Assembly (NCBI RefSeq): GCF_006438915.1 | Contig: NZ_RCZE01000001.1 | Location: 234,325 to 298,324, forward strand | DNA: 64,000 nt | From: Pseudomonas arsenicoxydans | GTDB taxonomy: Bacteria; Pseudomonadota; Gammaproteobacteria; Pseudomonadales; Pseudomonadaceae | Direction of reading: 5' to 3' | Shown: piece by piece, positions 1 through 64,000 of the stretch | Layout of the letters: every line of letters begins with the position of its first letter | Numbering within the stretch: the first letter of the stretch is position 1 | Notes under the pieces: model-generated | Seen by the model: only the letters and a program-made list of their open reading frames with translations | What the model was told of the DNA's origin: nothing | Databases searched by the model: none | Translations under genes and position numbers: made by a program

Positions 1-1
1 G

Positions 2-1081
2 ATCGCTGATGCGCACTTCATCGGCATTCGCTCGCGCACTCAATTGACCGAAGAGATCTTCGATCACGCGAAGAAGCTGGTCGCTGTCGGCTGTTTCTGC
101 ATCGGCACCAACCAGGTTGACCTGAACGCAGCACGCGAACGCGGGATTGCGGTGTTCAACGCACCGTACTCCAACACCCGCTCCGTCGCCGAGCTGGTGC
201 TGGCCGAAGCGATCCTGCTACTGCGCGGCATCCCTGAGAAGAACGCTTCCTGCCACCGTGGCGGCTGGATCAAGAGCGCGGCCAACTCCTTCGAGATCCG
301 CGGCAAGAAGCTGGGCATCGTCGGTTACGGTTCGATCGGTACTCAACTGTCGGTCCTGGCTGAAGGCCTGGGCATGCAAGTGTACTTCTACGACACCGTG
401 ACCAAGCTGCCACTGGGTAACGCCACCCAGGTCGGCAACCTGCACGAATTGCTGGCCATGTCCGACATCGTCACCCTGCACGTACCGGAAACCGCTGCGA
501 CCCAGTGGATGATGGGCGAGAAGGAAATCCGCGCGATCAAGAAGGGCGGCATCCTGATCAACGCTGCTCGCGGCACCGTGGTCGAACTGGACGCCCTGGC
601 GGACGCGATCAAGGACAAGCACCTGATCGGCGCGGCCATCGACGTGTTCCCGGTGGAGCCTCGCTCCAACGACGAAGAGTTCGAAAGCCCGCTGCGTGGC
701 CTGGACAACGTGATCCTGACCCCGCACATCGGTGGTTCCACCGCTGAAGCGCAAGCCAACATCGGTCTGGAAGTGGCAGAAAAACTGGTCAAGTACAGTG
801 ACAACGGTACGTCCGTATCGTCGGTGAACTTCCCGGAAGTGGCCCTGCCGGCTCACCCTGGCAAGCACCGCCTGCTGCACATCCACGAGAACATTCCGGG
901 TGTGATGAGCGAGATCAACAAGGTGTTCGCCGAAAACGGCATCAACATCTCCGGTCAGTTCCTGCAGACCAACGAGAAAGTCGGCTACGTCGTGATCGAC
1001 GTCGACGCCGACTACTCGGAAATCGCCCAAGAGAAACTCCAGCACATCAACGGCACCATTCGTTGCCGCGTGTTGTTCTGA
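2..1081 (+). CDS. serA: D-3-phosphoglycerate dehydrogenase, 5' end outside window
   Basis: Catalyses the first step of serine biosynthesis, NAD-dependent oxidation of 3-phosphoglycerate to 3-phosphohydroxypyruvate, in the cytosol. The frame is open to the left edge, so the gene starts outside; about 359 of the usual roughly 409 residues are present. Visible in order: the substrate-domain stretch GCFCIGTNQVDL, the NAD-binding Rossmann motif GYGSIGTQ, the active-site region INAARGTVV, the PHIGGST motif carrying the catalytic His, and a C-terminal ACT domain beginning near HIHENIPGVMSEI, where serine feedback is known in the family. A TTG at 44 is internal and not a real start. The gene ends 20 bases before a strong terminator. 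Identification is very secure. Confidence 0.97.
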   Translation: MADAHFIGIRSRTQLTEEIFDHAKKLVAVGCFCIGTNQVDLNAARERGIAVFNAPYSNTRSVAELVLAEAILLLRGIPEKNASCHRGGWIKSAANSFEIRGKKLGIVGYGSIGTQLSVLAEGLGMQVYFYDTVTKLPLGNATQVGNLHELLAMSDIVTLHVPETAATQWMMGEKEIRAIKKGGILINAARGTVVELDALADAIKDKHLIGAAIDVFPVEPRSNDEEFESPLRGLDNVILTPHIGGSTAEAQANIGLEVAEKLVKYSDNGTSVSSVNFPEVALPAHPGKHRLLHIHENIPGVMSEINKVFAENGINISGQFLQTNEKVGYVVIDVDADYSEIAQEKLQHINGTIRCRVLF

Positions 1082-1100
1082 TAGCGACTTGAGCGACAAA

Positions 1101-1128
1101 AAAAAGGAGACCTTCGGGTCTCCTTTTT
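1101..1128. terminator. Bidirectional intrinsic terminator after serA
   Basis: A 12-bp perfect stem (1101-1112 with 1117-1128) closed by a TTCG tetraloop, with A-tract on one side and T-tract on the other. It lies between convergent serA and the DUF4399 gene and can serve both. Confidence 0.93.
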
Positions 1129-1144
1129 CATGCCTGCGGAACAG

Positions 1145-1570
1145 TTATTTAACTGTCACGGTAATCTTTTCCGAAACGATTGGCGGATCGAACGCCATGT
1201 GGTTCTTGTCACCCAGCTCCAGCTGCAACGTGTGCTTGCCCGGCGTCAGCTCCAGCTCGGTTTCGGTCTGAGCCTTGCCGAAATGAATATGGTTGGCATC
1301 TGCCGGAATTACAGTACCTGCGGGGATCGTGCTTGCGGCGTCGACTAGCAGGTGATGATGGCCAGTGTGCGCGGTGGCGTCGCCTGCCGGAGCCAGCGCA
1401 ATACCTTTGACTTCAAACTTGACCTTGAATTTAGTATCCACAACGGCACCGCTGGCAGGTTCAACGATACTCACGGAAGCACCTGCCGGCGCGGGGGTAG
1501 CGGCGGATGCCAGCATCGACACCCCCATCAGAAGACCAGCCAACGCAGCACGTGACATAAACGTTTTCAT
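1145..1570 (-). CDS. DUF4399 exported protein
   Basis: A 141-residue protein with an N-terminal signal peptide (about residues 1-23, ending ASA) followed by one DUF4399 domain. The His-rich stretch HTGHHHLLVDA and the ANHIHFGKAQTE and LTPGKHTLQLELGDKNHMAF segments are typical of the family; the His clusters suggest metal binding, but the function is not established. Probably periplasmic. It is convergent with serA and shares its terminator, and is divergent from the solute-binding protein at 1706 across a 135-bp gap containing two perfect palindromes. The same order after serA occurs, as I recall, in P. aeruginosa. Confidence 0.85.
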   Translation of the reverse strand: MKTFMSRAALAGLLMGVSMLASAATPAPAGASVSIVEPASGAVVDTKFKVKFEVKGIALAPAGDATAHTGHHHLLVDAASTIPAGTVIPADANHIHFGKAQTETELELTPGKHTLQLELGDKNHMAFDPPIVSEKITVTVK

Positions 1571-1601
1571 TCTCTTCTCCAGTTTTTTCGTAAAATCCGC
1601 G

Positions 1602-1624
1602 TGACCATGACAACTTCATGGTCA
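1602..1624. promoter_or_regulatory. Perfect 9-bp inverted repeat, candidate operator
   Basis: TGACCATGA, 5-bp spacer, TCATGGTCA, in the divergent gap between the DUF4399 gene and the binding-protein gene. There is no T-tract, so it looks more like a dimeric regulator site than a terminator. The regulator is unknown. Confidence 0.45.
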
Positions 1625-1627
1625 ATC

Positions 1628-1649
1628 GTTGTCGAAGGCACTCGACAAC
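1628..1649. promoter_or_regulatory. Perfect 8-bp inverted repeat, candidate operator
   Basis: GTTGTCGA, 6-bp spacer, TCGACAAC, only 3 bases after the preceding palindrome and unrelated to it in sequence. No T-tract follows. Confidence 0.4.
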
Positions 1650-1705
1650 CATAGCAAAGCGAGCCTGATCCAGAGCATCGCGATAATGAATTCAAAGGAG
1701 TGACC

Positions 1706-2290
1706 ATGCGCTTTTTGCCTGGCCTGATCTGCCTGCTACCCCTTTTGAGCCCTTTGGCTCATGCCGAACTGATTGACGACATCAACGACCGTGGTGAACT
1801 GCGCATTGCTCTTGAGGCTAATACACCGCCCTTCAATTTCAAGGATGAAGGCAAACTCAGCGGGTTCGAAGTCGAGCTGGGCCAACTGCTGGCCAACGAG
1901 CTCGATGTCCGCGCCGACTTCGTCGTCACCGATTCGGGCGATCTGTTGACCGGCGTTGAAAGCGGCAAGTACGACGTCGCCATCAACCACATAGCAATGA
2001 CCCCGGATTTGAAGGATCGTTTCGATTTCAGCGAGCCTTACCTTCAAACCAAAGCGCAATTGATCGCGCAGAAAGAAGAACCGCGCTCGATGCTGCTGGT
2101 GCAGTCGTTTGCGCAAGAGAAGCCCAAGGCCAGCCTGCCGGTGGGTTTGGCGATTCCATTTCAGAAAGGCAACCCGGCGTTTCATGCCAGCCTGGAAAAT
2201 GCGCTGCAGCGGATCAAGAGCGATGGCCGGATGGCCGCGCTGGAGAAGAAGTGGTTTGGGGCGGATGCAAGCGCGGCGCCGAAACCATAA
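1706..2290 (+). CDS. Short SBP_bac_3-type periplasmic solute-binding protein
   Basis: A 194-residue exported protein. The start at ATG 1706 is chosen because AAAGGAG sits 5 bases upstream; a GTG at 1700 overlaps that ribosome binding site. The signal peptide is about residues 1-20 (LAHA|E). The first lobe of an amino-acid-type binding protein is clear: RIALEANTPPFNF, GFEVELGQLLA, GKYDVAINHIAMTP and RFDFSEPYL. After residue about 125 it jumps almost directly to the closing helices (NPAFHASLENALQRIKSDG and LEKKWFG), so most of lobe 2 is missing relative to the usual size of about 250 residues. The Arg of the usual TPER ligand motif is replaced (TPDL). No permease or ATPase gene is adjacent. Ligand unknown; it may be a sensor or scavenger rather than a normal transporter subunit. 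Confidence 0.8.
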   Translation: MRFLPGLICLLPLLSPLAHAELIDDINDRGELRIALEANTPPFNFKDEGKLSGFEVELGQLLANELDVRADFVVTDSGDLLTGVESGKYDVAINHIAMTPDLKDRFDFSEPYLQTKAQLIAQKEEPRSMLLVQSFAQEKPKASLPVGLAIPFQKGNPAFHASLENALQRIKSDGRMAALEKKWFGADASAAPKP

Positions 2291-2306
2291 GGCACTGAAG
2301 ATCTAA

Positions 2307-2410
2307 TGTGGGAGCGGGCTTGCTCGCGAAGGCGGAGTGTCAGTCGACATCAACGTGTCTGGCACTCCGCCTTCGCGAGCAAGTCGAATCGTCGCACCGC
2401 CGCTCCCACA
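2307..2410. repeat. REPIN-type palindrome with interrupted right arm
   Basis: Left arm TGTGGGAGCGGGCTTGCTCG and onward; the right arm is its complement but broken by about 15 unrelated bases after the GCGAGCAAG block. It lies between the convergent binding-protein gene and DUF523 gene. Confidence 0.85.
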
Positions 2411-2428
2411 TTAGTTTTGTATTGGTCT

Positions 2429-2914
2429 TCAGACTAAGGTTGTCAGGGCTGCCGCCGCTTGCGGCAACTCCAGCTCGCTGAAGACGAGCACACCATTGCG
2501 CTTGAGCAACGCCGCCGTCACACCTTCACCCGCCACCTTCACACCGCTGAAGCTTCCGTCATACGTCAGCAAATTCCCGCAAGACGGGCTATTGGCCTTA
2601 AGCACGGCAATGCGTATGCCGTGCTTATGCACCAGTTCTAGCGCCTGATAAGCCCCGGACAGAAACTCGGCACTGACATCTTCACCCTCGGTGGTGATCA
2701 CGCGGGCGTGGCCGTCCAGCACTTGCGCGCCCTGGCCGCCGGGAATTTCCGCCGCCGCCCTCGGTGTCGGCAAGCCGCCAGCCACTTCGGGGCACAACGG
2801 GACGACCCGACCTTCATCCAGCCACTGCTGAAGCCGATCGAATGGCCCGCTCGCCCCGCCGTCGTAGCGTACGCGGTGGCCCAGCAGGCAGCGGCTGACC
2901 AGAATCTTGTGCAT
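2429..2914 (-). CDS. DUF523 (YbbK-type) protein
   Basis: A 161-residue cytosolic protein. The ATG at 2914 is chosen because it lies 2 bases after the stop of the upstream oxygenase gene and opens directly into the conserved family start MHKILVSRCLLG; the longer open frame upstream is only overlap with that gene. Conserved features seen are SRCLLG near the N terminus, PLCPEVAGGLPTPR, and KANSPSCG near residue 115, giving several conserved Cys that could bind metal or a cluster. The biochemical role of DUF523 is not established. Tight coupling suggests co-transcription with the 2OG oxygenase. Confidence 0.85.
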   Translation of the reverse strand: MHKILVSRCLLGHRVRYDGGASGPFDRLQQWLDEGRVVPLCPEVAGGLPTPRAAAEIPGGQGAQVLDGHARVITTEGEDVSAEFLSGAYQALELVHKHGIRIAVLKANSPSCGNLLTYDGSFSGVKVAGEGVTAALLKRNGVLVFSELELPQAAAALTTLV

Positions 2915-2916
2915 GA

Positions 2917-3549
2917 TCAGAATGGCTCGTTGCCCCGACGTCGGAACCAGCCGGTCAACGACAGGCGATCCCGGGTCGCGGGCAAAACTTCGTGGGGCAC
3001 TTCGCCCGACAGGAACACCACCAGGCAGCCGCCGACAGGTTCCACATCGTAGGCCCGGTCTTCCTCCCGATACATGCGCAACTGTCCGCCGTGCTCGGGC
3101 AGCCAACCTTCATTGAGGTACACCACTGCCGAGACCATGCGCCGATCGTCATCGCGAAAACGGTCAACGTGTCTGAGGTAAAACGCACCGGGCGGGTACA
3201 GCGCGAAATGGCTTTCGAAATCCTCCAGGCCCAAAAACAAACCACGATTCATCGCTTCGCGCAGGCTGTCCATCAATCCCAGATAGCTGTCGCACGCCTC
3301 GGCCTGCCCGGGGTCGATCCACTGGATATGGTCGCCGCGAATCCCCTCGCGAACCTCCGATGACGGCCCTCGGCCTACCGCCGCAGGAGCCAGTTCACCC
3401 TCGGCCGCACGTTTACGGCACTCGGCCGCCAGCGCCCGGGTCAGATCCTCAGGCAGGAAAATGTTCTGTTGCGACCAGCCGTGTGCAGCCAGGTCGTCAA
3501 CGATACGTAACAGCAGCGGGTGATCAGAGGGTATTTGCATGCCGCGCAT
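2917..3549 (-). CDS. Prolyl-hydroxylase-like 2OG-Fe(II) oxygenase
   Basis: A 210-residue Fe(II)/2-oxoglutarate dioxygenase of the prolyl 4-hydroxylase type. The facial triad is visible: H127 and D129 (RHVDRF), distal H186 (GEVPHEVLP), and R195 (RDRLSL) to hold 2-oxoglutarate. The family includes the Pseudomonas prolyl hydroxylase (PPHD) reported to hydroxylate a proline of elongation factor Tu; similarity in length, N-terminal layout and gene neighbourhood makes orthology likely, but that is inference. The start at 3549 is supported by AGGA about 6 bases upstream. It is first in a two-gene unit with DUF523 and divergent from the DUF2059 gene. Confidence 0.88.
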   Translation of the reverse strand: MRGMQIPSDHPLLLRIVDDLAAHGWSQQNIFLPEDLTRALAAECRKRAAEGELAPAAVGRGPSSEVREGIRGDHIQWIDPGQAEACDSYLGLMDSLREAMNRGLFLGLEDFESHFALYPPGAFYLRHVDRFRDDDRRMVSAVVYLNEGWLPEHGGQLRMYREEDRAYDVEPVGGCLVVFLSGEVPHEVLPATRDRLSLTGWFRRRGNEPF

Positions 3550-3657
3550 AGTATTCCTGTGCCTGAAAATCCGACAGAGCCACGCAGCGGGTTGATACGA
3601 ATTCTCGACAAGTTAGGATGCCACACGGAGAATAGTCGCCTGCTGACAGGAGTCCCT

Positions 3658-4410
3658 ATGCGCCGTTTGCTTTTTTCACTGTTGATGCTCTGTGCCTTGC
3701 CCGCTTGGGCAGACGGCCACGACCAGTTGTACAAGGTCGCCGGTTGGCCAGACCAACGCGCGCATTTCAACGACGCGCTGACGGCCGCACAACAACGCTA
3801 CGAGAGCAGCCTGCCACCGGCGGTGTTTCAGGCGCTGGTCAACAACAGCAATCAGCGTTTCGCTCCGCAGTCCGTTGATCAACGTGCTGAAGCACAATTA
3901 CGCAAAAGCCTCGCCGATCCAAAACCTGCACTGACCTTCTTTCAATCGCCTCTGGGCAAGAAAGTCGTGGCTGCCGAATTGCTGGCAACCCGTCGCGACC
4001 AACTGGCGAAAAACGCCAAGGGCCTGCCGAAGATGCAGGCCAGCGACAGCCGTCAACTGATCATCGGCCATCTGGCCCAGGCGCTGCCCGCTCGCGAGGC
4101 GGGGGCTGAAGTCAGCCTGGCGATTGCCGGTGTCGCGGCTGACAGCCTGAGTTCAATGATCCCCGGGTTGCTCGGTGGTGGACAGGCGCAAGGGATGTTG
4201 AACGGACAGCGTCAGCGCTTGATGGACCAGATCGGCAGCGACTTGAACAACACGCTGCTGTATGTCTATCGCGACCTGTCGGACAACGAACTGGAAGAGT
4301 TCGCCACGTTTGCCGAGTCGACCGAGGGCCAGTCGTATTACCAGGCGGCGCTGGCGGCGATCCGGGCGGGGTTGGCGGTGGGGCAAAGCACTTCGAACCT
4401 CAGCCAATAA
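3658..4410 (+). CDS. DUF2059 exported protein
   Basis: A 250-residue exported protein of unknown function. The ATG at 3658 is preceded by CAGGAG and opens a classic signal peptide (MRRLLFSLLMLCALPAWA, cleavage at about residue 18); the frame upstream has no signal and is rejected. The rest is soluble and mostly alpha-helical. The C-terminal part (DLSDNELEEFATFAES TEGQSYYQAALAA) is the DUF2059 signature, seen in many proteobacterial periplasmic proteins. It is divergent from the oxygenase gene, with a roughly 108-bp intergenic region. Confidence 0.85.
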   Translation: MRRLLFSLLMLCALPAWADGHDQLYKVAGWPDQRAHFNDALTAAQQRYESSLPPAVFQALVNNSNQRFAPQSVDQRAEAQLRKSLADPKPALTFFQSPLGKKVVAAELLATRRDQLAKNAKGLPKMQASDSRQLIIGHLAQALPAREAGAEVSLAIAGVAADSLSSMIPGLLGGGQAQGMLNGQRQRLMDQIGSDLNNTLLYVYRDLSDNELEEFATFAESTEGQSYYQAALAAIRAGLAVGQSTSNLSQ

Positions 4411-4430
4411 TTTGCGGCGCCTGGGAGATC

Positions 4431-4517
4431 GCCTTCGCGAGCAAGCCCGCTCCCACATTTAACCGAGTTCGCCCAGAAAAATGCGGTCAAGTGTGGGAGC
4501 GGGCTTGCTCGCGAAGG
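4431..4517. repeat. REPIN palindrome, convergent junction
   Basis: Arms 4431-4458 and 4491-4517 match the TGTGGGAGCGGGCTTGCTCG family, here with the CCCACA ends facing inward. It lies between the DUF2059 gene and the hydrolase gene. Confidence 0.9.
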
Positions 4518-4531
4518 GGCCATCACTGTCG

Positions 4532-5479
4532 CTAAAGATTCCGGCCTTTAATCCGCTTGCTCAAAAACCCGAAATACTCCTCCCGCATCACCCGCGTCTC
4601 ATTCGCCAGATGATGCCGCGCCTCTGGCAACATCAACACCTGAGGCCGATCGAACTTGGCCTTCAACACCCCAAGGTTATGCTCCCAATCCACCGTCATG
4701 TCCGCTTGCCCCTGCACGATCAGTGGCCGACGCGGACTGTTCGGCGCCGCTTCGATTCGCTTGATCCAGCGTGACAACGCCCCGACCCACGCCGTTGGCA
4801 AGCGCAGCGGCTGCAACGGATCGGCCTGCAGGAATGGCAGGAAATCAGGGTCGTTGGAGTTCTCGCTGAAGCGTCGGGCGATGGCTCTGACGAATGGCTT
4901 GAGCAGGTAATAGCTGAGCTTTGACCACCCCCAGGCACGCGGCCGCACCAGAGGCGACAACAGGATCACCTGGCCTTGAGCCGGACTGTTCGCGCCATGG
5001 TTGAGCACATGATCGATCACGATCGCCCCGCCCGTGCTCTGCCCGCACAAGTGCCACGGCTGCGGCAGATCAATGGACAACGCCTCGGCGAACAACCCTT
5101 GCAGTGTGTCCTGATACTCGGCGAATTCCTTGATGCTCGCCCGCTCGCCACTGGACAGCCCATGCCCCGGCAGGTCGCAGGCGATCACGGCGAACCCCTG
5201 ATCCAGCGCCCACTCGATCACATGGCGGTATAGCCCGGTGTGATCGTAGAAACCGTGGAACAGGAACAGCGTCGCCTTCGCCCACTCCGGCCACCAGAAC
5301 TGGCTGACCAATTGATAACCATCGACCTCGAAACGCCCCAGCCCGCTTCGCAGCGTACGACCCGGAAAATCCAGCCCGTAAAAATGCTGATACGCCATCG
5401 CCTCGGTCGACAGCGCCTGTCCTTCGGCCAATGGCCGCAGGCTGGCGCGCAAATGATCGGGGGAAAACGTGGCTGACAT
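4532..5479 (-). CDS. Alpha/beta hydrolase (monoacylglycerol-lipase-like)
   Basis: A 315-residue serine hydrolase of the Hydrolase_4/lysophospholipase type. Visible: oxyanion region FLFHGFYDHTGLY (about residue 73), DLPGHGLSSGERA, nucleophile elbow GQSTGG with Ser148, a likely catalytic Asp in QGQADMTVDW and the terminal His in PEARHHL. No signal peptide. The substrate is unknown; lipids or other esters are plausible. It is a single gene convergent with the DUF2059 gene and divergent from the DUF6436 gene. Confidence 0.87.
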   Translation of the reverse strand: MSATFSPDHLRASLRPLAEGQALSTEAMAYQHFYGLDFPGRTLRSGLGRFEVDGYQLVSQFWWPEWAKATLFLFHGFYDHTGLYRHVIEWALDQGFAVIACDLPGHGLSSGERASIKEFAEYQDTLQGLFAEALSIDLPQPWHLCGQSTGGAIVIDHVLNHGANSPAQGQVILLSPLVRPRAWGWSKLSYYLLKPFVRAIARRFSENSNDPDFLPFLQADPLQPLRLPTAWVGALSRWIKRIEAAPNSPRRPLIVQGQADMTVDWEHNLGVLKAKFDRPQVLMLPEARHHLANETRVMREEYFGFLSKRIKGRNL

Positions 5480-5575
5480 GAAGGATTCCAGAGCGTTAAA
5501 CGGACTTTATAGGCCTGCGATATTCATCTGTCGCAGCAAGCATGGCAAGCTAGCCGGCCTTCGAGGATGAAACCC

Positions 5576-6154
5576 ATGCGCCCGGCCTACCGCACCACAC
5601 TGCTTGCCAGCCTGCTCGCCCTCGTGTGTGCCGGCGTCCTGTGGGCCGCGTATGACTGGTTTCAAGGGCGCTACTTGCGTGCGTTCAGCGAACACACCGC
5701 AGTATTCTCCGGCGACCCGCTGCGCCTGCCCGACGACCTCGCCGGCCCCGGCGCCATCCGCCTCGTGCACTTCTGGGACCCGGCCTGCCCGTGCAACGTC
5801 GGCAATCAGCAACACCTGAGCGAACTGGTTGAACGCTATGTGCCGCAGGGCGTCGAGTTTTACGCCGTGCAAAAACCCGGCAGTCACGGCCAGTTGCCGA
5901 GCACCTTAAGCAGCCTTAAAAGCATCGTCGTCCTGCCCGGCTCCGAACAGATCCCCGCCAGCCCGGCTGTGGCGATCTGGGATCGCAGCGGCAAACTGGC
6001 GTATTTCGGCCCGTACAGCGAAGGCCTGACCTGCAATTCGAGTAACAGCTTTATCGAACCCATCCTGCAAGCCCTGAGCGAAGGTCGCGCAGTGAATGCA
6101 ACGCATACGCTGGCCATCGGTTGCTACTGCCCGTGGCCGGTTGAAGTGAAATAA
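5576..6154 (+). CDS. Thioredoxin-like DUF6436 membrane-anchored protein
   Basis: About 192 residues. The ATG at 5576 has GAGG 9 bases upstream; an ATG at 5567 overlaps that site. One N-terminal hydrophobic segment (about residues 7-26) anchors or exports it. The rest has a thioredoxin-like layout: beta strand VHFWDPACPCN with a CxC pair, YAVQKPGS, SPAVAIWDRSGKLAYFGPY, then TCNSS and a Cys-rich tail GCYCPWPVEVK. Thiol-disulfide or metal chemistry in the periplasm is plausible but unproven. It precedes the acylase gene by about 100 bases on the same strand. Confidence 0.75.
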   Translation: MRPAYRTTLLASLLALVCAGVLWAAYDWFQGRYLRAFSEHTAVFSGDPLRLPDDLAGPGAIRLVHFWDPACPCNVGNQQHLSELVERYVPQGVEFYAVQKPGSHGQLPSTLSSLKSIVVLPGSEQIPASPAVAIWDRSGKLAYFGPYSEGLTCNSSNSFIEPILQALSEGRAVNATHTLAIGCYCPWPVEVK

Positions 6155-6257
6155 GTCATTACTGACTTTTGCAGGACCGCGATGCCCGGCACAGGAGGTC
6201 TGTGCTACATGTTTGCAGCCCACACGGGCGGCAATCCAATAAGAACAAGGAGTCACC

Positions 6258-8669
6258 ATGAAACGCGTCCTGACCGTACTGGCCATGCTGATTGTCGTGC
6301 TCGTCATCGGCGTCGGCGGGTACGTGTACAGCAAGCAGCCGACGCGCCAGGGCCAGGTGGAGTTGCAACGCCTGCATGGTTCGGTGAGCGTGCGCTACGA
6401 CGAGCGCGGTGTACCGCATATTCGCGCAGAGAACGAAGCCGACCTCTACCGCACCCTCGGCTATGTCCAGGCCCAGGACCGCTTGTTCCAGATGGAAGCC
6501 ATGCGGCGCCTGGCCCGTGGTGAACTGGCAGAGATCCTCGGCCCGAAACTGATCGACACCGACAAACTGTTCCGCAGCCTGCGTATCCGCGAACGCGCTG
6601 ACAGTTACGTCGCCGCGCTGGATCGGCAGTCACCGGCGTGGAAGGCCCTGGAAGCCTATCTGGACGGCATCAATCAATATCAGGACACGCACGCTGCGCC
6701 TGTCGAGTTCGACGTGCTGGGCATCCACAAACGCCCGTTCACCGCGCAAGACAGCATCAGCGTCGCCGGTTACATGGCGTACAGCTTTGCCGCGGCGTTT
6801 CGCACCGAGCCGTTGCTGACTTTCGTGCGCGACCAATTGGGCGCCGACTACCTGAACATCTTCGACCTCGATTGGCAGCCCAAAGGCGTCCTGGCCCAAG
6901 GGCATTCCAAGCCTGCGCCAATCCTGTCCTCCAGCGACTGGAAAGACCTGAACGCCCTCGCCCGCTTGAGCGAACAGGCACTGGCCGACAACGGCCTGCC
7001 GCAATTCGAGGGCAGTAACGCCTGGGTGATTTCAGGCAACCGCACCAAAAGCGGCAAACCGCTGCTGGCCGGCGACCCGCATATTCGTTTTTCCGTGCCG
7101 GCAGTCTGGTACGAGGCGCAACTCTCGGCGCCGGGCTTTGAGCTGTACGGTCACCATCAAGCGTTGGTACCGTTTGCGTTTCTGGGCAACAACCTGGACT
7201 TCGGCTGGAGCCTGACCATGTTCCAGAACGACGACCTGGACTTGATCGCCGAGAAAACCAACCCGGACAACCCGAACCAGGTCTCGTATCGCGGCAAGTG
7301 GGTGGACATGGTCACCACGGAGCAGCAGATCGTCGTGAAGGGACAGGAAGCGGTCAAGCTGACGCTGCGTCAATCGCCCCACGGCCCGATCATCAACGAT
7401 GCACTCGGCACCGCGGCCGGCAAGACGCCGGTGGCGATGTGGTGGGCGTTCCTTGAAACGCCGAACCCGATTCTCGACGGTTTCTATCAGCTCAACCGCG
7501 CCGACACGCTGGCCAAGGCGCGCGCCGCTGCGGCCAAGGTTCAGGCACCGGGGTTGAACATCGTCTACGCCAACGCCAAGGGCGACATTGGCTGGTGGGC
7601 TTCGGCGCTGCTGCCCAAGCGCGCGGCCGGAGTGAAACCCGGTTTCATCCTCGACGGCAGCACCAATCAGCCGGACAAGGACGGTTTCTACCCGTTCAGC
7701 GCCAACCCGCAGGAAGAGAACCCGGCGCGCGGCTACATCGTCTCGGCCAACTTCCAGCCGCTGTCGCCGACCGGCATGGAGATTCCCGGTTACTACAACC
7801 TGGCCGATCGCGGTCAGCAGCTTAATCGCCAGCTCAGCGACAAAAACGTGAAGTGGGACATCGATGCCAGTCAGAAGCTGCAACTGGGCACCACCACCGC
7901 CTACGGTCCACGGTTGCTGGCGCCGTTGTTGCCGGTGCTGCGTGAAGGGGTAACTGATCCGGCCGAATTGAAACTGGTGGAGCAACTGGCGCAGTGGAAA
8001 GGTGATTACCCGCTCGATTCGACCAGCGCCACGCTGTTCAACCAGTTCCTGTTCAACCTCGCTGACGCGACGATGCACGATGAACTGGGCAATGATTTTT
8101 TCGAGACTTTGCTCTCGACCCGGGTGATCGATGCCGCGCTGCCGCGCCTCGCTGCCACGCCTGATTCACCGTGGTGGGACAACCGCAACACCCTCGGCAA
8201 GGAAACCCGCGCCGACACGGTCAAGGTGGCCTGGCAAGCGACCATCGCCCACCTCAAAACCACCCTCGGCGCGGATTCGGCGCAGTGGCAGTGGGGCGCG
8301 GCGCATACCCTGACCCATGGTCATCCACTGGGCGTGCAGAAGCCGCTGGATCGGGTCTTCAACGTCGGGCCGTTCGACGCACCCGGTACCCACGAAGTGC
8401 CGAACAACCTCTCGGCCAAAATCGGTCCGGCGCCCTGGCCGGTGACTTACGGCCCGTCGACGCGGCGTCTGGTGGACTTTGCCGACCCGGCCCACAGCCT
8501 GACCATCAACCCGGTCGGCCAGAGCGGCGTACCGTTCGACAGTCACTACGACGACCAGGCCGAGGCGTATGTCGAAGGGGTGTATTACGAAGCGCATTTC
8601 AACGACGAAGAAGTCACGGCCAATACGCGCAGTACGTTGAAGTTTTTGCCGGCGCGGGCTGCGCCTTAG
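6258..8669 (+). CDS. Penicillin acylase family protein (likely AHL acylase)
   Basis: An 803-residue exported Ntn-hydrolase. The ATG at 6258 has AAGGAG just upstream. An N-terminal signal or anchor (about residues 1-22) is followed by the alpha chain (RYDERGVPHIRAENEADLYR, YVQAQDRLFQMEA), a linker and the autocatalytic site FEGSNAW, where Ser253 would become the N-terminal nucleophile of the beta chain; GDPHIRFSVPAVWYEA and the late catalytic Asn region follow. In P. aeruginosa an acylase at the same position next to spuH (HacB, PA0305) hydrolyses long-chain acyl-homoserine lactones, so quorum-signal degradation is the best guess. Beta-lactams or other amides are alternatives. It probably acts in the periplasm. 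Confidence 0.88.
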   Translation: MKRVLTVLAMLIVVLVIGVGGYVYSKQPTRQGQVELQRLHGSVSVRYDERGVPHIRAENEADLYRTLGYVQAQDRLFQMEAMRRLARGELAEILGPKLIDTDKLFRSLRIRERADSYVAALDRQSPAWKALEAYLDGINQYQDTHAAPVEFDVLGIHKRPFTAQDSISVAGYMAYSFAAAFRTEPLLTFVRDQLGADYLNIFDLDWQPKGVLAQGHSKPAPILSSSDWKDLNALARLSEQALADNGLPQFEGSNAWVISGNRTKSGKPLLAGDPHIRFSVPAVWYEAQLSAPGFELYGHHQALVPFAFLGNNLDFGWSLTMFQNDDLDLIAEKTNPDNPNQVSYRGKWVDMVTTEQQIVVKGQEAVKLTLRQSPHGPIINDALGTAAGKTPVAMWWAFLETPNPILDGFYQLNRADTLAKARAAAAKVQAPGLNIVYANAKGDIGWWASALLPKRAAGVKPGFILDGSTNQPDKDGFYPFSANPQEENPARGYIVSANFQPLSPTGMEIPGYYNLADRGQQLNRQLSDKNVKWDIDASQKLQLGTTTAYGPRLLAPLLPVLREGVTDPAELKLVEQLAQWKGDYPLDSTSATLFNQFLFNLADATMHDELGNDFFETLLSTRVIDAALPRLAATPDSPWWDNRNTLGKETRADTVKVAWQATIAHLKTTLGADSAQWQWGAAHTLTHGHPLGVQKPLDRVFNVGPFDAPGTHEVPNNLSAKIGPAPWPVTYGPSTRRLVDFADPAHSLTINPVGQSGVPFDSHYDDQAEAYVEGVYYEAHFNDEEVTANTRSTLKFLPARAAP

Positions 8670-8800
8670 ATTTTTGCTGTCTGGACTGACGCCTTCGCGA
8701 GCAAGCCCGCTCCCACATTTGACCGAAGTGTCCGGACGGGCACGGTCAAATGTGGGAGCGGGCTTGCTCGCGAAGAGGCCCTGACAGACAGCAAAAAATC
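8669..8800. repeat. REPIN nested inside a bidirectional terminator stem
   Basis: Outer arms 8669-8683 and 8785-8800 (GATTTTTGCTGTCTG and its complement, one bulged base) enclose REPIN arms 8692-8719 and 8749-8776. The left arm begins within the acylase stop codon, and the right arm ends just before the stop of the GlxA-like gene. A/T tracts on the outer arms fit a terminator for both convergent genes. Confidence 0.85.
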
Positions 8801-8804
8801 CAGA

Positions 8805-9770
8805 TCAAACCATCGCAGAAAAATTCAGCCTGAACTGCTGTGGCGTTACCCCCAATCGGCGGTTGAACACGCTGCGCATGTGCTGGGCATCGCGAAATCC
8901 ACATTGGTAGGCCACGGTCTTGAGCGGCGAATGCGTGCTCTCCAGCAGCACACGCGCCGCATCCACCCTCGCCCGTTCGACGAACTCCGCCGGGGTGATT
9001 TTGGCTTCCTTGGCGAACACCCGGGAGAAATTGCGGGTGCTCATGTTGGCCGCGTTCGCCAGGTCCGCGATGGTCAGGTCGCCGGTGAGGTTGGCCAGCA
9101 CGTAAAGCTGAACCAGCGCCACGGCAGAGGTGGGCTCGGCGTGGGGCGTGAGGAACGGGCTGAACTGCGATTGCCCGCCTGAGCGCTGGGTGAACACCAC
9201 CAGACGCTTGGCCACGTTCAGCGCGACTTCCGGTCCGTGGTCCATGGCCAGCAGATACAACGACAAATCGATCCCCGCCGTGACCCCGGCCGAGGTGTAG
9301 AGCTCGCCGTCCTGCACGTACAAACGATCCGCCTCGACCTGGGTCGACGGGCACAACTGCGCCAGCGCGGCAGCGTCGCCCCAGTGGGTGGTCACGGTTC
9401 GCCCCTCGAGCAATCCGGCCCGGGCGAGGATGAAGGCGCCATTGCAGATCGAGCCAAAGCGTTGCGCCCGCGCGCAAGCACCTCGCAGCCAACTATCGAA
9501 TGCCGCACCGAACTCCATGAACGGCAACTGCGGTCCACCGGCTACCAGCAACAGGTCATGCGCCTCAAGCGCTTCGCTGAAATGCCGGTGAGCATTGAGC
9601 GACAGACCGTTGGAACACGGCATCATCCCGCGCTCGACGCCGATCACCTCCAACCGGTAGTGGTCTTGTGGTTCGAGGAAACGATTGGCTTCAGAGAACA
9701 CATCCATGGGACCGGTGACGTCCAGGGACTGAACGCCGGCGAAGACCACGATGGCGACGGTTTTACTCAT
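8805..9770 (-). CDS. GlxA-like transcription regulator (DJ-1/PfpI plus AraC HTH)
   Basis: A 321-residue regulator. Residues about 4-170 form a DJ-1/PfpI-like domain (FAGVQSLDVTGPMDVFSEA; elbow region GSICNGAFILARAGLLEGRTVTTHW with a Cys at the usual nucleophile place). Residues about 215-318 are an AraC-type double helix-turn-helix (LTIADLANAANMSTRNFSRVF and PLKTVAYQCGFRDAQHMRSVFNRRLGVTP). The family controls catabolism of small nitrogen compounds such as carnitine, arginine or glycine betaine. The target here is unknown; the divergent HD-domain gene at 10094 is the natural candidate. The ribosome site is weak. Confidence 0.9.
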   Translation of the reverse strand: MSKTVAIVVFAGVQSLDVTGPMDVFSEANRFLEPQDHYRLEVIGVERGMMPCSNGLSLNAHRHFSEALEAHDLLLVAGGPQLPFMEFGAAFDSWLRGACARAQRFGSICNGAFILARAGLLEGRTVTTHWGDAAALAQLCPSTQVEADRLYVQDGELYTSAGVTAGIDLSLYLLAMDHGPEVALNVAKRLVVFTQRSGGQSQFSPFLTPHAEPTSAVALVQLYVLANLTGDLTIADLANAANMSTRNFSRVFAKEAKITPAEFVERARVDAARVLLESTHSPLKTVAYQCGFRDAQHMRSVFNRRLGVTPQQFRLNFSAMV

Positions 9771-10093
9771 GGAAACAAACGCCCTCTAGTATCGAATTTG
9801 GCGCGGACCTGTGGCGAGGGGGCTTTTGTGGCGAGGGGGCTTGCCCCCGTTGGGCTGCGCAGCGGCCCCAAAAAGCTGGGAGCGCTACGCACTCCAACGG
9901 GGGCAAGCCCCCTCGCCACAAAAGCTCATTCACTGCCGTCAAACTTAGCCAATCCACGCACAACAAGCGAGGTTGGCGCGATATGCAGGTTCATTGGCAA
10001 GGATCGCAGCCATGGATCGATTGTCCGGTTTCAGGGGTCAGCACAGACTTTACCCATCAGCGCCGCCACGGCGTTCCCCACGAGGAAATCACC
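9771..10093. other. Divergent intergenic region with repeat
   Basis: The 323-bp gap between the GlxA-like regulator and the HD-domain gene. It holds the GGCGAGGG-type palindrome (9824-9923) and about 170 bp of ordinary sequence before the HD gene, with GAGGA just before its ATG. I see no convincing extra gene; a frame open from 9983 into the HD gene lacks a ribosome site at its start. Confidence 0.6.
9824..9923. repeat. GGCGAGGG-type palindrome in a divergent promoter region
   Basis: Two 30-bp perfect arms (9824-9853 and 9894-9923) containing GTGGCGAGGGGGCTTGCCCC, with a truncated extra copy of the arm start at 9810-9823. Unlike the other copies here, it lies upstream of both flanking genes. 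Confidence 0.9.
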
Positions 10094-10735
10094 ATGAGCA
10101 GCATCATTGCCGGTATCAAAATCCCCGACAGCGCCTTGGCCAAGACCACCACTGAATACATCCGCGACGTCGAATCCGACCTGCTGTACCACCACTCGCG
10201 CCGAGTTTTTTTGTTCGGCGCCTTGAGCGGCGAACGCAAGCAGCTGGCCTACAACCCGGAGCTGTTGTACGTCGGCGCAATGTTCCATGACCTCGGGCTG
10301 GTGGAAGGTCATCGCAGCGCTGACGAGCGTTTTGAAGTCGACAGCGCCAATGCGGCCAAGGCGTTCCTCAAGCCTTACGGGCTGAGCGATGACGATATCG
10401 AGCAGGTCTGGTTGTCGATTGCCTTGCACACCACACCAGGCGTGCCGCAACACCTGCGGCCGAACGTGGCGCTGGTGACCGCGGGCGTTGAAATGGATGT
10501 GCTGGGCATCGACTATGCAGCGTTTTCCACCGTGCAGCGCGAGGCAGTGGTGCATGCGCATCCACGCGGTGATGAGTTCAAGGAGTGCATCCTGTGTGCG
10601 TTCGCCAACGGCTTCAAGCACAAGCCGGACACGACGTTCGGCACGGTGAATGCGGATGTGCTGGTGGACAGTGAAGCGGGGTTCAAGCCGATGAACTTTG
10701 TCGAGATCATCCGCAAATCTCCCTGGGTGTCCTGA
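10094..10735 (+). CDS. HD-domain hydrolase
   Basis: A 213-residue cytosolic protein. The ATG at 10094 with upstream GAGGA is chosen; the upstream frame extension is not supported. Metal-binding HD-superfamily residues are visible: H in LLYHHSRRVF (about residue 33), the HD pair in YVGAMFHDLGLVEGH (about residues 62-63) and a later His in SIALHTTPG. The layout resembles cyanamide hydratase-like and small phosphohydrolase members. The substrate is unknown. It is divergent from a GlxA-type regulator, a hint that its expression follows a small nitrogen compound, and convergent with spuH. Confidence 0.8.
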   Translation: MSSIIAGIKIPDSALAKTTTEYIRDVESDLLYHHSRRVFLFGALSGERKQLAYNPELLYVGAMFHDLGLVEGHRSADERFEVDSANAAKAFLKPYGLSDDDIEQVWLSIALHTTPGVPQHLRPNVALVTAGVEMDVLGIDYAAFSTVQREAVVHAHPRGDEFKECILCAFANGFKHKPDTTFGTVNADVLVDSEAGFKPMNFVEIIRKSPWVS

Positions 10736-10742
10736 AACAAAA

Positions 10743-10832
10743 TGTGGGAGCGCGCTTGCTCGCGAAGGCGGTGTGTCAGTCGATAGATACATCAACAGAT
10801 ACACCGCCTTCGCGAGCAAGCCCGCTCCCACA
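10743..10832. repeat. REPIN palindrome, convergent junction
   Basis: Arms 10743-10774 and 10801-10832 complementary over 32 bp with one mismatch. It sits between the HD gene and spuH and may serve as their shared terminator hairpin. Confidence 0.92.
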
Positions 10833-10868
10833 TTGGATCTGGGTCGGCCACACGTTTGTGGCCAGCCC

Positions 10869-11759
10869 TTAAGCCGCTTCCGGCGCCGGGGCGCGACGTA
10901 CGTCCGGTTGTTTCCAGGAGTCGGCAGCGCCTTCTTCGATGGCTTGCTGAATCGCACGTTTGCGGCTTTCTTCGGCACGGCGGCTGAAGAACCAGACCAG
11001 GAAGGTCACGATCGACACCGCCAGCAGAATCAGGCTGGCCACGGCGTTGATCTCGGGCTTCACGCCCAGGCGCACCGCCGAGAACACTTCCATTGGCAGG
11101 GTCGTGGAACCCGGGCCCGACACGAAGCTCGCCAGCACCAGGTCATCCAGCGACAGGGCAAACGACATCATGCCGCCCGCCGCCAGCGATGGCGCGATCA
11201 TCGGGATGGTGATCAGGAAGAACACCTTCCACGGCCGGGCACCGAGGTCCATGGCCGCTTCTTCGATGGACAGGTCCAGCTCACGCAAGCGCGCCGACAC
11301 CACCACCGCCACATACGCCGCACAGAACGTCGTGTGCGCGATCCAGATGGTGATGATGCCGCGTTCCTGTGGCCAACCGATCATCTGCGCCATCGCCACG
11401 AACAGCAGCAACAGCGACAGACCGGTGATCACTTCGGGCATCACCAGCGGCGCGGTCACCAGGCCGCCGAACAGCGTGCGACCCTTGAAGTGGGTGATAC
11501 GGGTCAGCACGAAAGCTGCGAGCGTACCCAGCGCGACCGCGGCCACCGCCGTGTAGCAGGCGATTTCCAGCGAGCGCACCACCGAGCCCATCAGTTGGCT
11601 GTTGTCGAGCAGGCCGACGTACCACTTGATCGACCAGCCGCCCCACACCGTCACCAGTTTCGAGGCGTTGAACGAGTAGATCACCAGGATCAGCATCGGG
11701 GCGTAGATAAACAGCAAACCGAATACCAGCATCAGGCTGGAGAAACTGAAGCGCTTCAT
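10869..11759 (-). CDS. spuH: Polyamine ABC transporter permease SpuH
   Basis: A 296-residue inner-membrane permease of the PotC type, with six predicted membrane segments and the permease loop EEAAMDLGARPWKVFFLITIP (the EAA motif that contacts the ATPase) at about residues 165-185. The Ala- and Glu-rich C-terminal tail after about residue 265 is soluble. With SpuG it forms the channel for putrescine and spermidine uptake delivered by SpuD and SpuE. The start overlaps the stop of spuG by 4 bases (ATGA), typical of translational coupling. Last gene of the spu transport unit. Confidence 0.95.
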   Translation of the reverse strand: MKRFSFSSLMLVFGLLFIYAPMLILVIYSFNASKLVTVWGGWSIKWYVGLLDNSQLMGSVVRSLEIACYTAVAAVALGTLAAFVLTRITHFKGRTLFGGLVTAPLVMPEVITGLSLLLLFVAMAQMIGWPQERGIITIWIAHTTFCAAYVAVVVSARLRELDLSIEEAAMDLGARPWKVFFLITIPMIAPSLAAGGMMSFALSLDDLVLASFVSGPGSTTLPMEVFSAVRLGVKPEINAVASLILLAVSIVTFLVWFFSRRAEESRKRAIQQAIEEGAADSWKQPDVRRAPAPEAA

Positions 11760-12676
11760 TCTTTGCCCTCCATTTCTTTGGCCTGACTGCGGTTGAACAG
11801 GATGATCGGCACAATCAGGATCGCCAGCATCACCACCGCCAGGGCAGATGCCACCGGCCAGTCACGGTTGTTGAAGAACTCTTGCCACAGCACTTTACCG
11901 ATCATCAGGGTTTCCGGACCGCCGAGCAGTTCCGGGATCACGAACTCACCCACCACCGGGATGAACACCAGCATGCAGCCGGCGACGATGCCGTTTTTCG
12001 ACAGCGGAATGGTGATTTTCCAGAAGCTGTTGAAGGTGCTCGAACCGAGGTCCGAGGCGGCTTCCAGCAGGCTGTGATCGTGCTTCACCAGGTTGGCGTA
12101 GAGCGGCAGGATCATGAACGGCAGGTACGAATAAACAACACCGATGTACACCGCGAGGTTGGTGTTGAGGATCTGCAGCGGTTCGTTGATCCAGCCCATG
12201 CTCATCAGGAAACCGTTGAGCAGGCCGTTGTTGCTGAGGATGCCCATCCACGCATAGACGCGGATCAGGATCGCGGTCCACGTAGGCATCATGATCAGCA
12301 GCACCAGCACCGTTTGCATCTCTTTACGGGCCGTGGCGATGGCGTAGGCCATCGGGTAACCGATCAACAGGCAAAGGACGGTGCTGATCAGCGCCATCTT
12401 CAAAGAGCCGAGGTAAGCGGCGATGTACAACTCGTCGCCCGCCAGCATGGCGTAGTTGCCGAGGTTGAGCAGCACCTGCAGCTTCTGGTCTACAAAATTG
12501 TAGATTTCGGTGTACGGCGGAATGGCCACGTCGGCTTCGGCGAAGCTGATCTTCAGAACGATGAAGAACGGCAACATGAAGAACATGAACAGCCAGATGA
12601 ACGGAACCCCGATGACCAGCTGACGGCCACCGGGAATTATTCGATTGAGGCGGCGTTTGAATTTGCGCATGTTCAT
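11756..12676 (-). CDS. spuG: Polyamine ABC transporter permease SpuG
   Basis: A 306-residue inner-membrane permease of the PotB type: a basic N terminus (KFKRRLNRIIPGGRQLV), a first membrane segment at about residues 20-40, a large periplasmic loop with VAIPPYTEIYNFVD, and the EAA loop LLEAASDLGSSTFNSFWKITIP at about residues 203-224. Heterodimer partner of SpuH. It overlaps spuF by 4 bases at its start and spuH by 4 bases at its end, so the three are translated as a coupled set. Confidence 0.95.
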   Translation of the reverse strand: MNMRKFKRRLNRIIPGGRQLVIGVPFIWLFMFFMLPFFIVLKISFAEADVAIPPYTEIYNFVDQKLQVLLNLGNYAMLAGDELYIAAYLGSLKMALISTVLCLLIGYPMAYAIATARKEMQTVLVLLIMMPTWTAILIRVYAWMGILSNNGLLNGFLMSMGWINEPLQILNTNLAVYIGVVYSYLPFMILPLYANLVKHDHSLLEAASDLGSSTFNSFWKITIPLSKNGIVAGCMLVFIPVVGEFVIPELLGGPETLMIGKVLWQEFFNNRDWPVASALAVVMLAILIVPIILFNRSQAKEMEGKE

Positions 12677-13815
12677 GAGCGAAGTACCACGCCGCTGTCG
12701 TCTTCCCAGTACACGTAAACCTGGTCACCCCAGGTTGGGCGCTGGCCGCGGCGTTCGGCGTTGGCGACGAACGACTGGACGATCTTGCCGCTCGGCAGTT
12801 CAACGTAGAACACCGAGTGACCGCCGAGGTAGGCGATGTCGTGCACCTTGCCGCTGGACCAGTTGTATTCGCAGGTCGGCATGGTCGGCGTCACCAGCAG
12901 TTTTTCCGGACGGATCGCGTAGGTCACGGATTTGTCCTGCACCGAGGTGCTGATGCCGTGGCCCACATAGATCTGGCGGTCCAGGTCCTTGCAGGTGATG
13001 GTGGCGTGGCCTTCGGCGTCGTCGATCACTTCACCGTCGAAGATGTTGACGTTGCCGATGAATTCGCAGACCAGGCGACTGGTCGGGGTTTCGTAGATGT
13101 CGATCGGGCTGCCGATCTGGGCGATCCAGCCCAGGTGCATGATCGCGATGCGCTCGGCCATGGTCATGGCTTCTTCCTGGTCGTGGGTCACCATGACGCA
13201 GGTTACGCCGACGCGCTCGATGATCTCGACCAGCTCCAGCTGCATTTGCGAACGCAGCTTTTTATCCAGTGCACCCATGGGTTCGTCGAGCAGTAGCAGC
13301 TTCGGTCGTTTGGCCAGGGAACGCGCCAGGGCCACACGCTGACGTTGGCCACCGGACAACTGATGCGGCTTGCGCTTGGCGTACTGCGTCATCTGAACCA
13401 GCTTGAGCATGTCGGCTACGCGCGCATCGACTTCAGCGGCGGGAATCTTGTCCTGCTTGAGGCCGAAGGCGATGTTCTGCGCCACGGTCATGTGCGGGAA
13501 CAAGGCGTACGACTGGAACATCATGTTGATCGGTCGCTCGTACGGCGGCATCTCGGTGATGTCGACGCCGTCGAGGTAAATGCGCCCCTCCGTGGGCCGT
13601 TCGAAGCCTGCGAGCATGCGCAGCAAGGTGGATTTGCCCGATCCCGAACCGCCGAGCAGGGCGAAAATCTCGCCTTTCTTGATTTCCAGGGACACATCGT
13701 CCACGGCAATCGTCTCGTCGAACTTCTTCGTGACCCGGTCGATTTTGACCAACACCTGTTTAGGTGACTGGTCGCCCTCGAGGGCTTTCTTATAGGCGCC
13801 GGAGGCAACTGCCAT
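12673..13815 (-). CDS. spuF: Polyamine ABC transporter ATPase SpuF
   Basis: A 380-residue ATPase of the PotA type that powers SpuGH. Walker A GGSGSGKST (about residue 56), Q-loop FQSYALFPHM, signature LSGGQRQR, Walker B LLLLDEPMGALD and the switch His in VTHDQEEAM are intact. The C-terminal about 130 residues form the TOBE regulatory domain typical of PotA and MalK. The ATG at 13815 has GGAG upstream. It is separated from spuE by 73 bases. Confidence 0.95.
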   Translation of the reverse strand: MAVASGAYKKALEGDQSPKQVLVKIDRVTKKFDETIAVDDVSLEIKKGEIFALLGGSGSGKSTLLRMLAGFERPTEGRIYLDGVDITEMPPYERPINMMFQSYALFPHMTVAQNIAFGLKQDKIPAAEVDARVADMLKLVQMTQYAKRKPHQLSGGQRQRVALARSLAKRPKLLLLDEPMGALDKKLRSQMQLELVEIIERVGVTCVMVTHDQEEAMTMAERIAIMHLGWIAQIGSPIDIYETPTSRLVCEFIGNVNIFDGEVIDDAEGHATITCKDLDRQIYVGHGISTSVQDKSVTYAIRPEKLLVTPTMPTCEYNWSSGKVHDIAYLGGHSVFYVELPSGKIVQSFVANAERRGQRPTWGDQVYVYWEDDSGVVLRS

Positions 13816-13888
13816 TTACGAAACTCCCAGAAAAAAAGAGTGCAGTTCGCTCAAGGTGAGCCAACCTTGGATAGTTTGAGCCTTGAAG

Positions 13889-15028
<1,140 letters not shown>

Positions 15029-15121
15029 TTACATGACAGCCATGGCTGCCCGGCAACAAAACCGGCGCGCAACTTACCCTCGAAAAACCGTTCCAGCAAA
15101 ACTTTCTGTCATTTATTTATA

Positions 15122-15156
15122 CCTGTTGCCGTCATCACGTGGATGACGACAACAGG
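15122..15156 (-). promoter_or_regulatory. Strong hairpin between spuD and spuE
   Basis: CCTGTTG-x-CGTCATC paired with GATGACG-x-CAACAGG: two 7-bp helices separated by one mismatch, with a 5-nt loop. It lies just after the spuD stop on the minus strand and is not followed by a T-tract. Likely a 3'-end stabilising or attenuating hairpin that sets spuD above the downstream genes. Confidence 0.55.
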
Positions 15157-15175
15157 GGGGTTGCCTCAAACCGGC

Positions 15176-16327
<1,152 letters not shown>

Positions 16328-16476
16328 TCAGCGACCGAACCCGGGCAACTGGAACCGCGGCTAGTCTGGCAATATCCACACGGGTCTTTCAAGGAAAGGC
16401 CTTTCTTTCTAACGCCTCTGAGCGAAAGTAGCTGTTTTGATACAAACCCTAACAACTTCCGCCCAGAGCCTAGCAC

Positions 16477-17841
16477 TTAGCCCTGCAACGCACTCAGGGT
16501 CAGGTCCAGACACTTGCGTGCCTTGGCCACCAACTCATCGATTTCAGCCGGTGTAATCACCAGTGGCGGAGCAATGATCATGGTGTCACCCACCGCACGC
16601 ATGATCAGGCCGTTGTCGAAGCAGAACTGGCGGCAGATCATGCCGACACCTTTGCCTTCGTAGCGTTTGCGCGTGGCTTTGTCCTGAACCAGTTCAATGG
16701 CCCCTAACAGACCGACCCCGCGCACTTCCCCCACCAGCGGGTGATCGTTCAGTTCCCGCAGACGCTTTTGCAAATAGGGTGCCGTTTCGGCATGAACGCG
16801 CTCGATAATTTTTTCTTCGCGCAGGATGCGGATGTTTTCCAGCGCCACCGCCGCGGCCACCGGGTGACCGGAGTAGGTGAAACCATGGTTGAAGTCGCCG
16901 CCTTCGTTCAGTACGGCCACCACTTCGTCACGCACGATCAGGCCACCCATAGGGATGTAGCCGGAGGTCAGGCCCTTGGCGATGGTCATCATGTCGGGCT
17001 TGAGGTCGTAGTAATCGGTACCGAACCACTCACCGGTGCGGCCGAAACCACAGATCACTTCGTCCGCCACGAACAGGATGTCGTACTTGGCGAGAATTTC
17101 CTTGATGCGCGGCCAGTAGGTGTCTGGCGGAATGATCACGCCGCCGGCGCCCTGGATCGGCTCGGCAATAAAGGCACCGACGTTGTCCACGCCGATTTCC
17201 AGAATCTTCTCTTCCAGCTGATTCGCCGCCCAGACGCCGAACTCTTCAGGCGTCATGTCGCCGCCTTCTGTGAACCAGTACGGCTGCGCGATGTGAACGA
17301 TGCCCGGGATCGGCAGGTCGCCCTGTTCGTGCATGTACGTCATGCCACCCAGGCTCGCGCCAGCCACGGTCGAACCGTGATAACCGTTCTTGCGGCTGAT
17401 GATGACTTTCTTCTTCGGCTGGCCCTTGATCGCCCAGTAGTGACGAACCATACGCAGCATGGTGTCGTTGCCTTCGGAGCCGGAGCCGGTGAAGAACACG
17501 TGGTTCATGCCTTGCGGCGCGATGTCGGCGATGGCCTTGGCCAGTTCCAATACCGGCGGGTGAGCGGTCTGGAAGAACAGGTTGTAGTAAGGCAGCTCAC
17601 GCATTTGTTTGCTGGCCGCGTCGGCCAGTTCATCACGCCCGTAACCGATCGCGACGCACCACAGGCCGGCCATGCCGTCGAGGATCTTGTTGCCTTCGCT
17701 GTCCCACAGGTAAACGCCCTTGGCGTTCGTGATGATTCGCGGGCCTTTCTCTTTCAGCTGCTTGAAATCACTGAACGGGGCCAGGTGGTGATCGTTGCTC
17801 AGGGTTTGCCATTCACGGGTTTGCGGATTGTTGCTGGTCAT
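16477..17841 (-). CDS. spuC: Polyamine:pyruvate aminotransferase SpuC
   Basis: A 454-residue PLP-dependent class III aminotransferase that moves the amino group of putrescine or related amines to pyruvate. Seen: ARKPGSHGSTVAG-type region (SRKNGYHGSTVAGASLGG), FVADEVICGFGRTGEWFG with the PLP-ring Asp, and the Schiff-base Lys in TIAKGLTSGYIPMGG. ATG 17841 is chosen because GGAG lies 7 bases upstream; a TTG 12 bases earlier overlaps that site. It lies 59 bases after spuB and follows it in the same operon. Confidence 0.95.
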   Translation of the reverse strand: MTSNNPQTREWQTLSNDHHLAPFSDFKQLKEKGPRIITNAKGVYLWDSEGNKILDGMAGLWCVAIGYGRDELADAASKQMRELPYYNLFFQTAHPPVLELAKAIADIAPQGMNHVFFTGSGSEGNDTMLRMVRHYWAIKGQPKKKVIISRKNGYHGSTVAGASLGGMTYMHEQGDLPIPGIVHIAQPYWFTEGGDMTPEEFGVWAANQLEEKILEIGVDNVGAFIAEPIQGAGGVIIPPDTYWPRIKEILAKYDILFVADEVICGFGRTGEWFGTDYYDLKPDMMTIAKGLTSGYIPMGGLIVRDEVVAVLNEGGDFNHGFTYSGHPVAAAVALENIRILREEKIIERVHAETAPYLQKRLRELNDHPLVGEVRGVGLLGAIELVQDKATRKRYEGKGVGMICRQFCFDNGLIMRAVGDTMIIAPPLVITPAEIDELVAKARKCLDLTLSALQG

Positions 17842-17900
17842 ACCAATCTCCAAAAAAAATCAGGTGAAAGCGCCGCCCGACAACGACGGCGCCCGGCGTA

Positions 17901-19259
17901 TCAGACGGCGAAGAGCAGGAATTCCCGCTCCCACGAACTGATCACGCGCTTGAAGTTTTCATGCTCGGCCCGCTTGACCGCGACGTAGCCAGTGATGAAT
18001 TTTTTGCCCAGGTATTTCTCGACGGTCGCGCTGTTTTCCATGCGTTCCAGCGCGTCCTCGATGGTCAGTGGCAGGCGCAGATTGCGGCGTTCATAGCCAC
18101 GGCCCACCACCGGTGCGCTCGGGTTGAGGCCTTCGACCATGCCGATGTAACCGCAGAGCAAGCTCGCGGCAATCGCCAGGTACGGGTTGGCGTCAGCGCC
18201 CGGCAGGCGGTTTTCCACCCGACGGTTTTGCGGCCCGGCATCCGGAACCCGCAGGCCCACGGTACGGTTCTCTTCGCCCCACTCCACGTTCACCGGTGCC
18301 GAGGTGTCCGGCAGGAAGCGGCGGAACGAGTTGACGTTCGGGGCGAACAGCGGCAACAGCTCGGGAATCAGTTTCTGCAAGCCACCGATGTGGTGCAGGA
18401 ACAGTTGGCTCATGGTCCCGTCTTCATTGGAGAAAACGTTTTTGCCGGTCTCGATGTCGATGATGCTCTGGTGCAAGTGCATCGCACTGCCCGGCTCGCC
18501 GGTCATGGGCTTGGCCATGAAGGTCGCCGCCACGTTGTGCTTGAGCGCGGCCTCGCGCATGGTGCGTTTGAACACCAGAATCTGGTCGGCCAGGGACAAG
18601 GCATCACCGTGACGGAAGTTGATTTCCATCTGCGCCGTGCCGTCCTCGTGGATCAGCGTGTCGAGGTCCAGCTGTTGCAATTCGCACCAGTCATAGACGT
18701 CTTCAAACAGCGGGTCGAATTCGTTCGCCGCTTCAATCGAGAACGACTGACGGCCGATTTCCGGGCGCCCGGAACGGCCAATCGGCGGTTGCAGCGGGTA
18801 ATCGGGGTCGTCACTGCGCTTGGTCAGGTAGAACTCCATTTCCGGCGCCACGATGGGCTGCCAGCCGCGCTCGGAATAGAGTTTGAGGACCTTCTTGAGC
18901 ACGTTGCGCGGCGACAGCTCGATCGGGTTGCCTTGCTTGTCGTAGGTGTCGTGGATCACCTGGGCGGTCGGCTCGATGGCCCACGGCACCAGGAACACGG
19001 CGTTCTGGTCGGGCCGGCAGATCATGTCGATGTCGGCCGGGTCGAGCAGTTCGTAATAGATGTCGTCTTCGACATAGTCGCCGGTCACGGTCTGCAACAG
19101 AACGCTTTCGGGCAGGCGCATGCCTTTTTCAGCAATGAACTTGTTGGTCGGCGAGATCTTGCCCCGGGTAATCCCGGTCAAGTCGGCGATCATGCATTCG
19201 ACTTCTGTGATCTTGTGGTCTTTCAACCAATCGGTGAGCTGGTCGAGGTTGTTACTCAT
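17901..19259 (-). CDS. spuB: Gamma-glutamylpolyamine synthetase SpuB
   Basis: A 452-residue glutamine-synthetase-type ligase (GS family III/PuuA-like) that joins glutamate to a polyamine amino group using ATP. ATG 19259 follows AGAGG and opens MSNNLDQLTDWLKDH; the open frame 20 codons longer has no ribosome site. Seen: AEKGMRLPESVLLQTV, the EMEFYLTKRSDDPDYPLQPP beta-grasp region, metal-site GTAQMEINF, GSAMHLHQSI (GS H-motif) and NRRVENRLPGADANPYL. It is paralogous to spuI, divergently encoded about 680 bases away. First intact gene of the minus-strand spu set because spuA upstream is a remnant. Confidence 0.93.
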   Translation of the reverse strand: MSNNLDQLTDWLKDHKITEVECMIADLTGITRGKISPTNKFIAEKGMRLPESVLLQTVTGDYVEDDIYYELLDPADIDMICRPDQNAVFLVPWAIEPTAQVIHDTYDKQGNPIELSPRNVLKKVLKLYSERGWQPIVAPEMEFYLTKRSDDPDYPLQPPIGRSGRPEIGRQSFSIEAANEFDPLFEDVYDWCELQQLDLDTLIHEDGTAQMEINFRHGDALSLADQILVFKRTMREAALKHNVAATFMAKPMTGEPGSAMHLHQSIIDIETGKNVFSNEDGTMSQLFLHHIGGLQKLIPELLPLFAPNVNSFRRFLPDTSAPVNVEWGEENRTVGLRVPDAGPQNRRVENRLPGADANPYLAIAASLLCGYIGMVEGLNPSAPVVGRGYERRNLRLPLTIEDALERMENSATVEKYLGKKFITGYVAVKRAEHENFKRVISSWEREFLLFAV

Positions 19260-19282
19260 AAATGCCTCTAGGCTTTGAGTTT

Positions 19283-19304
19283 CCTGACGCTTGCTTGCGT
19301 CAGG
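19283..19304. promoter_or_regulatory. Perfect inverted repeat in the spuB leader
   Basis: CCTGACGC, 6-nt spacer, GCGTCAGG, 24 bases upstream of the spuB start and between it and the spuA remnant. It could be an operator or an mRNA hairpin close to the ribosome site. Confidence 0.4.
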
Positions 19305-19347
19305 CAATAGTTGACGCATCGGCGTCGCGTTGAAACGGGTGTCTACG

Positions 19348-19662
19348 TCAGGCTATCGTGATTCTTCCAGACTGTGCGGCAAACGCCGGGCGTGCAGAAT
19401 CACGAGCGATGCCCTGAGCGATAGCCGGGCCGCTATTGTGAATCGGTTCTATATTGAATGAAGTAACCGTAATGGGGGTGCCATACTGGCCGTCCAGAAT
19501 ATCGGACGGAGACAGGCAATCCGTCAGGGACGGCAGAATGACCAGCAGTCCCGGAGCCTCTGAGGCCACGGCGTGGACGTAGGTGTCGCCACTGATGTGA
19601 TAAGCATGCAGACCAATCTGCCTAGAGCAGTTGGTGACGCCGATTAACGGCAGGCGAGACAT
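19348..19662 (-). pseudogene. spuA: Remnant of spuA (gamma-glutamylpolyamine hydrolase)
   Basis: The 104-residue frame begins like an intact SpuA/PuuD-type class I glutamine amidotransferase (MSRLPLIGVTNCSRQIGLHAY), continues with DTYVHAVASEAPGLLVILPSL and a degraded match to the SNVEPFHxxGPA segment (SFNIEPIHNSGPA), then loses similarity. A complete family member has about 250 residues and its nucleophile Cys sits in a GICRGFQE motif well beyond this point; none is present, and only 88 bases remain before spuB. I infer a deletion of roughly 150 codons plus drift. Position and strand are exactly where spuA is expected. It could still be translated, but cannot be the hydrolase. Confidence 0.8.
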
Positions 19663-19940
19663 GAAGCACCCCGGTATTATTGGTGTTATGGGTTTGAATC
19701 GAGCTTAGCCTTGTTCATTTTTTTACACAACACCCCCGTAAAAAATACAACACGCCCCGCTCAAGCCCGCGGCAACCAAAGCGTTCAACGGCATAAAAAC
19801 GCCCCAAAGTGCCCCAAAAAAGCCTTACGAGCGCTTTTTTAGGGCAAAAAAGGCCTCGCTTGACTTCGGCATGCCGTTCGGGTTGACTGAAACCCGAAGA
19901 GATCAATGATTGATATTTTTAACAACAAAGGTGTTGCATC
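19663..19940. promoter_or_regulatory. Divergent spuA-remnant/spuI intergenic region
   Basis: This 278-bp AT-richer gap should contain the promoters of spuI and of the minus-strand spu unit. Visible are A-rich tracts and a weak AT hairpin (19816-19823 with 19833-19840). I cannot name a regulator site with confidence. Confidence 0.4.
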
Positions 19941-21317
19941 ATGTCGGTACCCCCGCGTGCCGTTCAGCTTAACGAAGCGAACGCGTTCCTTAAGGAACAT
20001 CCTGAGGTTCTGTACGTTGACCTTCTGATTGCGGATATGAATGGTGTGGTGCGCGGCAAGCGCATTGAACGCACCAGCCTCCACAAGGTTTACGAGAAAG
20101 GCATCAACCTGCCGGCCTCTCTATTTGCTCTGGATATCAATGGCTCGACGGTGGAAAGCACCGGCTTGGGCCTGGACATCGGTGATGCTGACCGAATCTG
20201 CTATCCAATCCCTGACACCCTGTGCAACGAGCCTTGGCAGAAGCGCCCTACCGCGCAACTGTTGATGACCATGCACGAACTCGAAGGCCAGCCGTTCTTC
20301 GCCGATCCTCGGGAAGTGCTGGCCAATGTGGTTCGCAAGTTTGACGAGATGGGCCTGACCATCTGCGCCGCATTCGAACTCGAGTTCTACCTGATCGACC
20401 AGGAGAACGTGAACGGTCGTCCGCAACCGCCACGCTCGCCGGTGTCCGGCAAACGCCCGCATTCGACACAGGTCTACCTGATCGACGACCTCGACGAATA
20501 CGTCGATTGCCTCCAGGACATTCTGGAAGGTGCGAAAGAGCAAGGCATCCCGGCCGACGCAATCGTCAAGGAAAGTGCCCCGGCGCAGTTCGAAGTGAAC
20601 CTGCACCACGTGGCCGACCCGATCAAGGCCTGCGACTACGCGGTCCTGCTCAAGCGCCTGATCAAGAACATCGCCTACGACCATGAAATGGACACCACGT
20701 TCATGGCCAAGCCTTACCCGGGCCAGGCGGGCAACGGTCTGCACGTCCACATATCGATTCTTGATAAAGACGGCAAAAACATTTTTGCCAGCGAGGATCC
20801 CGAGCAGAACGCCGCACTGCGTCACGCGATCGGCGGTGTGCTCGAGACCCTACCTGCACAGATGGCTTTCCTCTGCCCGAACGTCAACTCCTACCGTCGT
20901 TTCGGCGCACAGTTCTACGTGCCGAACTCGCCGTGCTGGGGCCTGGACAACCGTACTGTAGCGATCCGCGTTCCAACCGGTTCCTCCGATGCCGTGCGCA
21001 TCGAACACCGTGTGGCCGGCGCCGATGCCAACCCGTACCTGCTGATGGCTTCGGTCCTGGCGGGCGTGCATCACGGCCTGACCAACAAGATCGAGCCGGG
21101 CGCACCCGTAGAAGGCAACTCCTACGAGCAGAACGAGCAAAGCCTGCCGAACAACCTGCGCGATGCATTGCGTGAACTGGACGACAGCGAAGTCATGGCC
21201 AAGTACATCGATCCGAAATACATCGATATCTTCGTGGCCTGTAAGGAAAGCGAGCTGGAGGAGTTCGAACACTCCATCTCCGACCTTGAGTACAACTGGT
21301 ACCTGCATACCGTGTAA
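19941..21317 (+). CDS. spuI: Gamma-glutamylpolyamine synthetase SpuI
   Basis: A 458-residue glutamine-synthetase-type enzyme, paralogue of SpuB, that gamma-glutamylates putrescine or other polyamines as the first step of the glutamylation route. Motifs: LLIADMNGVVRGKRI, AAFELEFYLIDQENVNG, APAQFEVNLHH, GNGLHVHISILDKDGKN and VRIEHRVAGADANPYLLMASV. ATG 19941 has AAAGG upstream. It is transcribed away from the spuB unit and followed by an intrinsic terminator, so probably monocistronic. Confidence 0.92.
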   Translation: MSVPPRAVQLNEANAFLKEHPEVLYVDLLIADMNGVVRGKRIERTSLHKVYEKGINLPASLFALDINGSTVESTGLGLDIGDADRICYPIPDTLCNEPWQKRPTAQLLMTMHELEGQPFFADPREVLANVVRKFDEMGLTICAAFELEFYLIDQENVNGRPQPPRSPVSGKRPHSTQVYLIDDLDEYVDCLQDILEGAKEQGIPADAIVKESAPAQFEVNLHHVADPIKACDYAVLLKRLIKNIAYDHEMDTTFMAKPYPGQAGNGLHVHISILDKDGKNIFASEDPEQNAALRHAIGGVLETLPAQMAFLCPNVNSYRRFGAQFYVPNSPCWGLDNRTVAIRVPTGSSDAVRIEHRVAGADANPYLLMASVLAGVHHGLTNKIEPGAPVEGNSYEQNEQSLPNNLRDALRELDDSEVMAKYIDPKYIDIFVACKESELEEFEHSISDLEYNWYLHTV

Positions 21318-21336
21318 GCGGTTGCAGTAAAAAAGA

Positions 21337-21372
21337 ACGCCGTCGGCTGATAAGGTCGACGGCGTTTTTTTA
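21337..21372 (+). terminator. Intrinsic terminator of spuI
   Basis: A 10-bp perfect stem AACGCCGTCG with CGACGGCGTT, an 11-nt loop, and a run of seven T at 21366-21372. Confidence 0.92.
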
Positions 21373-21400
21373 TGGGGGTTCATTCAGTTGGACCGAGGTG

Positions 21401-21502
21401 CCTGCTTCGCGAGCAAGCCCGCTCCCACATTTAATCTCTGTCGTACACAAACACTATGTTCACCGGAGATCAAATGTGGGAGCGGGCTTGCTCGCGAAGG
21501 CG
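21401..21502. repeat. REPIN palindrome between spuI and tetR-type gene
   Basis: Arms 21401-21433 and 21472-21502 of the TGTGGGAGCGGGCTTGCTCG family, CCCACA ends inward. One of the copies at a tandem rather than convergent junction. Confidence 0.9.
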
Positions 21503-21563
21503 GCCGAGAAGACAACACACAACCCTGCTCGTACAATGCCCGCTGCCCCCGCAGGAGACTTCA

Positions 21564-22202
21564 ATGACCCGACTCGCCACCCCACGCAAACCCCGCGCCC
21601 GCAGCCAGGCGCGGATCGATTCGATACTCGATGCCGCCCGCACGCTGCTGGCCGCCGAGGGTGTGGCGAGTCTGTCGATCTACAGCGTCGCCGAACGCGC
21701 GGAGATACCGCCCTCCTCCGTCTACCACTTTTTTGCCAGCGTCCCGGCGCTGCTGGAAGCGCTGACGGCCGACGTTCACGCCGCGTTCCGCGCCTGCCTG
21801 CAAGCGCCCATCGATCATGGCGCCCTGAGCGACTGGCGCGACCTGTCACGCCTGGTGGAGCAGCGCATGCTGGCGATCTACAGCGAAGACGCCGCCGCCC
21901 GCCAGTTGATCCTCGCCCAGCATGGCCTGACCGAAGTCACCCAGGCCGACCGCCAGCACGACATCGAACTGGGCGACCTGATGCACAAACTCTTCGACCA
22001 CCATTTCGAATTGCCGAAGCTGCCGACGGACGTTGATGTGTTTGCGCTGGCCATGGAATTGGGTGACCGCGTTTATGCGCGCTCGGTGCAGCAGCACGGG
22101 CAGATTACGCCGCGCATGGCGGAGGAAGGGATGCGCGTGTTTGATGCTTACCTTGGGTTGTACTTGCCGCCGTACTTACACAAGCGCGTTATTTCGAACT
22201 GA
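21564..22202 (+). CDS. TetR-family transcription regulator
   Basis: A 212-residue regulator. ATG 21564 follows AGGAGA; the longer open frame runs through the REPIN and is rejected. The N-terminal HTH is clear (RIDSILDAARTLLAAEGVASLSIYSVAERAEIPPSSVYHFFASVPALLEALT, about residues 16-67). The C-terminal helical domain has no features that reveal its ligand. It stands between the polyamine and sulfonate clusters and is convergent with ssuF. It may control a distant gene or itself; no target is obvious. Confidence 0.88.
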   Translation: MTRLATPRKPRARSQARIDSILDAARTLLAAEGVASLSIYSVAERAEIPPSSVYHFFASVPALLEALTADVHAAFRACLQAPIDHGALSDWRDLSRLVEQRMLAIYSEDAAARQLILAQHGLTEVTQADRQHDIELGDLMHKLFDHHFELPKLPTDVDVFALAMELGDRVYARSVQQHGQITPRMAEEGMRVFDAYLGLYLPPYLHKRVISN

Positions 22203-22222
22203 TTTCTTTATTGGCTACGCGG

Positions 22223-22310
22223 GCCTCTTCGCGAGCAAGCCCGCTCCCACATTGATCGCGTCCGTCTGGACAACTCGGTCAAGTGTGGGAGCGGGCTTGC
22301 TCGCGAAGGC
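22223..22310. repeat. REPIN palindrome, convergent junction
   Basis: Arms 22223-22252 and 22282-22310, CCCACA ends inward, between the TetR gene and ssuF. Confidence 0.9.
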
Positions 22311-22330
22311 AACGCCGCCGATCTCACGCC

Positions 22331-22546
22331 TTACAACTTGGCAATCGACACTTCAGTGGATTTCACAAACGCGATCACTTCGCTGCCGACCACCAGTTCC
22401 AGCTCTTTGACCGAGCGCGTGGTGATCACCGAAGTGACGATGCCGGACGCGGTTTGCACGTCGATTTCCGACAGCACGTCACCCAGCACGATTTCCTTGA
22501 TCGAGCCTTTGAACTGGTTACGAACGTTGATGGCTTTGATAGTCAT
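22331..22546 (-). CDS. ssuF: Molybdopterin-binding-like protein SsuF (Mop/TOBE)
   Basis: A 71-residue single Mop domain (MTIKAINVRNQFKGSIKEIV, SEIDVQTASGIVTSVITTRSVKELEL, GSEVIAFVKSTEVSIAKL). Such proteins assemble as hexamers that bind molybdate or other oxyanions. In P. putida the homologous last gene of ssuEADCBF was reported to be needed for organosulfur use although its exact job is unclear. It follows ssuB by 33 bases. It contains no Cys and only the initiator Met. Confidence 0.88.
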   Translation of the reverse strand: MTIKAINVRNQFKGSIKEIVLGDVLSEIDVQTASGIVTSVITTRSVKELELVVGSEVIAFVKSTEVSIAKL

Positions 22547-22579
22547 GATGTTGATTCCTGTCGTTGGATAAGGCTTGAG

Positions 22580-23386
22580 TTAATGAGCCCAACGCAATTG
22601 CGTAGGCAAGGGTGAAACGGGTTCCGGTTCCGGCGGTTCGCCGGGCAGTGCGAGGACGCGATTGAGGACTTCGGTTTCCAGCGCCGCCAGCCGATGCGAG
22701 CCGCGAACTCGAGGGCGTGGCAGTTCCACGATCAGGTCGAGTCCGACTTCGCCCTCTTCAATCAGGATCACCCCGTCGGCAATCGCCACCGCTTCGCTGA
22801 CGTCGTGGGTCACCAGCAACACGGTGAAACCATGCTTGCGCCAGAGCCGCTCGATCAGCTGCTGCATTTCAATTCGGGTCAGGGCATCCAGCGCGCCCAG
22901 CGGTTCGTCGAGCAACAGCAAGCGCGGTTGATGGATCAACGCACGCGCCAGCGCCACACGTTGTTTCTGGCCGCCGGACAAAGCCGCCGGCCATTCATTG
23001 GCGCGATCCGCCAGGCCGACCGATTCCAGTGCTTCAAGGGCTTGCGCACGCCAGTCGCCTTTAAGACCGAGGCCGACGTTGTCGATGACCTTTTTCCACG
23101 GCAGCAGACGCGCTTCCTGGAACATCAATCGGGTGTCTTCCCGCGCATCACTCAACGGCGCCGCACCGGCGAGCAAGTCACCCCCCGTAGGCTTGTCGAG
23201 GCCCGCCAGCAAACGCAGCAAGGTACTTTTGCCGCAACCGCTGCGCCCCACCACTGCAACGAATTGGCCGGCCGGAATGTGCAGATCGATCTCGCGCAAC
23301 ACCTGCCGCGAACCAAAGGTTTTTTGCAGCTTGCGCACCACCAGCGGAATCCCGCGCAGCAGGCGTGGAGGTTGTTGAGCAGTCAT
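22580..23386 (-). CDS. ssuB: Aliphatic sulfonate ABC transporter ATPase SsuB
   Basis: A 268-residue ATPase driving sulfonate import. ATG 23386 is chosen: it overlaps the ssuC stop by 4 bases and has a strong AAAGGAGG site. Walker [11 protein letters not shown]-loop [10 protein letters not shown], signature ALSGGQKQR, Walker [13 protein letters not shown], and [13 protein letters not shown] are all intact. A C-terminal extension of about 60 residues ([23 protein letters not shown] onward) is usual in this subfamily. Confidence 0.95.
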
Positions 23387-24165
23387 GCCGCACCTCCTTT
23401 GACAACCTGATAGGCCGGGTGCCAACGCAGCCACACGCGTTCAAGTCCACGGGCCGCGAGGTCGGCCAGTTTGCCGAGCACCGCGTACAAAAGAATCGCC
23501 AGCACCACCACGTCGGTCTGCAAAAACTCCCGGGCATTCATCGCCAGATAACCGATGCCGGAACTGGCGGAAATGGTTTCCGCGACGATCAGCGTCAGCC
23601 ACATGAAGCCCAACGCAAAACGCACACCGACCAGAATCGAAGGCAGCGCCCCCGGCAGAATCACCTGACGAAACAGGCTGAAACCGGACAAGCCATAACT
23701 GCGCGCCATCTCCACCAGTGCCGGGTCGACGTTGCGGATGCCGTGATAGGTGTTGAGGTAGATCGGGAACAACGTGCCCAGCGCCACCAGGAAAATCTTC
23801 GCCGACTCGTCGATACCGAACCACAAAATCACCAGCGGAATCAGCGCCAGATGCGGCACGTTGCGGATCATCTGCACCGAACTGTCGAGCAGGCGTTCGC
23901 CCCACTTCGACAGGCCGGTGATGAAGCCCAGCACCAGGCCGATGCTGCCGCCGATGGTAAAGCCCAGCGCCGCGCGCCAGCCGCTGATTGCCAAGTGCGT
24001 CCAGATTTCACCGCTGCGCACCAGGCTCACACCGGCTTCGATCACTGCGATCGGTGCTGGCAGGATCCGCGTCGACAACCAGCCCGCCGACACCGACAAC
24101 TGCCACACCGCCAGCAGCAACACCGGCAACGCCCACGGCGCGAGGTTGTGGATGATTTTTTTCAT
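23383..24165 (-). CDS. ssuC: Aliphatic sulfonate ABC transporter permease SsuC
   Basis: A 260-residue inner-membrane permease of the SsuC/TauC type with about six membrane segments and the EAA loop [31 protein letters not shown] at about residues 155-185. It works with SsuB and SsuA to import alkanesulfonates. It starts 8 bases after the ssuD stop with GAGG upstream and overlaps ssuB by 4 bases. No Cys residues. Confidence 0.95.
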
Positions 24166-24173
24166 GGCGCGCC

Positions 24174-25322
24174 TCAGCTCTGGGACGCGGCTTTGGGGAG
24201 GATGTCGTTGGCGACCATCTCGCCGAACGGGCTAACGTAGTTGGCGCCCTGCGGCAACTCCGGACGTTGAATGTCCAGATGCGGAAAGAGCAGTTCGGCC
24301 ACGCGGTAAGACTCTTCAAGGTGTGGGTAACCGGAGAAGATAAAGGTGTCGATGCCCAGGTTCGCGTACTCCTTCACGCGGGCGGCGACGGTCGGGCCGT
24401 CGCCAACCAACGCGGTACCGGCACCGCCACGGACCAGACCGACACCGGCCCACAAGTTCGGGCTGACTTCGAGGTTGTCGCGACTGCCGCCATGCAGTGC
24501 GGCCATGCGTTGCTGGCCGACGGAATCGAAGCGCGCCAGTGAAGCCTGGGCGCGGGCGATGGTTTCATCGTCCAGATGCGAGATCAATTTGTCAGCCGCT
24601 TGCCAGGCTTCGGCGTTGGTCTCGCGAACGATCACATGCAGGCGAATACCGAAGCGCACCGTGCGCCCGAGCTTCGCCGCCTTGGCGCGCACTTGCTCGA
24701 TTTTTTCGGCCACGGCGGCCGGCGGTTCGCCCCAGGTCAGGACCATTTCCACTTGTTCTGCCGCGAGGTCTTGCGCTGCTTCCGACGAGCCACCGAAGTA
24801 CAGCGGCGGACGCGGTTGCTGGATCGGCGGATAGAGCAACTTGGCGCCCTTCACGCTGATGTGCTGACCGTCGTAATCGACGGTTTCACCTTCGAGCACA
24901 CGACGCCAGATGCGGGTGAATTCCACCGAGGCCTGGTAGCGTTCTTCGTGGCTGAGGAACAAACCATCGCCGGCCAATTCGTCCGGGTCACCGCCAGTGA
25001 CCAGATTGAACAACGCACGACCACCGGACAGACGATCCAGGGTCGCCGCCTGACGCGCCGCCACCGTCGGGGAAATGATCCCCGGGCGCAAGGCGACAAG
25101 GAATTTCAAACGCTGGGTCACCGGGATCAGCGACGCCGCCACCAGCCACGAGTCTTCGCAGGAGCGGCCGGTTGGAATCAGCACCCCGCCAAAACCCAGG
25201 CGATCCGCCGCTTGCGCGATTTGTTGCAGGTAACCGTGGTCAACGGCGCGAGCGCCTTCGGCGGTGCCAAGGTAATGGCCGTCGCCGTGGGTAGGCAGGA
25301 ACCAGAAAATATTGAGGCTCAT
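24174..25322 (-). CDS. ssuD: FMNH2-dependent alkanesulfonate monooxygenase SsuD
   Basis: A 382-residue flavin-dependent two-component monooxygenase that cleaves the C-S bond of alkanesulfonates, releasing sulfite and an aldehyde, with FMNH2 from SsuE. TIM-barrel bacterial-luciferase fold. Visible: [19 protein letters not shown], the active-site region GRSCEDSW with the conserved Cys, and [29 protein letters not shown] with the conserved phosphate-site Arg. AAGGAG lies 8 bases before the ATG. Middle of the ssuEADCBF operon. Confidence 0.96.
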
Positions 25323-25348
25323 GGAGTGGTCTCCTTCAGGGAATCGAA

Positions 25349-26344
25349 TTACTGGGCTTGGGTTACTGAGCTTTGGGCAACAGTCGCCGGTGGCGTCCAG
25401 ATCACGTCTTTGATGCTCAACGGCTTCGGAATCAGCTTGAGCTGGTAGAAGCTGTCAGCGATTTTCTGTTGCGCGGCGACCACTTCAGGCGTGAGGAACA
25501 GCGCGCCATAGCCCTGGCGTTTCACCGACGTCAGGGTGATGTCTGCCGGCAGACCGAGCAGTGGCGACACCTGTTGGGTGACGTCTTCAGGATTGGCCTT
25601 GGACCATTCGCCGACCGCGCGCACTTCTTCGACGAGTGTCTTGATCACCTCAGGATTTTTCTGTGCGTAAGGTTTGGTCGCGAGGTAGAACTGATGGTTG
25701 TCGACGATGCCTTGGCCATCACGCAGAGTGTGCGCTTGCAGTTGTTTCTCGGCGGCGGCCTGGTATGGGTCCCAGATGACCCAGGCGTCGACGCTGCCAC
25801 GCTCAAAGGCTGCGCGGGCATCGGCTGGCGGCAGGAACACGGTCTGGATGTCGGTGTATTTGAGGCCGGCGTCTTCCAGCGCACGCACCAGCAGGTAGTG
25901 GACGTTGGAGCCTTTGTTAAGCACGACTTTCTTGCCCTTGAGGTCCTTCACCGATTTGATCGGCGAGTCCTTCGGCACCAGGATCGCTTCGCTGTGCGGT
26001 GCCGGTGGTTCGTAGGCGACGTAGAGCAGATCTGCGCCGGCCGCCTGGGCGAAGACCGGTGGAGTTTCACCGGTCACGCCGAAGTCGATGGAGCCTACGT
26101 TCAGACCTTCGAGCAGTTGCGGGCCGCCGGGAAATTCAGTCCATTGCACGTCCACGCCTTGGGCGGCGAGGCGTTTTTCCAGAGTGCCTTTGGCTTTGAG
26201 CAGCACCAAAGTGCCGTATTTTTGATAGCCGATTCGCAACACGCCTTCCTGGGTAGAAAGCGCTTGAGCTTGAGTAATGGCGCCGAAGGTTACAGCCGCA
26301 GCAAACAGAGCGACCAGACCACGACGCAAAATGACAGTGCGCAT
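25349..26344 (-). CDS. ssuA: Aliphatic sulfonate-binding protein SsuA
   Basis: A 331-residue periplasmic binding protein. ATG 26344 is preceded by AAAAGGAGA and opens a signal peptide (about residues 1-29, ending TQAQA). Seen: [56 protein letters not shown] and [16 protein letters not shown], all typical of SsuA. Apart from the initiator Met, the protein contains neither Met nor Cys, in keeping with expression under sulfur starvation. It lies 89 bases after ssuE. Confidence 0.95.
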
Positions 26345-26433
26345 AGCGCTCTCCTTTTTGCAGTTGGGTTTTGGCTGCACCTGCTTGACCGTTGGCGGCT
26401 GAGTAAGGTGAGTGGATCAATTTCGGGTGAGGC

Positions 26434-27027
26434 TTAAATGCTCCAGCGAGCACTCAACAAACGTTCGTTCAACAGATTCGGATCAAGCGGCTTTGGCCGC
26501 CGTGCCATGGCGCTGAAAAACAGTTCCAGCGACTCGTTCAATCGTTGTTCCAGCTCCGGCGCCAACTGCGCCTGGGCACTGCCTTTGCCGTAAGCGATCT
26601 GGCTGTCTTCAGCAAAAATTCCGTGGAGCATTTCCTGGGCTTTCAGCGCCGACAGCACGGGCTTGAGTGCGTAATCCACCGCCAGCATGTGGGCGATGCT
26701 GCCGCCGGTGGCCATCGGCAATACGACCTTGTGAGCCAGGGCTCGCTCGGGCAGCAAATCCAGCACGGTTTTCAATGCGCCGGAAAAGGACGCTTTGTAA
26801 ACCGGTGTGGCGATCAGCAGGCCATCGGCGTTTTCAATCTGCTGCAGCAGGTCAATGACCTTGTGGCTGTCGAAGCGTGCGTGCAGCAAGTCTTCCGCCG
26901 GGAAATCCCGAATCTGGTAACTCACCACTTCCACCCCTTGCTCCTGCAACCAGCGCTGGGAGCGTTCCAGCAGCACCCCGGATCGAGAGCGTTGGCTTGG
27001 ACTGCCACCGAGTGAGACGACCAGCAT
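26434..27027 (-). CDS. ssuE: NAD(P)H-dependent FMN reductase SsuE
   Basis: A 197-residue flavodoxin-fold reductase supplying FMNH2 to SsuD. Seen: [12 protein letters not shown] (flavin phosphate loop), [27 protein letters not shown] and [28 protein letters not shown] lies 7 bases before the ATG. First gene of the ssu operon; upstream is an AT-rich region with TTCTTTATGG-like sequence suitable for a CysB-dependent promoter, though I cannot define the site. No Cys. Confidence 0.95.
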
Positions 27028-27178
27028 TCAGTGATTCCTTGAACGGTGTTGGCGATTCGCGGTTTGCGATCTCGCTGCGATGGAAGTGACCTTAACAGTT
27101 GATTGTTATATCCATAAATCATATTTATTCATTTGGTTATTCTTTATGGAGATATGCAAATCAGTGATTTCGAGGCAT

Positions 27179-27202
27179 AAAAAAAGGCCGTCGAAACGAC
27201 CT
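27179..27202 (-). terminator. Intrinsic terminator downstream of lsfA
   Basis: On the minus strand: a 7-bp stem AGGTCGT with ACGGCCT (one G-U pair) closed by a TTCG tetraloop, then a run of seven T. It lies beyond the 27222-27323 repeat and ahead of the ssuE promoter, isolating the two units. Confidence 0.85.
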
Positions 27203-27221
27203 GAAATCCCCTGCTATTGGT

Positions 27222-27323
27222 GATCGTTCCCACGCTCTGCGTGGTAATGCCTCTAGGGACGCTCCGCGTCCAGTGACGCGGAGCGTCACGGGCTGCATTC
27301 CCACGCAGAGCGTGGGAACGATC
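27222..27323. repeat. Third palindrome family: GATCGTTCCCACGCTCTGCG
   Basis: Perfect 23-bp outer arms (27222-27244 and 27301-27323) and a separate perfect 13-bp inner hairpin (27258-27270 with 27275-27287). This resembles another intergenic repeat family common in Pseudomonas, unrelated to the other two here. It follows the lsfA stop. Confidence 0.9.
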
Positions 27324-27328
27324 ATGGA

Positions 27329-27967
27329 TTACCTGTTCGGCTGCGGTGTGAGGCGCAAATACGGTTTCACCGCGCGATAGCCCTTGGGAAAGCGCTGCCT
27401 GATTTCATCTTCATCCTTGAGCGACGGCACGATCACCACTTCATCACCGTCCTGCCAGTTGGCCGGGGTCGCCACCTTGTAGTTGTCGGTGAGTTGCAGC
27501 GAATCAATCACCCGCAGAATTTCGTGGAAGTTACGGCCGGTACTCGCCGGGTAGGTGATGGTCAGCCGAATCTTTTTGGCCGGGTCGATCACGAACAGCG
27601 AACGCACGGTCAAGGTGTCGTTAGCGTTGGGATGAATCAGGTCGTACAGGTCCGACACCTTGCGGTCGGCGTCGGCGAGGATCGGGAAGTTGACGAGCGT
27701 GTCCTGAGTTTCGTTGATGTCCTCGATCCACCGGTGATGCGAGTCCACCGGGTCAACCGACAGGGCGATGGCTTTGACCCCGCGCTGGGCAAATTCGTCC
27801 TTGAGCCGGGCGGTGAACCCCAGTTCGGTGGTGCACACCGGGGTGAAGTCCGCCGGATGGGAAAACAGCACGCCCCAACTATCGCCCAGCCATTCGTGGA
27901 AACGGAGGGTGCCGGCGCTGGAATCCTGTTCAAAGTCGGGGGCGATATCGCCCAGTCTGAGGCTCAT
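27329..27967 (-). CDS. lsfA: 1-Cys peroxiredoxin LsfA
   Basis: A 212-residue Prx6-type peroxidase that reduces peroxides. The active site SHPADFTPVCTTELG has the peroxidatic Cys45 with Thr and Pro in place; R126-region and the dimerising C-terminal domain (PANWQDGDEVVIVPS) are present. AGGAG precedes the ATG. The only sulfur residues are Met1 and the catalytic Cys. In P. putida and P. aeruginosa, LsfA is a sulfate-starvation-induced protein located near ssu, as here. Its role is thought to be protection during organosulfur oxidation. Confidence 0.94.
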   Translation of the reverse strand: MSLRLGDIAPDFEQDSSAGTLRFHEWLGDSWGVLFSHPADFTPVCTTELGFTARLKDEFAQRGVKAIALSVDPVDSHHRWIEDINETQDTLVNFPILADADRKVSDLYDLIHPNANDTLTVRSLFVIDPAKKIRLTITYPASTGRNFHEILRVIDSLQLTDNYKVATPANWQDGDEVVIVPSLKDEDEIRQRFPKGYRAVKPYLRLTPQPNR

Positions 27968-28155
27968 GGTGCTGCTCCTGGTGAGTGCTTGTTGAGATCG
28001 ACTTTGCCTGCATCCGCGAATAATTAAAAAGAATAAATATTGATTTATTTAGATCATAAAGAAATATTAAATATCTGTTCATTGGACGTGAACAGGCAAC
28101 GCGCCCAACATCGCCCATAAGGTTCGAGAAGGCCTTGAGTGCTGCAAAGAGGAGA

Positions 28156-28194
28156 GTTTCGAGGCGGGTTTACGGGGGTGATCCCGCCTTGAAA
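28156..28194. repeat. Imperfect inverted repeat in the oprD-lsfA gap
   Basis: 13-bp arms 28156-28168 and 28182-28194 (GTTTCGAGGCGGG against CCCGCCTTGAAAC) with one mismatch, immediately before the terminator hairpin at 28201. It may be a second termination or stabilising structure. Confidence 0.45.
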
Positions 28195-28200
28195 CGCAAA

Positions 28201-28237
28201 AGCCCCGCCGGGCGAGATGCCGGGCGGGGCTTTTTTT
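28201..28237. terminator. Intrinsic terminator after the first oprD gene
   Basis: 9-bp perfect GC stem (28201-28209 with 28223-28231), T-run on the plus strand and a shorter T-run on the minus strand. For the minus-strand porin gene ending at 28259 it is correctly placed. Confidence 0.8.
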
Positions 28238-28258
28238 GTCTCGGTTACTCGAGTGCTA

Positions 28259-29599
28259 TTACAACAGCGGGATCGAGTAGCTGAGGATCAGGCGGTTTTC
28301 GTCCTGGGAGCGAGTGCTCGGCAGGTCGGTGCGCCACATAGCGTTTTTCCAGGCAACGCCGAGGTTCTTCAGCGGGCCTTCCTGTACGACGTAGGCAACG
28401 CTTAGGTCGCGTTCCCACTCGGAAGCGCCGTTAGCCAACTGACCACCTTTAGCGTTAACGGTGTCGATGCTGTCACCGCGCAGGTAAACCATACCGGCGG
28501 TCAGGCCAGGTACGCCAACCTTGGCGAAGTCGAACGAGTAGCGTGCTTGCCAGGTTTTCTCGCCGGCACGACCAAACTTCTGGATTTGCGAATCGGTGAT
28601 GGTGTAGTTCGACGAACCGTCACCCTGGTTCAGCCAAGGGAAGTCGCTGCTGCCGTTGCTGACCTGGTAACCGCCACCAAAGGTATGACCGGCAACCGAG
28701 TACAGGAACAGGCCGCTGTACAGGTTGTTGTCGACCTTGCCTTTACCGTTTGGCGCGTTGTAGTTGCCAGTGGTGTAGTACGCCGGGTCGTGACCGTTGG
28801 CACCATCATCGGTGCTGTTGAAGTAACGGAAATCCGACTTCAACACGCCCGGGCCGATTGCCCAGTTGTGAACCAGACCCAGGAAGTGTTGCTTGTAGAA
28901 CTCTTCCAGGTTGCCGTAGTAGTACTGGGCGGTCAGGTCCTTGGTGATTTTGTAGTCACCACCGGCATAGATGAACTTGTTGCTGTCGCGCCATTTAGGA
29001 CCATGAGCGTTCGCACCGGAAATCGACATCTGGTCGTTGTTGCTGGAGTTACGACCTTTGACGGCTTCGATCTGACCACCGACCAGCGACAGGTCTTTGA
29101 TCTCGGCGGAAGTGATCTGGCCACCCTGCCAGGTTTGTGGCAGCAGACGACCATCGTTGGTCACGATCACCGGGTTTTTCGGCTGCAGCGTACCCAGCTT
29201 CAATTCGCTTTGGGAGATCTTGGCTTTAGCCGTCAGACCCAGGCTGGAGAAGTCATCAACCGCTTCGCCGTTGGACTTGCTCGGGAACACCGTGCCACCG
29301 GAAGAGGTGGCAGTGGCGCCGCTGGTGCCGCCGCCTGAATCCAGCTTGACGCCCAACAGGCCGATCGCATCGATACCGAAGCCGACAGTGCCTTGGGTGT
29401 AACCGGAGATGAAACGCAGATCGAAGCCTTGGCCCCACTCTTCGTTCTTGTTCGGACCGGTACCGTCACGGTAATCGGTGTTGATGTAGAAGTTACGCAG
29501 CCCCAGGGTGGCCTTGCTGTCTTCGATGAAACCGGCGGCGCCTGCTTGCTGCGCCAAAACCCCAACGGCCACAGCGATGGCCAAGGTGGACTTGTTCAT
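28259..29599 (-). CDS. OprD-family outer-membrane porin 1
   Basis: A 446-residue 18-strand porin. ATG 29599 with GGAG upstream opens a signal peptide (MNKSTLAIAVAVGVLAQQAGA|AGF), followed by FIEDSKATLGLRNFYINTDYRD, the typical OprD start. Alternating strands and aromatic girdle residues continue to the C terminus, SYSIPLL. OprD-family porins pass specific small substrates such as amino acids, carboxylates or sulfonates. Position next to lsfA/ssu and the low Met content (four; no Cys) suggest uptake of an organic sulfur compound, but this is inference. About 24-residue near-identical N terminus with the second porin indicates duplication. Confidence 0.9.
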   Translation of the reverse strand: MNKSTLAIAVAVGVLAQQAGAAGFIEDSKATLGLRNFYINTDYRDGTGPNKNEEWGQGFDLRFISGYTQGTVGFGIDAIGLLGVKLDSGGGTSGATATSSGGTVFPSKSNGEAVDDFSSLGLTAKAKISQSELKLGTLQPKNPVIVTNDGRLLPQTWQGGQITSAEIKDLSLVGGQIEAVKGRNSSNNDQMSISGANAHGPKWRDSNKFIYAGGDYKITKDLTAQYYYGNLEEFYKQHFLGLVHNWAIGPGVLKSDFRYFNSTDDGANGHDPAYYTTGNYNAPNGKGKVDNNLYSGLFLYSVAGHTFGGGYQVSNGSSDFPWLNQGDGSSNYTITDSQIQKFGRAGEKTWQARYSFDFAKVGVPGLTAGMVYLRGDSIDTVNAKGGQLANGASEWERDLSVAYVVQEGPLKNLGVAWKNAMWRTDLPSTRSQDENRLILSYSIPLL

Positions 29600-29959
29600 T
29601 GTTTCGCTCCTCATTACTAATGCTTGTGGTCCGGGTCCTGGGTCGAATGCCCTGGTACCTAAGACGCGCAATTTTTGCCGAGCCTTCTAGGCCGGTCGTT
29701 TTGGCCGAGCAGGATACAGCGTCATAAAGCTAAAAAGAATTTTGTATTTCTTTTTAATTCCGTTTAGGAATATGACTACGCAGCACAGATTCGAGGTATC
29801 GGCCACAAAGCCAATTCCTTGACCAGATCTGCTAACGGAGTTTATTCAGCGGATGTCCGACCTCGCAGAGACCGGACGGGGCCTACTTTAGGTGTTTGAG
29901 AAAAAAACCAAAAAGAATAAAAAATGCTCGAGTGTGCTGTTATTGGAATATATACAGAC
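29600..29959. promoter_or_regulatory. Upstream region of oprD-type porin 1
   Basis: No gene is seen in these 360 bases. It must hold the minus-strand porin promoter. Bases 29721-29776 match 31531-31587, upstream of porin 2, over about 55 bp at roughly three-quarters identity, including GTCATAAA, AAAAGAA, TATTTCTTTT and TTTAGGAAT (29763-29771). The conserved placement upstream of both genes suggests a shared activator site, CysB being the obvious candidate. Confidence 0.5.
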
Positions 29960-29990
29960 AAAAAAAAGCCTCGCCAATTGGGCGAGGCTT
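29960..29990 (-). terminator. Intrinsic terminator of porin 2
   Basis: 10-bp perfect stem AAGCCTCGCC with GGCGAGGCTT, 5-nt loop, and a T-run on the minus strand, 15 bases after the porin 2 stop. Confidence 0.92.
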
Positions 29991-30004
29991 TCCCTGACAA
30001 CCTA

Positions 30005-31360
30005 TTACATGAAGCTGTAGGTGTAGTTGAAGATCAGACGGGTCTGGTCTTGATCAAGGGTGCTGGTGTTGCCACGGTAGGTACCGTGACGCAGCGTTGT
30101 ACCAAACCCTTTAAGTGCACCTGTTTGAATCACGTAGTCGATACGCGCGTCGGTCTCGTGCTCACTCAGGTCTTTACCAGTACCGTTGGTAGCCTTGATG
30201 TCCTGTCCATTGAGGTAAGCAATCGAAGCTTTCAGGCCTGGCACGCCAAGTGAGGCGAAGTCATAGGAGTACTGACCGAACGTGGTGTTTTCACCGGCAC
30301 GGATAAAGCTGCCAACCGTGGCATCGGTGAACGAGTAGAAGCTCGCGCCGCCGGCACCTTCCTGATTATTGTTGCCATCGACAAGGTTGCCTTGGTTCAA
30401 GAACACAAAGCCGCCGTCATCGTTGACGCGCTGGTGACCCAGCAGGAATGCGTTGCCACCCAGGGTGTAGGTGAACATACCGCTCCAGGTCTTGTTATCG
30501 ACCTCGCCCGGGGTCTTGGCGTAACCGTTGTTGTTGTTGAAGCGGTAGCCGGCGTCACCGTTCTTGCCAACCGAGCTGCTGTCGAAGTAGCGGAAATCCG
30601 ACTTGAACGACTGCTTGGGATCGATCGTCCAGACGTGAACCATCCCCAGGAAGTCCTGTTTGTAGTAATCCTGCAGTTCCGCGTGGTAGTACTGCAGGGT
30701 CAGGTCTTTGGTGACCTTCCAGTCAGCACCGCCGTAACGGAACTGGTTGCTGTCCTGGGTACCGCCCGCCACTGCCATGCCGGTGCCGTTGGAAGAGGCG
30801 CGACCCGACGCTTGCTCCAGCTGACCCAGGTTGATGGTCACATTGTCGATTTCCTTCGAGGAGATGGTGCCCCCTTGAAAGGTCTGTGGCAGCAAACGAC
30901 TGTCGTTCGCGATCAGGATCGGCAGGTTAGGTGCCAGAGCGCCACCCAGGTGCGCTTCGGTCTTCGAGAAGCGCGCCTTGACGTTGCCATCCAGACGGCT
31001 CCACTCGTCGGCCGAGTGATCGCCATCGCTAGGGAAGAACGAGTTAGCGTTACCCGTCGGATGATGCCCTTTGCCACCGTCCAGGTGGATGCCAACGAGT
31101 GCCTGGGCATCGATACCGAAGCCGACAGTACCTTGGGTAAAACCGGACAGGTAATCGAACTTGAGACCTTCAGCGGTTTCTCGCTGACGGTTAGCAGCAG
31201 CATTGTTAGCAGGAGCGTTCAGACTTGAACGCACATCGGCGTCGTAGTACATGGTGCGAGAGCTGACGGACGCCTTGCTGTCGTCCAGGAAACCGGCTGC
31301 GCCTGCCTGCTGCGCCAAAACCCCTACGGCCACGGCCAAAGCCAAGTTTGACTTGTTCAT
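30005..31360 (-). CDS. OprD-family outer-membrane porin 2
   Basis: A 451-residue porin, paralogue of porin 1. GAGGAG precedes the ATG; the signal peptide is MNKSNLALAVAVGVLAQQAGA, then AGFLDDSKASVSSRTMYYDADVR. Shared internal features with porin 1 include GFTQGTVGFGIDA, LLPQTFQGGTISSKEI, and FLGMVHVW. Loop sequences differ, so substrates probably differ. It has no Cys and six Met. It is divergent from the tauA-like gene, with related TTCCTAAA motifs facing both ways in the gap; likely both are part of the sulfur-starvation response. Confidence 0.9.
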   Translation of the reverse strand: MNKSNLALAVAVGVLAQQAGAAGFLDDSKASVSSRTMYYDADVRSSLNAPANNAAANRQRETAEGLKFDYLSGFTQGTVGFGIDAQALVGIHLDGGKGHHPTGNANSFFPSDGDHSADEWSRLDGNVKARFSKTEAHLGGALAPNLPILIANDSRLLPQTFQGGTISSKEIDNVTINLGQLEQASGRASSNGTGMAVAGGTQDSNQFRYGGADWKVTKDLTLQYYHAELQDYYKQDFLGMVHVWTIDPKQSFKSDFRYFDSSSVGKNGDAGYRFNNNNGYAKTPGEVDNKTWSGMFTYTLGGNAFLLGHQRVNDDGGFVFLNQGNLVDGNNNQEGAGGASFYSFTDATVGSFIRAGENTTFGQYSYDFASLGVPGLKASIAYLNGQDIKATNGTGKDLSEHETDARIDYVIQTGALKGFGTTLRHGTYRGNTSTLDQDQTRLIFNYTYSFM

Positions 31361-31723
31361 TGTGATGCTCCTCTCGATTCTAATTCTTGTGTTCCTGGCC
31401 CCGAGTCGATGCCCGGAATCCTAAGATGCGCGATTAGCGCCATAGCGTGACCCACTAGTCAATCGTAACTATGTGTGTCTACGACCATGGTCTAATCCCC
31501 CGTTTTTTTGGTCCATGCAGGTCATGAGTTCGTCATAAACCTGAAAAGAACTAGCTATTTCTTTTCTCATACCTTTTAGGAATTAAGCTCTTCGCCGCTC
31601 CCCATCCTCAGAATAGAGCCCCCAGCTAATAAGCTAATTCCTAAATAGTATTTATTAGCCGTTTTTTAGATCGTTTAGCGTTTGAAGCAATTCGGAAACA
31701 AAACCTTACCGAAAGGCGACGCC
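31361..31723. promoter_or_regulatory. Divergent porin 2/tauA-like promoter region
   Basis: These 363 bases hold no gene. On the minus strand ATTCCTAAA at 31575-31583 lies in the block shared with the porin 1 upstream region; on the plus strand the same ATTCCTAAA occurs at 31637-31645, about 79 bases before the tauA-like start, followed by an AT-rich palindromic stretch. This looks like paired binding sites for one regulator serving both genes. Confidence 0.5.
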
Positions 31724-32713
31724 ATGACGACTAAACGCGCACTATCCAGTCCAATTGTTACAGTTTGTGTATCGCTATTATTTTCTCTTTCCGCTCAGGC
31801 GGGCAATCTGACCGTGGGTTATCAAACCGGTATCGATCCCAGCAAAGTCCCCCAGGCAGACGGTCTGTACGAAAAAACCATCGGCGAGAAAATTGACTGG
31901 CGTCGCTTCAACAGCGGCCCGGAAGTGGTGACCGCCATCGCGTCCGGTGACGTGCAGATCGGCAATCTCGGCTCCAGCCCTTTGGCCGCGGCCGCTTCGC
32001 GCAACCTGCCAATTGTCGCGTTCATCGTGTCTGCCCAGATCAATGCGGCCGAAGCCCTGGTGGTGCGCAATGGGAGTGGCATCGATAAACCGGAAGATCT
32101 GATCGGCAAGACCATCGCCACCCCGTTCGTTTCAACCTCCCACTACAGCTTGCTCGGCGCGCTCAAGCACTGGGGCCTGGACGCCTCGAAAGTCAAAGTG
32201 GTGAACCTGCAACCGGCGGAAATTGCTGCCGCGTGGAAGCGTGGGGATATTGATGGCGCGTTTGTCTGGTCGCCGGCGTTGGGTGAAATTCGCAAGACCG
32301 GCAAGACGTTGACGGATGCGGCGCAGGTGGGTCAGTGGGGAGCGCCGACGTTCGAGGTCTGGGTTGCGCGTAAGGATTACGCGGAGAAACACCCTGAGGT
32401 AGTGGCCAGGTTTGCCAAGGTCACGCTGGATTCGTTCGCCGACTACGCCACGCATAAAGACAGCTGGACCGCCGACTCGGTGCCGGTACAGAAAATCGCC
32501 AAACTGACCGGTGCCAATGCCGCCGATGTACCGGAGTTGTTGGCTGGTTCGGCGTTCCCGGATGCCAAGGCCCAGCAGACCACCGCACTACTGGATGGCG
32601 GCACGGCGAAGGCGATTGGCGAGACGGCGAAGTTCTTGAAGGAACAGGGGAAGGTAGAGACGGTGCTGCCGGATTATTCGGCGTATGTCAGTGCGAAGTT
32701 TGTGGCGGAATAG
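31724..32713 (+). CDS. Orphan TauA-like sulfonate-binding protein
   Basis: A 329-residue periplasmic binding protein of the taurine/sulfonate family. ATG 31724 has GAAAGG upstream and opens a signal peptide (about residues 1-26, ending SAQA). Seen: LTVGYQTGIDPSKVPQADG, IDWRRFNSGPEVVTAIASGDVQIGNLGSSPLA, TPFVSTSHYSLLGALKHWG and AAWKRGDIDGAFVWSPAL, matching TauA closely. The mature protein has no Met and no Cys. No tauB, tauC or tauD follows; the next gene is argA on the other strand. It must either borrow another transporter such as SsuBC or a distant TauBC, or be a leftover. Confidence 0.87.
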   Translation: MTTKRALSSPIVTVCVSLLFSLSAQAGNLTVGYQTGIDPSKVPQADGLYEKTIGEKIDWRRFNSGPEVVTAIASGDVQIGNLGSSPLAAAASRNLPIVAFIVSAQINAAEALVVRNGSGIDKPEDLIGKTIATPFVSTSHYSLLGALKHWGLDASKVKVVNLQPAEIAAAWKRGDIDGAFVWSPALGEIRKTGKTLTDAAQVGQWGAPTFEVWVARKDYAEKHPEVVARFAKVTLDSFADYATHKDSWTADSVPVQKIAKLTGANAADVPELLAGSAFPDAKAQQTTALLDGGTAKAIGETAKFLKEQGKVETVLPDYSAYVSAKFVAE

Positions 32714-32724
32714 CACTCAAAACC

Positions 32725-32856
32725 TGTGGCGAGGGAGCTTGCTCCCGCTGGAGGCCGAAGGACTCCCACCTCTAACAACGCGGTGAATCAGTTATTGCGC
32801 GTTCGTTAGTTTTGGGGCCGCTTCGCAGCCCAGCGGGAGCAAGCTCCCTCGCCACA
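32725..32856. repeat. GGCGAGGG-type long element, copy A
   Basis: Arms TGTGGCGAGGGAGCTTGCTC and onward (32725-32750, 32831-32856). The whole roughly 132-bp unit, including its interior with GAGGCCGAAGGACTCCC and ACGCGGTGAATCAG, matches 37121-37253 in opposite orientation. It lies between convergent tauA-like and argA. Confidence 0.92.
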
Positions 32857-32865
32857 TGTTCGCGG

Positions 32866-34164
32866 TCACAGGGTCTTTTCGAAGATCTTCGAATTACGCT
32901 GATAGTTGTACAGCGAAGCCCGCGCCGACGGCAGGCGCTCAACGCTGCTCGGCACGAACCCGCGCTCGCGGAACCAGTGAGCGGTGCGGGTCGTCAGTAC
33001 GAACAGTGTTTTCAACCCCTGGGCCCGGGCACGGGTTTCGATGCGCTCCAACAGTTCATCACCGCGACCGCCATGGCGGTATTCCGGGTTCACCGCCAGG
33101 CAGGCCAGTTCCCCAGCGTCCGAATCGGCGATCTGATACAACGCCGCACAGGCGATGATCATGCCTTCGCGCTCAACCACGCTGAACTGCTCGATCTCAC
33201 GCTCCAGCACTTCACGGGAACGACGCACCAGAATCCCCTGCTCTTCCAGCGGGCTGATCAGGTCCAGCAAACCACCGACGTCTTCAATCGCGGCTTCACG
33301 CACCACTTCGAATTGTTCCTGCGCGACCAGCGTACCGCCACCGTCACGGGTGAACAATTCGGTCAGCAGTGCACCGTCTTCGGCGTAGCTGACGATATGG
33401 CTACGCGCCACGCCGCCGCGGCACGCTTCAGCCGCCGCATCCAGCAGCTCAGCCTGATAATTGCTGCCCAGTCGCTGTAAATGCGCCGGCACTTGTTGCG
33501 GACGCAATTCCCGCACCAGACGACCGTTTTCATCGATCAAGCCCAGGTCGGCGCCGAACAGCAGCAACTTGTCCGCGCCCAGGTCAATGGCCGCGCGGGT
33601 GGCGACGTCTTCGCAGGCGAGGTTGAAGATCTCACCGGTTGGCGAGTAGCCCAACGGCGACAGCAGCACGATGGAGCGCTCGTCGAGCAGGCGATTGATG
33701 CCTTTGCGGTCGACCCGGCGCACTTCGCCAGTGTGGTGGTAATCCACGCCTTCCAGCACCCCGATCGGCCGCGCCGTGACCAGGTTGCCGCTGGCCACCC
33801 GCAGGCGCGAGCCCTGCATAGGCGACGAGGCCATGTCCATGGACAGGCGCGCTTCGATGGCGATACGCAGTTGACCGACGGCATCGATCACACACTCCAG
33901 CGTCGCGGCATCGGTGATGCGCATGCCGTGGTGGTAATGCGGGGTCAGGCCACGCGCGGCGAGGCGGGTTTCAATTTGCGGACGGGAACCGTGAACCAGC
34001 ACCAGCCGCACGCCCAGGCTGTGCAACAGCACCAGGTCGTGGACGATATTGCCGAAATTCGGATGCTCCACTCCATCGCCGGGGAGCATGACGACAAAGG
34101 TGCAATCGCGATGGGCATTGATGTAAGGCGAAGCGTGACGAAGCCAATTAACGTATTCGGGCAT
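32866..34164 (-). CDS. argA: N-acetylglutamate synthase ArgA
   Basis: A 432-residue enzyme making N-acetylglutamate from acetyl-CoA and glutamate, the first step of arginine synthesis. Residues about 1-290 form the amino-acid-kinase domain (HSLGVRLVLVHGSRPQIE, the arginine-sensing part) and about 295-432 a GNAT acetyltransferase domain (ACLAVNPEYRHGGRGDELLERIE binds CoA). ATG 34164 opens the conserved MPEYVNWLRHASPYINAHR; ten more upstream codons are not typical. It follows argE on the same strand after a 268-base gap containing a REPIN. Confidence 0.95.
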   Translation of the reverse strand: MPEYVNWLRHASPYINAHRDCTFVVMLPGDGVEHPNFGNIVHDLVLLHSLGVRLVLVHGSRPQIETRLAARGLTPHYHHGMRITDAATLECVIDAVGQLRIAIEARLSMDMASSPMQGSRLRVASGNLVTARPIGVLEGVDYHHTGEVRRVDRKGINRLLDERSIVLLSPLGYSPTGEIFNLACEDVATRAAIDLGADKLLLFGADLGLIDENGRLVRELRPQQVPAHLQRLGSNYQAELLDAAAEACRGGVARSHIVSYAEDGALLTELFTRDGGGTLVAQEQFEVVREAAIEDVGGLLDLISPLEEQGILVRRSREVLEREIEQFSVVEREGMIIACAALYQIADSDAGELACLAVNPEYRHGGRGDELLERIETRARAQGLKTLFVLTTRTAHWFRERGFVPSSVERLPSARASLYNYQRNSKIFEKTL

Positions 34165-34330
34165 GAACCTGGGCCTGTAATAAATAGCAGCCAAAAAATG
34201 GGCGAAACTGAAAACGCACAGCGGGCTGATGGTTATCGTCGGAACAGGCTTGGCGACACGCGCGCTCTCCTCATGAATACGGGTTGGGACACTGGCAATT
34301 TATACGGTTAGTCAGCCAAAACACAAAACC

Positions 34331-34419
34331 TGTGGGAGCGGGCTTGCTCGCGAAGGGGCTGTGTCATTCAATTCAATGTTGTCTGACATACCGCTTTCGC
34401 GAGCAAGCCCGCTCCCACA
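34331..34419. repeat. REPIN palindrome between argE and argA
   Basis: Arms 34331-34358 and 34391-34419 of the TGTGGGAGCGGGCTTGCTCG family, one arm with a small change (CGCTTTCG). It lies between two genes on the same strand. Confidence 0.9.
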
Positions 34420-34432
34420 TTTTTGATGTCGC

Positions 34433-35584
34433 TCAACTGGCCGGTGTCAGGCAGTAATGTTGAATCAGTTGACGTAATAGATGCACCGTAGGCTGCAAAC
34501 GTGACATTTCGAGGTATTCCCCCGGTTGGTGGGCGCAGGCGATATCGCCCGGGCCGAGCACCAGTGTCTCGCAGCCAAGTTGCTGAAGATAAGGCGCTTC
34601 GGTGCCGAACGCCACTGCTTCGGCGCGATGGCCGGTAAGCTTTTGCGCAACCCGTACCAATTCCGAGTCTTCGGCCTGTTCGAAGGGCGGCACCTCGGGG
34701 AACAGCGGCGCGTAATCGATATTCACCTGATGCCGTTCGGCAACCGGTTTGAGCCGCTGCAGAATTTCCGCACGCAAGGCCTTGGGGTCCATGCCCGGCA
34801 AGGGCCGCAGGTCGAACTCCAGCGAGCATTGACCGCAGATACGGTTAGGGTTGTCGCCACCATGGATGCAGCCGAAATTCATGGTCGGCGTCGGCACGCC
34901 AAACTGCGGATTGCGGAATTCGCGCTGCCACAACAAGCGTAAGCCGCGTAATTCGCCGATGGCATCGTGCATCGCTTCAAGGGCGCTGTGGCCCAGGCTC
35001 GGGTCGGAGGAATGGCCGCTCTGACCAAGAATGTCGATGCGCTCCATCATGATGCCTTTGTGCATGCGAATCGGCTTCAGCCCGGTCGGCTCACCGATGA
35101 CCGCCGCACGGCCCAATGGACGCCCGGCCTTGGCCAAGGCGCGAGCACCGGACATCGAGCTTTCTTCATCGCAAGTAGCGAGGATCAGCAGCGGTTGCTT
35201 GAACGGCTGATCGAGCAGCGGGATCACCGCTTCGATGGCCAGGGCGAAAAAGCCCTTCATGTCGCAACTGCCCAGGCCCACCCAACGGCCATCCACTTCG
35301 GTGAGCTTCAGCGGATCGGTCTTCCACAACGCGCCGTCGAACGGCACCGTGTCACTGTGGCCGGCCAGCACCAAGCCACCGGGGCCGGAACCAAAACTGG
35401 CCAACAGGTTGAACTTGCCGGGGCTGACTTGCTGGATATCGCAGGCAAAACCCAGATCACCCAGCCACGTCGCCAGCAAATCAATCACCGGGCGGTTGGT
35501 CTGATCCAGGTTCGGTTGGGTGCAGCTGACCGACGGCGCAGCGATCAGTGCAGCGAACTGATCTTTCATGGACGGCAAAGGCAT
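34433..35584 (-). CDS. argE: Acetylornithine deacetylase ArgE
   Basis: A 383-residue M20-family metallohydrolase that removes the acetyl group from N-acetylornithine. Zinc ligands and catalytic residues are visible: H in VLAGHSDTVPFD, D in GLGSCDMKGFF, EE in CDEESSMSG, E in VIGEPTGLKP and the late His in ACAHQPGEYLE. The dimerisation domain lies between (GHSSDPSLGHSALEAMHDA). ATG 35584 has GGAG 8 bases upstream. Divergent from the CYTH/CHAD gene, upstream of argA. Confidence 0.92.
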   Translation of the reverse strand: MPLPSMKDQFAALIAAPSVSCTQPNLDQTNRPVIDLLATWLGDLGFACDIQQVSPGKFNLLASFGSGPGGLVLAGHSDTVPFDGALWKTDPLKLTEVDGRWVGLGSCDMKGFFALAIEAVIPLLDQPFKQPLLILATCDEESSMSGARALAKAGRPLGRAAVIGEPTGLKPIRMHKGIMMERIDILGQSGHSSDPSLGHSALEAMHDAIGELRGLRLLWQREFRNPQFGVPTPTMNFGCIHGGDNPNRICGQCSLEFDLRPLPGMDPKALRAEILQRLKPVAERHQVNIDYAPLFPEVPPFEQAEDSELVRVAQKLTGHRAEAVAFGTEAPYLQQLGCETLVLGPGDIACAHQPGEYLEMSRLQPTVHLLRQLIQHYCLTPAS

Positions 35585-35740
35585 CGCTGACTCCAACTCC
35601 CGAATTGAAGTCCATCATAGAACCATCTGGCGACAGGAATAAACCGTCGCGGCGCGTAGGTACGTCCACTCCTGTACACTGCACGACCTTGGCAGCCACA
35701 CATTCCCCCGGCTGCGCTCCCGATCCTGGATTTTCCGGCC

Positions 35741-37108
35741 ATGCAGAAAGAAACCGAAATCAAGCTCCGCGTCAGCCGCGAAACCCTCGCTGCCCTGCGC
35801 GAGCACCCGCTCCTGAAAAAACGCAACAAAAGTGGCTGGGAACGCCGTGAGTTGATGAACCAGTACTTCGACACGCCTGAGCGCGACCTGGCCCGCGCCA
35901 AGGTTGCCCTGCGCCTGCGCAAGGACGGCGAAGAAGTGATTCAAACGCTCAAGACCCGCGGCCAGAGCGTCGCCGGTCTGTCCGAGCGTAACGAATACGA
36001 CTGGAACCTGCCCAAAGCCAAGCTCGACGTTAAAAAACTCGACGGCGAATGCTGGCCAGAAGAATTGGCCGAGCTGGACAAGAAAACCCTCAAGCCGATC
36101 TTCACCACCGATTTCGTTCGCGAGCGCGCTGAAATCGCCTGGGGTCGTGGCAAGACCAAAGTGGTCATCGAAGCCGCACTGGACCTCGGCCACGTGGTCG
36201 TCGGCAAGCAGAAAGAAGAAATCTGCGAGCTGGAACTGGAACTGCGCGAAGGCGAGCCGGCTGCCCTGCTGGAACTGGCCGCCGAACTGGCCGCGACCCT
36301 GGCCCTGATGCCGTGTGACATCAGCAAGGCCGAACGCGGTTATCGTTTGTACGACGCCAACAGCTACTCGCTGAGCCTGCCGGCACCGCAAATCACCGCT
36401 GAAATGCCGCTGGACGACGCCTTCGCCGCACTGAGCTGGCATTTGCTGGGCAGCAGCCAGCGTCTGGCCGAGCAGTATCGCTTCAACGGCCACTGGCGCC
36501 TGTTGCAGGACTGGGTCGAAAACCTCGCGGAATTGCGCGCGCTGCTCAGCAGCCTCGGCCAGGCCGCGCCACGTCAGTCGACGCACGACCTGCGCCTTGC
36601 ACTGGATGCGTTGCTGGAAGACTGGCGTCCGCTGGTGCAAGCCGGCATCGAGGACGAAGACGTGCGCAAAGCCGCGCCGGAACAATTCCTCGAAGAACTG
36701 GAAGACCCGCGCTGGGGCCTGTTCTCGCTGAACACTTCACGCTGGTTGCTGGCCCGCACCTGGGCGGCTGATCGTAACGTCCGTGGCAATCGTCAGGGTG
36801 CTGCACAACTGGGTAGCTGGTTGCCGCGTTTGCTGGGTGAAGAAGCGACCTCCCTGCAATTGCAGCGCTATCAGCAACAGCCGGAAGATCTGGCCGAGCA
36901 ACTGCCGCGCATCGAGCGTATCCAGGCGTGGCTGCACCATGCCCGTGGCGTGCTGGACATTCCGGAAATGGATCGCCTGTACGGTGAGCTGAAACAGCTG
37001 GCACAACTGGCCAACGAGCCGATCACCGATGAATCGCTGGATGCGCGTAAGCAGCAGGCGATTGCGGTGTATCAGAATCGTGCCTGGAAAATGCTGCTGC
37101 GTATGTAA
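35741..37108 (+). CDS. CYTH and CHAD domain protein (inorganic triphosphatase-like)
   Basis: A 455-residue protein. The N-terminal CYTH domain (about residues 1-200) has the ExExK motif (ETEIKLRV) and acidic/basic tunnel residues (RLRKDGEEVIQTLKTRG, EICELELELREGE), as in triphosphatases of the YgiF type. The C-terminal half is a CHAD helical domain (LRALLSSLGQAAPRQSTHDLRLALDALLEDW), known to bind polyphosphate. Hydrolysis of inorganic triphosphate or a polyphosphate-associated role is therefore likely. It starts at ATG 35741 with a weak ribosome site. Confidence 0.88.
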   Translation: MQKETEIKLRVSRETLAALREHPLLKKRNKSGWERRELMNQYFDTPERDLARAKVALRLRKDGEEVIQTLKTRGQSVAGLSERNEYDWNLPKAKLDVKKLDGECWPEELAELDKKTLKPIFTTDFVRERAEIAWGRGKTKVVIEAALDLGHVVVGKQKEEICELELELREGEPAALLELAAELAATLALMPCDISKAERGYRLYDANSYSLSLPAPQITAEMPLDDAFAALSWHLLGSSQRLAEQYRFNGHWRLLQDWVENLAELRALLSSLGQAAPRQSTHDLRLALDALLEDWRPLVQAGIEDEDVRKAAPEQFLEELEDPRWGLFSLNTSRWLLARTWAADRNVRGNRQGAAQLGSWLPRLLGEEATSLQLQRYQQQPEDLAEQLPRIERIQAWLHHARGVLDIPEMDRLYGELKQLAQLANEPITDESLDARKQQAIAVYQNRAWKMLLRM

Positions 37109-37120
37109 CAACCCAATACC

Positions 37121-37253
37121 TGTGGCGAGGGAGCTTGCTCCCGCTGGGGCGCGAAGCGCCCCCCAAATCCGACAAACGCGTTATGCCTGATTCACCGCGT
37201 TGCCGGGACAGGGAGTCCTTCGGCCTCCAGCGGGAGCAAGCTCCCTCGCCACA
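37121..37253. repeat. GGCGAGGG-type long element, copy B (inverted)
   Basis: Reverse complement matches 32725-32856 nearly end to end, with an additional inner GGGGCGCGAAGCGCCCC palindrome. It lies between the convergent CYTH/CHAD and Lrp genes. With copy A it forms an inverted pair about 4.3 kb apart. Confidence 0.92.
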
Positions 37254-37265
37254 GGGTCACACCCT

Positions 37266-37736
37266 TTACCGCAACACCGGCAAACTCGTCGTCGACTTGA
37301 TCTCCGACAACGCCACAATCGAGTTCACTTCCTGTATCCCCGGCACCATCGACAGCTTCTCGAAGAAAAACCGCTCATACGCCTCAATGTCCGCCGTGAC
37401 GATCCGCAGCAAAAAATCCACCGACCCCATCAGCACGTAACACTCCAGCACTTCGGGAAAACCGCGAATCGCCTCGGTGAATTCAGTGAAGTTCGACCGC
37501 CCGTGCGCGTTGAGTTTTATCTCGGCAAAGATCTGCGTGTTCAGGCCGATCTTCTTGCGGTCCAGCAACGTCACCTGCCCGCGAATGATCCCCTCCTCCT
37601 TCATCCGCTGAATCCGTCGCCAGCACGGCGACTGCGACAGTCCCACCTGTTCGGCGATCTGCGCACTGGAGAGCGAAGCGTCCTCTTGCAGCAACGCGAG
37701 AATCTTGCGGTCGTAGCCATCGAGCGCGCTTTGCAT
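37266..37736 (-). CDS. Lrp/AsnC-family regulator
   Basis: A 156-residue regulator. ATG 37736 is chosen (AAAGG upstream); the 21-codon extension has no support. The N-terminal winged HTH (DRKILALLQEDASLSSAQIAEQVGLSQSPCWRRIQRMKEEGII, about residues 8-50) is followed by the RAM/AsnC effector domain (GFPEVLECYVLMGSVDFLLRIVTADIEAYERFF, about residues 85-120). These regulators bind amino acids. Its divergent neighbour, a small ACT-like protein, is the obvious target. Convergent with the CYTH/CHAD gene. Confidence 0.93.
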   Translation of the reverse strand: MQSALDGYDRKILALLQEDASLSSAQIAEQVGLSQSPCWRRIQRMKEEGIIRGQVTLLDRKKIGLNTQIFAEIKLNAHGRSNFTEFTEAIRGFPEVLECYVLMGSVDFLLRIVTADIEAYERFFFEKLSMVPGIQEVNSIVALSEIKSTTSLPVLR

Positions 37737-37862
37737 AGAAAAACCTTTAATCGCTGACCCATTGAATTGCACGATTCGATAAATCGCCAATAAGCCCAAT
37801 CATAGATAAGAAATGCCTGGCACCGAATGTAAAAATTCCTCCAGTGAATTTGGAGCCCGACC

Positions 37863-38201
37863 ATGCCGCACCTAGAAGCCGTCCACACCCCGTCCACGCG
37901 CGCCGATGTCTGGAATGTCAGCAACGCCCACTGCCGTGTCCATTACCAACTGCTGGCCGAAGCCGAGCCGGATCTGCTGTGCCGGGCGCTCAATCTGTTC
38001 GCCTTGCAGTTCTTGACGCCGCAACAGGTCAACGTGCAGCGCCACGACGACTTGCTGTCGATCAACATCGTCATCGACGGTCTCAGTTGGCACCGTGCCC
38101 AAGTGGTTGCAGAAAAATTACGCAACCTGATCAGCGTCTGCTCAGTTGAGCTGCAAACGGCTGAAGCGATGTGGGATCAACCGGCCCAGGCGGCCGGCTG
38201 A
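37863..38201 (+). CDS. Small ACT-like domain protein
   Basis: A 112-residue cytosolic protein. After a roughly 25-residue lead, the sequence YQLLAEAEPDLLCRALNLFALQFLTPQQVNVQRHDDLLSINIV and AQVVAEKLRNLISVCSVEL reads as the beta-alpha-beta-beta-alpha-beta pattern of an ACT domain, resembling the small subunit of acetolactate synthase (IlvM). Standalone ACT domains bind amino acids and regulate a partner enzyme; no partner is adjacent. It is divergent from the Lrp regulator with 126 bases between, hinting at joint amino-acid sensing. The fold assignment is my inference. Confidence 0.7.
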   Translation: MPHLEAVHTPSTRADVWNVSNAHCRVHYQLLAEAEPDLLCRALNLFALQFLTPQQVNVQRHDDLLSINIVIDGLSWHRAQVVAEKLRNLISVCSVELQTAEAMWDQPAQAAG

Positions 38202-38291
38202 AAAATCCCGACACGGCTTCGTCGGGTAGTGGCCCAACGGTCGACGGCTGCGCGACTATCCTTTGCGGACTGTTGTTCATGAGGAGCCCGC

Positions 38292-40076
38292 ATGTCCGTT
38301 CAACTTGCCATTCAGGACCGCTGGCTGGATCTCAATGATTTGCTGCGCGAACTGGTCGCCCAAGGCTTCATCAGCCAGGATTCGGCCGAGCACGCGCTCA
38401 ATGCCCGCCGCCGCCACGCCGCCAATGGCCAGATGCACCCGCTGGAATTCATCGCCAGCCAACACCTCGACGATCTCAGCCGTCCCGGCAAACACCTGGA
38501 CCTGGAAAGCCTGACCCTGTGGCTGTCGCAGCAGGCTGGCCAGCCTTACCTGCGCATCGATCCACTGAAGATCAACGTCGCGGCCATCACGCCACTGATG
38601 TCCTATGCCTTTGCCCAGCGCCACAAGATTCTCGCGGTGTCCATCGACCGCGACGCGGTGACCGTGGCCAGCGCCCAGCCTTACGTCAGCGGCTGGGAAG
38701 CCGACCTGACCCATGTGCTGAAGCTGCCGATCAAACGGGTCGTGGCCAACCCGGTGGACATCCAGCGCTTGAGCGTCGAGTTTTTTCGTTTGGCCAAATC
38801 GGTCAGCGGCGCGACCACTGCCGATCAGCAGACCAGCACCCTGGGCAACTTCGAACAACTGCTCAATCTCGGCGCCAGCGACCAGGAGCCGGACGCCAAT
38901 GACGCGCACATCGTCAACATCGTCGACTGGCTGTTTCAGTACGCCTTCCAGCAACGCGCCAGCGATATCCACATCGAGCCCCGACGCGAACAAGGCACGG
39001 TTCGCTTTCGCATCGACGGCGTATTGCACAACGTCTATCAATTCCCGCCACAAGTGACCATGGCCATCGTCAGTCGCCTGAAAAGCCTCGGACGGATGAA
39101 CGTCGCGGAAAAGCGTAAACCTCAGGATGGCCGGGTGAAAACCAAGACCCCGGACGGCGGTGAAGTCGAACTGCGGCTGTCGACATTGCCAACGGCGTTC
39201 GGCGAAAAAATGGTCATGCGGATTTTCGACCCCGAAGTGCTGCTCAAGGATTTCGATCAGTTGGGCTTTTCCGCCGAAGACCTGCGCCGTTGGCAAGACA
39301 TGACCCGTCAGCCCAACGGCATCATTTTGGTCACCGGGCCGACCGGTTCGGGCAAGACCACCACGCTGTACACCACACTGAAGAAGCTGGCGACGCCCGA
39401 GGTCAACCTCTGCACCATCGAAGACCCGATTGAAATGGTCGAGCCCGCGTTCAACCAGATGCAGGTCCAGCACAACATCGACCTGACCTTCGCCGCCGGC
39501 GTGCGCGCGCTGATGCGACAAGACCCGGACATCATCATGATCGGCGAGATACGCGACCTCGAAACCGCCGAGATGGCGATTCAGGCGGCGCTCACCGGTC
39601 ACTTGGTGCTCTCGACGCTGCACACCAACGACGCGCCGAGCGCGATCAGCCGCCTGCTGGAACTCGGCGTGCCGCACTACCTGATCAAAGCCACGGTGCT
39701 CGGCGTCATGGCCCAGCGCCTGGTGCGAACTTTATGTCCGCACTGCAAGGCACCGCTGACGCTGGGTGAAGAGGATTGGCAAACCCTGACCAAACCCTGG
39801 CAAGCGCCGCTGCCGACCAACGCGCAACGTGCGATCGGCTGCCTGGAATGTCGCGACACCGGCTATCACGGCCGCGCCGGGGTCTACGAAATCATGCAGC
39901 TGACGGACGGCGTCAAAGCGTTGATCAATCCCGACACCGACTTGCTGGCGATCCGGCGTCAGGCGTTCAAGGAGGGCATGCGCAGCTTGCGGCTATCGGG
40001 CGCTCAGAAGGTGGCGGCAGGGCTGACCACGATCGAAGAGGTGTTGCGAGTAACGCCGCAGAGCGAGCAAAAGTAG
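38292..40076 (+). CDS. Orphan GspE/PilB-type secretion ATPase
   Basis: A 594-residue hexameric ATPase. The N-terminal domain (about residues 1-150) resembles the GspE/MshE N-domain. The core has Walker A GPTGSGKTTT (residues 349-358), the Asp box (QQRASDIHIEPRRE and FRIDG), Walker B DPDIIMIGEIRDLETAEMA, the His box HLVLSTLHTNDAPSAI, and a zinc tetracysteine (CPHC ... CLEC). These power type II secretion or type IV pilus assembly, but no pilin, inner-membrane platform or secretin gene is near. As I recall the same orphan occurs in P. aeruginosa, so it may serve a distant apparatus. Confidence 0.9.
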   Translation: MSVQLAIQDRWLDLNDLLRELVAQGFISQDSAEHALNARRRHAANGQMHPLEFIASQHLDDLSRPGKHLDLESLTLWLSQQAGQPYLRIDPLKINVAAITPLMSYAFAQRHKILAVSIDRDAVTVASAQPYVSGWEADLTHVLKLPIKRVVANPVDIQRLSVEFFRLAKSVSGATTADQQTSTLGNFEQLLNLGASDQEPDANDAHIVNIVDWLFQYAFQQRASDIHIEPRREQGTVRFRIDGVLHNVYQFPPQVTMAIVSRLKSLGRMNVAEKRKPQDGRVKTKTPDGGEVELRLSTLPTAFGEKMVMRIFDPEVLLKDFDQLGFSAEDLRRWQDMTRQPNGIILVTGPTGSGKTTTLYTTLKKLATPEVNLCTIEDPIEMVEPAFNQMQVQHNIDLTFAAGVRALMRQDPDIIMIGEIRDLETAEMAIQAALTGHLVLSTLHTNDAPSAISRLLELGVPHYLIKATVLGVMAQRLVRTLCPHCKAPLTLGEEDWQTLTKPWQAPLPTNAQRAIGCLECRDTGYHGRAGVYEIMQLTDGVKALINPDTDLLAIRRQAFKEGMRSLRLSGAQKVAAGLTTIEEVLRVTPQSEQK

Positions 40077-40150
40077 GCGCGGCGGTCATGGAACTCGATG
40101 GGGGGATGGCTATCCAAGGCCGTGTAGTTAACCCAGTGGAGTTACCCATC

Positions 40151-40468
40151 ATGCGTTTCAAACTTGCTGTCGCCACCGTCGCGCTGCTGTCCCTTCCAGT
40201 CGGTTCCGCGATGGCCGATAGCTTTTGGACTAACGTCCTTTCGTCGGGTGCGACCACCGGCTCGACCTACCTGACGTTCAAGGATCACAAACTGATCGTC
40301 GCGGCCCAGGACGATGCCGGTAGTTTTGTTGCCAGTGATGGCGGGATTCGCGGCCCTTACCTGGAAGCGGCGATGCAGAAAGTCCGCGCCGACAACCCGG
40401 GCCTCCAAGCGACTGACATGGAACTGGCGAATGCGATTCTGGCGAAGAATGCCGTCGCTTCGAAGTAA
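40151..40468 (+). CDS. DUF2388 small exported protein
   Basis: A 105-residue exported protein. ATG 40151 has GGAG about 10 bases upstream and opens a signal peptide (MRFKLAVATVALLSLPVGSAMA|D). The mature part (WTNVLSSGATTGSTYLTFKDHKLIVAAQDDAGSFVASDGGIRGPYLEAAM) is the DUF2388 domain, a Pseudomonas family of unknown function. It has its own terminator and probably its own promoter. Frames starting before 40151 lack the signal peptide in the right place. Confidence 0.85.
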   Translation: MRFKLAVATVALLSLPVGSAMADSFWTNVLSSGATTGSTYLTFKDHKLIVAAQDDAGSFVASDGGIRGPYLEAAMQKVRADNPGLQATDMELANAILAKNAVASK

Positions 40469-40480
40469 ATCCATCGATAC

Positions 40481-40510
40481 AAAAATGCCGCTCACCTGAG
40501 CGGCATTTTT
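40481..40510. terminator. Intrinsic terminator after DUF2388 gene
   Basis: 14-bp perfect stem (40481-40494 with 40497-40510) with A and T tracts at the ends, 13 bases after the stop codon. Confidence 0.92.
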
Positions 40511-40530
40511 TGGGGCCTGATGCGATCAAA

Positions 40531-40620
40531 TGTGGGAGCGGGCTTGCTCGCGAAGGCGGTGTGTCATTTAACACTTATGCTGAATGACACACCGCCTTCG
40601 CGAGCAAGCCCGCTCCCACA
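40531..40620. repeat. REPIN palindrome with 38-bp perfect arms
   Basis: Arms 40531-40568 and 40583-40620 are perfectly complementary, the best-preserved copy in the window. It lies between the convergent DUF2388 and gcvP genes, next to a terminator. Confidence 0.95.
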
Positions 40621-40643
40621 TTGTTTATTCGTCTGCCTCACTA

Positions 40644-43517
40644 TCAGCGGTAGTCATCCACCGGCACACAGGCGCAAAACAGGTTTCTATCGCCATAAAC
40701 GTTATCCACCCGATTCACCACCGGCCAGTATTTGTGCTGTCGGGTGTGCGCATCCGGCGTCACCGCTTGCTCGATGCTGTACGACCGCTCCCACACCCCG
40801 GTGATGTCAGCCAAGGTGTGTGGCGAACGCTTCAGCGGGTTGTCCTCGGCCGGCCAATTGCCGTTTTCCACCTCGCTAATCTCCGCACGGATGCTCAGCA
40901 TCGCCCCGATGAACCGGTCCAGCTCGGCCTTCGATTCACTTTCGGTCGGCTCGACCATCAACGTTCCCGGCACCGGAAACGACATGGTGGGCGCATGGAA
41001 ACCGTAGTCCATCAGGCGCTTGGCAACGTCCTCTTCACTGATGCCGGTCAGCGCTTTCAATGGCCGCAGATCCAGGATGCATTCGTGAGCCACCCGCCCG
41101 TTGCGCCCGGTATAGAGCACCGGGAACGCACCGGATAAATGCTGCGCCAGGTAATTCGCGGCGAGGATCGCCACTTCGCTGGCGTCCGCCAGTTGCGGCC
41201 CCATCATCGCGATGTACATCCAGCTGATCGGCAGAATGCTCGCACTGCCCCAAGGCGCGGCGCTCACTGCGCCGTTCTGCGGCAACGGCCCGTCGATGGG
41301 GACCACCGGGTGATTGGCCACGAACGGCGCCAGGTGCGCCCGCACACCAATCGGCCCCATGCCCGGTCCGCCGCCACCATGGGGAATGCAAAAGGTTTTG
41401 TGCAGGTTCATATGCGACACATCGGCGCCAATGTCCGCCGGGCGAGCGAGGCCAACCTGCGCGTTGAGGTTGGCGCCGTCCATATACACCTGGCCGCCGT
41501 GGCTGTGGATAACTTCACAGATCTCGCTGATGCCTTCCTCGTAGACGCCGTGGGTCGATGGATACGTCGCCATCAGGCACGCGAGTTTGTCCCCCGCCTC
41601 CGCGGCTTTTTGCTTGAGGTCATCCAGATCGACGTTGCCGGCTTCGTCGCATTCGACAATCACCACGTGCATCCCGGCCATTTGCGCCGAGGCCGGGTTA
41701 GTACCGTGGGCCGAGGACGGAATCAGGCACAGATCCCGCGCGCCTTGGTGACGGCTCTCGTGGTATTTGCGGATCGCCAGCAACCCGGCGTATTCGCCCT
41801 GGGCGCCGGAGTTGGGCTGCATGCAAATCGCATCGAAACCGGTGATCGCGCAGAGCCAGCGCTCCAGCTCTTCGATCATCAGCGAATACCCCACCGCCTG
41901 CTCCTTCGGCACGAACGGGTGCAGGTTGGCGAACTGCGGCCAGGTGATGGGGATCATCTCGCTGGTCGCGTTGAGTTTCATGGTGCAAGAGCCCAGCGGG
42001 ATCATCGACTGGTTGAGGGCGAGGTCCTTGTTCTCCAGTTGCTTGAGGTAGCGCAGCATCTCGGTTTCACTGTGGTGCGCATTGAACACCGGATGGCGCA
42101 GATAAGGCGAGGTGCGCAGCAGCCCCTCAGGAATGCCCGTCGCCAGCGTTTCAGCGTCCAGTTCGTCGACGTTCAGGCCATGATCGGCGCCGAGGAACAC
42201 ATCGAACAACTTGGCGACGGTGCTTTCGTCCGATGTTTCATCGAGGCTCAACCCCAACCGTCCCCGCCCCAGAATCCGCAGATTGATCTGCGCCGCTTGA
42301 GCGCTTTCGATGATCGCGGTCTGGGTGCCGCCGACGTCCAGGGTCAGGGTGTCGAAGAAGTGCTGGTTGAGGCGGCTGACGCCATGCCGCTCAAGGCCGG
42401 CAGCGAGGATGCAGGTCAAGCGATGCACGCGCTGGGCGATGCGCTTGAGCCCTTCAGGACCGTGATAGACCGCGTAGAAACTGGCAATGTTGGCCAGCAA
42501 CACCTGAGCGGTGCAAATGTTCGAGTTGGCCTTCTCGCGCCGAATGTGTTGCTCGCGGGTTTGCAGGGCCATGCGCAACGCAACATTGCCGCGAGCATCC
42601 TTGGACACGCCAATGATCCGCCCGGGAATCGCCCGTTTGTACTCATCGCGGCTGGCAAAAAAAGCCGCGTGCGGGCCGCCGTAGCCCATGGGCACGCCGA
42701 AACGCTGGGATGAGCCGAACACCACGTCAGCGCCCAACTCCCCCGGCGGCGTCAATAACAGCAGGCTCAGCAGGTCAGTGGCCACACACGCAAGGGCCTG
42801 CTGCGCGTGCAGATGATCGATCAGTGGCCGAAGATCGCGGACCTCACCGTGGGTGTCGGGATATTGCAACAGCGCACCGAACACCTGGTGCTGCTTCAAG
42901 TTATCCACAGCGTCGATGATCAGCTCGAAGCCGAAGCCTTCGGCGCGGGTCTGCACCACCGAGATGGTCTGCGGATGGCAGTTCTGATCGACGAAGAACA
43001 GATTGCTTTTGGACTTGGCGACTCGCTTGGCCAGCGCCATGGCTTCCGCCGCCGCCGTCGCTTCATCCAGCAGCGAGGCGTTGGCCAGTTCCAGGCCGGT
43101 GAGGTCGATGGTCAGTTGCTGGAAATTCAGCAGCGCTTCAAGCCGCCCTTGGGCAATTTCTGGCTGATAAGGCGTGTACGCGGTGTACCAACCGGGGTTT
43201 TCCAGGACGTTACGCACAATCACAGTCGGCGTGAGGGTGCCGTGGTAGCCCATGCCGATCAGGCTGGTCCAGACCTGGTTTTGCTCAGCGTAGCCGCGCA
43301 GCTTGGCCAGCGCGGCTTGTTCATCGAGGGCCGGCGGCAGGTCGAGCGGACGGTTCAGGCGGATACCCGGCGGCACCGTCTGCTCGATCAGTTCGACCCG
43401 ACTGCCGAGGCCGAGGCTGTCGAGCATCGCCTGCTGCTCGGCGGCATCGGGCCCGAGGTGGCGGCGCAGAAAGGCATTGGGGTCGCGTAACTGGCTCAGG
43501 GACGGCAACTGGGACAT
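40644..43517 (-). CDS. gcvP: Glycine decarboxylase (P protein) GcvP
   Basis: A 957-residue PLP enzyme, full length for the fused alpha-beta form. It decarboxylates glycine and passes the aminomethyl group to the lipoyl arm of GcvH. Seen: [17 protein letters not shown] at the N terminus, [45 protein letters not shown], and the PLP-Lys region [29 protein letters not shown] precedes the ATG. It is on the same strand as gcvT and gcvH but separated from them by an oppositely oriented aminotransferase gene. Confidence 0.97.
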
Positions 43518-43670
43518 GACGGGCTCTCTCTTGACTGGCGCTCAGCGTCGATGCAACACGGTCAAACCAGCATAGCAGTCGATATCCGGGCGGATGGCTT
43601 GGCGCCGACGAGCATTGCAGACATCATGCACGGCATCTGCCAAATGTCCGCTGATCAGGTGCCTGCATTT

Positions 43671-44810
43671 ATGAGCCAACAACCTTTCCTGCCGTTCTCC
43701 AAACCCACCATCGATGAAGCGACGATTGCCGCGGTGGGCGACGTATTGCGCTCGGGCTGGATTACCAGCGGCCCCAAGGTCCAGGCCTTTGAACAACAAC
43801 TCTCGGAATTTTTTGGCGGGCGCTCGGTGCTCACCTTCAATTCCGGCACCTGCACCATGGAAATCGCCCTGCGCATTGCCGGAGTCGGACCGGGCGATGA
43901 AGTGATCACCACACCCATTTCGTGGGTGGCCACCGCCAACGTCATTCTGGAAGTCGGCGCCACCCCGGTGTTTGCCGACATCGATCCGGTCACCCGCAAC
44001 ATCGACCTGGCTCAGCTCGAAGCCGCCATCACCCCGCGCACCAAAGCGATCCTGCCGGTTTTCCTCGCCGGACTGCCGGTGGACATGACACGCCTTTACG
44101 CACTGGCGGAGAAATACAACCTGCGGGTGCTGGAAGACGCGGCCCAGGCGCTGGGCTCAAGCTGGAACGGCCAGCGCATCGGTTCGACCGGCGATTTCGT
44201 GTCCTTCAGTTTTCAGGCGAACAAGAACGTCACCTCCTCAGAGGGTGGTTGCCTGGTGTTGAACAACGATGAGGAAGTGCGACTGGCGCAGAAGTACCGT
44301 TTGCAGGGCGTGACCCGCAGCGGTTTCGATGGCCTGGATGTCGATGTGCTGGGCGGCAAGTTCAACATGACCGACGTCGCGGCGGCCATCGGCCTTGGGC
44401 AATTTGCGCACATCGAAGCCATCACGGCCCATCGCCGTGAACTGGCCAGGCACTATTTCGCGTGTTTTGGTGAGGATTTCGAAGCGCAGTACGGGGCTCA
44501 ACTGCCCCCGGCGGATTTCGAGAACAGCAACTGGCATTTGTTCCAGCTGGTGTTGCCGGAGCGCGGGGATGGCCTACCGGCACGGGCGACTTTCATGGAG
44601 CAGATGCAGGCGTTGGGCGTCGGTATCGGCTATCACTATCCGCCGATTCACTTGCTGAGCCTTTACCGCGAGCGCGGTTTCAAGGAGGGCATGTTCCCGG
44701 TCGCCGAGCGGGTCGGCCGCCTGATTGTCTCGTTGCCGATGTTTACGGCGATGAGCAAAGCGGATGTCGAGCGTTCGGTGGCAGCGGTCAAAGCGGTTCT
44801 GAAGCCTTAA
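43671..44810 (+). CDS. DegT/DnrJ/EryC1/StrS-family aminotransferase
   Basis: A 379-residue PLP-dependent sugar-type aminotransferase, most like ArnB. ATG 43671 opens MSQQPFLPFSKPTIDEATIAAV, the usual start (an ATG at 43644 is possible). Seen: LTFNSGTCTMEIALRIAGVGPGDEVITTPISWVATANVI, DAAQALGS with the PLP Asp, PLP Lys in SFQANKNVTSSEGG, and GFDGLDVDVLGGKFNMTDVAAAIGL. Family members act on nucleotide-linked keto sugars. No other sugar-nucleotide gene is near, so the substrate is open. It sits between gcvP and gcvH on the opposite strand. Confidence 0.9.
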   Translation: MSQQPFLPFSKPTIDEATIAAVGDVLRSGWITSGPKVQAFEQQLSEFFGGRSVLTFNSGTCTMEIALRIAGVGPGDEVITTPISWVATANVILEVGATPVFADIDPVTRNIDLAQLEAAITPRTKAILPVFLAGLPVDMTRLYALAEKYNLRVLEDAAQALGSSWNGQRIGSTGDFVSFSFQANKNVTSSEGGCLVLNNDEEVRLAQKYRLQGVTRSGFDGLDVDVLGGKFNMTDVAAAIGLGQFAHIEAITAHRRELARHYFACFGEDFEAQYGAQLPPADFENSNWHLFQLVLPERGDGLPARATFMEQMQALGVGIGYHYPPIHLLSLYRERGFKEGMFPVAERVGRLIVSLPMFTAMSKADVERSVAAVKAVLKP

Positions 44811-44814
44811 ACAC

Positions 44815-44990
44815 CTGTGGGGGCGAGCCTTTGTGGCGAGGGGGCTTGTCGGAACGCCGCATCGCCCCGTTCGGCTGCGAAGCAGTCGTAAACCCTGCGT
44901 GCCGGCTGAGATGCCGGAAATGCTGGGGCTGCTTCGCAACCCAACGGGGGCAAGCCCCCTCCCCTCACCACAAAAGCTCGCTCCCACATT
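44815..44990. repeat. Composite palindromic repeat block
   Basis: A mosaic of GGCGAGGG-type arms (44831-44850, 44941-44974) and remnants of TGTGGGAGC-type ends (44815-44826, 44978-44990), with an inner GCCGGCTGAGATGCCGG stretch. It lies between convergent aminotransferase and gcvH genes. It looks like one repeat inserted next to or within another. Confidence 0.8.
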
Positions 44991-45009
44991 GGATTTTGCA
45001 GGGCGAGGA

Positions 45010-45393
45010 TTACTCGCCGATCGCAGCCTTGTAGCCGGCCGCGTCGAGCAGTTTTTCCAGGTCAGCGGTGTTGCTTGGCTTAAGCTTGAAGATCCATGCG
45101 CCGTACGGGTCGGTGTTGAGCAGTTCCGGATTGGCGCTCAGTTCTTCGTTGATCGCAATCACTTCACCGGCAATCGGGGAGTAGATGTCGGAGGCGGCTT
45201 TCACCGATTCAACAACGCCAGCCTGATCTTCAGCAGCAAACGTGTTGCCCACTTCAGTCAGTTCAACGAACACCACATCACCCAGCGCTTCCTGCGCGTG
45301 ATCGCTAATGCCCACGGTGACGGTGCCGTCGGCTTCCAGGCGGGCCCATTCGTGACTTTCGGCAAAACGCAGGTCGGCAGGAATATCGCTCAT
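45010..45393 (-). CDS. gcvH: Glycine cleavage H protein GcvH
   Basis: A 127-residue lipoyl carrier shuttling the aminomethyl group between GcvP, GcvT and the L protein. The lipoyl-attachment site [11 protein letters not shown] has Lys65. GAGGA precedes ATG 45393; the open frame is 37 codons longer but overlaps gcvT and lacks a site. It follows gcvT by 50 bases. Confidence 0.97.
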
Positions 45394-45443
45394 GTTCTGT
45401 GTCCTCAAGAAAAATGTCAGCGGTTGTAGTCCGCCAAAAAAGG

Positions 45444-46526
45444 TTAGATCAAGGTTTTGCCATGGCGTACGAAGGTCGGCTTGACCACTCGGACCGGGTA
45501 CCACTTGCCACGGATTTCCACTTCTGCGCGGTCGGCAGTTGCCATCGGCACGCGCGCCAGTGCTATCGACTTGCTAAGCGTAGGAGAGAAACTACCACTG
45601 GTGATCTCCCCTTCGCCAACATTGGCGATGCGGACCACTTGATGAGCGCGCAAAACCCCTCGCTCCTCAAGGACCAGCCCCACCAGTTTGTGCTGTACGC
45701 CACCGGCCCGTTCGGCTTCCAGGGCGGCGCGCCCGATGAACTGGCGAGAGGCCGGTTCCCAGGCAATGCTCCAGGCCATATTGGACGCCAGTGGCGATAC
45801 ATCTTGATGAATGTCCTGACCGTACAGGTTCATGCCGGCTTCGACCCGCAAGGTATCCCGCGCCCCCAGGCCAATGGGGGAAATGCCCGCGCCGACCAGA
45901 TCGTTGAAAAACCCTGGGGCTTGATCAGCCGGCAGAACGATTTCCAGACCATCCTCGCCGGTATAACCGGTACGGGCGATGAACCAGTCGCCTTCTGGCT
46001 GGCCTTCGAATGGCTTGAGCAGCTGGATCAGGTTGCTGCGGGCCTGGGAGACCAGTTCGCAGATTTTTTGACGGGCATGAGGGCCTTGAATGGCCAGCAT
46101 CGCCAGCTCTGAACGCTCGTTGAGCTGCACATCGAAACCATCGAGGTGAGCCTGCATCCAGGCGAGGTCTTGATTGCGGGTGGAGGCGTTGACCACCAAG
46201 CGATAACCGTCGTCGAGGCGATAGACGATCATGTCGTCGACGATGCCGCCGCGCTCATTGAGCATGGTGCTGTACAAGGCACGGCCGGGGCTGTGCAGGC
46301 GTTCGACATCATTGGCCAGCAAATGCTGGAGCCAGGCCTTGGCCTGGGGGCCGCTGACATCGATCACGGTCATGTGGGATACATCGAAAACCCCGCAATC
46401 GCGGCGCACCTGATGGTGTTCCTCGACCTGCGAGCCGTAATGCAGAGGCATATCCCAACCGCCAAAATCGACCATCTTCGCGCCGAGGGCGAGATGAAGG
46501 TCATACAGAGGCGTACGCTGTCCCAT
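45444..46526 (-). CDS. gcvT: Aminomethyltransferase (T protein) GcvT
   Basis: A 360-residue tetrahydrofolate-dependent enzyme that releases ammonia from the aminomethyl-lipoyl group and makes 5,10-methylene-THF. Seen: [52 protein letters not shown] with the catalytic Asp in the DVSHM motif, and [16 protein letters not shown] precedes the ATG. First gene of the gcvTH unit. I looked for a glycine riboswitch in the 156-base leader and saw no match. Confidence 0.97.
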
Positions 46527-46682
46527 GGGTTTCTCCTTCCGGGCGTGGCGAAGGTGCGGGCAGGTGCTGCACGGGGTGAAAACCTTAAAGTAGAAGGCTT
46601 TCAGCCGATTTCAGCTACCGGGTCTGTCAGACGGACCGCACCGAATGCCGCGCATTGTAGCCGCAAGGTGTAGGACTGGCAC

Positions 46683-48299
46683 CTAGCTGTTTCGATGCGC
46701 CGAACGTCGAATCAATCCGATGACCGGTAACAGGCCGACCAAAACCAGCGTCAGTGCCGGTAAAGACGCCCTCGCCCACTCTCCTTCGCTGGTCATTTCA
46801 AAGATCCGCACGGCCAGCGTGTCCCAGCCAAACGGGCGCATCAGCAGGGTCGCGGGCATTTCCTTAAGCACATCGACGAACACCAGCAACGCGGCGCTCA
46901 ACGTGCCCGGCAACAACAACGGCAGATACACCTTGAAAAACAGTCGTGGCCCACTGACGCCAAGGCTACGCGCTGCTTCGGGCAAAGATGGCCGTATACG
47001 CGCCAGGCTGCTTTCCAGTGGCCCGTATGCCACCGCGATGAAACGCACCAGATAGGCCAGCAATAACGCCGACAGGCTGCCCAGCAGCAAGGGCTTGCCG
47101 GCCCCGCCGAGCCAGCCGGACAACGGGATTACCAGCTCGCGATCGAGGTAACTGAAGGCCAGCATGATCGAGACCGCCAATACCGAACCCGGCAAGGCGT
47201 AGCCGAGGTTGGCCAGGCCGATGCCGGCGCGGATCGTTCCGGTCGGTGCCAAGCGCCGGGCAAACGCCAGCACCAGGGCAACGCTGACCGTGATCAATGC
47301 CGCCATGCCGCCGAGGTACAAGGTGTGAAGAATCAGGCCGGTGTAACGCTCATCCACATCTAAGCGCCCGCGCTGCCAGAACCACACCAGCAGTTGCAGC
47401 ATCGGGATGACGAACGCACAGGCGAACACCAGGCCGCACCAGCTCATCGCCGCCAGCGCCTTGAAACCCCGCAAGTGATACAGCGCCTTGACCCGCGGCC
47501 GTTCGTTGCTCGCCCGGTTGGCCCCGCGCGCACGACGTTCGCCGTACAGCACGACCATCACCACCAAGAGCAACAGGCTGGCCAGTTGGGCGGCGGTGGA
47601 AAGGCTGAAGAACCCGTACCAGGTTTTGTAGATCGCGGTGGTGAACGTGTCGAAGTTGAACACCGACACTGCGCCGAAATCCGCCAGGGTTTCCATCAGT
47701 GCCAACGCCACCCCCGCGCCAATGGCCGGGCGCGCCATCGGCAAGGCCACCCGCCAGAATGCCTGCCACGGGGATTGGCCGAGCACCCGGGCCGCTTCCA
47801 TCAGGCCTTTGCCCTGAGCGAGGAACGCCGTGCGGGCCAGCAAATAGACGTAGGGATAGAAAACCAGCACCAGCACGATAATGACCCCGCCGGTGGAACG
47901 CACGCGCGGCAACCTCAGGCCGGTGCCAAACCACTCGCGCATCAGGGTTTGCACGGGGCCGGCGAAATCCAGCAGGCCGACGAAGACAAACGCCAGCACG
48001 TAGGCCGGAATCGCGAATGGCAGCATCAGCGCCCAGTCCAACCAGCGCCGGCCGGGGAACTCACAGAGGCTGGTGAGCCACGCAAGGCTGACACCCAGCA
48101 GGGTGACGCCAACCCCTACGCCGAGTATCAGGGTCAGGGTGTTGCCCAAAAGGCGCGGCATCTGGGTGTCCCAGAGGTGGGACCAGATCTGTTGATCGAT
48201 GGTTTGCCAGGACAGCAGTAAAACACTGAGGGGCAGCAGGACCAGCGCAGCGATGGCGAAGACCAGGGGATACCAGCGGCGTTGGGCGGGGTGGGCCAC
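46683..48299 (-). CDS. Iron(III) ABC transporter permease, fused double domain
   Basis: A 538-residue FbpB/SfuB/HitB-type permease with about 12 membrane segments in two tandem permease domains (EAA loops at LMEAARVLGQSPWQAFWRVALP and SLPEAARSLGVSGPRLFFKVYLP). It moves Fe(III) delivered by the binding protein encoded upstream. The frame begins with GTG at 48299, no strong ribosome site. The binding-protein gene is on the same strand, 209 bases upstream across a GGCGAGGG repeat. No ATPase gene is adjacent. Confidence 0.92.
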   Translation of the reverse strand: MAHPAQRRWYPLVFAIAALVLLPLSVLLLSWQTIDQQIWSHLWDTQMPRLLGNTLTLILGVGVGVTLLGVSLAWLTSLCEFPGRRWLDWALMLPFAIPAYVLAFVFVGLLDFAGPVQTLMREWFGTGLRLPRVRSTGGVIIVLVLVFYPYVYLLARTAFLAQGKGLMEAARVLGQSPWQAFWRVALPMARPAIGAGVALALMETLADFGAVSVFNFDTFTTAIYKTWYGFFSLSTAAQLASLLLLVVMVVLYGERRARGANRASNERPRVKALYHLRGFKALAAMSWCGLVFACAFVIPMLQLLVWFWQRGRLDVDERYTGLILHTLYLGGMAALITVSVALVLAFARRLAPTGTIRAGIGLANLGYALPGSVLAVSIMLAFSYLDRELVIPLSGWLGGAGKPLLLGSLSALLLAYLVRFIAVAYGPLESSLARIRPSLPEAARSLGVSGPRLFFKVYLPLLLPGTLSAALLVFVDVLKEMPATLLMRPFGWDTLAVRIFEMTSEGEWARASLPALTLVLVGLLPVIGLIRRSAHRNS

Positions 48300-48352
48300 G
48301 GGGGTTCTCTAGAAAATGTTGGGCCAACTCAAACCTGCAGTCAGCTCCATTT

Positions 48353-48481
48353 TGTGGCGAGGGAGCTTGCTCCCGCTCGGGTGCGAAGCAGCCGCAGAGG
48401 TTATCAGATCATCTCTGTCATGCGTGTCTGACACCGTTAGGGCTGCTTCGCAGCCCAGCGGGAGCAAGCTCCCTCGCCACA
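48353..48481. repeat. GGCGAGGG-type palindrome within the iron-transport pair
   Basis: Arms TGTGGCGAGGGAGCTTGCTC at 48353 and its complement ending 48481, plus inner GGCTGCTTCGCAGCC-type symmetry. Its interior differs from the copies at 32725 and 37121. It separates the binding-protein gene from its permease gene. Confidence 0.92.
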
Positions 48482-48508
48482 GGTACGTCACTCGCCACAA
48501 AGACAGTG

Positions 48509-49510
48509 TCAGTTCCAGCCAGCGCGATCCATCATGCGGATCGCTTCGGCCTGACGCTTGCCAGCCACTTCCACCGGCAGGGTATCGGCCACGAACTTGC
48601 CCCACGCCGCCACTTCCTCCGATGGCGCTACCGTGGGGTTGGCCGGGAATTCCTGGTTCACGTCAGCAAAGATTTTCTGCGCTTCAGGGGTGGTCATCCA
48701 TTCCACCAGCGCCTTGGCCGCTTCCGGGTGCGGTGCGTGTTTGGTCAGGCCTATACCCGACAGGTTGACGTGTACACCGCGGTCAGCCTGGTTCGGCCAG
48801 AACAGTTTCACACCCAGGTCAGGCTTCTGCTTGTGCAGGCGACCGTAGTAATACGTGTTGACGATACCGACATCACATTGCCCCGCATTGATCGCCTCCA
48901 GCACCGCGACATCATCCGAGAACACGTCGGTGGACAGGTTGCTCACCCAGCCCTTAAGGATGTTCTCGGTTTTTTCGGCGCCGTGGACTTCGATCATCGT
49001 GGCGGTCAGGGACTGGTTGTAAACCTTCTTCGCCGTGCGCAGGCACAGGCGCCCTTCCCAGTTCTTGTCAGCCAGTGCTTCGTAGGTAGTCAGTTCGCCC
49101 GGCTTCACGCGATCCGTGGAGTAAGCGATGGTCCGCGCCCGCAGGCTCAGGCCGGTCCAGGCATGGGAGGCAGCGCGGTATTGCAGCGGAATATTGGTGT
49201 CGATCACTTTGGAGGTGAACGGTTGCAGGATGTCCATTTGCTCGGCCTGCCAGAGGTTTCCGGCATCGACCGTCAGCAGCAGGTCGGCAGTGGCGTTCTC
49301 GCCCTCGGCCTTGATGCGCTGCATCAGCGGCGCTTCCTTGTCGGTGATGAACTTCACCTTCACCCCGGTCTTGGCGGTGTAGGCGTCGAAGACCGGTTTG
49401 ATCAGCTCGTCGATGCGCGAGGAGTAAACCACCACCTCGTCAGCGGCCTGGGCGGCGGTGCTGCCAATCAGGGACAGGGCGAGTGCGGTCAGTAGACGCT
49501 TCGGCAACAT
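48509..49510 (-). CDS. Iron(III)-binding periplasmic protein
   Basis: A 333-residue FbpA/HitA-type binding protein with a signal peptide (about residues 1-22, ending AAQA). Iron ligands are visible: the conserved double Tyr in VNTYYYGRL and an N-terminal YSSRIDEL region. Delivers Fe(III) to the permease encoded next. A Fur-like box lies about 30-50 bases upstream of the ATG. Confidence 0.92.
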
Positions 49511-49540
49511 GGGAGCGATCTCTCGATTGAAAAAGTGAGG

Positions 49541-49559
49541 GCAAATGATAAGGACTCAC
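49541..49559. promoter_or_regulatory. Candidate Fur box
   Basis: GCAAATGATAAGGACTCAC matches 12 of 19 positions of the classical GATAATGATAATCATTATC consensus, and lies 31-49 bases upstream of the iron-binding protein gene, where a Fur site is expected. Confidence 0.6.
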
Positions 49560-49639
49560 ATTTAGCTTCTCAATCGATCAGTTCGCGGAGGAGTTACCAG
49601 ATGTTGCATCGCCCGAAATCTACGGTGACTGAACTGCCG

Positions 49640-49708
49640 CCTTCGCGAGCAAGCCCGCTCCCACATTTGAAATGCATTCCAATGTGGGAGCGGGCTTGCT
49701 CGCGAAGG
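49640..49708. repeat. REPIN palindrome, short loop
   Basis: Arms 49640-49667 and 49681-49708 with CCCACA ends inward and a 13-base loop. It lies after the ubiquinone hydroxylase stop and upstream of the iron transporter promoter. Confidence 0.9.
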
Positions 49709-49731
49709 GGCCGTCAGCCGCGACGAAAATG

Positions 49732-50955
49732 TCAGGCCTTGGCCAGCGCCGGCAAATCCCCGGTCAACCCCAGCGCCTCACGCACAAACAACGCCTTGGC
49801 CTCGGGCATCTGCTCAACCATCTTCAACCCGGCATTGCGCAGCCAACGCACCGGCAGCGGGTCAGCCTGGAACAACCGCTCAAACCCTTCCATCGCCGCC
49901 ATCAGCGCCAGGTTGTGCGGCATGCGTCGACGCTCGTAACGGCTCAGCACTTTGACATCCGCCAAGCGCTCACCCCGCTCAAACGCTTGCAACAGCACTT
50001 CGGCCAACACGGCCGCATCGAGGAAACCAAGGTTCACACCCTGCCCCGCCAGCGGGTGAATGGTGTGCGCCGCGTCGCCGATCAATGCCAGGCCTTCGGC
50101 CACATAACGCTTGGCGTGACGCTGACGCAGCGGCACGCACAAACGCGGATCGGCGCTGAGCACAGTGCCGAGGCGGCCTTCAAAGGCGCGTTCCAGCTCG
50201 CGGCAGAAGCCGTCGTCGTTCAGCGCCATCAGGCGTTCGGCTTCACTCGGCGTAGTCGACCAGACAATCGAACACCAATCCTGCTGACCATCACGCTCCA
50301 GCGGCAAAAATGCCAGCGGACCGTTGTCGGTAAAGCGCTGCCAAGCGGTCATTTGGTGCACGTTGGAGCTGCGCACACTGGTGACAATCGCGTGGTGCAT
50401 GTAGTCCCACTCGCGCGTCGCCATGCCGGTCAGGCGCCGAACGGCCGAGTTGGCGCCGTCCGCCGCAATCACCAACGGGGCGCGCAAGGTGCGGCCGTCG
50501 GCCAGGGTCAGCAGCCAGTCATCACCCGAACGGCGCATCTGTTCCAGACGCGCATTGGCCAGCATCCCGAGGTCGCAGTCGTGCAAACGGTCGAGCAAGG
50601 CGTCCTGAACCACACGGTTTTCGACGATGTGCCCCAGCACGTCGGCATGCACGCTGGCGGCCGAGAAGTGGATCTGCCCGGTGCCGCTGCCATCCCAGAC
50701 GTGCATGTCGGTGTAAGGACTGCTGCGTCGCTTGGCGATGCCGTCCCACACGCCCAGGCGTTTGAGGATGCGCTGGCTGGCGGCCGACAAGGCACTCACC
50801 CGCGGCTCGAACGGTGCCTGGCCATCGAAAGGTTTGACGCTCAGGGGGCTGCCGTCCAGCAACAGGACTTCCAGCCCGCTGTCCTGCAACGCCAGCGCCA
50901 AGGCGCTGCCGACCATTCCGGCCCCGACAATCAGCAGATCTGCGCGCATGTCCAT
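49732..50955 (-). CDS. Ubiquinone-biosynthesis FAD monooxygenase (UbiI/UbiF-type)
   Basis: A 407-residue UbiH/COQ6-family FAD hydroxylase. Seen: the dinucleotide motif DLLIVGAGMVGSALALAL, VIAADGANSAVRRLTG, and the second FAD motif LALIGDAAHTIHPLAGQGVNLG. It adds a hydroxyl group to the ubiquinone ring precursor; whether C5 (UbiI) or another position cannot be told from sequence alone. It is the last gene of a minus-strand set pepP-ubiH-DUF4442-this gene, 3 bases after the DUF4442 stop. Confidence 0.88.
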   Translation of the reverse strand: MDMRADLLIVGAGMVGSALALALQDSGLEVLLLDGSPLSVKPFDGQAPFEPRVSALSAASQRILKRLGVWDGIAKRRSSPYTDMHVWDGSGTGQIHFSAASVHADVLGHIVENRVVQDALLDRLHDCDLGMLANARLEQMRRSGDDWLLTLADGRTLRAPLVIAADGANSAVRRLTGMATREWDYMHHAIVTSVRSSNVHQMTAWQRFTDNGPLAFLPLERDGQQDWCSIVWSTTPSEAERLMALNDDGFCRELERAFEGRLGTVLSADPRLCVPLRQRHAKRYVAEGLALIGDAAHTIHPLAGQGVNLGFLDAAVLAEVLLQAFERGERLADVKVLSRYERRRMPHNLALMAAMEGFERLFQADPLPVRWLRNAGLKMVEQMPEAKALFVREALGLTGDLPALAKA

Positions 50956-50958
50956 GCT

Positions 50959-51444
50959 TTAAGCCTGTCTCGCTTGCGGCTTGAGCCGCACGTAAAGGGT
51001 TTTTTCGACCCGCGCCACCAAGGTGCCGGCGCCGTCGTGAATATCGACCTGCAATTGCGGCAGGTACTTTTCGCCATCGGCCGTTTGCCGACGGATCTCG
51101 TCAAGCAAGGTCTCGTCGATGCGGAAGCTGGCGAACACCGGGCCTTTGCCCGGCGAAATGAAATCGATGTCGGCGGCTTTGTCCCAGACGATGTAACGGT
51201 GCCCGAGGTTTTCCATCAGCATCAGCATGTAGAACGGGTCGACCATCGAATACAGGCTGCCACCAAACTGGGTGCCCACGTAATTGCGGTTGTACCAGCT
51301 CAAGCCCATGGACACCGTGATGTCGCGAAAGTCATCGCTGATGTGTCGCACCCGAACCCCGGCGCCAACGTACGGCGGGTAAAAGGACATGAACCAACGC
51401 ATCAACCGCGCTTTGCCGAACCTGCTCGTCAGCCACTTAAGCAT
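50959..51444 (-). CDS. DUF4442 hot-dog fold protein
   Basis: A 161-residue protein with the PaaI/YiiD-like hot-dog layout (SWYNRNYVGTQFGGSLYSMVDPFYMLMLMENLG, DKAADIDFISPGKGPVFASF). Such folds are often thioesterases, but no activity is shown for DUF4442. Its start overlaps the end of ubiH by 8 bases and it is sandwiched between two ubiquinone hydroxylase genes, so a role in that pathway or in membrane lipid metabolism is possible. Confidence 0.85.
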   Translation of the reverse strand: MLKWLTSRFGKARLMRWFMSFYPPYVGAGVRVRHISDDFRDITVSMGLSWYNRNYVGTQFGGSLYSMVDPFYMLMLMENLGHRYIVWDKAADIDFISPGKGPVFASFRIDETLLDEIRRQTADGEKYLPQLQVDIHDGAGTLVARVEKTLYVRLKPQARQA

Positions 51445-52624
51445 CGGGGCGTGTACCCAGACCCATGGCCTGCCGGGCGAACCAGCGCTTGGCTGGCGGC
51501 AGCAGATCGAGACCGAGCAGGCCGAGATTGCGACCCAGCGACACCAGCGGCTGAGTGCTGCCGAACAACCGGGTGACCTGATCGGAGAAGCCTACGGTCA
51601 GGTTTTGATCCAGACGTTGCCGCTCGCGGTAGGCCTGCAAGGTGGCGAAGTCGCCCGGCCCGTTCTCGCTGGCCAACAAGGCCTGCGCCAACGCTTGCGC
51701 ATCGCGCAGCGACAGGTTGAAACCCTGGCCGGCAATCGGGTGCAGGCTGTGAGCCGCGTTGCCGAGGATCGCCAGATGCGGACGCACCTGCTCTTCGGCT
51801 TCGATCAGTGTCAGCGGGTAAAGATGTCGCGCGCCGACCTGCTTCAACGTGCCGAGGCGGTAACCGAACACACCCTGCAATTCGCTGAGAAAGCTCTTTT
51901 CATCCAGTGCGGCCAGTCGCTGCGCGTCCATACCCAGACGGGTCCAGACCAAGGCGCAGCGGTTTTCTGGCAGCGGCAACAGGGCCATCGGGCCGTCGTC
52001 GGTGAATCGCTCGAACGCCATGCCGTTGTGCGCTTCGCTCGGGGTGATGTTGGCGATCAGCGCGCTCTGGTTGTACGGACGCGTCTTGATGCCGATCCCC
52101 AGTTGCTCGCGCAGGCCCGAACGGCCGCCATCAGCGAGCACCGCTAGGTCGCATTCCAGGGTGGTTTCGTCATTGAGTGTCAGGCGGTAGCCATCGGTCA
52201 ACGGCTCCATGCGCGTGACTTCCGCCGGGCAACGCCAGGTGATCACGTCCTTGTCCAGACCTTGCCAGAGGCATTGGCCGAGCCAGGCGTTTTCCACCAC
52301 ATAGCCTAGCGCCGGAACGCCTTCTTCCATCGCGGACAAGCGCGCGGTGGAAAACCGTCCACGGTCGGAGACATGAATCTGCTTGATCGGCTCCGCGCGG
52401 CGGGAGATGTCCTGCCACACGCCCAACCGTTGATAAATCTGTTTGGCGCCATAGGACAGCGCCGAAGAGCGGGCGTCGTAGCTCGGCTGATAGGTATCGC
52501 CAGGAGCGAAGGGCTCTATCAGGACGATCTTCCAGCCGCGCGCTTTAGCCCCGGCCTGCAACGCCAAGGCGAGACTGGCGCCGACCAGGCCGCCACCGAT
52601 GATTGCCAGATTGACCCGGCTCAT
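51437..52624 (-). CDS. ubiH: 2-octaprenyl-6-methoxyphenol hydroxylase UbiH
   Basis: A 395-residue FAD monooxygenase of ubiquinone synthesis, paralogue of the gene at 49732. FAD motifs LAIIGGGLVGASLALAL, AVLADGGRSGLREQLG and LAILGNAAHSLHPIAGQGFNLSLRD. The start overlaps the pepP stop by 4 bases (ATGA). Placement right after pepP is the usual ubiH position in gammaproteobacteria. Confidence 0.92.
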   Translation of the reverse strand: MSRVNLAIIGGGLVGASLALALQAGAKARGWKIVLIEPFAPGDTYQPSYDARSSALSYGAKQIYQRLGVWQDISRRAEPIKQIHVSDRGRFSTARLSAMEEGVPALGYVVENAWLGQCLWQGLDKDVITWRCPAEVTRMEPLTDGYRLTLNDETTLECDLAVLADGGRSGLREQLGIGIKTRPYNQSALIANITPSEAHNGMAFERFTDDGPMALLPLPENRCALVWTRLGMDAQRLAALDEKSFLSELQGVFGYRLGTLKQVGARHLYPLTLIEAEEQVRPHLAILGNAAHSLHPIAGQGFNLSLRDAQALAQALLASENGPGDFATLQAYRERQRLDQNLTVGFSDQVTRLFGSTQPLVSLGRNLGLLGLDLLPPAKRWFARQAMGLGTRPDA

Positions 52625-53955
52625 GCTGCTTGTGTCCGCGCTTGCGCCATCAGGGCCTCGATGTCGGCGACCGTTTTCGGCACGCCTTTGGTCAATATTT
52701 CACAACCGGTCTTGGTCACCACCACGTCGTCCTCGATGCGCACGCCGATGCCGCGCCATTTCTTCGCCACGTTCTGGTTGTCCGGGGAAATGTAGATCCC
52801 CGGTTCCACCGTCAGCGCCATGCCGACCTCCAGCACCCGCCATTCGCCGCCGACCTTGTACTCGCCGACGTCATGCACATCCATCCCCAGCCAGTGGCCG
52901 GCGCGGTGCATGTAAAACGCTTTGTAGGCTTCGCTGGCGATCAGTTCGTCGACGTCACCCTGCAACAAGCCGAGCTTCACCAGCCCGGTGGTAATCACCC
53001 GGACCGTGGCTTCGTGCGCCTGATTCCAGTGTTTGTTCGGGGCGATTTCAGCGAAGGCGGCTTCTTGCGAGGCCAACACCAACTCGTAGATCGCTTTCTG
53101 TTCCGGTGAATACTTGCCATTGACCGGCCAGGTGCGGGTGATGTCGCTGGCGTAGCAGTCAATCTCGCAACCGGCGTCGATCAGCACCAGATCACCGTCC
53201 TTGAGCACCGCGTCATTCTGCTGGTAATGCAGGATGCAGCTGTTGCGCCCGGCGGCAACGATCGAACCGTAGGCCGGCATTTTCGCGCCGCCCTTGCGGA
53301 ACTCGTAATCGAGTTCGGCTTCAAGGCTGAACTCGTGCAGCCCCACGCGGCTGGCCTGCATCGCGCGGATGTGCGCCTGGGCGGAAATCCGTGCGGCTTC
53401 GCGCATCACCTTCACTTCTGCCGCCGATTTATACAGGCGCATGTCGTGAAGCAGATGATCCAGGGCAACAAATTCGTTCGGCGGCTGGGCACCGAGGTGC
53501 GCTTTAGAGCGGATCACGTTGATCCAGTCCATCAAGTGCCGGTCGAACTCGGGATTGCTGCCCATGGCCGAATACACCCGGTCGCGCCCTTCGATCAGGC
53601 CCGGCAGGATGTCGTCGATGTCGGTGATGGGGAAAGCGTCGTCGGCGCCGAAGTCGCGGATCGCGCCTTCCTGGCCGGCGCGCAGACCGTCCCACAACTC
53701 GCGTTCGGCGTTGCGCTCACGGCAGAACAGGATGTATTCGCCGTGGGCACGCCCCGGCATCAACACGAGGACCGCTTGAGGCTCGGGAAAGCCGCTGAGG
53801 TACTGGAAATCACTGTCCTGGCGATAGACGTGCTCGACGTCGCGGTTGCGGATGGCGACCGCGGCGGCGGGCAGGATCGCGATGCTGTTGGGTTCCATCT
53901 GCGCCATCAGGGCCTTGCGGCGACGGCTGTATTCCGGTTTCGGGATATGAATCAT
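52621..53955 (-). CDS. pepP: Xaa-Pro aminopeptidase PepP
   Basis: A 444-residue M24B peptidase removing N-terminal residues next to proline. The dinuclear-metal ligands are visible: D in LIDAGCEIDCY and D in ASDITRTWP, His in HRAGHWLGMDVHDVGEY, E in LTVEPGIYI and E in GVRIEDDVVV. The N-terminal domain (about residues 1-170) is the usual creatinase-like part. It follows the ygfB-type gene by 27 bases. Confidence 0.95.
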   Translation of the reverse strand: MIHIPKPEYSRRRKALMAQMEPNSIAILPAAAVAIRNRDVEHVYRQDSDFQYLSGFPEPQAVLVLMPGRAHGEYILFCRERNAERELWDGLRAGQEGAIRDFGADDAFPITDIDDILPGLIEGRDRVYSAMGSNPEFDRHLMDWINVIRSKAHLGAQPPNEFVALDHLLHDMRLYKSAAEVKVMREAARISAQAHIRAMQASRVGLHEFSLEAELDYEFRKGGAKMPAYGSIVAAGRNSCILHYQQNDAVLKDGDLVLIDAGCEIDCYASDITRTWPVNGKYSPEQKAIYELVLASQEAAFAEIAPNKHWNQAHEATVRVITTGLVKLGLLQGDVDELIASEAYKAFYMHRAGHWLGMDVHDVGEYKVGGEWRVLEVGMALTVEPGIYISPDNQNVAKKWRGIGVRIEDDVVVTKTGCEILTKGVPKTVADIEALMAQARTQAA

Positions 53956-53982
53956 GGGCAGATGGCTTTTCCTGGCACGCGA

Positions 53983-54543
53983 TTAATGCAACGACGGTTT
54001 GGCGGCTGGCGGCACGTCCGCTTTTTTGGTTTCGGAGAACAGCAGCAGCGGTGCGACGCGCAGGTATTCCATCACTTCCATGTAATCGGTTTCGCCGTCT
54101 TCGGACTCTTCCAGGGCGTCTTGCACCTGAGAAATGGCCGCCAGGTCCTGCAATACTTCGGTGGCTTCAGTGCTGAGCGTGCTGCTGTCCCGGCAGTTCA
54201 AGCCGAAACCGCTGAGGAAGCCCTGGCACCACTCACCCAGCGCCACGGCACGGTCAACCAGGGGCGCGTCATCGGTTGGCAGCAACAGAACGACGGTCAC
54301 GTCGTCGCCGGTCAACTCGCCCTTGACCATCTCCTGCAAGCCGATCAGGGCGTTGCGGACATTGTCCTGCGGTTCGCTTTCCAGCAGTTCGGCGGCATCG
54401 ATCAACCACTCTTCGGCATTGAAGCCGGCACCGGCGCAACTGCGGCCGAGCAACAGGCCGTGCAGTTCGGCAGGCGAGACGTTATGACCGCTGGCGGTCA
54501 GCAGTGTGGCGAAGGCTTGGTACGGGGAATTCTGAATGGTCAT
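53983..54543 (-). CDS. UPF0149/YgfB-family protein
   Basis: A 186-residue acidic protein of the YecA/YgfB family ([46 protein letters not shown]). In P. aeruginosa a YgfB homologue at this locus has been linked to repression of an amidase/beta-lactam resistance route; whether that applies here is inference. First gene of the pepP-ubiH unit and divergent from the zapA side. Confidence 0.9.
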
Positions 54544-54670
54544 GGGCAGCTAGGCGCCAGACGGCGCTATGTCTAGAATGAAGGCCTTGTATCCTACATC
54601 GACAGACTCGCCAAGACTATTAAAGGCTGTCCGCCAGCTACCCCCATCAAGCACACATTCAGTGGACACA

Positions 54671-54880
54671 ATGGAAGACACCGACCTGCAAGCGCTGATG
54701 GCCAGACTCGAATTGCTAATTAGTCGAGTCGAGCAACTAAAGAGCCAAAACGGACTCTTACTAGCTCAGGAAAAGACCTGGCGCGAGGAACGCGCGCACC
54801 TCATTGAAAAAAACGAAATCGCCCGGCGTAAGGTTGAATCGATGATTTCGCGCCTCAAGGCCCTGGAGCAAGACTCATGA
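54671..54880 (+). CDS. ZapB-like small coiled-coil protein
   Basis: A 69-residue protein of the TIGR02449 type. ATG 54671 opens MEDTDLQALMARLELLISRVEQL; the rest is a continuous coiled coil (heptads up to ARRKVESMISRLKALEQDS). The open frame 34 codons longer is not coiled coil and covers the promoter region. The stop overlaps the zapA start by 4 bases, so coupled expression with ZapA and a role in FtsZ-ring organisation are likely. Confidence 0.88.
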   Translation: MEDTDLQALMARLELLISRVEQLKSQNGLLLAQEKTWREERAHLIEKNEIARRKVESMISRLKALEQDS

Positions 54881-55194
54881 GTTCAAGCAATAGCGTTACC
54901 GTGCAGATCCTCGACAAAGAATATTCGATCATTTGCCCCCAGGAAGAGCGCAGCAACCTGGTGAGCGCCGCCCGTTACCTGGACGGCAAGATGCGCGAGA
55001 TCCGCAGCAGCGGCAAAGTCATCGGCGCCGACCGCATCGCCGTCATGGCCGCGTTGAACATCACACACGACCTGCTGCACAAGGAAGAACGGCCGGATGT
55101 ACAGGCCAGCGGCTCGACTCGCGAACAGGTTCGCGACCTGCTGGACCGTGTCGATCTGGTGCTCGCCACCGATCCGGACGTCACCAAGGGCTGA
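54877..55194 (+). CDS. zapA: Cell division protein ZapA
   Basis: A 105-residue FtsZ-ring cross-linker. Seen: VTVQILDKEYSIICPQEERSNLVSAARYLDGKMREIR, followed by a coiled-coil dimerisation helix. The canonical order zapA, 6S RNA, ygfA follows. Confidence 0.93.
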   Translation: MSSSNSVTVQILDKEYSIICPQEERSNLVSAARYLDGKMREIRSSGKVIGADRIAVMAALNITHDLLHKEERPDVQASGSTREQVRDLLDRVDLVLATDPDVTKG

Positions 55195-55213
55195 AACACG
55201 AAACCGCTTGGGG

Positions 55214-55219
55214 TATACT
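55214..55219 (+). promoter_or_regulatory. -10 box of 6S RNA
   Basis: TATACT, 7 bases before the inferred 6S RNA start, preceded by GCTTGGGG. A good -35 element is not evident. Confidence 0.65.
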
Positions 55220-55225
55220 CGCTTC

Positions 55226-55402
55226 ACTCCCTGGGGTGCTTGCCAGTTGGCGATGTCCCTGAGCCGATTTGCTATACCCTGGAGGTTGCACGTTGGGCTG
55301 GTGTGCATGTCCGCTAGACGGAAAGCCTTAAAGCCTACTGCATCTTCCACCTTGAACTTTCGGGTTCAAGGGCTAAGTCGACAGCGGTACATCCGGGGAG
55401 CC
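55226..55402 (+). ncRNA. ssrS: 6S RNA
   Basis: A regulatory RNA of about 177 nt that binds sigma-70 RNA polymerase. The 5' segment CTCCC (55227-55231) pairs with GGGAG (55396-55400), forming the closing stem; GC-rich arms enclose the central bulge with GCCTTAAAGCC. It lies between zapA and ygfA, the conserved location. A TATACT -10 box (55214-55219) gives a start near 55226. Exact ends are estimates. Confidence 0.92.
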
Positions 55403-55412
55403 TGATTCCAGT

Positions 55413-55447
55413 CCGATGCCGGTTTAATTACCGGCATCGGCTTTTTT
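55413..55447 (+). terminator. Intrinsic terminator after 6S RNA
   Basis: 10-bp perfect stem CCGATGCCGG with CCGGCATCGG, 8-nt loop, then six T. Confidence 0.9.
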
Positions 55448-55489
55448 ACGGGTACGCTTTATGTACTCGTCCTGTCGAAGCCCGAATTC

Positions 55490-56095
55490 ATGACCGAACC
55501 TGCGCTGCTACCCCGCCCGCAACTTCGACGCATGCTGCGCAAGGCCCGCCGCGCCCTGACACCCAGTCAGCAGCGCCAGGCTGCTCGCGGGCTGTACAAG
55601 CAATTGGCCCAACAGCCGTTGTTTCGCCGCGCCAGACACATCTCGCTGTACTTGCCGACCGACGGTGAAATCGATCCACGCGTCCTGCTGCGTGCCGCTC
55701 AACGCCGGGGCAAGGCCACGTATCTGCCGGTGCTCAGTGCCTGGCCGCGAACCAAAATGGTCTTCCAGCGCATTCGCCCGGGCGAAAAACTCAAACCCAA
55801 CCGCTTTCGAATTCTCGAACCCAGGCACAACCTCGCCCGGCAACGCAAAGTCTGGGCGCTGGATCTGATTCTGTTGCCGCTGGTGGGGTTTGACGATGTC
55901 GGAGGGCGCCTGGGCATGGGCGGCGGTTTCTACGACCGAAGCCTGGCGTATCTGGCGCGCCGCAAAACATGGCGCAAGCCGACGCTGCTGGGGCTGGCCC
56001 ATGAATGTCAGAAAGTCGAGCGATTGGCTCAGGCGAGCTGGGATGTGCCGTTGCAAGGAACGGTGACAGACAAGGCGAGGTATTTCGCAGGCTAG
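55490..56095 (+). CDS. ygfA: 5-formyltetrahydrofolate cyclo-ligase
   Basis: A 201-residue enzyme converting 5-formyl-THF to 5,10-methenyl-THF with ATP. The signature DLILLPLVGFDDVGGRLGMGGGFYDRSLAYL is present, with the ATP-binding basic stretch near the N terminus (RRMLRKARRALTPSQQRQAAR). It follows 6S RNA as in most gammaproteobacteria. Its folate product links to the GcvT reaction. Confidence 0.93.
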   Translation: MTEPALLPRPQLRRMLRKARRALTPSQQRQAARGLYKQLAQQPLFRRARHISLYLPTDGEIDPRVLLRAAQRRGKATYLPVLSAWPRTKMVFQRIRPGEKLKPNRFRILEPRHNLARQRKVWALDLILLPLVGFDDVGGRLGMGGGFYDRSLAYLARRKTWRKPTLLGLAHECQKVERLAQASWDVPLQGTVTDKARYFAG

Positions 56096-56130
56096 ACGCC
56101 ACTGCGATCAGCGGCGTCCAAAAGACAGGT

Positions 56131-56283
56131 TTAGCGCTTGAACGCCGACGGCTGCTGTTGCTGGGCGATTTCGATTGGCGCGTCAGTCTTGTTATTCCAC
56201 AGGCTTTGGGCATAACCAGTAGTTACAACACCAAGGCCGAACAAAATAACCAAAATCCATAGTAAATCCGGTTTGCGTTTCAT
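56131..56283 (-). CDS. 50-residue single-pass membrane peptide
   Basis: Reading the minus strand from ATG 56283 gives MKRKPDLLWILVILFGLGVV then TTGYAQSLWNNKTDAPIEIA and a Q-rich tail ending AFKR: a basic N terminus, one membrane segment (about residues 8-22) and a short soluble tail. A GGGGGG-containing purine run lies upstream as ribosome site. Convergent with ygfA, 35 bases away. Unknown function; I believe a similar small gene sits here in other Pseudomonas. Confidence 0.7.
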   Translation of the reverse strand: MKRKPDLLWILVILFGLGVVTTGYAQSLWNNKTDAPIEIAQQQQPSAFKR

Positions 56284-56483
56284 CGATTGCCCCCCAAAGG
56301 CACATCAACACGATGACAGCAGCGGTTCCATTTCAGGTGTAAGCCGTGCAGCAGCGTCAAGCTTAGAAGGCCGGCATTTTGCGACAACGTGAACTGACAC
56401 GCAAACGCTGGCGTCAACCGACTGTCGGTTTGTCATAAAATTGCCCGACAACCTGTCCACTCACCTCGCAAGGAGCAAAATCC

Positions 56484-56933
56484 ATGGCCTATTGGCTGAT
56501 GAAATCCGAGCCCGACGAACTCTCGATCAAAGGTCTGGAGAAGCTTGGCCGAGCGCGCTGGGACGGGGTTCGCAACTATCAGGCGCGTAACTTTTTGCGC
56601 GCCATGGCGGTCGGTGACGCGTTTTTCTTCTATCACTCCAGCTGCCCGGAGCCGGGAATTGCCGGCATTGGAAAAATTGTCGAAGCGGCGTATCCGGACC
56701 CGACGGCGCTGGAGCCGGAGAGTCATTACTACGATCCCAAGGCCGGCGCCGAGAAAAACGCCTGGAGTGCGATTGACGTCGAGCATGTCGAGACGTTTGC
56801 CAGGGTGTTGAAGCTGGATTATTTGAAGCAGCAGACGGCGTTGGCAGAGATGCCACTGGTGCAGAAGGGTTCGCGGCTGTCCGTGATGCCGGTGACGAGC
56901 GAACAATGGGCGGCGGTGCTCAATCTACGTTAA
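56484..56933 (+). CDS. EVE-domain protein
   Basis: A 149-residue single EVE (PUA-like) domain. Visible: MAYWLMKSEPDELSI, WDGVRNYQARNFLRAM, GDAFFFYHSSCPEPGIAGIGKIV and the aromatic-cage region. EVE proteins bind modified bases in DNA or RNA; the target is not known. AAGGAG is upstream. It precedes the transporter operon. Confidence 0.9.
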   Translation: MAYWLMKSEPDELSIKGLEKLGRARWDGVRNYQARNFLRAMAVGDAFFFYHSSCPEPGIAGIGKIVEAAYPDPTALEPESHYYDPKAGAEKNAWSAIDVEHVETFARVLKLDYLKQQTALAEMPLVQKGSRLSVMPVTSEQWAAVLNLR

Positions 56934-57066
56934 ATACGGCAGAACCATCCGATCATCCTCTTTTCTGCGCTCAATAGAGTTAGGCTCACCCCTCAGTTGA
57001 CTGGTATCAACTCGCCCCGGCGTTCGATCAACCAGACTAGGACGCAACAGCCGCAGGATGCCCGCA

Positions 57067-58032
57067 ATGTCTACGCACAGTCGCTCTTCAATATTGTTTG
57101 CCAGTGCTTTAGTGGTATTGCTGCTCGCTGCCGGGGGCTTTGGCTACTGGAAGTCGATGCATGACCGCTTGCCCGAAGGCTTGTACGTCGGCAATGGCCG
57201 CCTCGAAGCCACCGAAGTACAGATCGCCAGTAAAACACCCGGGCGACTGGCCGAAGTACTCGTCGATGAAGGCGACAAGGTCAGCAAAGGCCAACTGCTG
57301 GCCCGCATGGACACTCGTACCCTTGAAGCCCAACGTAACCAGGCCGAAGCTGAAGTACTGCGCGCCCGGGAGAACCTCACCGCCGCACAAGCCAACGTGC
57401 AATTACGCCTGAGTGAGCAACTGCTCGCCCAACAGGAACTCAGTCGTTCCGAGGCGCTGTTCAAACACGGTTTCGTGAGCGGTCAGATCATCGATCAGCA
57501 GCAGGCGCGTATTGGCACTGGCAATGCCGCCGTTGCGGCGGCCCGCGCACAAGTGTCTGCGGTCGGTGCTGCCATTGGCGCTGCACAGGCGCAAGTCGCG
57601 CAATTGAACAGTGAAATCGACGACAGCAGTTTACGCGCCCCTATCGATGGGGTGATCCAGCTGCGCATGGCCGAACCCGGAGAAGTGCTAGGTGCCGGCG
57701 GACGTGTATTAGTGCTGATCGACCCGAACGATCAATACATGAACCTCTACCTGCCGACCTCCGTGACCGGGCGCCTGGCGGTGGGCGATGAGGCGCGGAT
57801 TTTGCTCGACGCCCTGCCCGACCACCCACTGCCGGCGAAGGTCAGCTTTGTCGCAGCCAAGTCGCAGTTCACCCCTAAAGAAGTCGAGACCCGCGATGAG
57901 CGGCAAAAACTTGTGTTTCGGGTCAAGTTACGTCTGACTGATCCCGGGGCCATGCCCCAGGCCAAACCCGGCATGCCCGGCGCCGGTTATGTGCGCACCG
58001 CCCCCGTTGGCTGGCCGGCTAATCTGCAATGA
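57067..58032 (+). CDS. HlyD-family membrane fusion protein
   Basis: A 321-residue periplasmic adaptor. ATG 57067 has GCAGG about 9 bases upstream; an ATG at 57058 overlaps that site. One N-terminal membrane segment (about residues 8-26), then a lipoyl half (GRLAEVLVDEGDKVSKGQLLARMD), a long coiled-coil hairpin (EARNQAEAEVLRARENLTAAQANVQL to QAQVAQLNSE), the second lipoyl half (LRAPIDGVIQLRMAEPGEVL) and beta-barrel. Works with the RbbA-like and YhhJ-like proteins next. The stop overlaps rbbA by 4 bases. Confidence 0.9.
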   Translation: MSTHSRSSILFASALVVLLLAAGGFGYWKSMHDRLPEGLYVGNGRLEATEVQIASKTPGRLAEVLVDEGDKVSKGQLLARMDTRTLEAQRNQAEAEVLRARENLTAAQANVQLRLSEQLLAQQELSRSEALFKHGFVSGQIIDQQQARIGTGNAAVAAARAQVSAVGAAIGAAQAQVAQLNSEIDDSSLRAPIDGVIQLRMAEPGEVLGAGGRVLVLIDPNDQYMNLYLPTSVTGRLAVGDEARILLDALPDHPLPAKVSFVAAKSQFTPKEVETRDERQKLVFRVKLRLTDPGAMPQAKPGMPGAGYVRTAPVGWPANLQ

Positions 58033-60752
58033 CCGGCCTGGCGGTTCAGGCCTCCGCAATCGATCATCGCTACGGCACACATCAGGCGTTGAGTGACATC
58101 ACGTTCAGCCTGCCCGCCGGGACCCGTTGCGGATTGATTGGTCCCGATGGTGCTGGAAAATCTAGTCTGCTGGGACTGATCGCGGGCGTGAAAAAGCTGC
58201 AGCAAGGGCAACTGAATGTATTAGACGGGGCGATCCAGGACCGCCGCCATCGCAACTCCCTCTACGCGCGTATTGCCTTCATGCCTCAAGGTCTGGGCGG
58301 CAACCTTTACCCCGAATTGTCGATCAGCGAGAACATTCACTTTTTCGCCACCTTGTTTGGCCTGTCAAAAGCCGAATGCGATCAGCGGATGCACAATCTG
58401 TTGCTGGCCACCGACTTGTTGCACTTCGCCGATCGACCGGCAGGCAAACTGTCCGGTGGCATGAAACAAAAGCTGGGCCTGTGTTGTGCGCTGATCCATG
58501 AACCGGACCTGTTGATCCTCGATGAACCGACAACTGGCGTCGATCCGTTGTCTCGTCGGCGGTTCTGGGAGCTGGTTGACGATGTGCGGCACCAGCGTCC
58601 ACAACTGACGTTATTGGTTGCCACCGCGTATATGGAGGAAGCCGAGCAGTTCGAGCATTGCCTGATGCTTGACGGCGGCAAGCTGATTGCCACGGGATTG
58701 ACCAAGGAATTACGGGCTGTAACACCGAGCGGCAAACTCGACGAAGCTTTCACCCATTATCAGGGCGACGGCAGCCATGACCAGCAGGCGCTGGTGATTC
58801 CACCGGGAACCGGCACCCCCACCGATATCGCCATCGAGGCCCACGACCTGACGCTACGCTTCGGCGACTTCACCGCCGTAGACAAGGTCAGCTTCGCCAT
58901 CAGTCGCGGCGAAATCTTTGGCTTCCTCGGGTCCAACGGCTGTGGCAAAACCACCACAATGAAAGTCCTCACCGGACTGATACCGGCCAGCGAAGGCAGC
59001 GCTACGTTGCTTGGCAAACCGGTGAACGCCAAGGATCTGGCCACCCGTAAAAGGGTCGGGTTCATGTCCCAGAGTTTTTCGCTGTATGGCGAACTCAGTG
59101 TGCGGCAGAACCTGGAGCTGCATGCGCGGCTGTTCGATTTGCCGAAAATCGAAAGCACGCAACGCATTGAGGAGCTGATCCAGCGTTTCAACCTGGCAAG
59201 CGTGTGCGAACAACAGTCCGCAGCATTGCCTTTGGGCTTGCGCCAACGCTTGTCCCTGGCGGTAGCGGTGCTGCATCGACCGGAAGTCTTGATTCTCGAC
59301 GAACCAACATCCGGTGTAGACCCGGCGGCACGGGACGATTTTTGGCGACTACTGATCGAGTTGTCCCGAGAGCAAGGTGTAACCATCTTCCTTTCCACCC
59401 ATTTCATGAACGAAGCCCAACGCTGCGATCGCATCTCGTTGATGCATGCCGGCAAGGTACTGGCGTGCGATAGGCCGGCAGCACTGCAACAACAATTCAA
59501 AGGTGAAACGCTGGAGGCTGCGTTCGTCACCTGCCTGGAGCAAGCCCAGGGCACCTCGCAAACACCGAAACCTGCAGCGCCTGCAAATACGCCCGTCATA
59601 CCGGCCACGCCCATGAACGATCGCGGCTTCAGTCCCGGTCGCCTGATGGCGGTGGCGAGTCGTGAGGGCAAGGAGCTGCTGCGTGACAAAGTGCGGATGG
59701 CGTTTGCGCTGCTCGGGGCCATTTTCATGATGGTGATCTTCGGTTACGGCATTTCCCTGGACGTCGAGAAACTCGCCTTCGCTGTCTACGATCAGGATCA
59801 GACACCACAGAGTCGCGCGTACCTGGAAGCCTTTCGCGGCTCTCGGTACTTCGACGAACAAGCGCCCATCCGCGACGCCAAAGAACTGCATCGCCGCCTT
59901 CAGCGCTCTGAAATCAAACTGGCACTTGAGGTGCCTCCCGGTTTTGGCCGGGATTTGTACGCCGGGCGCCAACCTGCCGTGGCGGCCTGGCTCGATGGCG
60001 GTATGCCGTTTCGCGCCGAGACCAGTCGCAACTACGTCGAGGCTGTGCACCAGGCCAATATTGAACAACTGGCCGAACAGAGCAGCCCGGCGCTGAACCG
60101 GCAAGCCGCCGCCCGACTGGAAACCCGCTTCCGGTATAACCAGGACGTGGTCAGCGTCAACGCCATCGGGCCCGGCGTCATGGCGCTGATCCTGGCGTTC
60201 ATCCCGGCCATGCTGACGGCGCTGGGCATCGTCCGGGAGAAGGAACTGGGTTCGATCACCAACTTCTATGCAACACCGCTGACTCGACTCGAGTTCCTGC
60301 TCGGCAAGCAGGCGCCGTATCTGGCGGTCAGCCTGATCAACCTTGCGGTGCTGGTCGCAATGAACCGGTGGCTGTTTGGTGTGCCGTTCAAGGGCAGTAT
60401 CCTGACCCTGGCTTTCGGCGGGCTGCTCTATGTATTGGCGACAACCAGCATGGGCTTGTTGATTTCGGCGTTCACCCGGACCCAGATCGCCGCCATCCTC
60501 GGCACCATGATCATTACCAGCCTGCCAACCATCCAGTTTTCCGGCCTGATCGTGCCTCGATCCTCCCTCGAGGGCGCCGCCGCAACGATGGGGATGCTGT
60601 TTCCGGCCGGGCACTTCCTTGATATCGCTGTTGGCACCTTCACCAAGGCTCTGGATATTCGACAGCTTTGGCCACAATGCCTGGCGCTGTTCGGGTTCTT
60701 TGTCGGGTTCACCGGGCTCAGCCTGGTCATGCTGAAAAAGCAGGAGGTCTGA
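58029..60752 (+). CDS. RbbA-type ABC protein: two ATPase domains plus membrane domain
   Basis: A 907-residue fusion. ABC1 has Walker A GPDGAGKSS (residues 38-46), signature LSGGMKQK and Walker B LLILDEPTTGVDP. ABC2 has Walker A GSNGCGKTT (residues 301-309), an altered signature LPLGLRQRL and Walker B VLILDEPTSGVDP. After a linker (about residues 500-545) an ABC-2 membrane domain follows (LGAIFMMVIFGYGISLDV; GPGVMALILAFIPAMLTALGIVREKELGSITNF; YATPLTRLEFLLGKQAPYL). Homologues in E. coli (YhiH/RbbA) were described as ribosome-associated ATPases. Here the fusion with a permease and coupling to HlyD and YhhJ make export the more likely role. Stop overlaps the next ATG by one base. Confidence 0.9.
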   Translation: MTGLAVQASAIDHRYGTHQALSDITFSLPAGTRCGLIGPDGAGKSSLLGLIAGVKKLQQGQLNVLDGAIQDRRHRNSLYARIAFMPQGLGGNLYPELSISENIHFFATLFGLSKAECDQRMHNLLLATDLLHFADRPAGKLSGGMKQKLGLCCALIHEPDLLILDEPTTGVDPLSRRRFWELVDDVRHQRPQLTLLVATAYMEEAEQFEHCLMLDGGKLIATGLTKELRAVTPSGKLDEAFTHYQGDGSHDQQALVIPPGTGTPTDIAIEAHDLTLRFGDFTAVDKVSFAISRGEIFGFLGSNGCGKTTTMKVLTGLIPASEGSATLLGKPVNAKDLATRKRVGFMSQSFSLYGELSVRQNLELHARLFDLPKIESTQRIEELIQRFNLASVCEQQSAALPLGLRQRLSLAVAVLHRPEVLILDEPTSGVDPAARDDFWRLLIELSREQGVTIFLSTHFMNEAQRCDRISLMHAGKVLACDRPAALQQQFKGETLEAAFVTCLEQAQGTSQTPKPAAPANTPVIPATPMNDRGFSPGRLMAVASREGKELLRDKVRMAFALLGAIFMMVIFGYGISLDVEKLAFAVYDQDQTPQSRAYLEAFRGSRYFDEQAPIRDAKELHRRLQRSEIKLALEVPPGFGRDLYAGRQPAVAAWLDGGMPFRAETSRNYVEAVHQANIEQLAEQSSPALNRQAAARLETRFRYNQDVVSVNAIGPGVMALILAFIPAMLTALGIVREKELGSITNFYATPLTRLEFLLGKQAPYLAVSLINLAVLVAMNRWLFGVPFKGSILTLAFGGLLYVLATTSMGLLISAFTRTQIAAILGTMIITSLPTIQFSGLIVPRSSLEGAAATMGMLFPAGHFLDIAVGTFTKALDIRQLWPQCLALFGFFVGFTGLSLVMLKKQEV

Positions 60753-61870
60753 TGCATAAGTTTGCGCACATCCTGCGCCTGGGTCTCAAGGAGCTAACAA
60801 GCCTGCGACACGACAGCGTGCTGCTGCTGTTTCTGTTTTACGCCTTTACGGTGGCGATCTACATGCCGGCCGCGGGCTCGGTGATCGGCGTACATAACGC
60901 CAGCGTGGCAATCGTGGATGAAGATCACAGCCTTGTGTCGCGACAACTGGCGCAGGCGCTGCAACCTCCGGAATTCCAACGGCCGGCCTTGTTGCCGTAC
61001 GGGCAACTGGACCAGGTCATGGACAGTGGCAAGTACACATTTGTCATCAATGTGCCGGCGAACTTTCAGACAGACCTGCTGGCCGGTCGTCAGCCCGCCG
61101 TGCAAGTCAATGTCGACGCCACCGCCATGAGTCAGGCATTCATGGGTGCGGGGTATATAGGGCGAATTTTCCAGCGCGAGTTGCTGACCTACAGCGGCCA
61201 AAGCGATGTGGCGAGCAAAGCGCCCGTATTGCTGACCACCCGTGCCCTGTTCAACAGCAATCTGGAGGGCGGCTGGTTTCTGGCGGTGATTCAAATCGTC
61301 AACAACATCACGATCCTCGCCATTATCCTGACCGGCACAGCACTGCTGCGTGAACGGGAACACGGCACCCTCGACCATCTGTTGGTGCTACCGCTGACAG
61401 CGCTGGAAATCATGCTGGCGAAAATATGGAGCAACATGCTGGTGGTGGTGCTGTGCACCTGGCTGTCGCTGGAGGTGATAGTCAAAGGCGCGCTCGGTGT
61501 GCCGCTGACCGGCTCCCTGAGTCTGTTTTTGCTGGTGACGGCGGTCTACCTGTTCGCCAGTACCGCGCTGGGGATTTTTCTCGCCACCCTGGCTCGCTCG
61601 ACGCCGCAGTTCGGACTGCTGGCGATTCCAGTGATCATCCCGATGTTGCTGTTATCCGGCGGCAGCACACCGCTGGATAGCATGCCGCAATGGCTGCAAT
61701 GGGTGATGCAGGGTTCGCCCTCAACGCACTTTGTAAGCCTGAGCGCCGCCATATTGTTTCGCGACGCCGGGTTGAGCGTGGTCTGGCCGGACTTGCTCGC
61801 GCTCACCGCCATAGGGTTGCTGTTCTTTGCGATAGCGCTGATGCGGTTTCGCAAGAGCCTGGCGTCCTGA
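60752..61870 (+). CDS. ABC-2 type permease, YhhJ-like
   Basis: A 372-residue inner-membrane permease. AGGAGG precedes ATG 60752; the longer frame starting upstream is within rbbA and rejected. One N-terminal membrane segment, a large periplasmic domain (about residues 45-175, SVAIVDEDHSLVSRQLAQALQPPEFQ), and five more segments from about 180 (FLAVIQIVNNITILAIILTGTALLREREHGTLDHLLVLPL). Pairs with the RbbA-type membrane domain. Substrate unknown. Confidence 0.9.
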   Translation: MHKFAHILRLGLKELTSLRHDSVLLLFLFYAFTVAIYMPAAGSVIGVHNASVAIVDEDHSLVSRQLAQALQPPEFQRPALLPYGQLDQVMDSGKYTFVINVPANFQTDLLAGRQPAVQVNVDATAMSQAFMGAGYIGRIFQRELLTYSGQSDVASKAPVLLTTRALFNSNLEGGWFLAVIQIVNNITILAIILTGTALLREREHGTLDHLLVLPLTALEIMLAKIWSNMLVVVLCTWLSLEVIVKGALGVPLTGSLSLFLLVTAVYLFASTALGIFLATLARSTPQFGLLAIPVIIPMLLLSGGSTPLDSMPQWLQWVMQGSPSTHFVSLSAAILFRDAGLSVVWPDLLALTAIGLLFFAIALMRFRKSLAS

Positions 61871-61882
61871 GGGACCGAGTGG

Positions 61883-61947
61883 CCCGCTCCCACACTGGAT
61901 CTGCATTCAATGAAGATCCCTTGTGGAAGCGCGCTTGCTCCGGGCGG
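61883..61947. repeat. Decayed REPIN palindrome
   Basis: CCCGCTCCCACA at 61883-61894 and TGTGGAAGCGCGCTTGCTCC at 61922 are recognisable arms of the main family with several changes. Convergent junction between the permease and FliL-like genes. Confidence 0.6.
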
Positions 61948-61984
61948 CGTTCAGACGAAGAGGCCAGCCCGGACAACGAATGAC

Positions 61985-62392
61985 TTACTGAATGATCAGG
62001 TTGTTAAACAACAAATCCTCAACCACAGGCTTGCCGGTCTCGTCGTTCATCACTTGCTGAGTTTGCTTCAAAGCTTCCTGACGCAGCTTCTCCTTGGCTT
62101 CAACATTGCTCATCGTCTCGGTCGTTTGCTGAGCAAACAACGCCACCAGTTGATTGCGGATCAACGGTTCGTTGGCCTTCACTGCCTTGGTGGCGTCATC
62201 ACCGGTCACGCGCAAGGCGATGTCAGCCTTGTAGACCTTGAGCTTCGGCGTACCGTCCAGCCCGTAGTTGCCCACGAACGGCGGGCTCAGGGTGATGTAA
62301 TTGACCTTCGGAGCTTCACCTTCTTTGGCTTCTTCGGCCATCGCTGCCACAGGCAGAGACAGGGCCAGCAACAACATGATCCACGCTTTCAC
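61985..62392 (-). CDS. FliL-like exported protein
   Basis: A 135-residue protein. GTG 62392 is chosen: AAGGAG lies exactly 6 bases upstream and it opens a good signal sequence (residues about 1-20, ending AAMA). The longer open frame has no ribosome site. The mature part (KVNYITLSPPFVGNYGLDGTPKLKVYKADIALRVTGDDATKAVKANEPLIRNQLVALFAQQT) resembles FliL flagellar basal-body proteins, but there is no flagellar gene near. Divergent from the quinone oxidoreductase. Confidence 0.78.
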   Translation of the reverse strand: MKAWIMLLLALSLPVAAMAEEAKEGEAPKVNYITLSPPFVGNYGLDGTPKLKVYKADIALRVTGDDATKAVKANEPLIRNQLVALFAQQTTETMSNVEAKEKLRQEALKQTQQVMNDETGKPVVEDLLFNNLIIQ

Positions 62393-62542
62393 AATTCGCT
62401 CCTTATCCGGTTTGCGGCCTAGCATAACGACCCGCCGCTCAAGCACAAGCTTATGGCTGACTATCAGGGTCGGGCATGCTCGTTGACCCATCGACTCACA
62501 CACCTACACTTATCGGCCATCACTCCCAAAGGAATAGCCCTG

Positions 62543-63520
62543 ATGAAAGCCGTGCTGTGCAAAGCCTTCGGCCCTGCCGAATCGCTGGTGCTGGAAGACG
62601 TCGCCAGTCCTGTCGCGAAGAAGAACGAAATCCTGCTGGACGTGCACGCCGCCGGGGTGAATTTCCCGGACACGCTGATCATCGAGGGCAAATACCAGTT
62701 CAAGCCGCCCTTCCCGTTTTCACCGGGTGGCGAAGCGGCGGGCGTGATCAGCGCGGTGGGCGAAAAGGTCAGCCATCTCAAGGTCGGTGATCGAGTCATG
62801 GCCCTGACCGGTTGGGGCAGCTTTGCCGAACAGGTTGCCGTGCCGGGTTACAACGTGCTGCCGATTCCGCCCTCGATGGACTTCAACACCGCCGCCGCGT
62901 TCAGCATGACCTACGGCACTTCGATGCATGCCCTCAAGCAACGGGCAAACCTGCAACCGGGCGAAACCCTGCTGGTGCTGGGTGCTTCCGGCGGCGTGGG
63001 CCTGGCGGCCGTGGAAATCGGCAAAGCCATGGGCGCCCGCGTGATCGCCGCCGCCAGCAGCGCTGAAAAACTGGCGGTGGCCAAGGCTGCCGGTGCCGAT
63101 GAGCTGATCAATTACAGCGAAACCAGCCTCAAGGACGAGATCAAACGCCTGACCGACGGCCAGGGCGCCGATGTGATCTACGACCCGGTCGGCGGCGACC
63201 TGTTTGATCAGGCCGTGCGCGCCATCGCCTGGAACGGCCGCCTGCTGGTGGTCGGCTTCGCCAGCGGACGGATTCCGGAATTCCCGGTCAACCTGGCGCT
63301 GCTCAAAGGCGCGGCCGTGGTCGGTGTGTTCTGGGGTTCGTTTGCCCAGCGCCAACCTCAGGACAACGCGGCGAACTTCCAGCAATTGTTTGGCTGGTTT
63401 GCCGAGGGCAAGTTGAAGCCGTTGGTGTCGCAGGTCTATCCGTTGGGCAATGCGGCGCAGGCGATCAATGATCTTGGCCAGCGCAAAGCGGTCGGGAAAG
63501 TGGTGGTTCAGGTTCGCTGA
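62543..63520 (+). CDS. NADPH:quinone oxidoreductase family protein
   Basis: A 325-residue MDR-superfamily zinc-free dehydrogenase. ATG 62543 has AAAGGA upstream. Seen: VNFPDTLIIEGKYQFKPPFPFSPGGEAAGVISAVGE, the nucleotide-binding GASGGVGLAAVEIGKAMGARVIAAASS and VIYDPVGGDLFDQAVRAIAW. No zinc-binding Cys cluster. Likely reduces quinones or enones; exact substrate unknown. Confidence 0.9.
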   Translation: MKAVLCKAFGPAESLVLEDVASPVAKKNEILLDVHAAGVNFPDTLIIEGKYQFKPPFPFSPGGEAAGVISAVGEKVSHLKVGDRVMALTGWGSFAEQVAVPGYNVLPIPPSMDFNTAAAFSMTYGTSMHALKQRANLQPGETLLVLGASGGVGLAAVEIGKAMGARVIAAASSAEKLAVAKAAGADELINYSETSLKDEIKRLTDGQGADVIYDPVGGDLFDQAVRAIAWNGRLLVVGFASGRIPEFPVNLALLKGAAVVGVFWGSFAQRQPQDNAANFQQLFGWFAEGKLKPLVSQVYPLGNAAQAINDLGQRKAVGKVVVQVR

Positions 63521-63526
63521 GCCCGC

Positions 63527-63559
63527 AAATGCGGTCTGGATTGTCCAGACCGCATTTTT
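63527..63559. terminator. Bidirectional intrinsic terminator
   Basis: 13-bp perfect stem AAATGCGGTCTGG with CCAGACCGCATTT, 5-nt loop, T-tract following. It lies between the convergent oxidoreductase and TonB-like genes. Confidence 0.92.
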
Positions 63560-63570
63560 ATTGGCCGCGA

Positions 63571-64000
63571 CTAAAACAACTTCCGAACATCCTCCGGCAG
63601 CAGACTCACGTACCTGCGCACCGGACTCGCCCGGCACTCCCTGACGATTCTCGGCACCCGCTTGTTCAGTGTGGCAATCAACGCCAGACGCTGCTCATTC
63701 TCCAATTGCGTCGTGTTAAACACGTTCGACAGATAAGCCCGGGTGTGATCAAACACCGCTGCGTCGACCCACGCGTACTCCGGAAAATCGCCCAGCATTT
63801 CGTTGAAGTCACGGCATCTCAGCTGTTTTAGCCATTGATTGGCGTGGATGGGTTCGTCGAGATCCAGCCTGAAAACCATTGGGGCCGTCACTTGCTGCTC
63901 GGAGGGCTTCCCGCCCTCGACCGTCCACGGTTTGAAGCGCCACTGCGCGACGGCCTTGCGGCTCGCTTCGGCCAGATCAGGATGGTCGCTCTGCAAGATG
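63571..64000 (-). CDS. TonB C-terminal-like protein, 5' end outside window
   Basis: At least 142 residues, open to the right edge. The visible N-terminal part, SDHPDLAEASRKAVAQWRFKPWTVEGGKPSEQQVTAPMVFRLD, matches the TonB_C pattern (A..A..WRFxP..xxGxP...... P..F.L). The rest, with C108-region RECRASPVRRYVSLLPEDV, I do not recognise. Function unknown; possibly a periplasmic TonB-like protein. A TTG near the edge is internal. Confidence 0.65.
   Translation of the reverse strand, partial: ILQSDHPDLAEASRKAVAQWRFKPWTVEGGKPSEQQVTAPMVFRLDLDEPIHANQWLKQLRCRDFNEMLGDFPEYAWVDAAVFDHTRAYLSNVFNTTQLENEQRLALIATLNKRVPRIVRECRASPVRRYVSLLPEDVRKLF

Follow-up and report, generated by a model that had tools for sequence, protein, structure and literature searches.

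The window, a 64,000-nucleotide stretch of Pseudomonas arsenicoxydans DNA, contains an ssuEADCBF gene set on its reverse strand. The FMN reductase gene ssuE (26434–27027; TIGR03567), ssuA, encoding a sulfonate-binding protein of 331 residues (25349–26344; NF008588), the FMNH2-dependent alkanesulfonate monooxygenase gene ssuD (24174–25322; TIGR03565), the sulfonate ABC permease gene ssuC (23383–24165; NF008470) and the sulfonate ABC ATPase gene ssuB (22580–23386; NF008420) all score over the cut-offs of their models, and ssuF (22331–22546; TIGR00638, PF03459) encodes a TOBE/Mop-domain protein of 71 residues. The same strand carries lsfA, encoding a 1-Cys peroxiredoxin of 212 residues (27329–27967; NF009668 just over cut-off, PF10417), and two OprD-family porin genes matching PF03573, porin 1 (28259–29599) and porin 2 (30005–31360). 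On the forward strand lies a gene for an orphan TauA-class binding protein of 329 residues (31724–32713), here named tauO, whose product scores 434.9 bits against TIGR01729 (cut-off 304.25). An Rfam scan of positions 22000–33500 gave no match at gathering score.

A direct recount of cysteine and methionine agreed with the figures in an earlier note on this DNA, which had read the scarcity of these residues as sulfur sparing. SsuA and SsuF contain no cysteine and only their initiator methionine, LsfA has just Met1 and Cys45, and TauO has Met1 and one cysteine, at position 15 within the signal peptide, leaving a mature part with neither residue. Read from their ATG starts, both porins lack cysteine and contain four and six methionines including the initiator (three internal in porin 1, five in porin 2); the comparators SpuD and SpuE, named as in the earlier note, each have eight or nine methionines and two cysteines. 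Against a pooled Cys+Met content of 2.93% (443 proteins of at least 150 residues), the binomial P value for each protein taken alone was 5e-5 for SsuA and 1e-4 for the shorter called form of TauO. SsuB (1.12%), SsuC (1.54%) and SsuD (1.05%) are moderately low, a point absent from the earlier note, and SsuE, at about 2% (2.0–2.2%), is near the genome average and thus the exception within the Ssu set.

The depletion is specific to the sulfur-containing residues and concentrated in sulfur-acquisition genes. In a 1936-kb sample (29% of the genome), methionine in 35 sulfur-acquisition proteins stood at 0.40 times and cysteine at 0.30 times the level in 1387 others, with every other residue at 0.88–1.19 times and mean Cys+Met at 1.16% versus 3.14%, rates that are descriptive because the curated list was partly chosen after composition was known and the sample was enlarged by stretches around matches. 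Cysteine and internal methionine are both lacking in nine called proteins with 200 residues or more in the sample, named through NCBIfam and Pfam: SsuA, TauO (mature part), six more sulfur-acquisition proteins and one binder beside a TauD-family gene. Among 1035 others in this length range, a set that excludes porins and the cluster genes, none was sulfur-free. The sulfur-free proteins include binders for sulfate, cystine, taurine and sulfonate as well as a MetQ type. SsuE, CysT, CysW, MetI2 and TcyL have near-average sulfur despite their role in acquisition.

Low Cys+Met might instead be a general trait of exported proteins, as it indeed is among OprD porins, but for binding proteins this reading is already contradicted. 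The earlier note had allowed that binding proteins might be equally low throughout the genome; they are not, as only one of 24 PF00497 genes is at zero, a cystine binder, and the remaining 23 lie at 1.15–4.9%. Three further TauA-like relatives contain 0.85–4.24%, and in both comparisons the depletion of the binding proteins exceeds the level of their own family. Also sulfur-free are SfnB, MsuE and SsuF, which we take to be cytoplasmic, and we regard a general export effect as very unlikely. Avoidance of methionine and cysteine owing to work under oxidative stress, not sulfur saving, is an unlikely cause too, although sequence separates the two only partly. The cluster does include a peroxiredoxin, LsfA, and sulfur starvation raises antioxidant genes in P. 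aeruginosa according to one report (PMC12581299), but the trait common to the sulfur-free proteins is sulfur acquisition, and other periplasmic binders retain both residues.

The composition is conserved across species. Among related loci, defined as the best 80 of 319 matches with TauO identity of 89–98%, internal methionine was absent from TauO in 77 of 80 and numbered one in the other three, with one cysteine in 12 of the 80 called forms. LsfA has no internal methionine and one cysteine in 80/80 relatives, and SsuA is sulfur-free in 67/77.

Upstream regions were scored with an element derived from seven unlinked sulfur genes, so that sites in the cluster served as a held-out test, against 568 control upstreams. 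Only the motif run with repeats removed was used for this element; earlier runs were set aside, since in one the likelihood was nearly matched by one of six random sets and another was taken over by repeats. Candidate elements lie upstream of ssuE (27118–27142, reverse strand; score 15.8, 0/568 controls as high), upstream of lsfA (28031–28055, forward strand; 12.2, 2/568) and between porin 2 and tauO (31548–31572, reverse strand; 15.0, 0/568), the last in a region common to both genes and thus not assignable to one; unrelated controls reach scores of up to 13.8. The element was at or above the control 95th percentile in 77/77 ssuE and 80/80 lsfA orthologs. These matches indicate that ssuE, lsfA and the tauO/porin 2 region carry a common regulatory element, whose regulator is perhaps CysB. 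The upstream regions of sbp, metQ2 and dcyD are without it. From a sigma-54 promoter scan we claim no site, its matches falling mainly on a repeated TGGGAGCGGGCTTGCT sequence, which we presume to be a REP element, and a sigma-70 scan returned three sites against 3.3 expected.

The earlier note had taken low sulfur content to mark both the porins and the orphan TauA as members of the sulfate-starvation response. TauO stands, on composition, conservation and the candidate element, but for the porins the argument fails because low Cys+Met is usual in their family. Twenty-six other OprD-family porins average 1.27%, and six of them are as low as or lower than porin 1 (0.71%) and eight as low as or lower than porin 2 (0.93%), so that neither window porin is distinguished from its kin, an outcome that the earlier note had named as refuting its reading. 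We therefore dropped composition as evidence for porin membership; like OprD-family porins such as OprE, the window porins match PF03573 and occur as tandem copies, and within that family they show no special sulfur depletion.

That both porins nevertheless belong to the response and pass sulfonates across the outer membrane is possible but unproven, and on balance we hold it rather doubtful. The case for it comes from the neighbourhood, of which the porins are a conserved part, and from the promoter element: a porin is flanked by lsfA and tauO in 80/80 related loci (best 80 of 319 matches) and adjoins lsfA and tau genes in five distant loci (L233, L234, L235, L237 and L239), porin 1 orthologs average only 0.49% Cys+Met with none at all in 5/79, and a weak element match precedes porin 1 (29736–29760, reverse strand; score 8.5, 12/568 controls as high), reaching the control 95th percentile in 17/39 two-porin and 37/39 one-porin loci. 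The strong element near porin 2 is, however, common to tauO, and how well porin 1 ranks depends on the motif width chosen, with 1 of 568 controls scoring as high at width 16, 57 at width 20 and 12 at width 25; its match is also exceeded by that of another porin (L259; 9.1). The porins also evolve faster (dN/dS about 0.2), and the second is present in 40 of the 80 related loci and missing from the other 40. A further point against membership concerns P. putida PP_0234 (OprE), which we take as the porin 1 ortholog. In two studies PP_0234 decreases under low glucose and increases under low shaking (PMC3166926, PMC3538555).

TauO could be regarded as a decaying, functionless leftover, since tauBCD lies within four genes of it in 0/80 related loci (best 80 of 319 matches) and a second TauA (TauA2) with tauBCD is present elsewhere in the genome. 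We consider this highly improbable: tauO is intact and in place in all 80 of those loci and is under purifying selection, with a dN/dS of about 0.04 that falls within the range of the ssu genes, and the residues Glu106, Thr132 and Trp176 are retained. TauO matches E. coli TauA (PDB 6ssy) with an E value of 7e-106 over 300 residues, and the E. coli chain is likewise without methionine or cysteine in 296 residues. Of the taurine contacts Gln30, Glu106, Thr132 and Asp205 in that protein (PMC6906117), TauO keeps Glu106 and Thr132, and Gln30 in 73 of 75 covered sequences, and it also keeps Trp176. Asp205, the taurine-selecting residue of E. coli TauA (PMC6906117), is Glu in 101/101 aligned TauO sequences, and position 32 is Gly. 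Unlike E. coli TauA, TauO of the window clade has no adjoining tauBCD.

The narrower PRK11480 model, with a cut-off of 490, is missed both by TauO (395.7) and by TauA2 (422.9). In more distant loci tauO occurs together with tauBCD (15/20), and in 6/20 a single tauBCD cluster is common to TauO and TauA2, resembling the pairs HisJ/ArgT or Sbp/CysP, in which two binding proteins serve one ABC permease. The window genome differs in that tauO and tauA2 lie on separate contigs, and there TauO presumably uses TauBC. As a tentative proposal, to which we give somewhat less than even weight, TauO may be a distinct TauA subclass, found mainly in Pseudomonas in our samples, whose fixed Asp205-to-Glu and Ser32-to-Gly pocket would bind some aminosulfonate, either instead of taurine or in addition to it; the fluorescens clade would have kept it as a solo, sulfur-free binder supplying a TauBC from another locus, and two binders under separate promoters would then load a single permease.

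Taken as a whole, the locus is probably a gene cluster for scavenging sulfonates, encoding proteins poor in the very element they collect. SsuEADCBF would import and desulfonate alkanesulfonates, lsfA would supply a 1-Cys peroxiredoxin, and TauO, as a periplasmic TauA-class sulfonate binder whose tauBCD no longer adjoins it, would most likely pass its ligand in trans to TauBC (contig C38) and less likely to the adjoining SsuBC. We infer that sulfur cost caused the depletion: since cells produce these proteins under sulfur scarcity, methionine and cysteine would have been selected against, most strongly in the binding proteins, LsfA, SfnB and MsuE and least in the permeases. The sulfur-sparing reading of Ssu, LsfA and TauO thus holds up, being sulfur-specific, conserved and accompanied by a common candidate promoter element, and induction by sulfate starvation would be expected in this strain; in sulfur-starved P. 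aeruginosa PAO1, LsfA, SsuBDE and TauAC go up, and Sbp marginally (PMC12581299).

Sulfur sparing itself is already known, and TauO is the newer part. Quadroni et al. 1999 reportedly dealt with sulfur sparing in sulfur-starved P. aeruginosa. A study of sulfur-starved Rhodococcus IGTS8 describes sulfur-acquisition proteins with few or no cysteines and methionines (PMC8557817), the same scarcity as in the acquisition proteins of the window. Our analysis differs from earlier work in concerning a fluorescens-group Pseudomonas and in using family controls, including OprD, where low sulfur is uninformative. In the literature searched, which included few subscription papers and thus gives no proof of absence, we found no report of the orphan TauA, of Glu205 in it or of porins poor in sulfur. 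Absence of cysteine and internal methionine from a protein of at least 200 residues marked sulfur-scavenging genes almost without exception in the sample and could therefore point to as yet unrecognised members of the response on the basis of sequence, as long as proteins from always-low families, the OprD porins among them, are judged against their own relatives. TauO, a conserved solo binder with an altered selectivity residue, is a concrete target for ligand assays.

The earlier note had proposed that a low content of cysteine and methionine marks the two porins and the orphan TauA-like protein (TauO; 31724-32713, plus strand) as probable members of the sulfate-starvation response. Sulfur sparing is an established phenomenon: Cys and Met have been counted in sulfur-acquisition proteins of Rhodococcus, several of which have no Cys or one (PMC8557817), the percentage of sulfur amino acids has been tabulated for SAR11 (PMC5069961), and in sulfur-starved P. 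aeruginosa LsfA, SsuBDE and TauAC are reported to be up, with Sbp marginally up (PMC12581299). Recounting Cys and Met in the cluster proteins gave the same values as before. Genes were called with our own codon-usage caller, which starts the TauA-like protein too late, so the ATG at 31724 was used where stated; counts leave out the initiator Met unless stated.

The first sample covered 694 kb (443 proteins of at least 150 aa, pooled Cys+Met 2.93%); in it SsuA and the TauA-like protein each ranked 6th for lowest-or-equal Cys+Met, LsfA 9th and porin 1 13th. An enlarged sample of 1936 kb (29% of the 6.72-Mb, 41-contig genome; 1213 proteins of at least 150 aa), which is not random because stretches around matches on contigs C38, C14, C8 and C40 were added, contained nine called proteins of at least 200 aa that lack both Cys and internal Met: SsuA, a second TauA, the TauA-like protein (as called, in the shorter form), the sulfate-binding Sbp, two copies of SfnB, a cystine-binding protein, a MetQ-family protein (under the NCBIfam cut-offs, over the Pfam NlpA cut-off) and an NMT1-like binding protein without an NCBIfam name, whose gene follows a TauD-family gene and precedes ABC genes. 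Mean Cys+Met was 1.16% in 35 sulfur-acquisition proteins, some of them picked after their composition was known, whereas it was 3.14% in 1387 other proteins; Cys and Met were the only depleted residues, and CysT, CysW, MetI2, TcyL and SsuE were near average. As a family control, PF00497 gave 40 genome matches, with 30 loci fetched and a called gene over the centre in 24; 23 of these genes had 1.15-4.9% Cys+Met, the sole zero being the cystine-binding protein. Three other TauA-like relatives had 0.85, 3.06 and 4.24%. Across orthologs (residue 30 onward, 42-81 sequences per family, calls covering <85% excluded), mean Cys+Met was 0 for SsuF, 0.05% for SsuA, 0.16% for orphan TauA and 0.55% for LsfA, with four flanking control genes at 2.04-5.11%.

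For the OprD-family porins 1 (28259-29599) and 2 (30005-31360), both on the minus strand, Cys+Met over the Pfam-matched stretch was 0.71% and 0.93%, respectively. Among 26 other OprD porins from this and two other genomes (mean 1.27%, s.d. 0.57; a set without one genome's porin 1 ortholog), 6 were as low as or lower than porin 1 and 8 as low as or lower than porin 2, so that composition does not mark the porins as response members; the proposal held for the Ssu proteins, LsfA and orphan TauA. Within the own genome the proportion was 2/10 for either porin, and by our reading of the sequences low porins there adjoin genes for oligopeptide transport, agmatine use and fatty acid/PHA metabolism. 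Ortholog means were 0.49% for porin 1 (no Cys or Met in 5/79 orthologs, five such residues in 1/79) and 1.05% for porin 2; porin 1 is therefore low across species, the other porins having been sampled less deeply. We take the P. putida ortholog of porin 1 to be OprE (PP_0234). That protein is reported as down at low glucose (PMC3166926) and up 2.4-fold at low shaking (PMC3538555).

A motif search of seven sulfur-gene upstream regions on other contigs, with repeats removed, returned an AT-rich element, which at width 25 reads GaATAAGAAatTAAATAaatAtttt; 15 random sets gave likelihoods of 44.3-50.3 at width 20, below the 64.3 of the element. At width 25, the held-out regions upstream of ssuE (score 15.8) and between tauO and porin 2 (15.0) were equalled by 0/568 controls, that of lsfA (12.2) by 2/568 and that of porin 1 (8.5) by 12/568; for porin 1 the count was 1/568 at width 16 and 57/568 at width 20. 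The top score among unrelated controls was 13.8. The same scan did not find the element upstream of sbp, metQ2 or dcyD; oscA, immediately upstream of sbp, scored 7.8 (19/568 controls as high). Five other OprD genes of the own genome scored 0.5-4.3. For 17 OprD genes of two other genomes the scores ran from -2.5 to 9.1, and one gene (L259) exceeded porin 1. Orthologous regions reached the control 95th percentile in 77/77 cases for ssuE, 80/80 for lsfA, 37/48 for tauO, 55/79 for porin 1 and 15/42 for porin 2; for porin 1 this was 37/39 at one-porin loci, where the region is common to tauO, and 17/39 at two-porin loci. Our guess is that the shared element is a CysB site.

The minus-strand genes run porin 2, porin 1, lsfA, ssuE, ssuA, ssuD, ssuC, ssuB, ssuF; tauO is divergent to porin 2, with argA after it. 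The nearest named relatives of tauO, among the best 80 of 319 matches, include those in P. brassicacearum 38D7, Pseudomonas sp. GM21 and P. jessenii. All of 80 related loci have lsfA, and argA after the orphan tauA; 40 have one porin and 40 have two, and tauB, tauC or tauD lies within four genes of the orphan in none. ssuD is absent between ssuC and ssuA in L039, L041 and L051, with no tblastn match at 1e-10. The lsfA stop is separated from the ssuE promoter region by a long palindromic REP-like element (27200-27328).

The second TauA (TauA2), encoded with tauBCD on contig C38, is 58% identical to TauO. Matches listed from 199 genomes of the genus fell into two identity classes, >=69% (TauO) and <=61%, with TauO in at least 80 genomes by our count; each of the 49 genomes whose TauO match has an E-value of 1.3e-186 or better has a second match as well, which is missing from some of the listings. 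In 274 genomes of the class, 1e-80 matches came only from the own genome and one other (46% identity). Among 20 distant TauO loci, tauBCD is clustered with TauO in 15 (TauA2 also present in 6, TauO alone in 9) but not in five (L240, L241, L248, L249 and L250); tau genes adjoin a porin and lsfA in L233, L234, L235, L237 and L239, and TauO has no Cys or internal Met in 15/20. L234 also has an extra SsuA-like protein (45% identity to SsuA), without Cys or internal Met, between tauO and the porin. In the simplest history, TauO would once have formed part of a tau cluster at this site, the other genes of which were later lost or moved. TauO is not in decay: its mean dN/dS is 0.038 (7 comparisons), against 0.026-0.069 for ssuD, lsfA and ssuA, while the two porins have 0.19 and 0.205 and argA has 0.014.

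E. coli TauA binds taurine through Gln30, Thr132, Glu106 and Asp205, its taurine selectivity being ascribed to Asp205; with Ala in place of Asp205 the affinity drops from 1.6 nM to about 23 uM (PMC6906117). Aligned to that protein, TauO retains Thr132 and Trp176 (101/101), Glu106 (100/100 covered) and Gln30 (73/75 covered), and has Glu at position 205 (101/101), Gly at 32 (75/75 covered) and Asn at 59 (79/81 covered); TauA2 has Asp205 (7/7). At residues 55, 84 and 109 of the published numbering, residue types disagree on this alignment. Glu205 is also found in all nine lineages with TauO as sole binding protein of a tauBCD cluster, and thus accompanies a complete tau cluster rather than marking orphaning. 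Sulfur sparing itself being known, it is the TauO subclass that merits laboratory test.

A sulfur-scavenging region, C38:10018-54455, together with C8/C14 accounts for seven of the nine sulfur-free proteins and for most element matches. The C38 region holds an oscA-like gene, sbp-cysTWA, two sfnB, an NtaA/DmoA-family monooxygenase, MetQ-family and cystine transport genes, D-cysteine desulfhydrase and tauABCD. At C38:24974-25697, adjoining a sulfur-linked region, the match of an amino-acid-type binding-protein gene is interrupted by a stop codon. On C14, a TauD-family gene, the sulfur-free NMT1-like binding protein, and an ABC ATPase and permease (L131:9407-13091), with the shared element upstream, are a candidate for an uncharacterised sulfur-compound importer.
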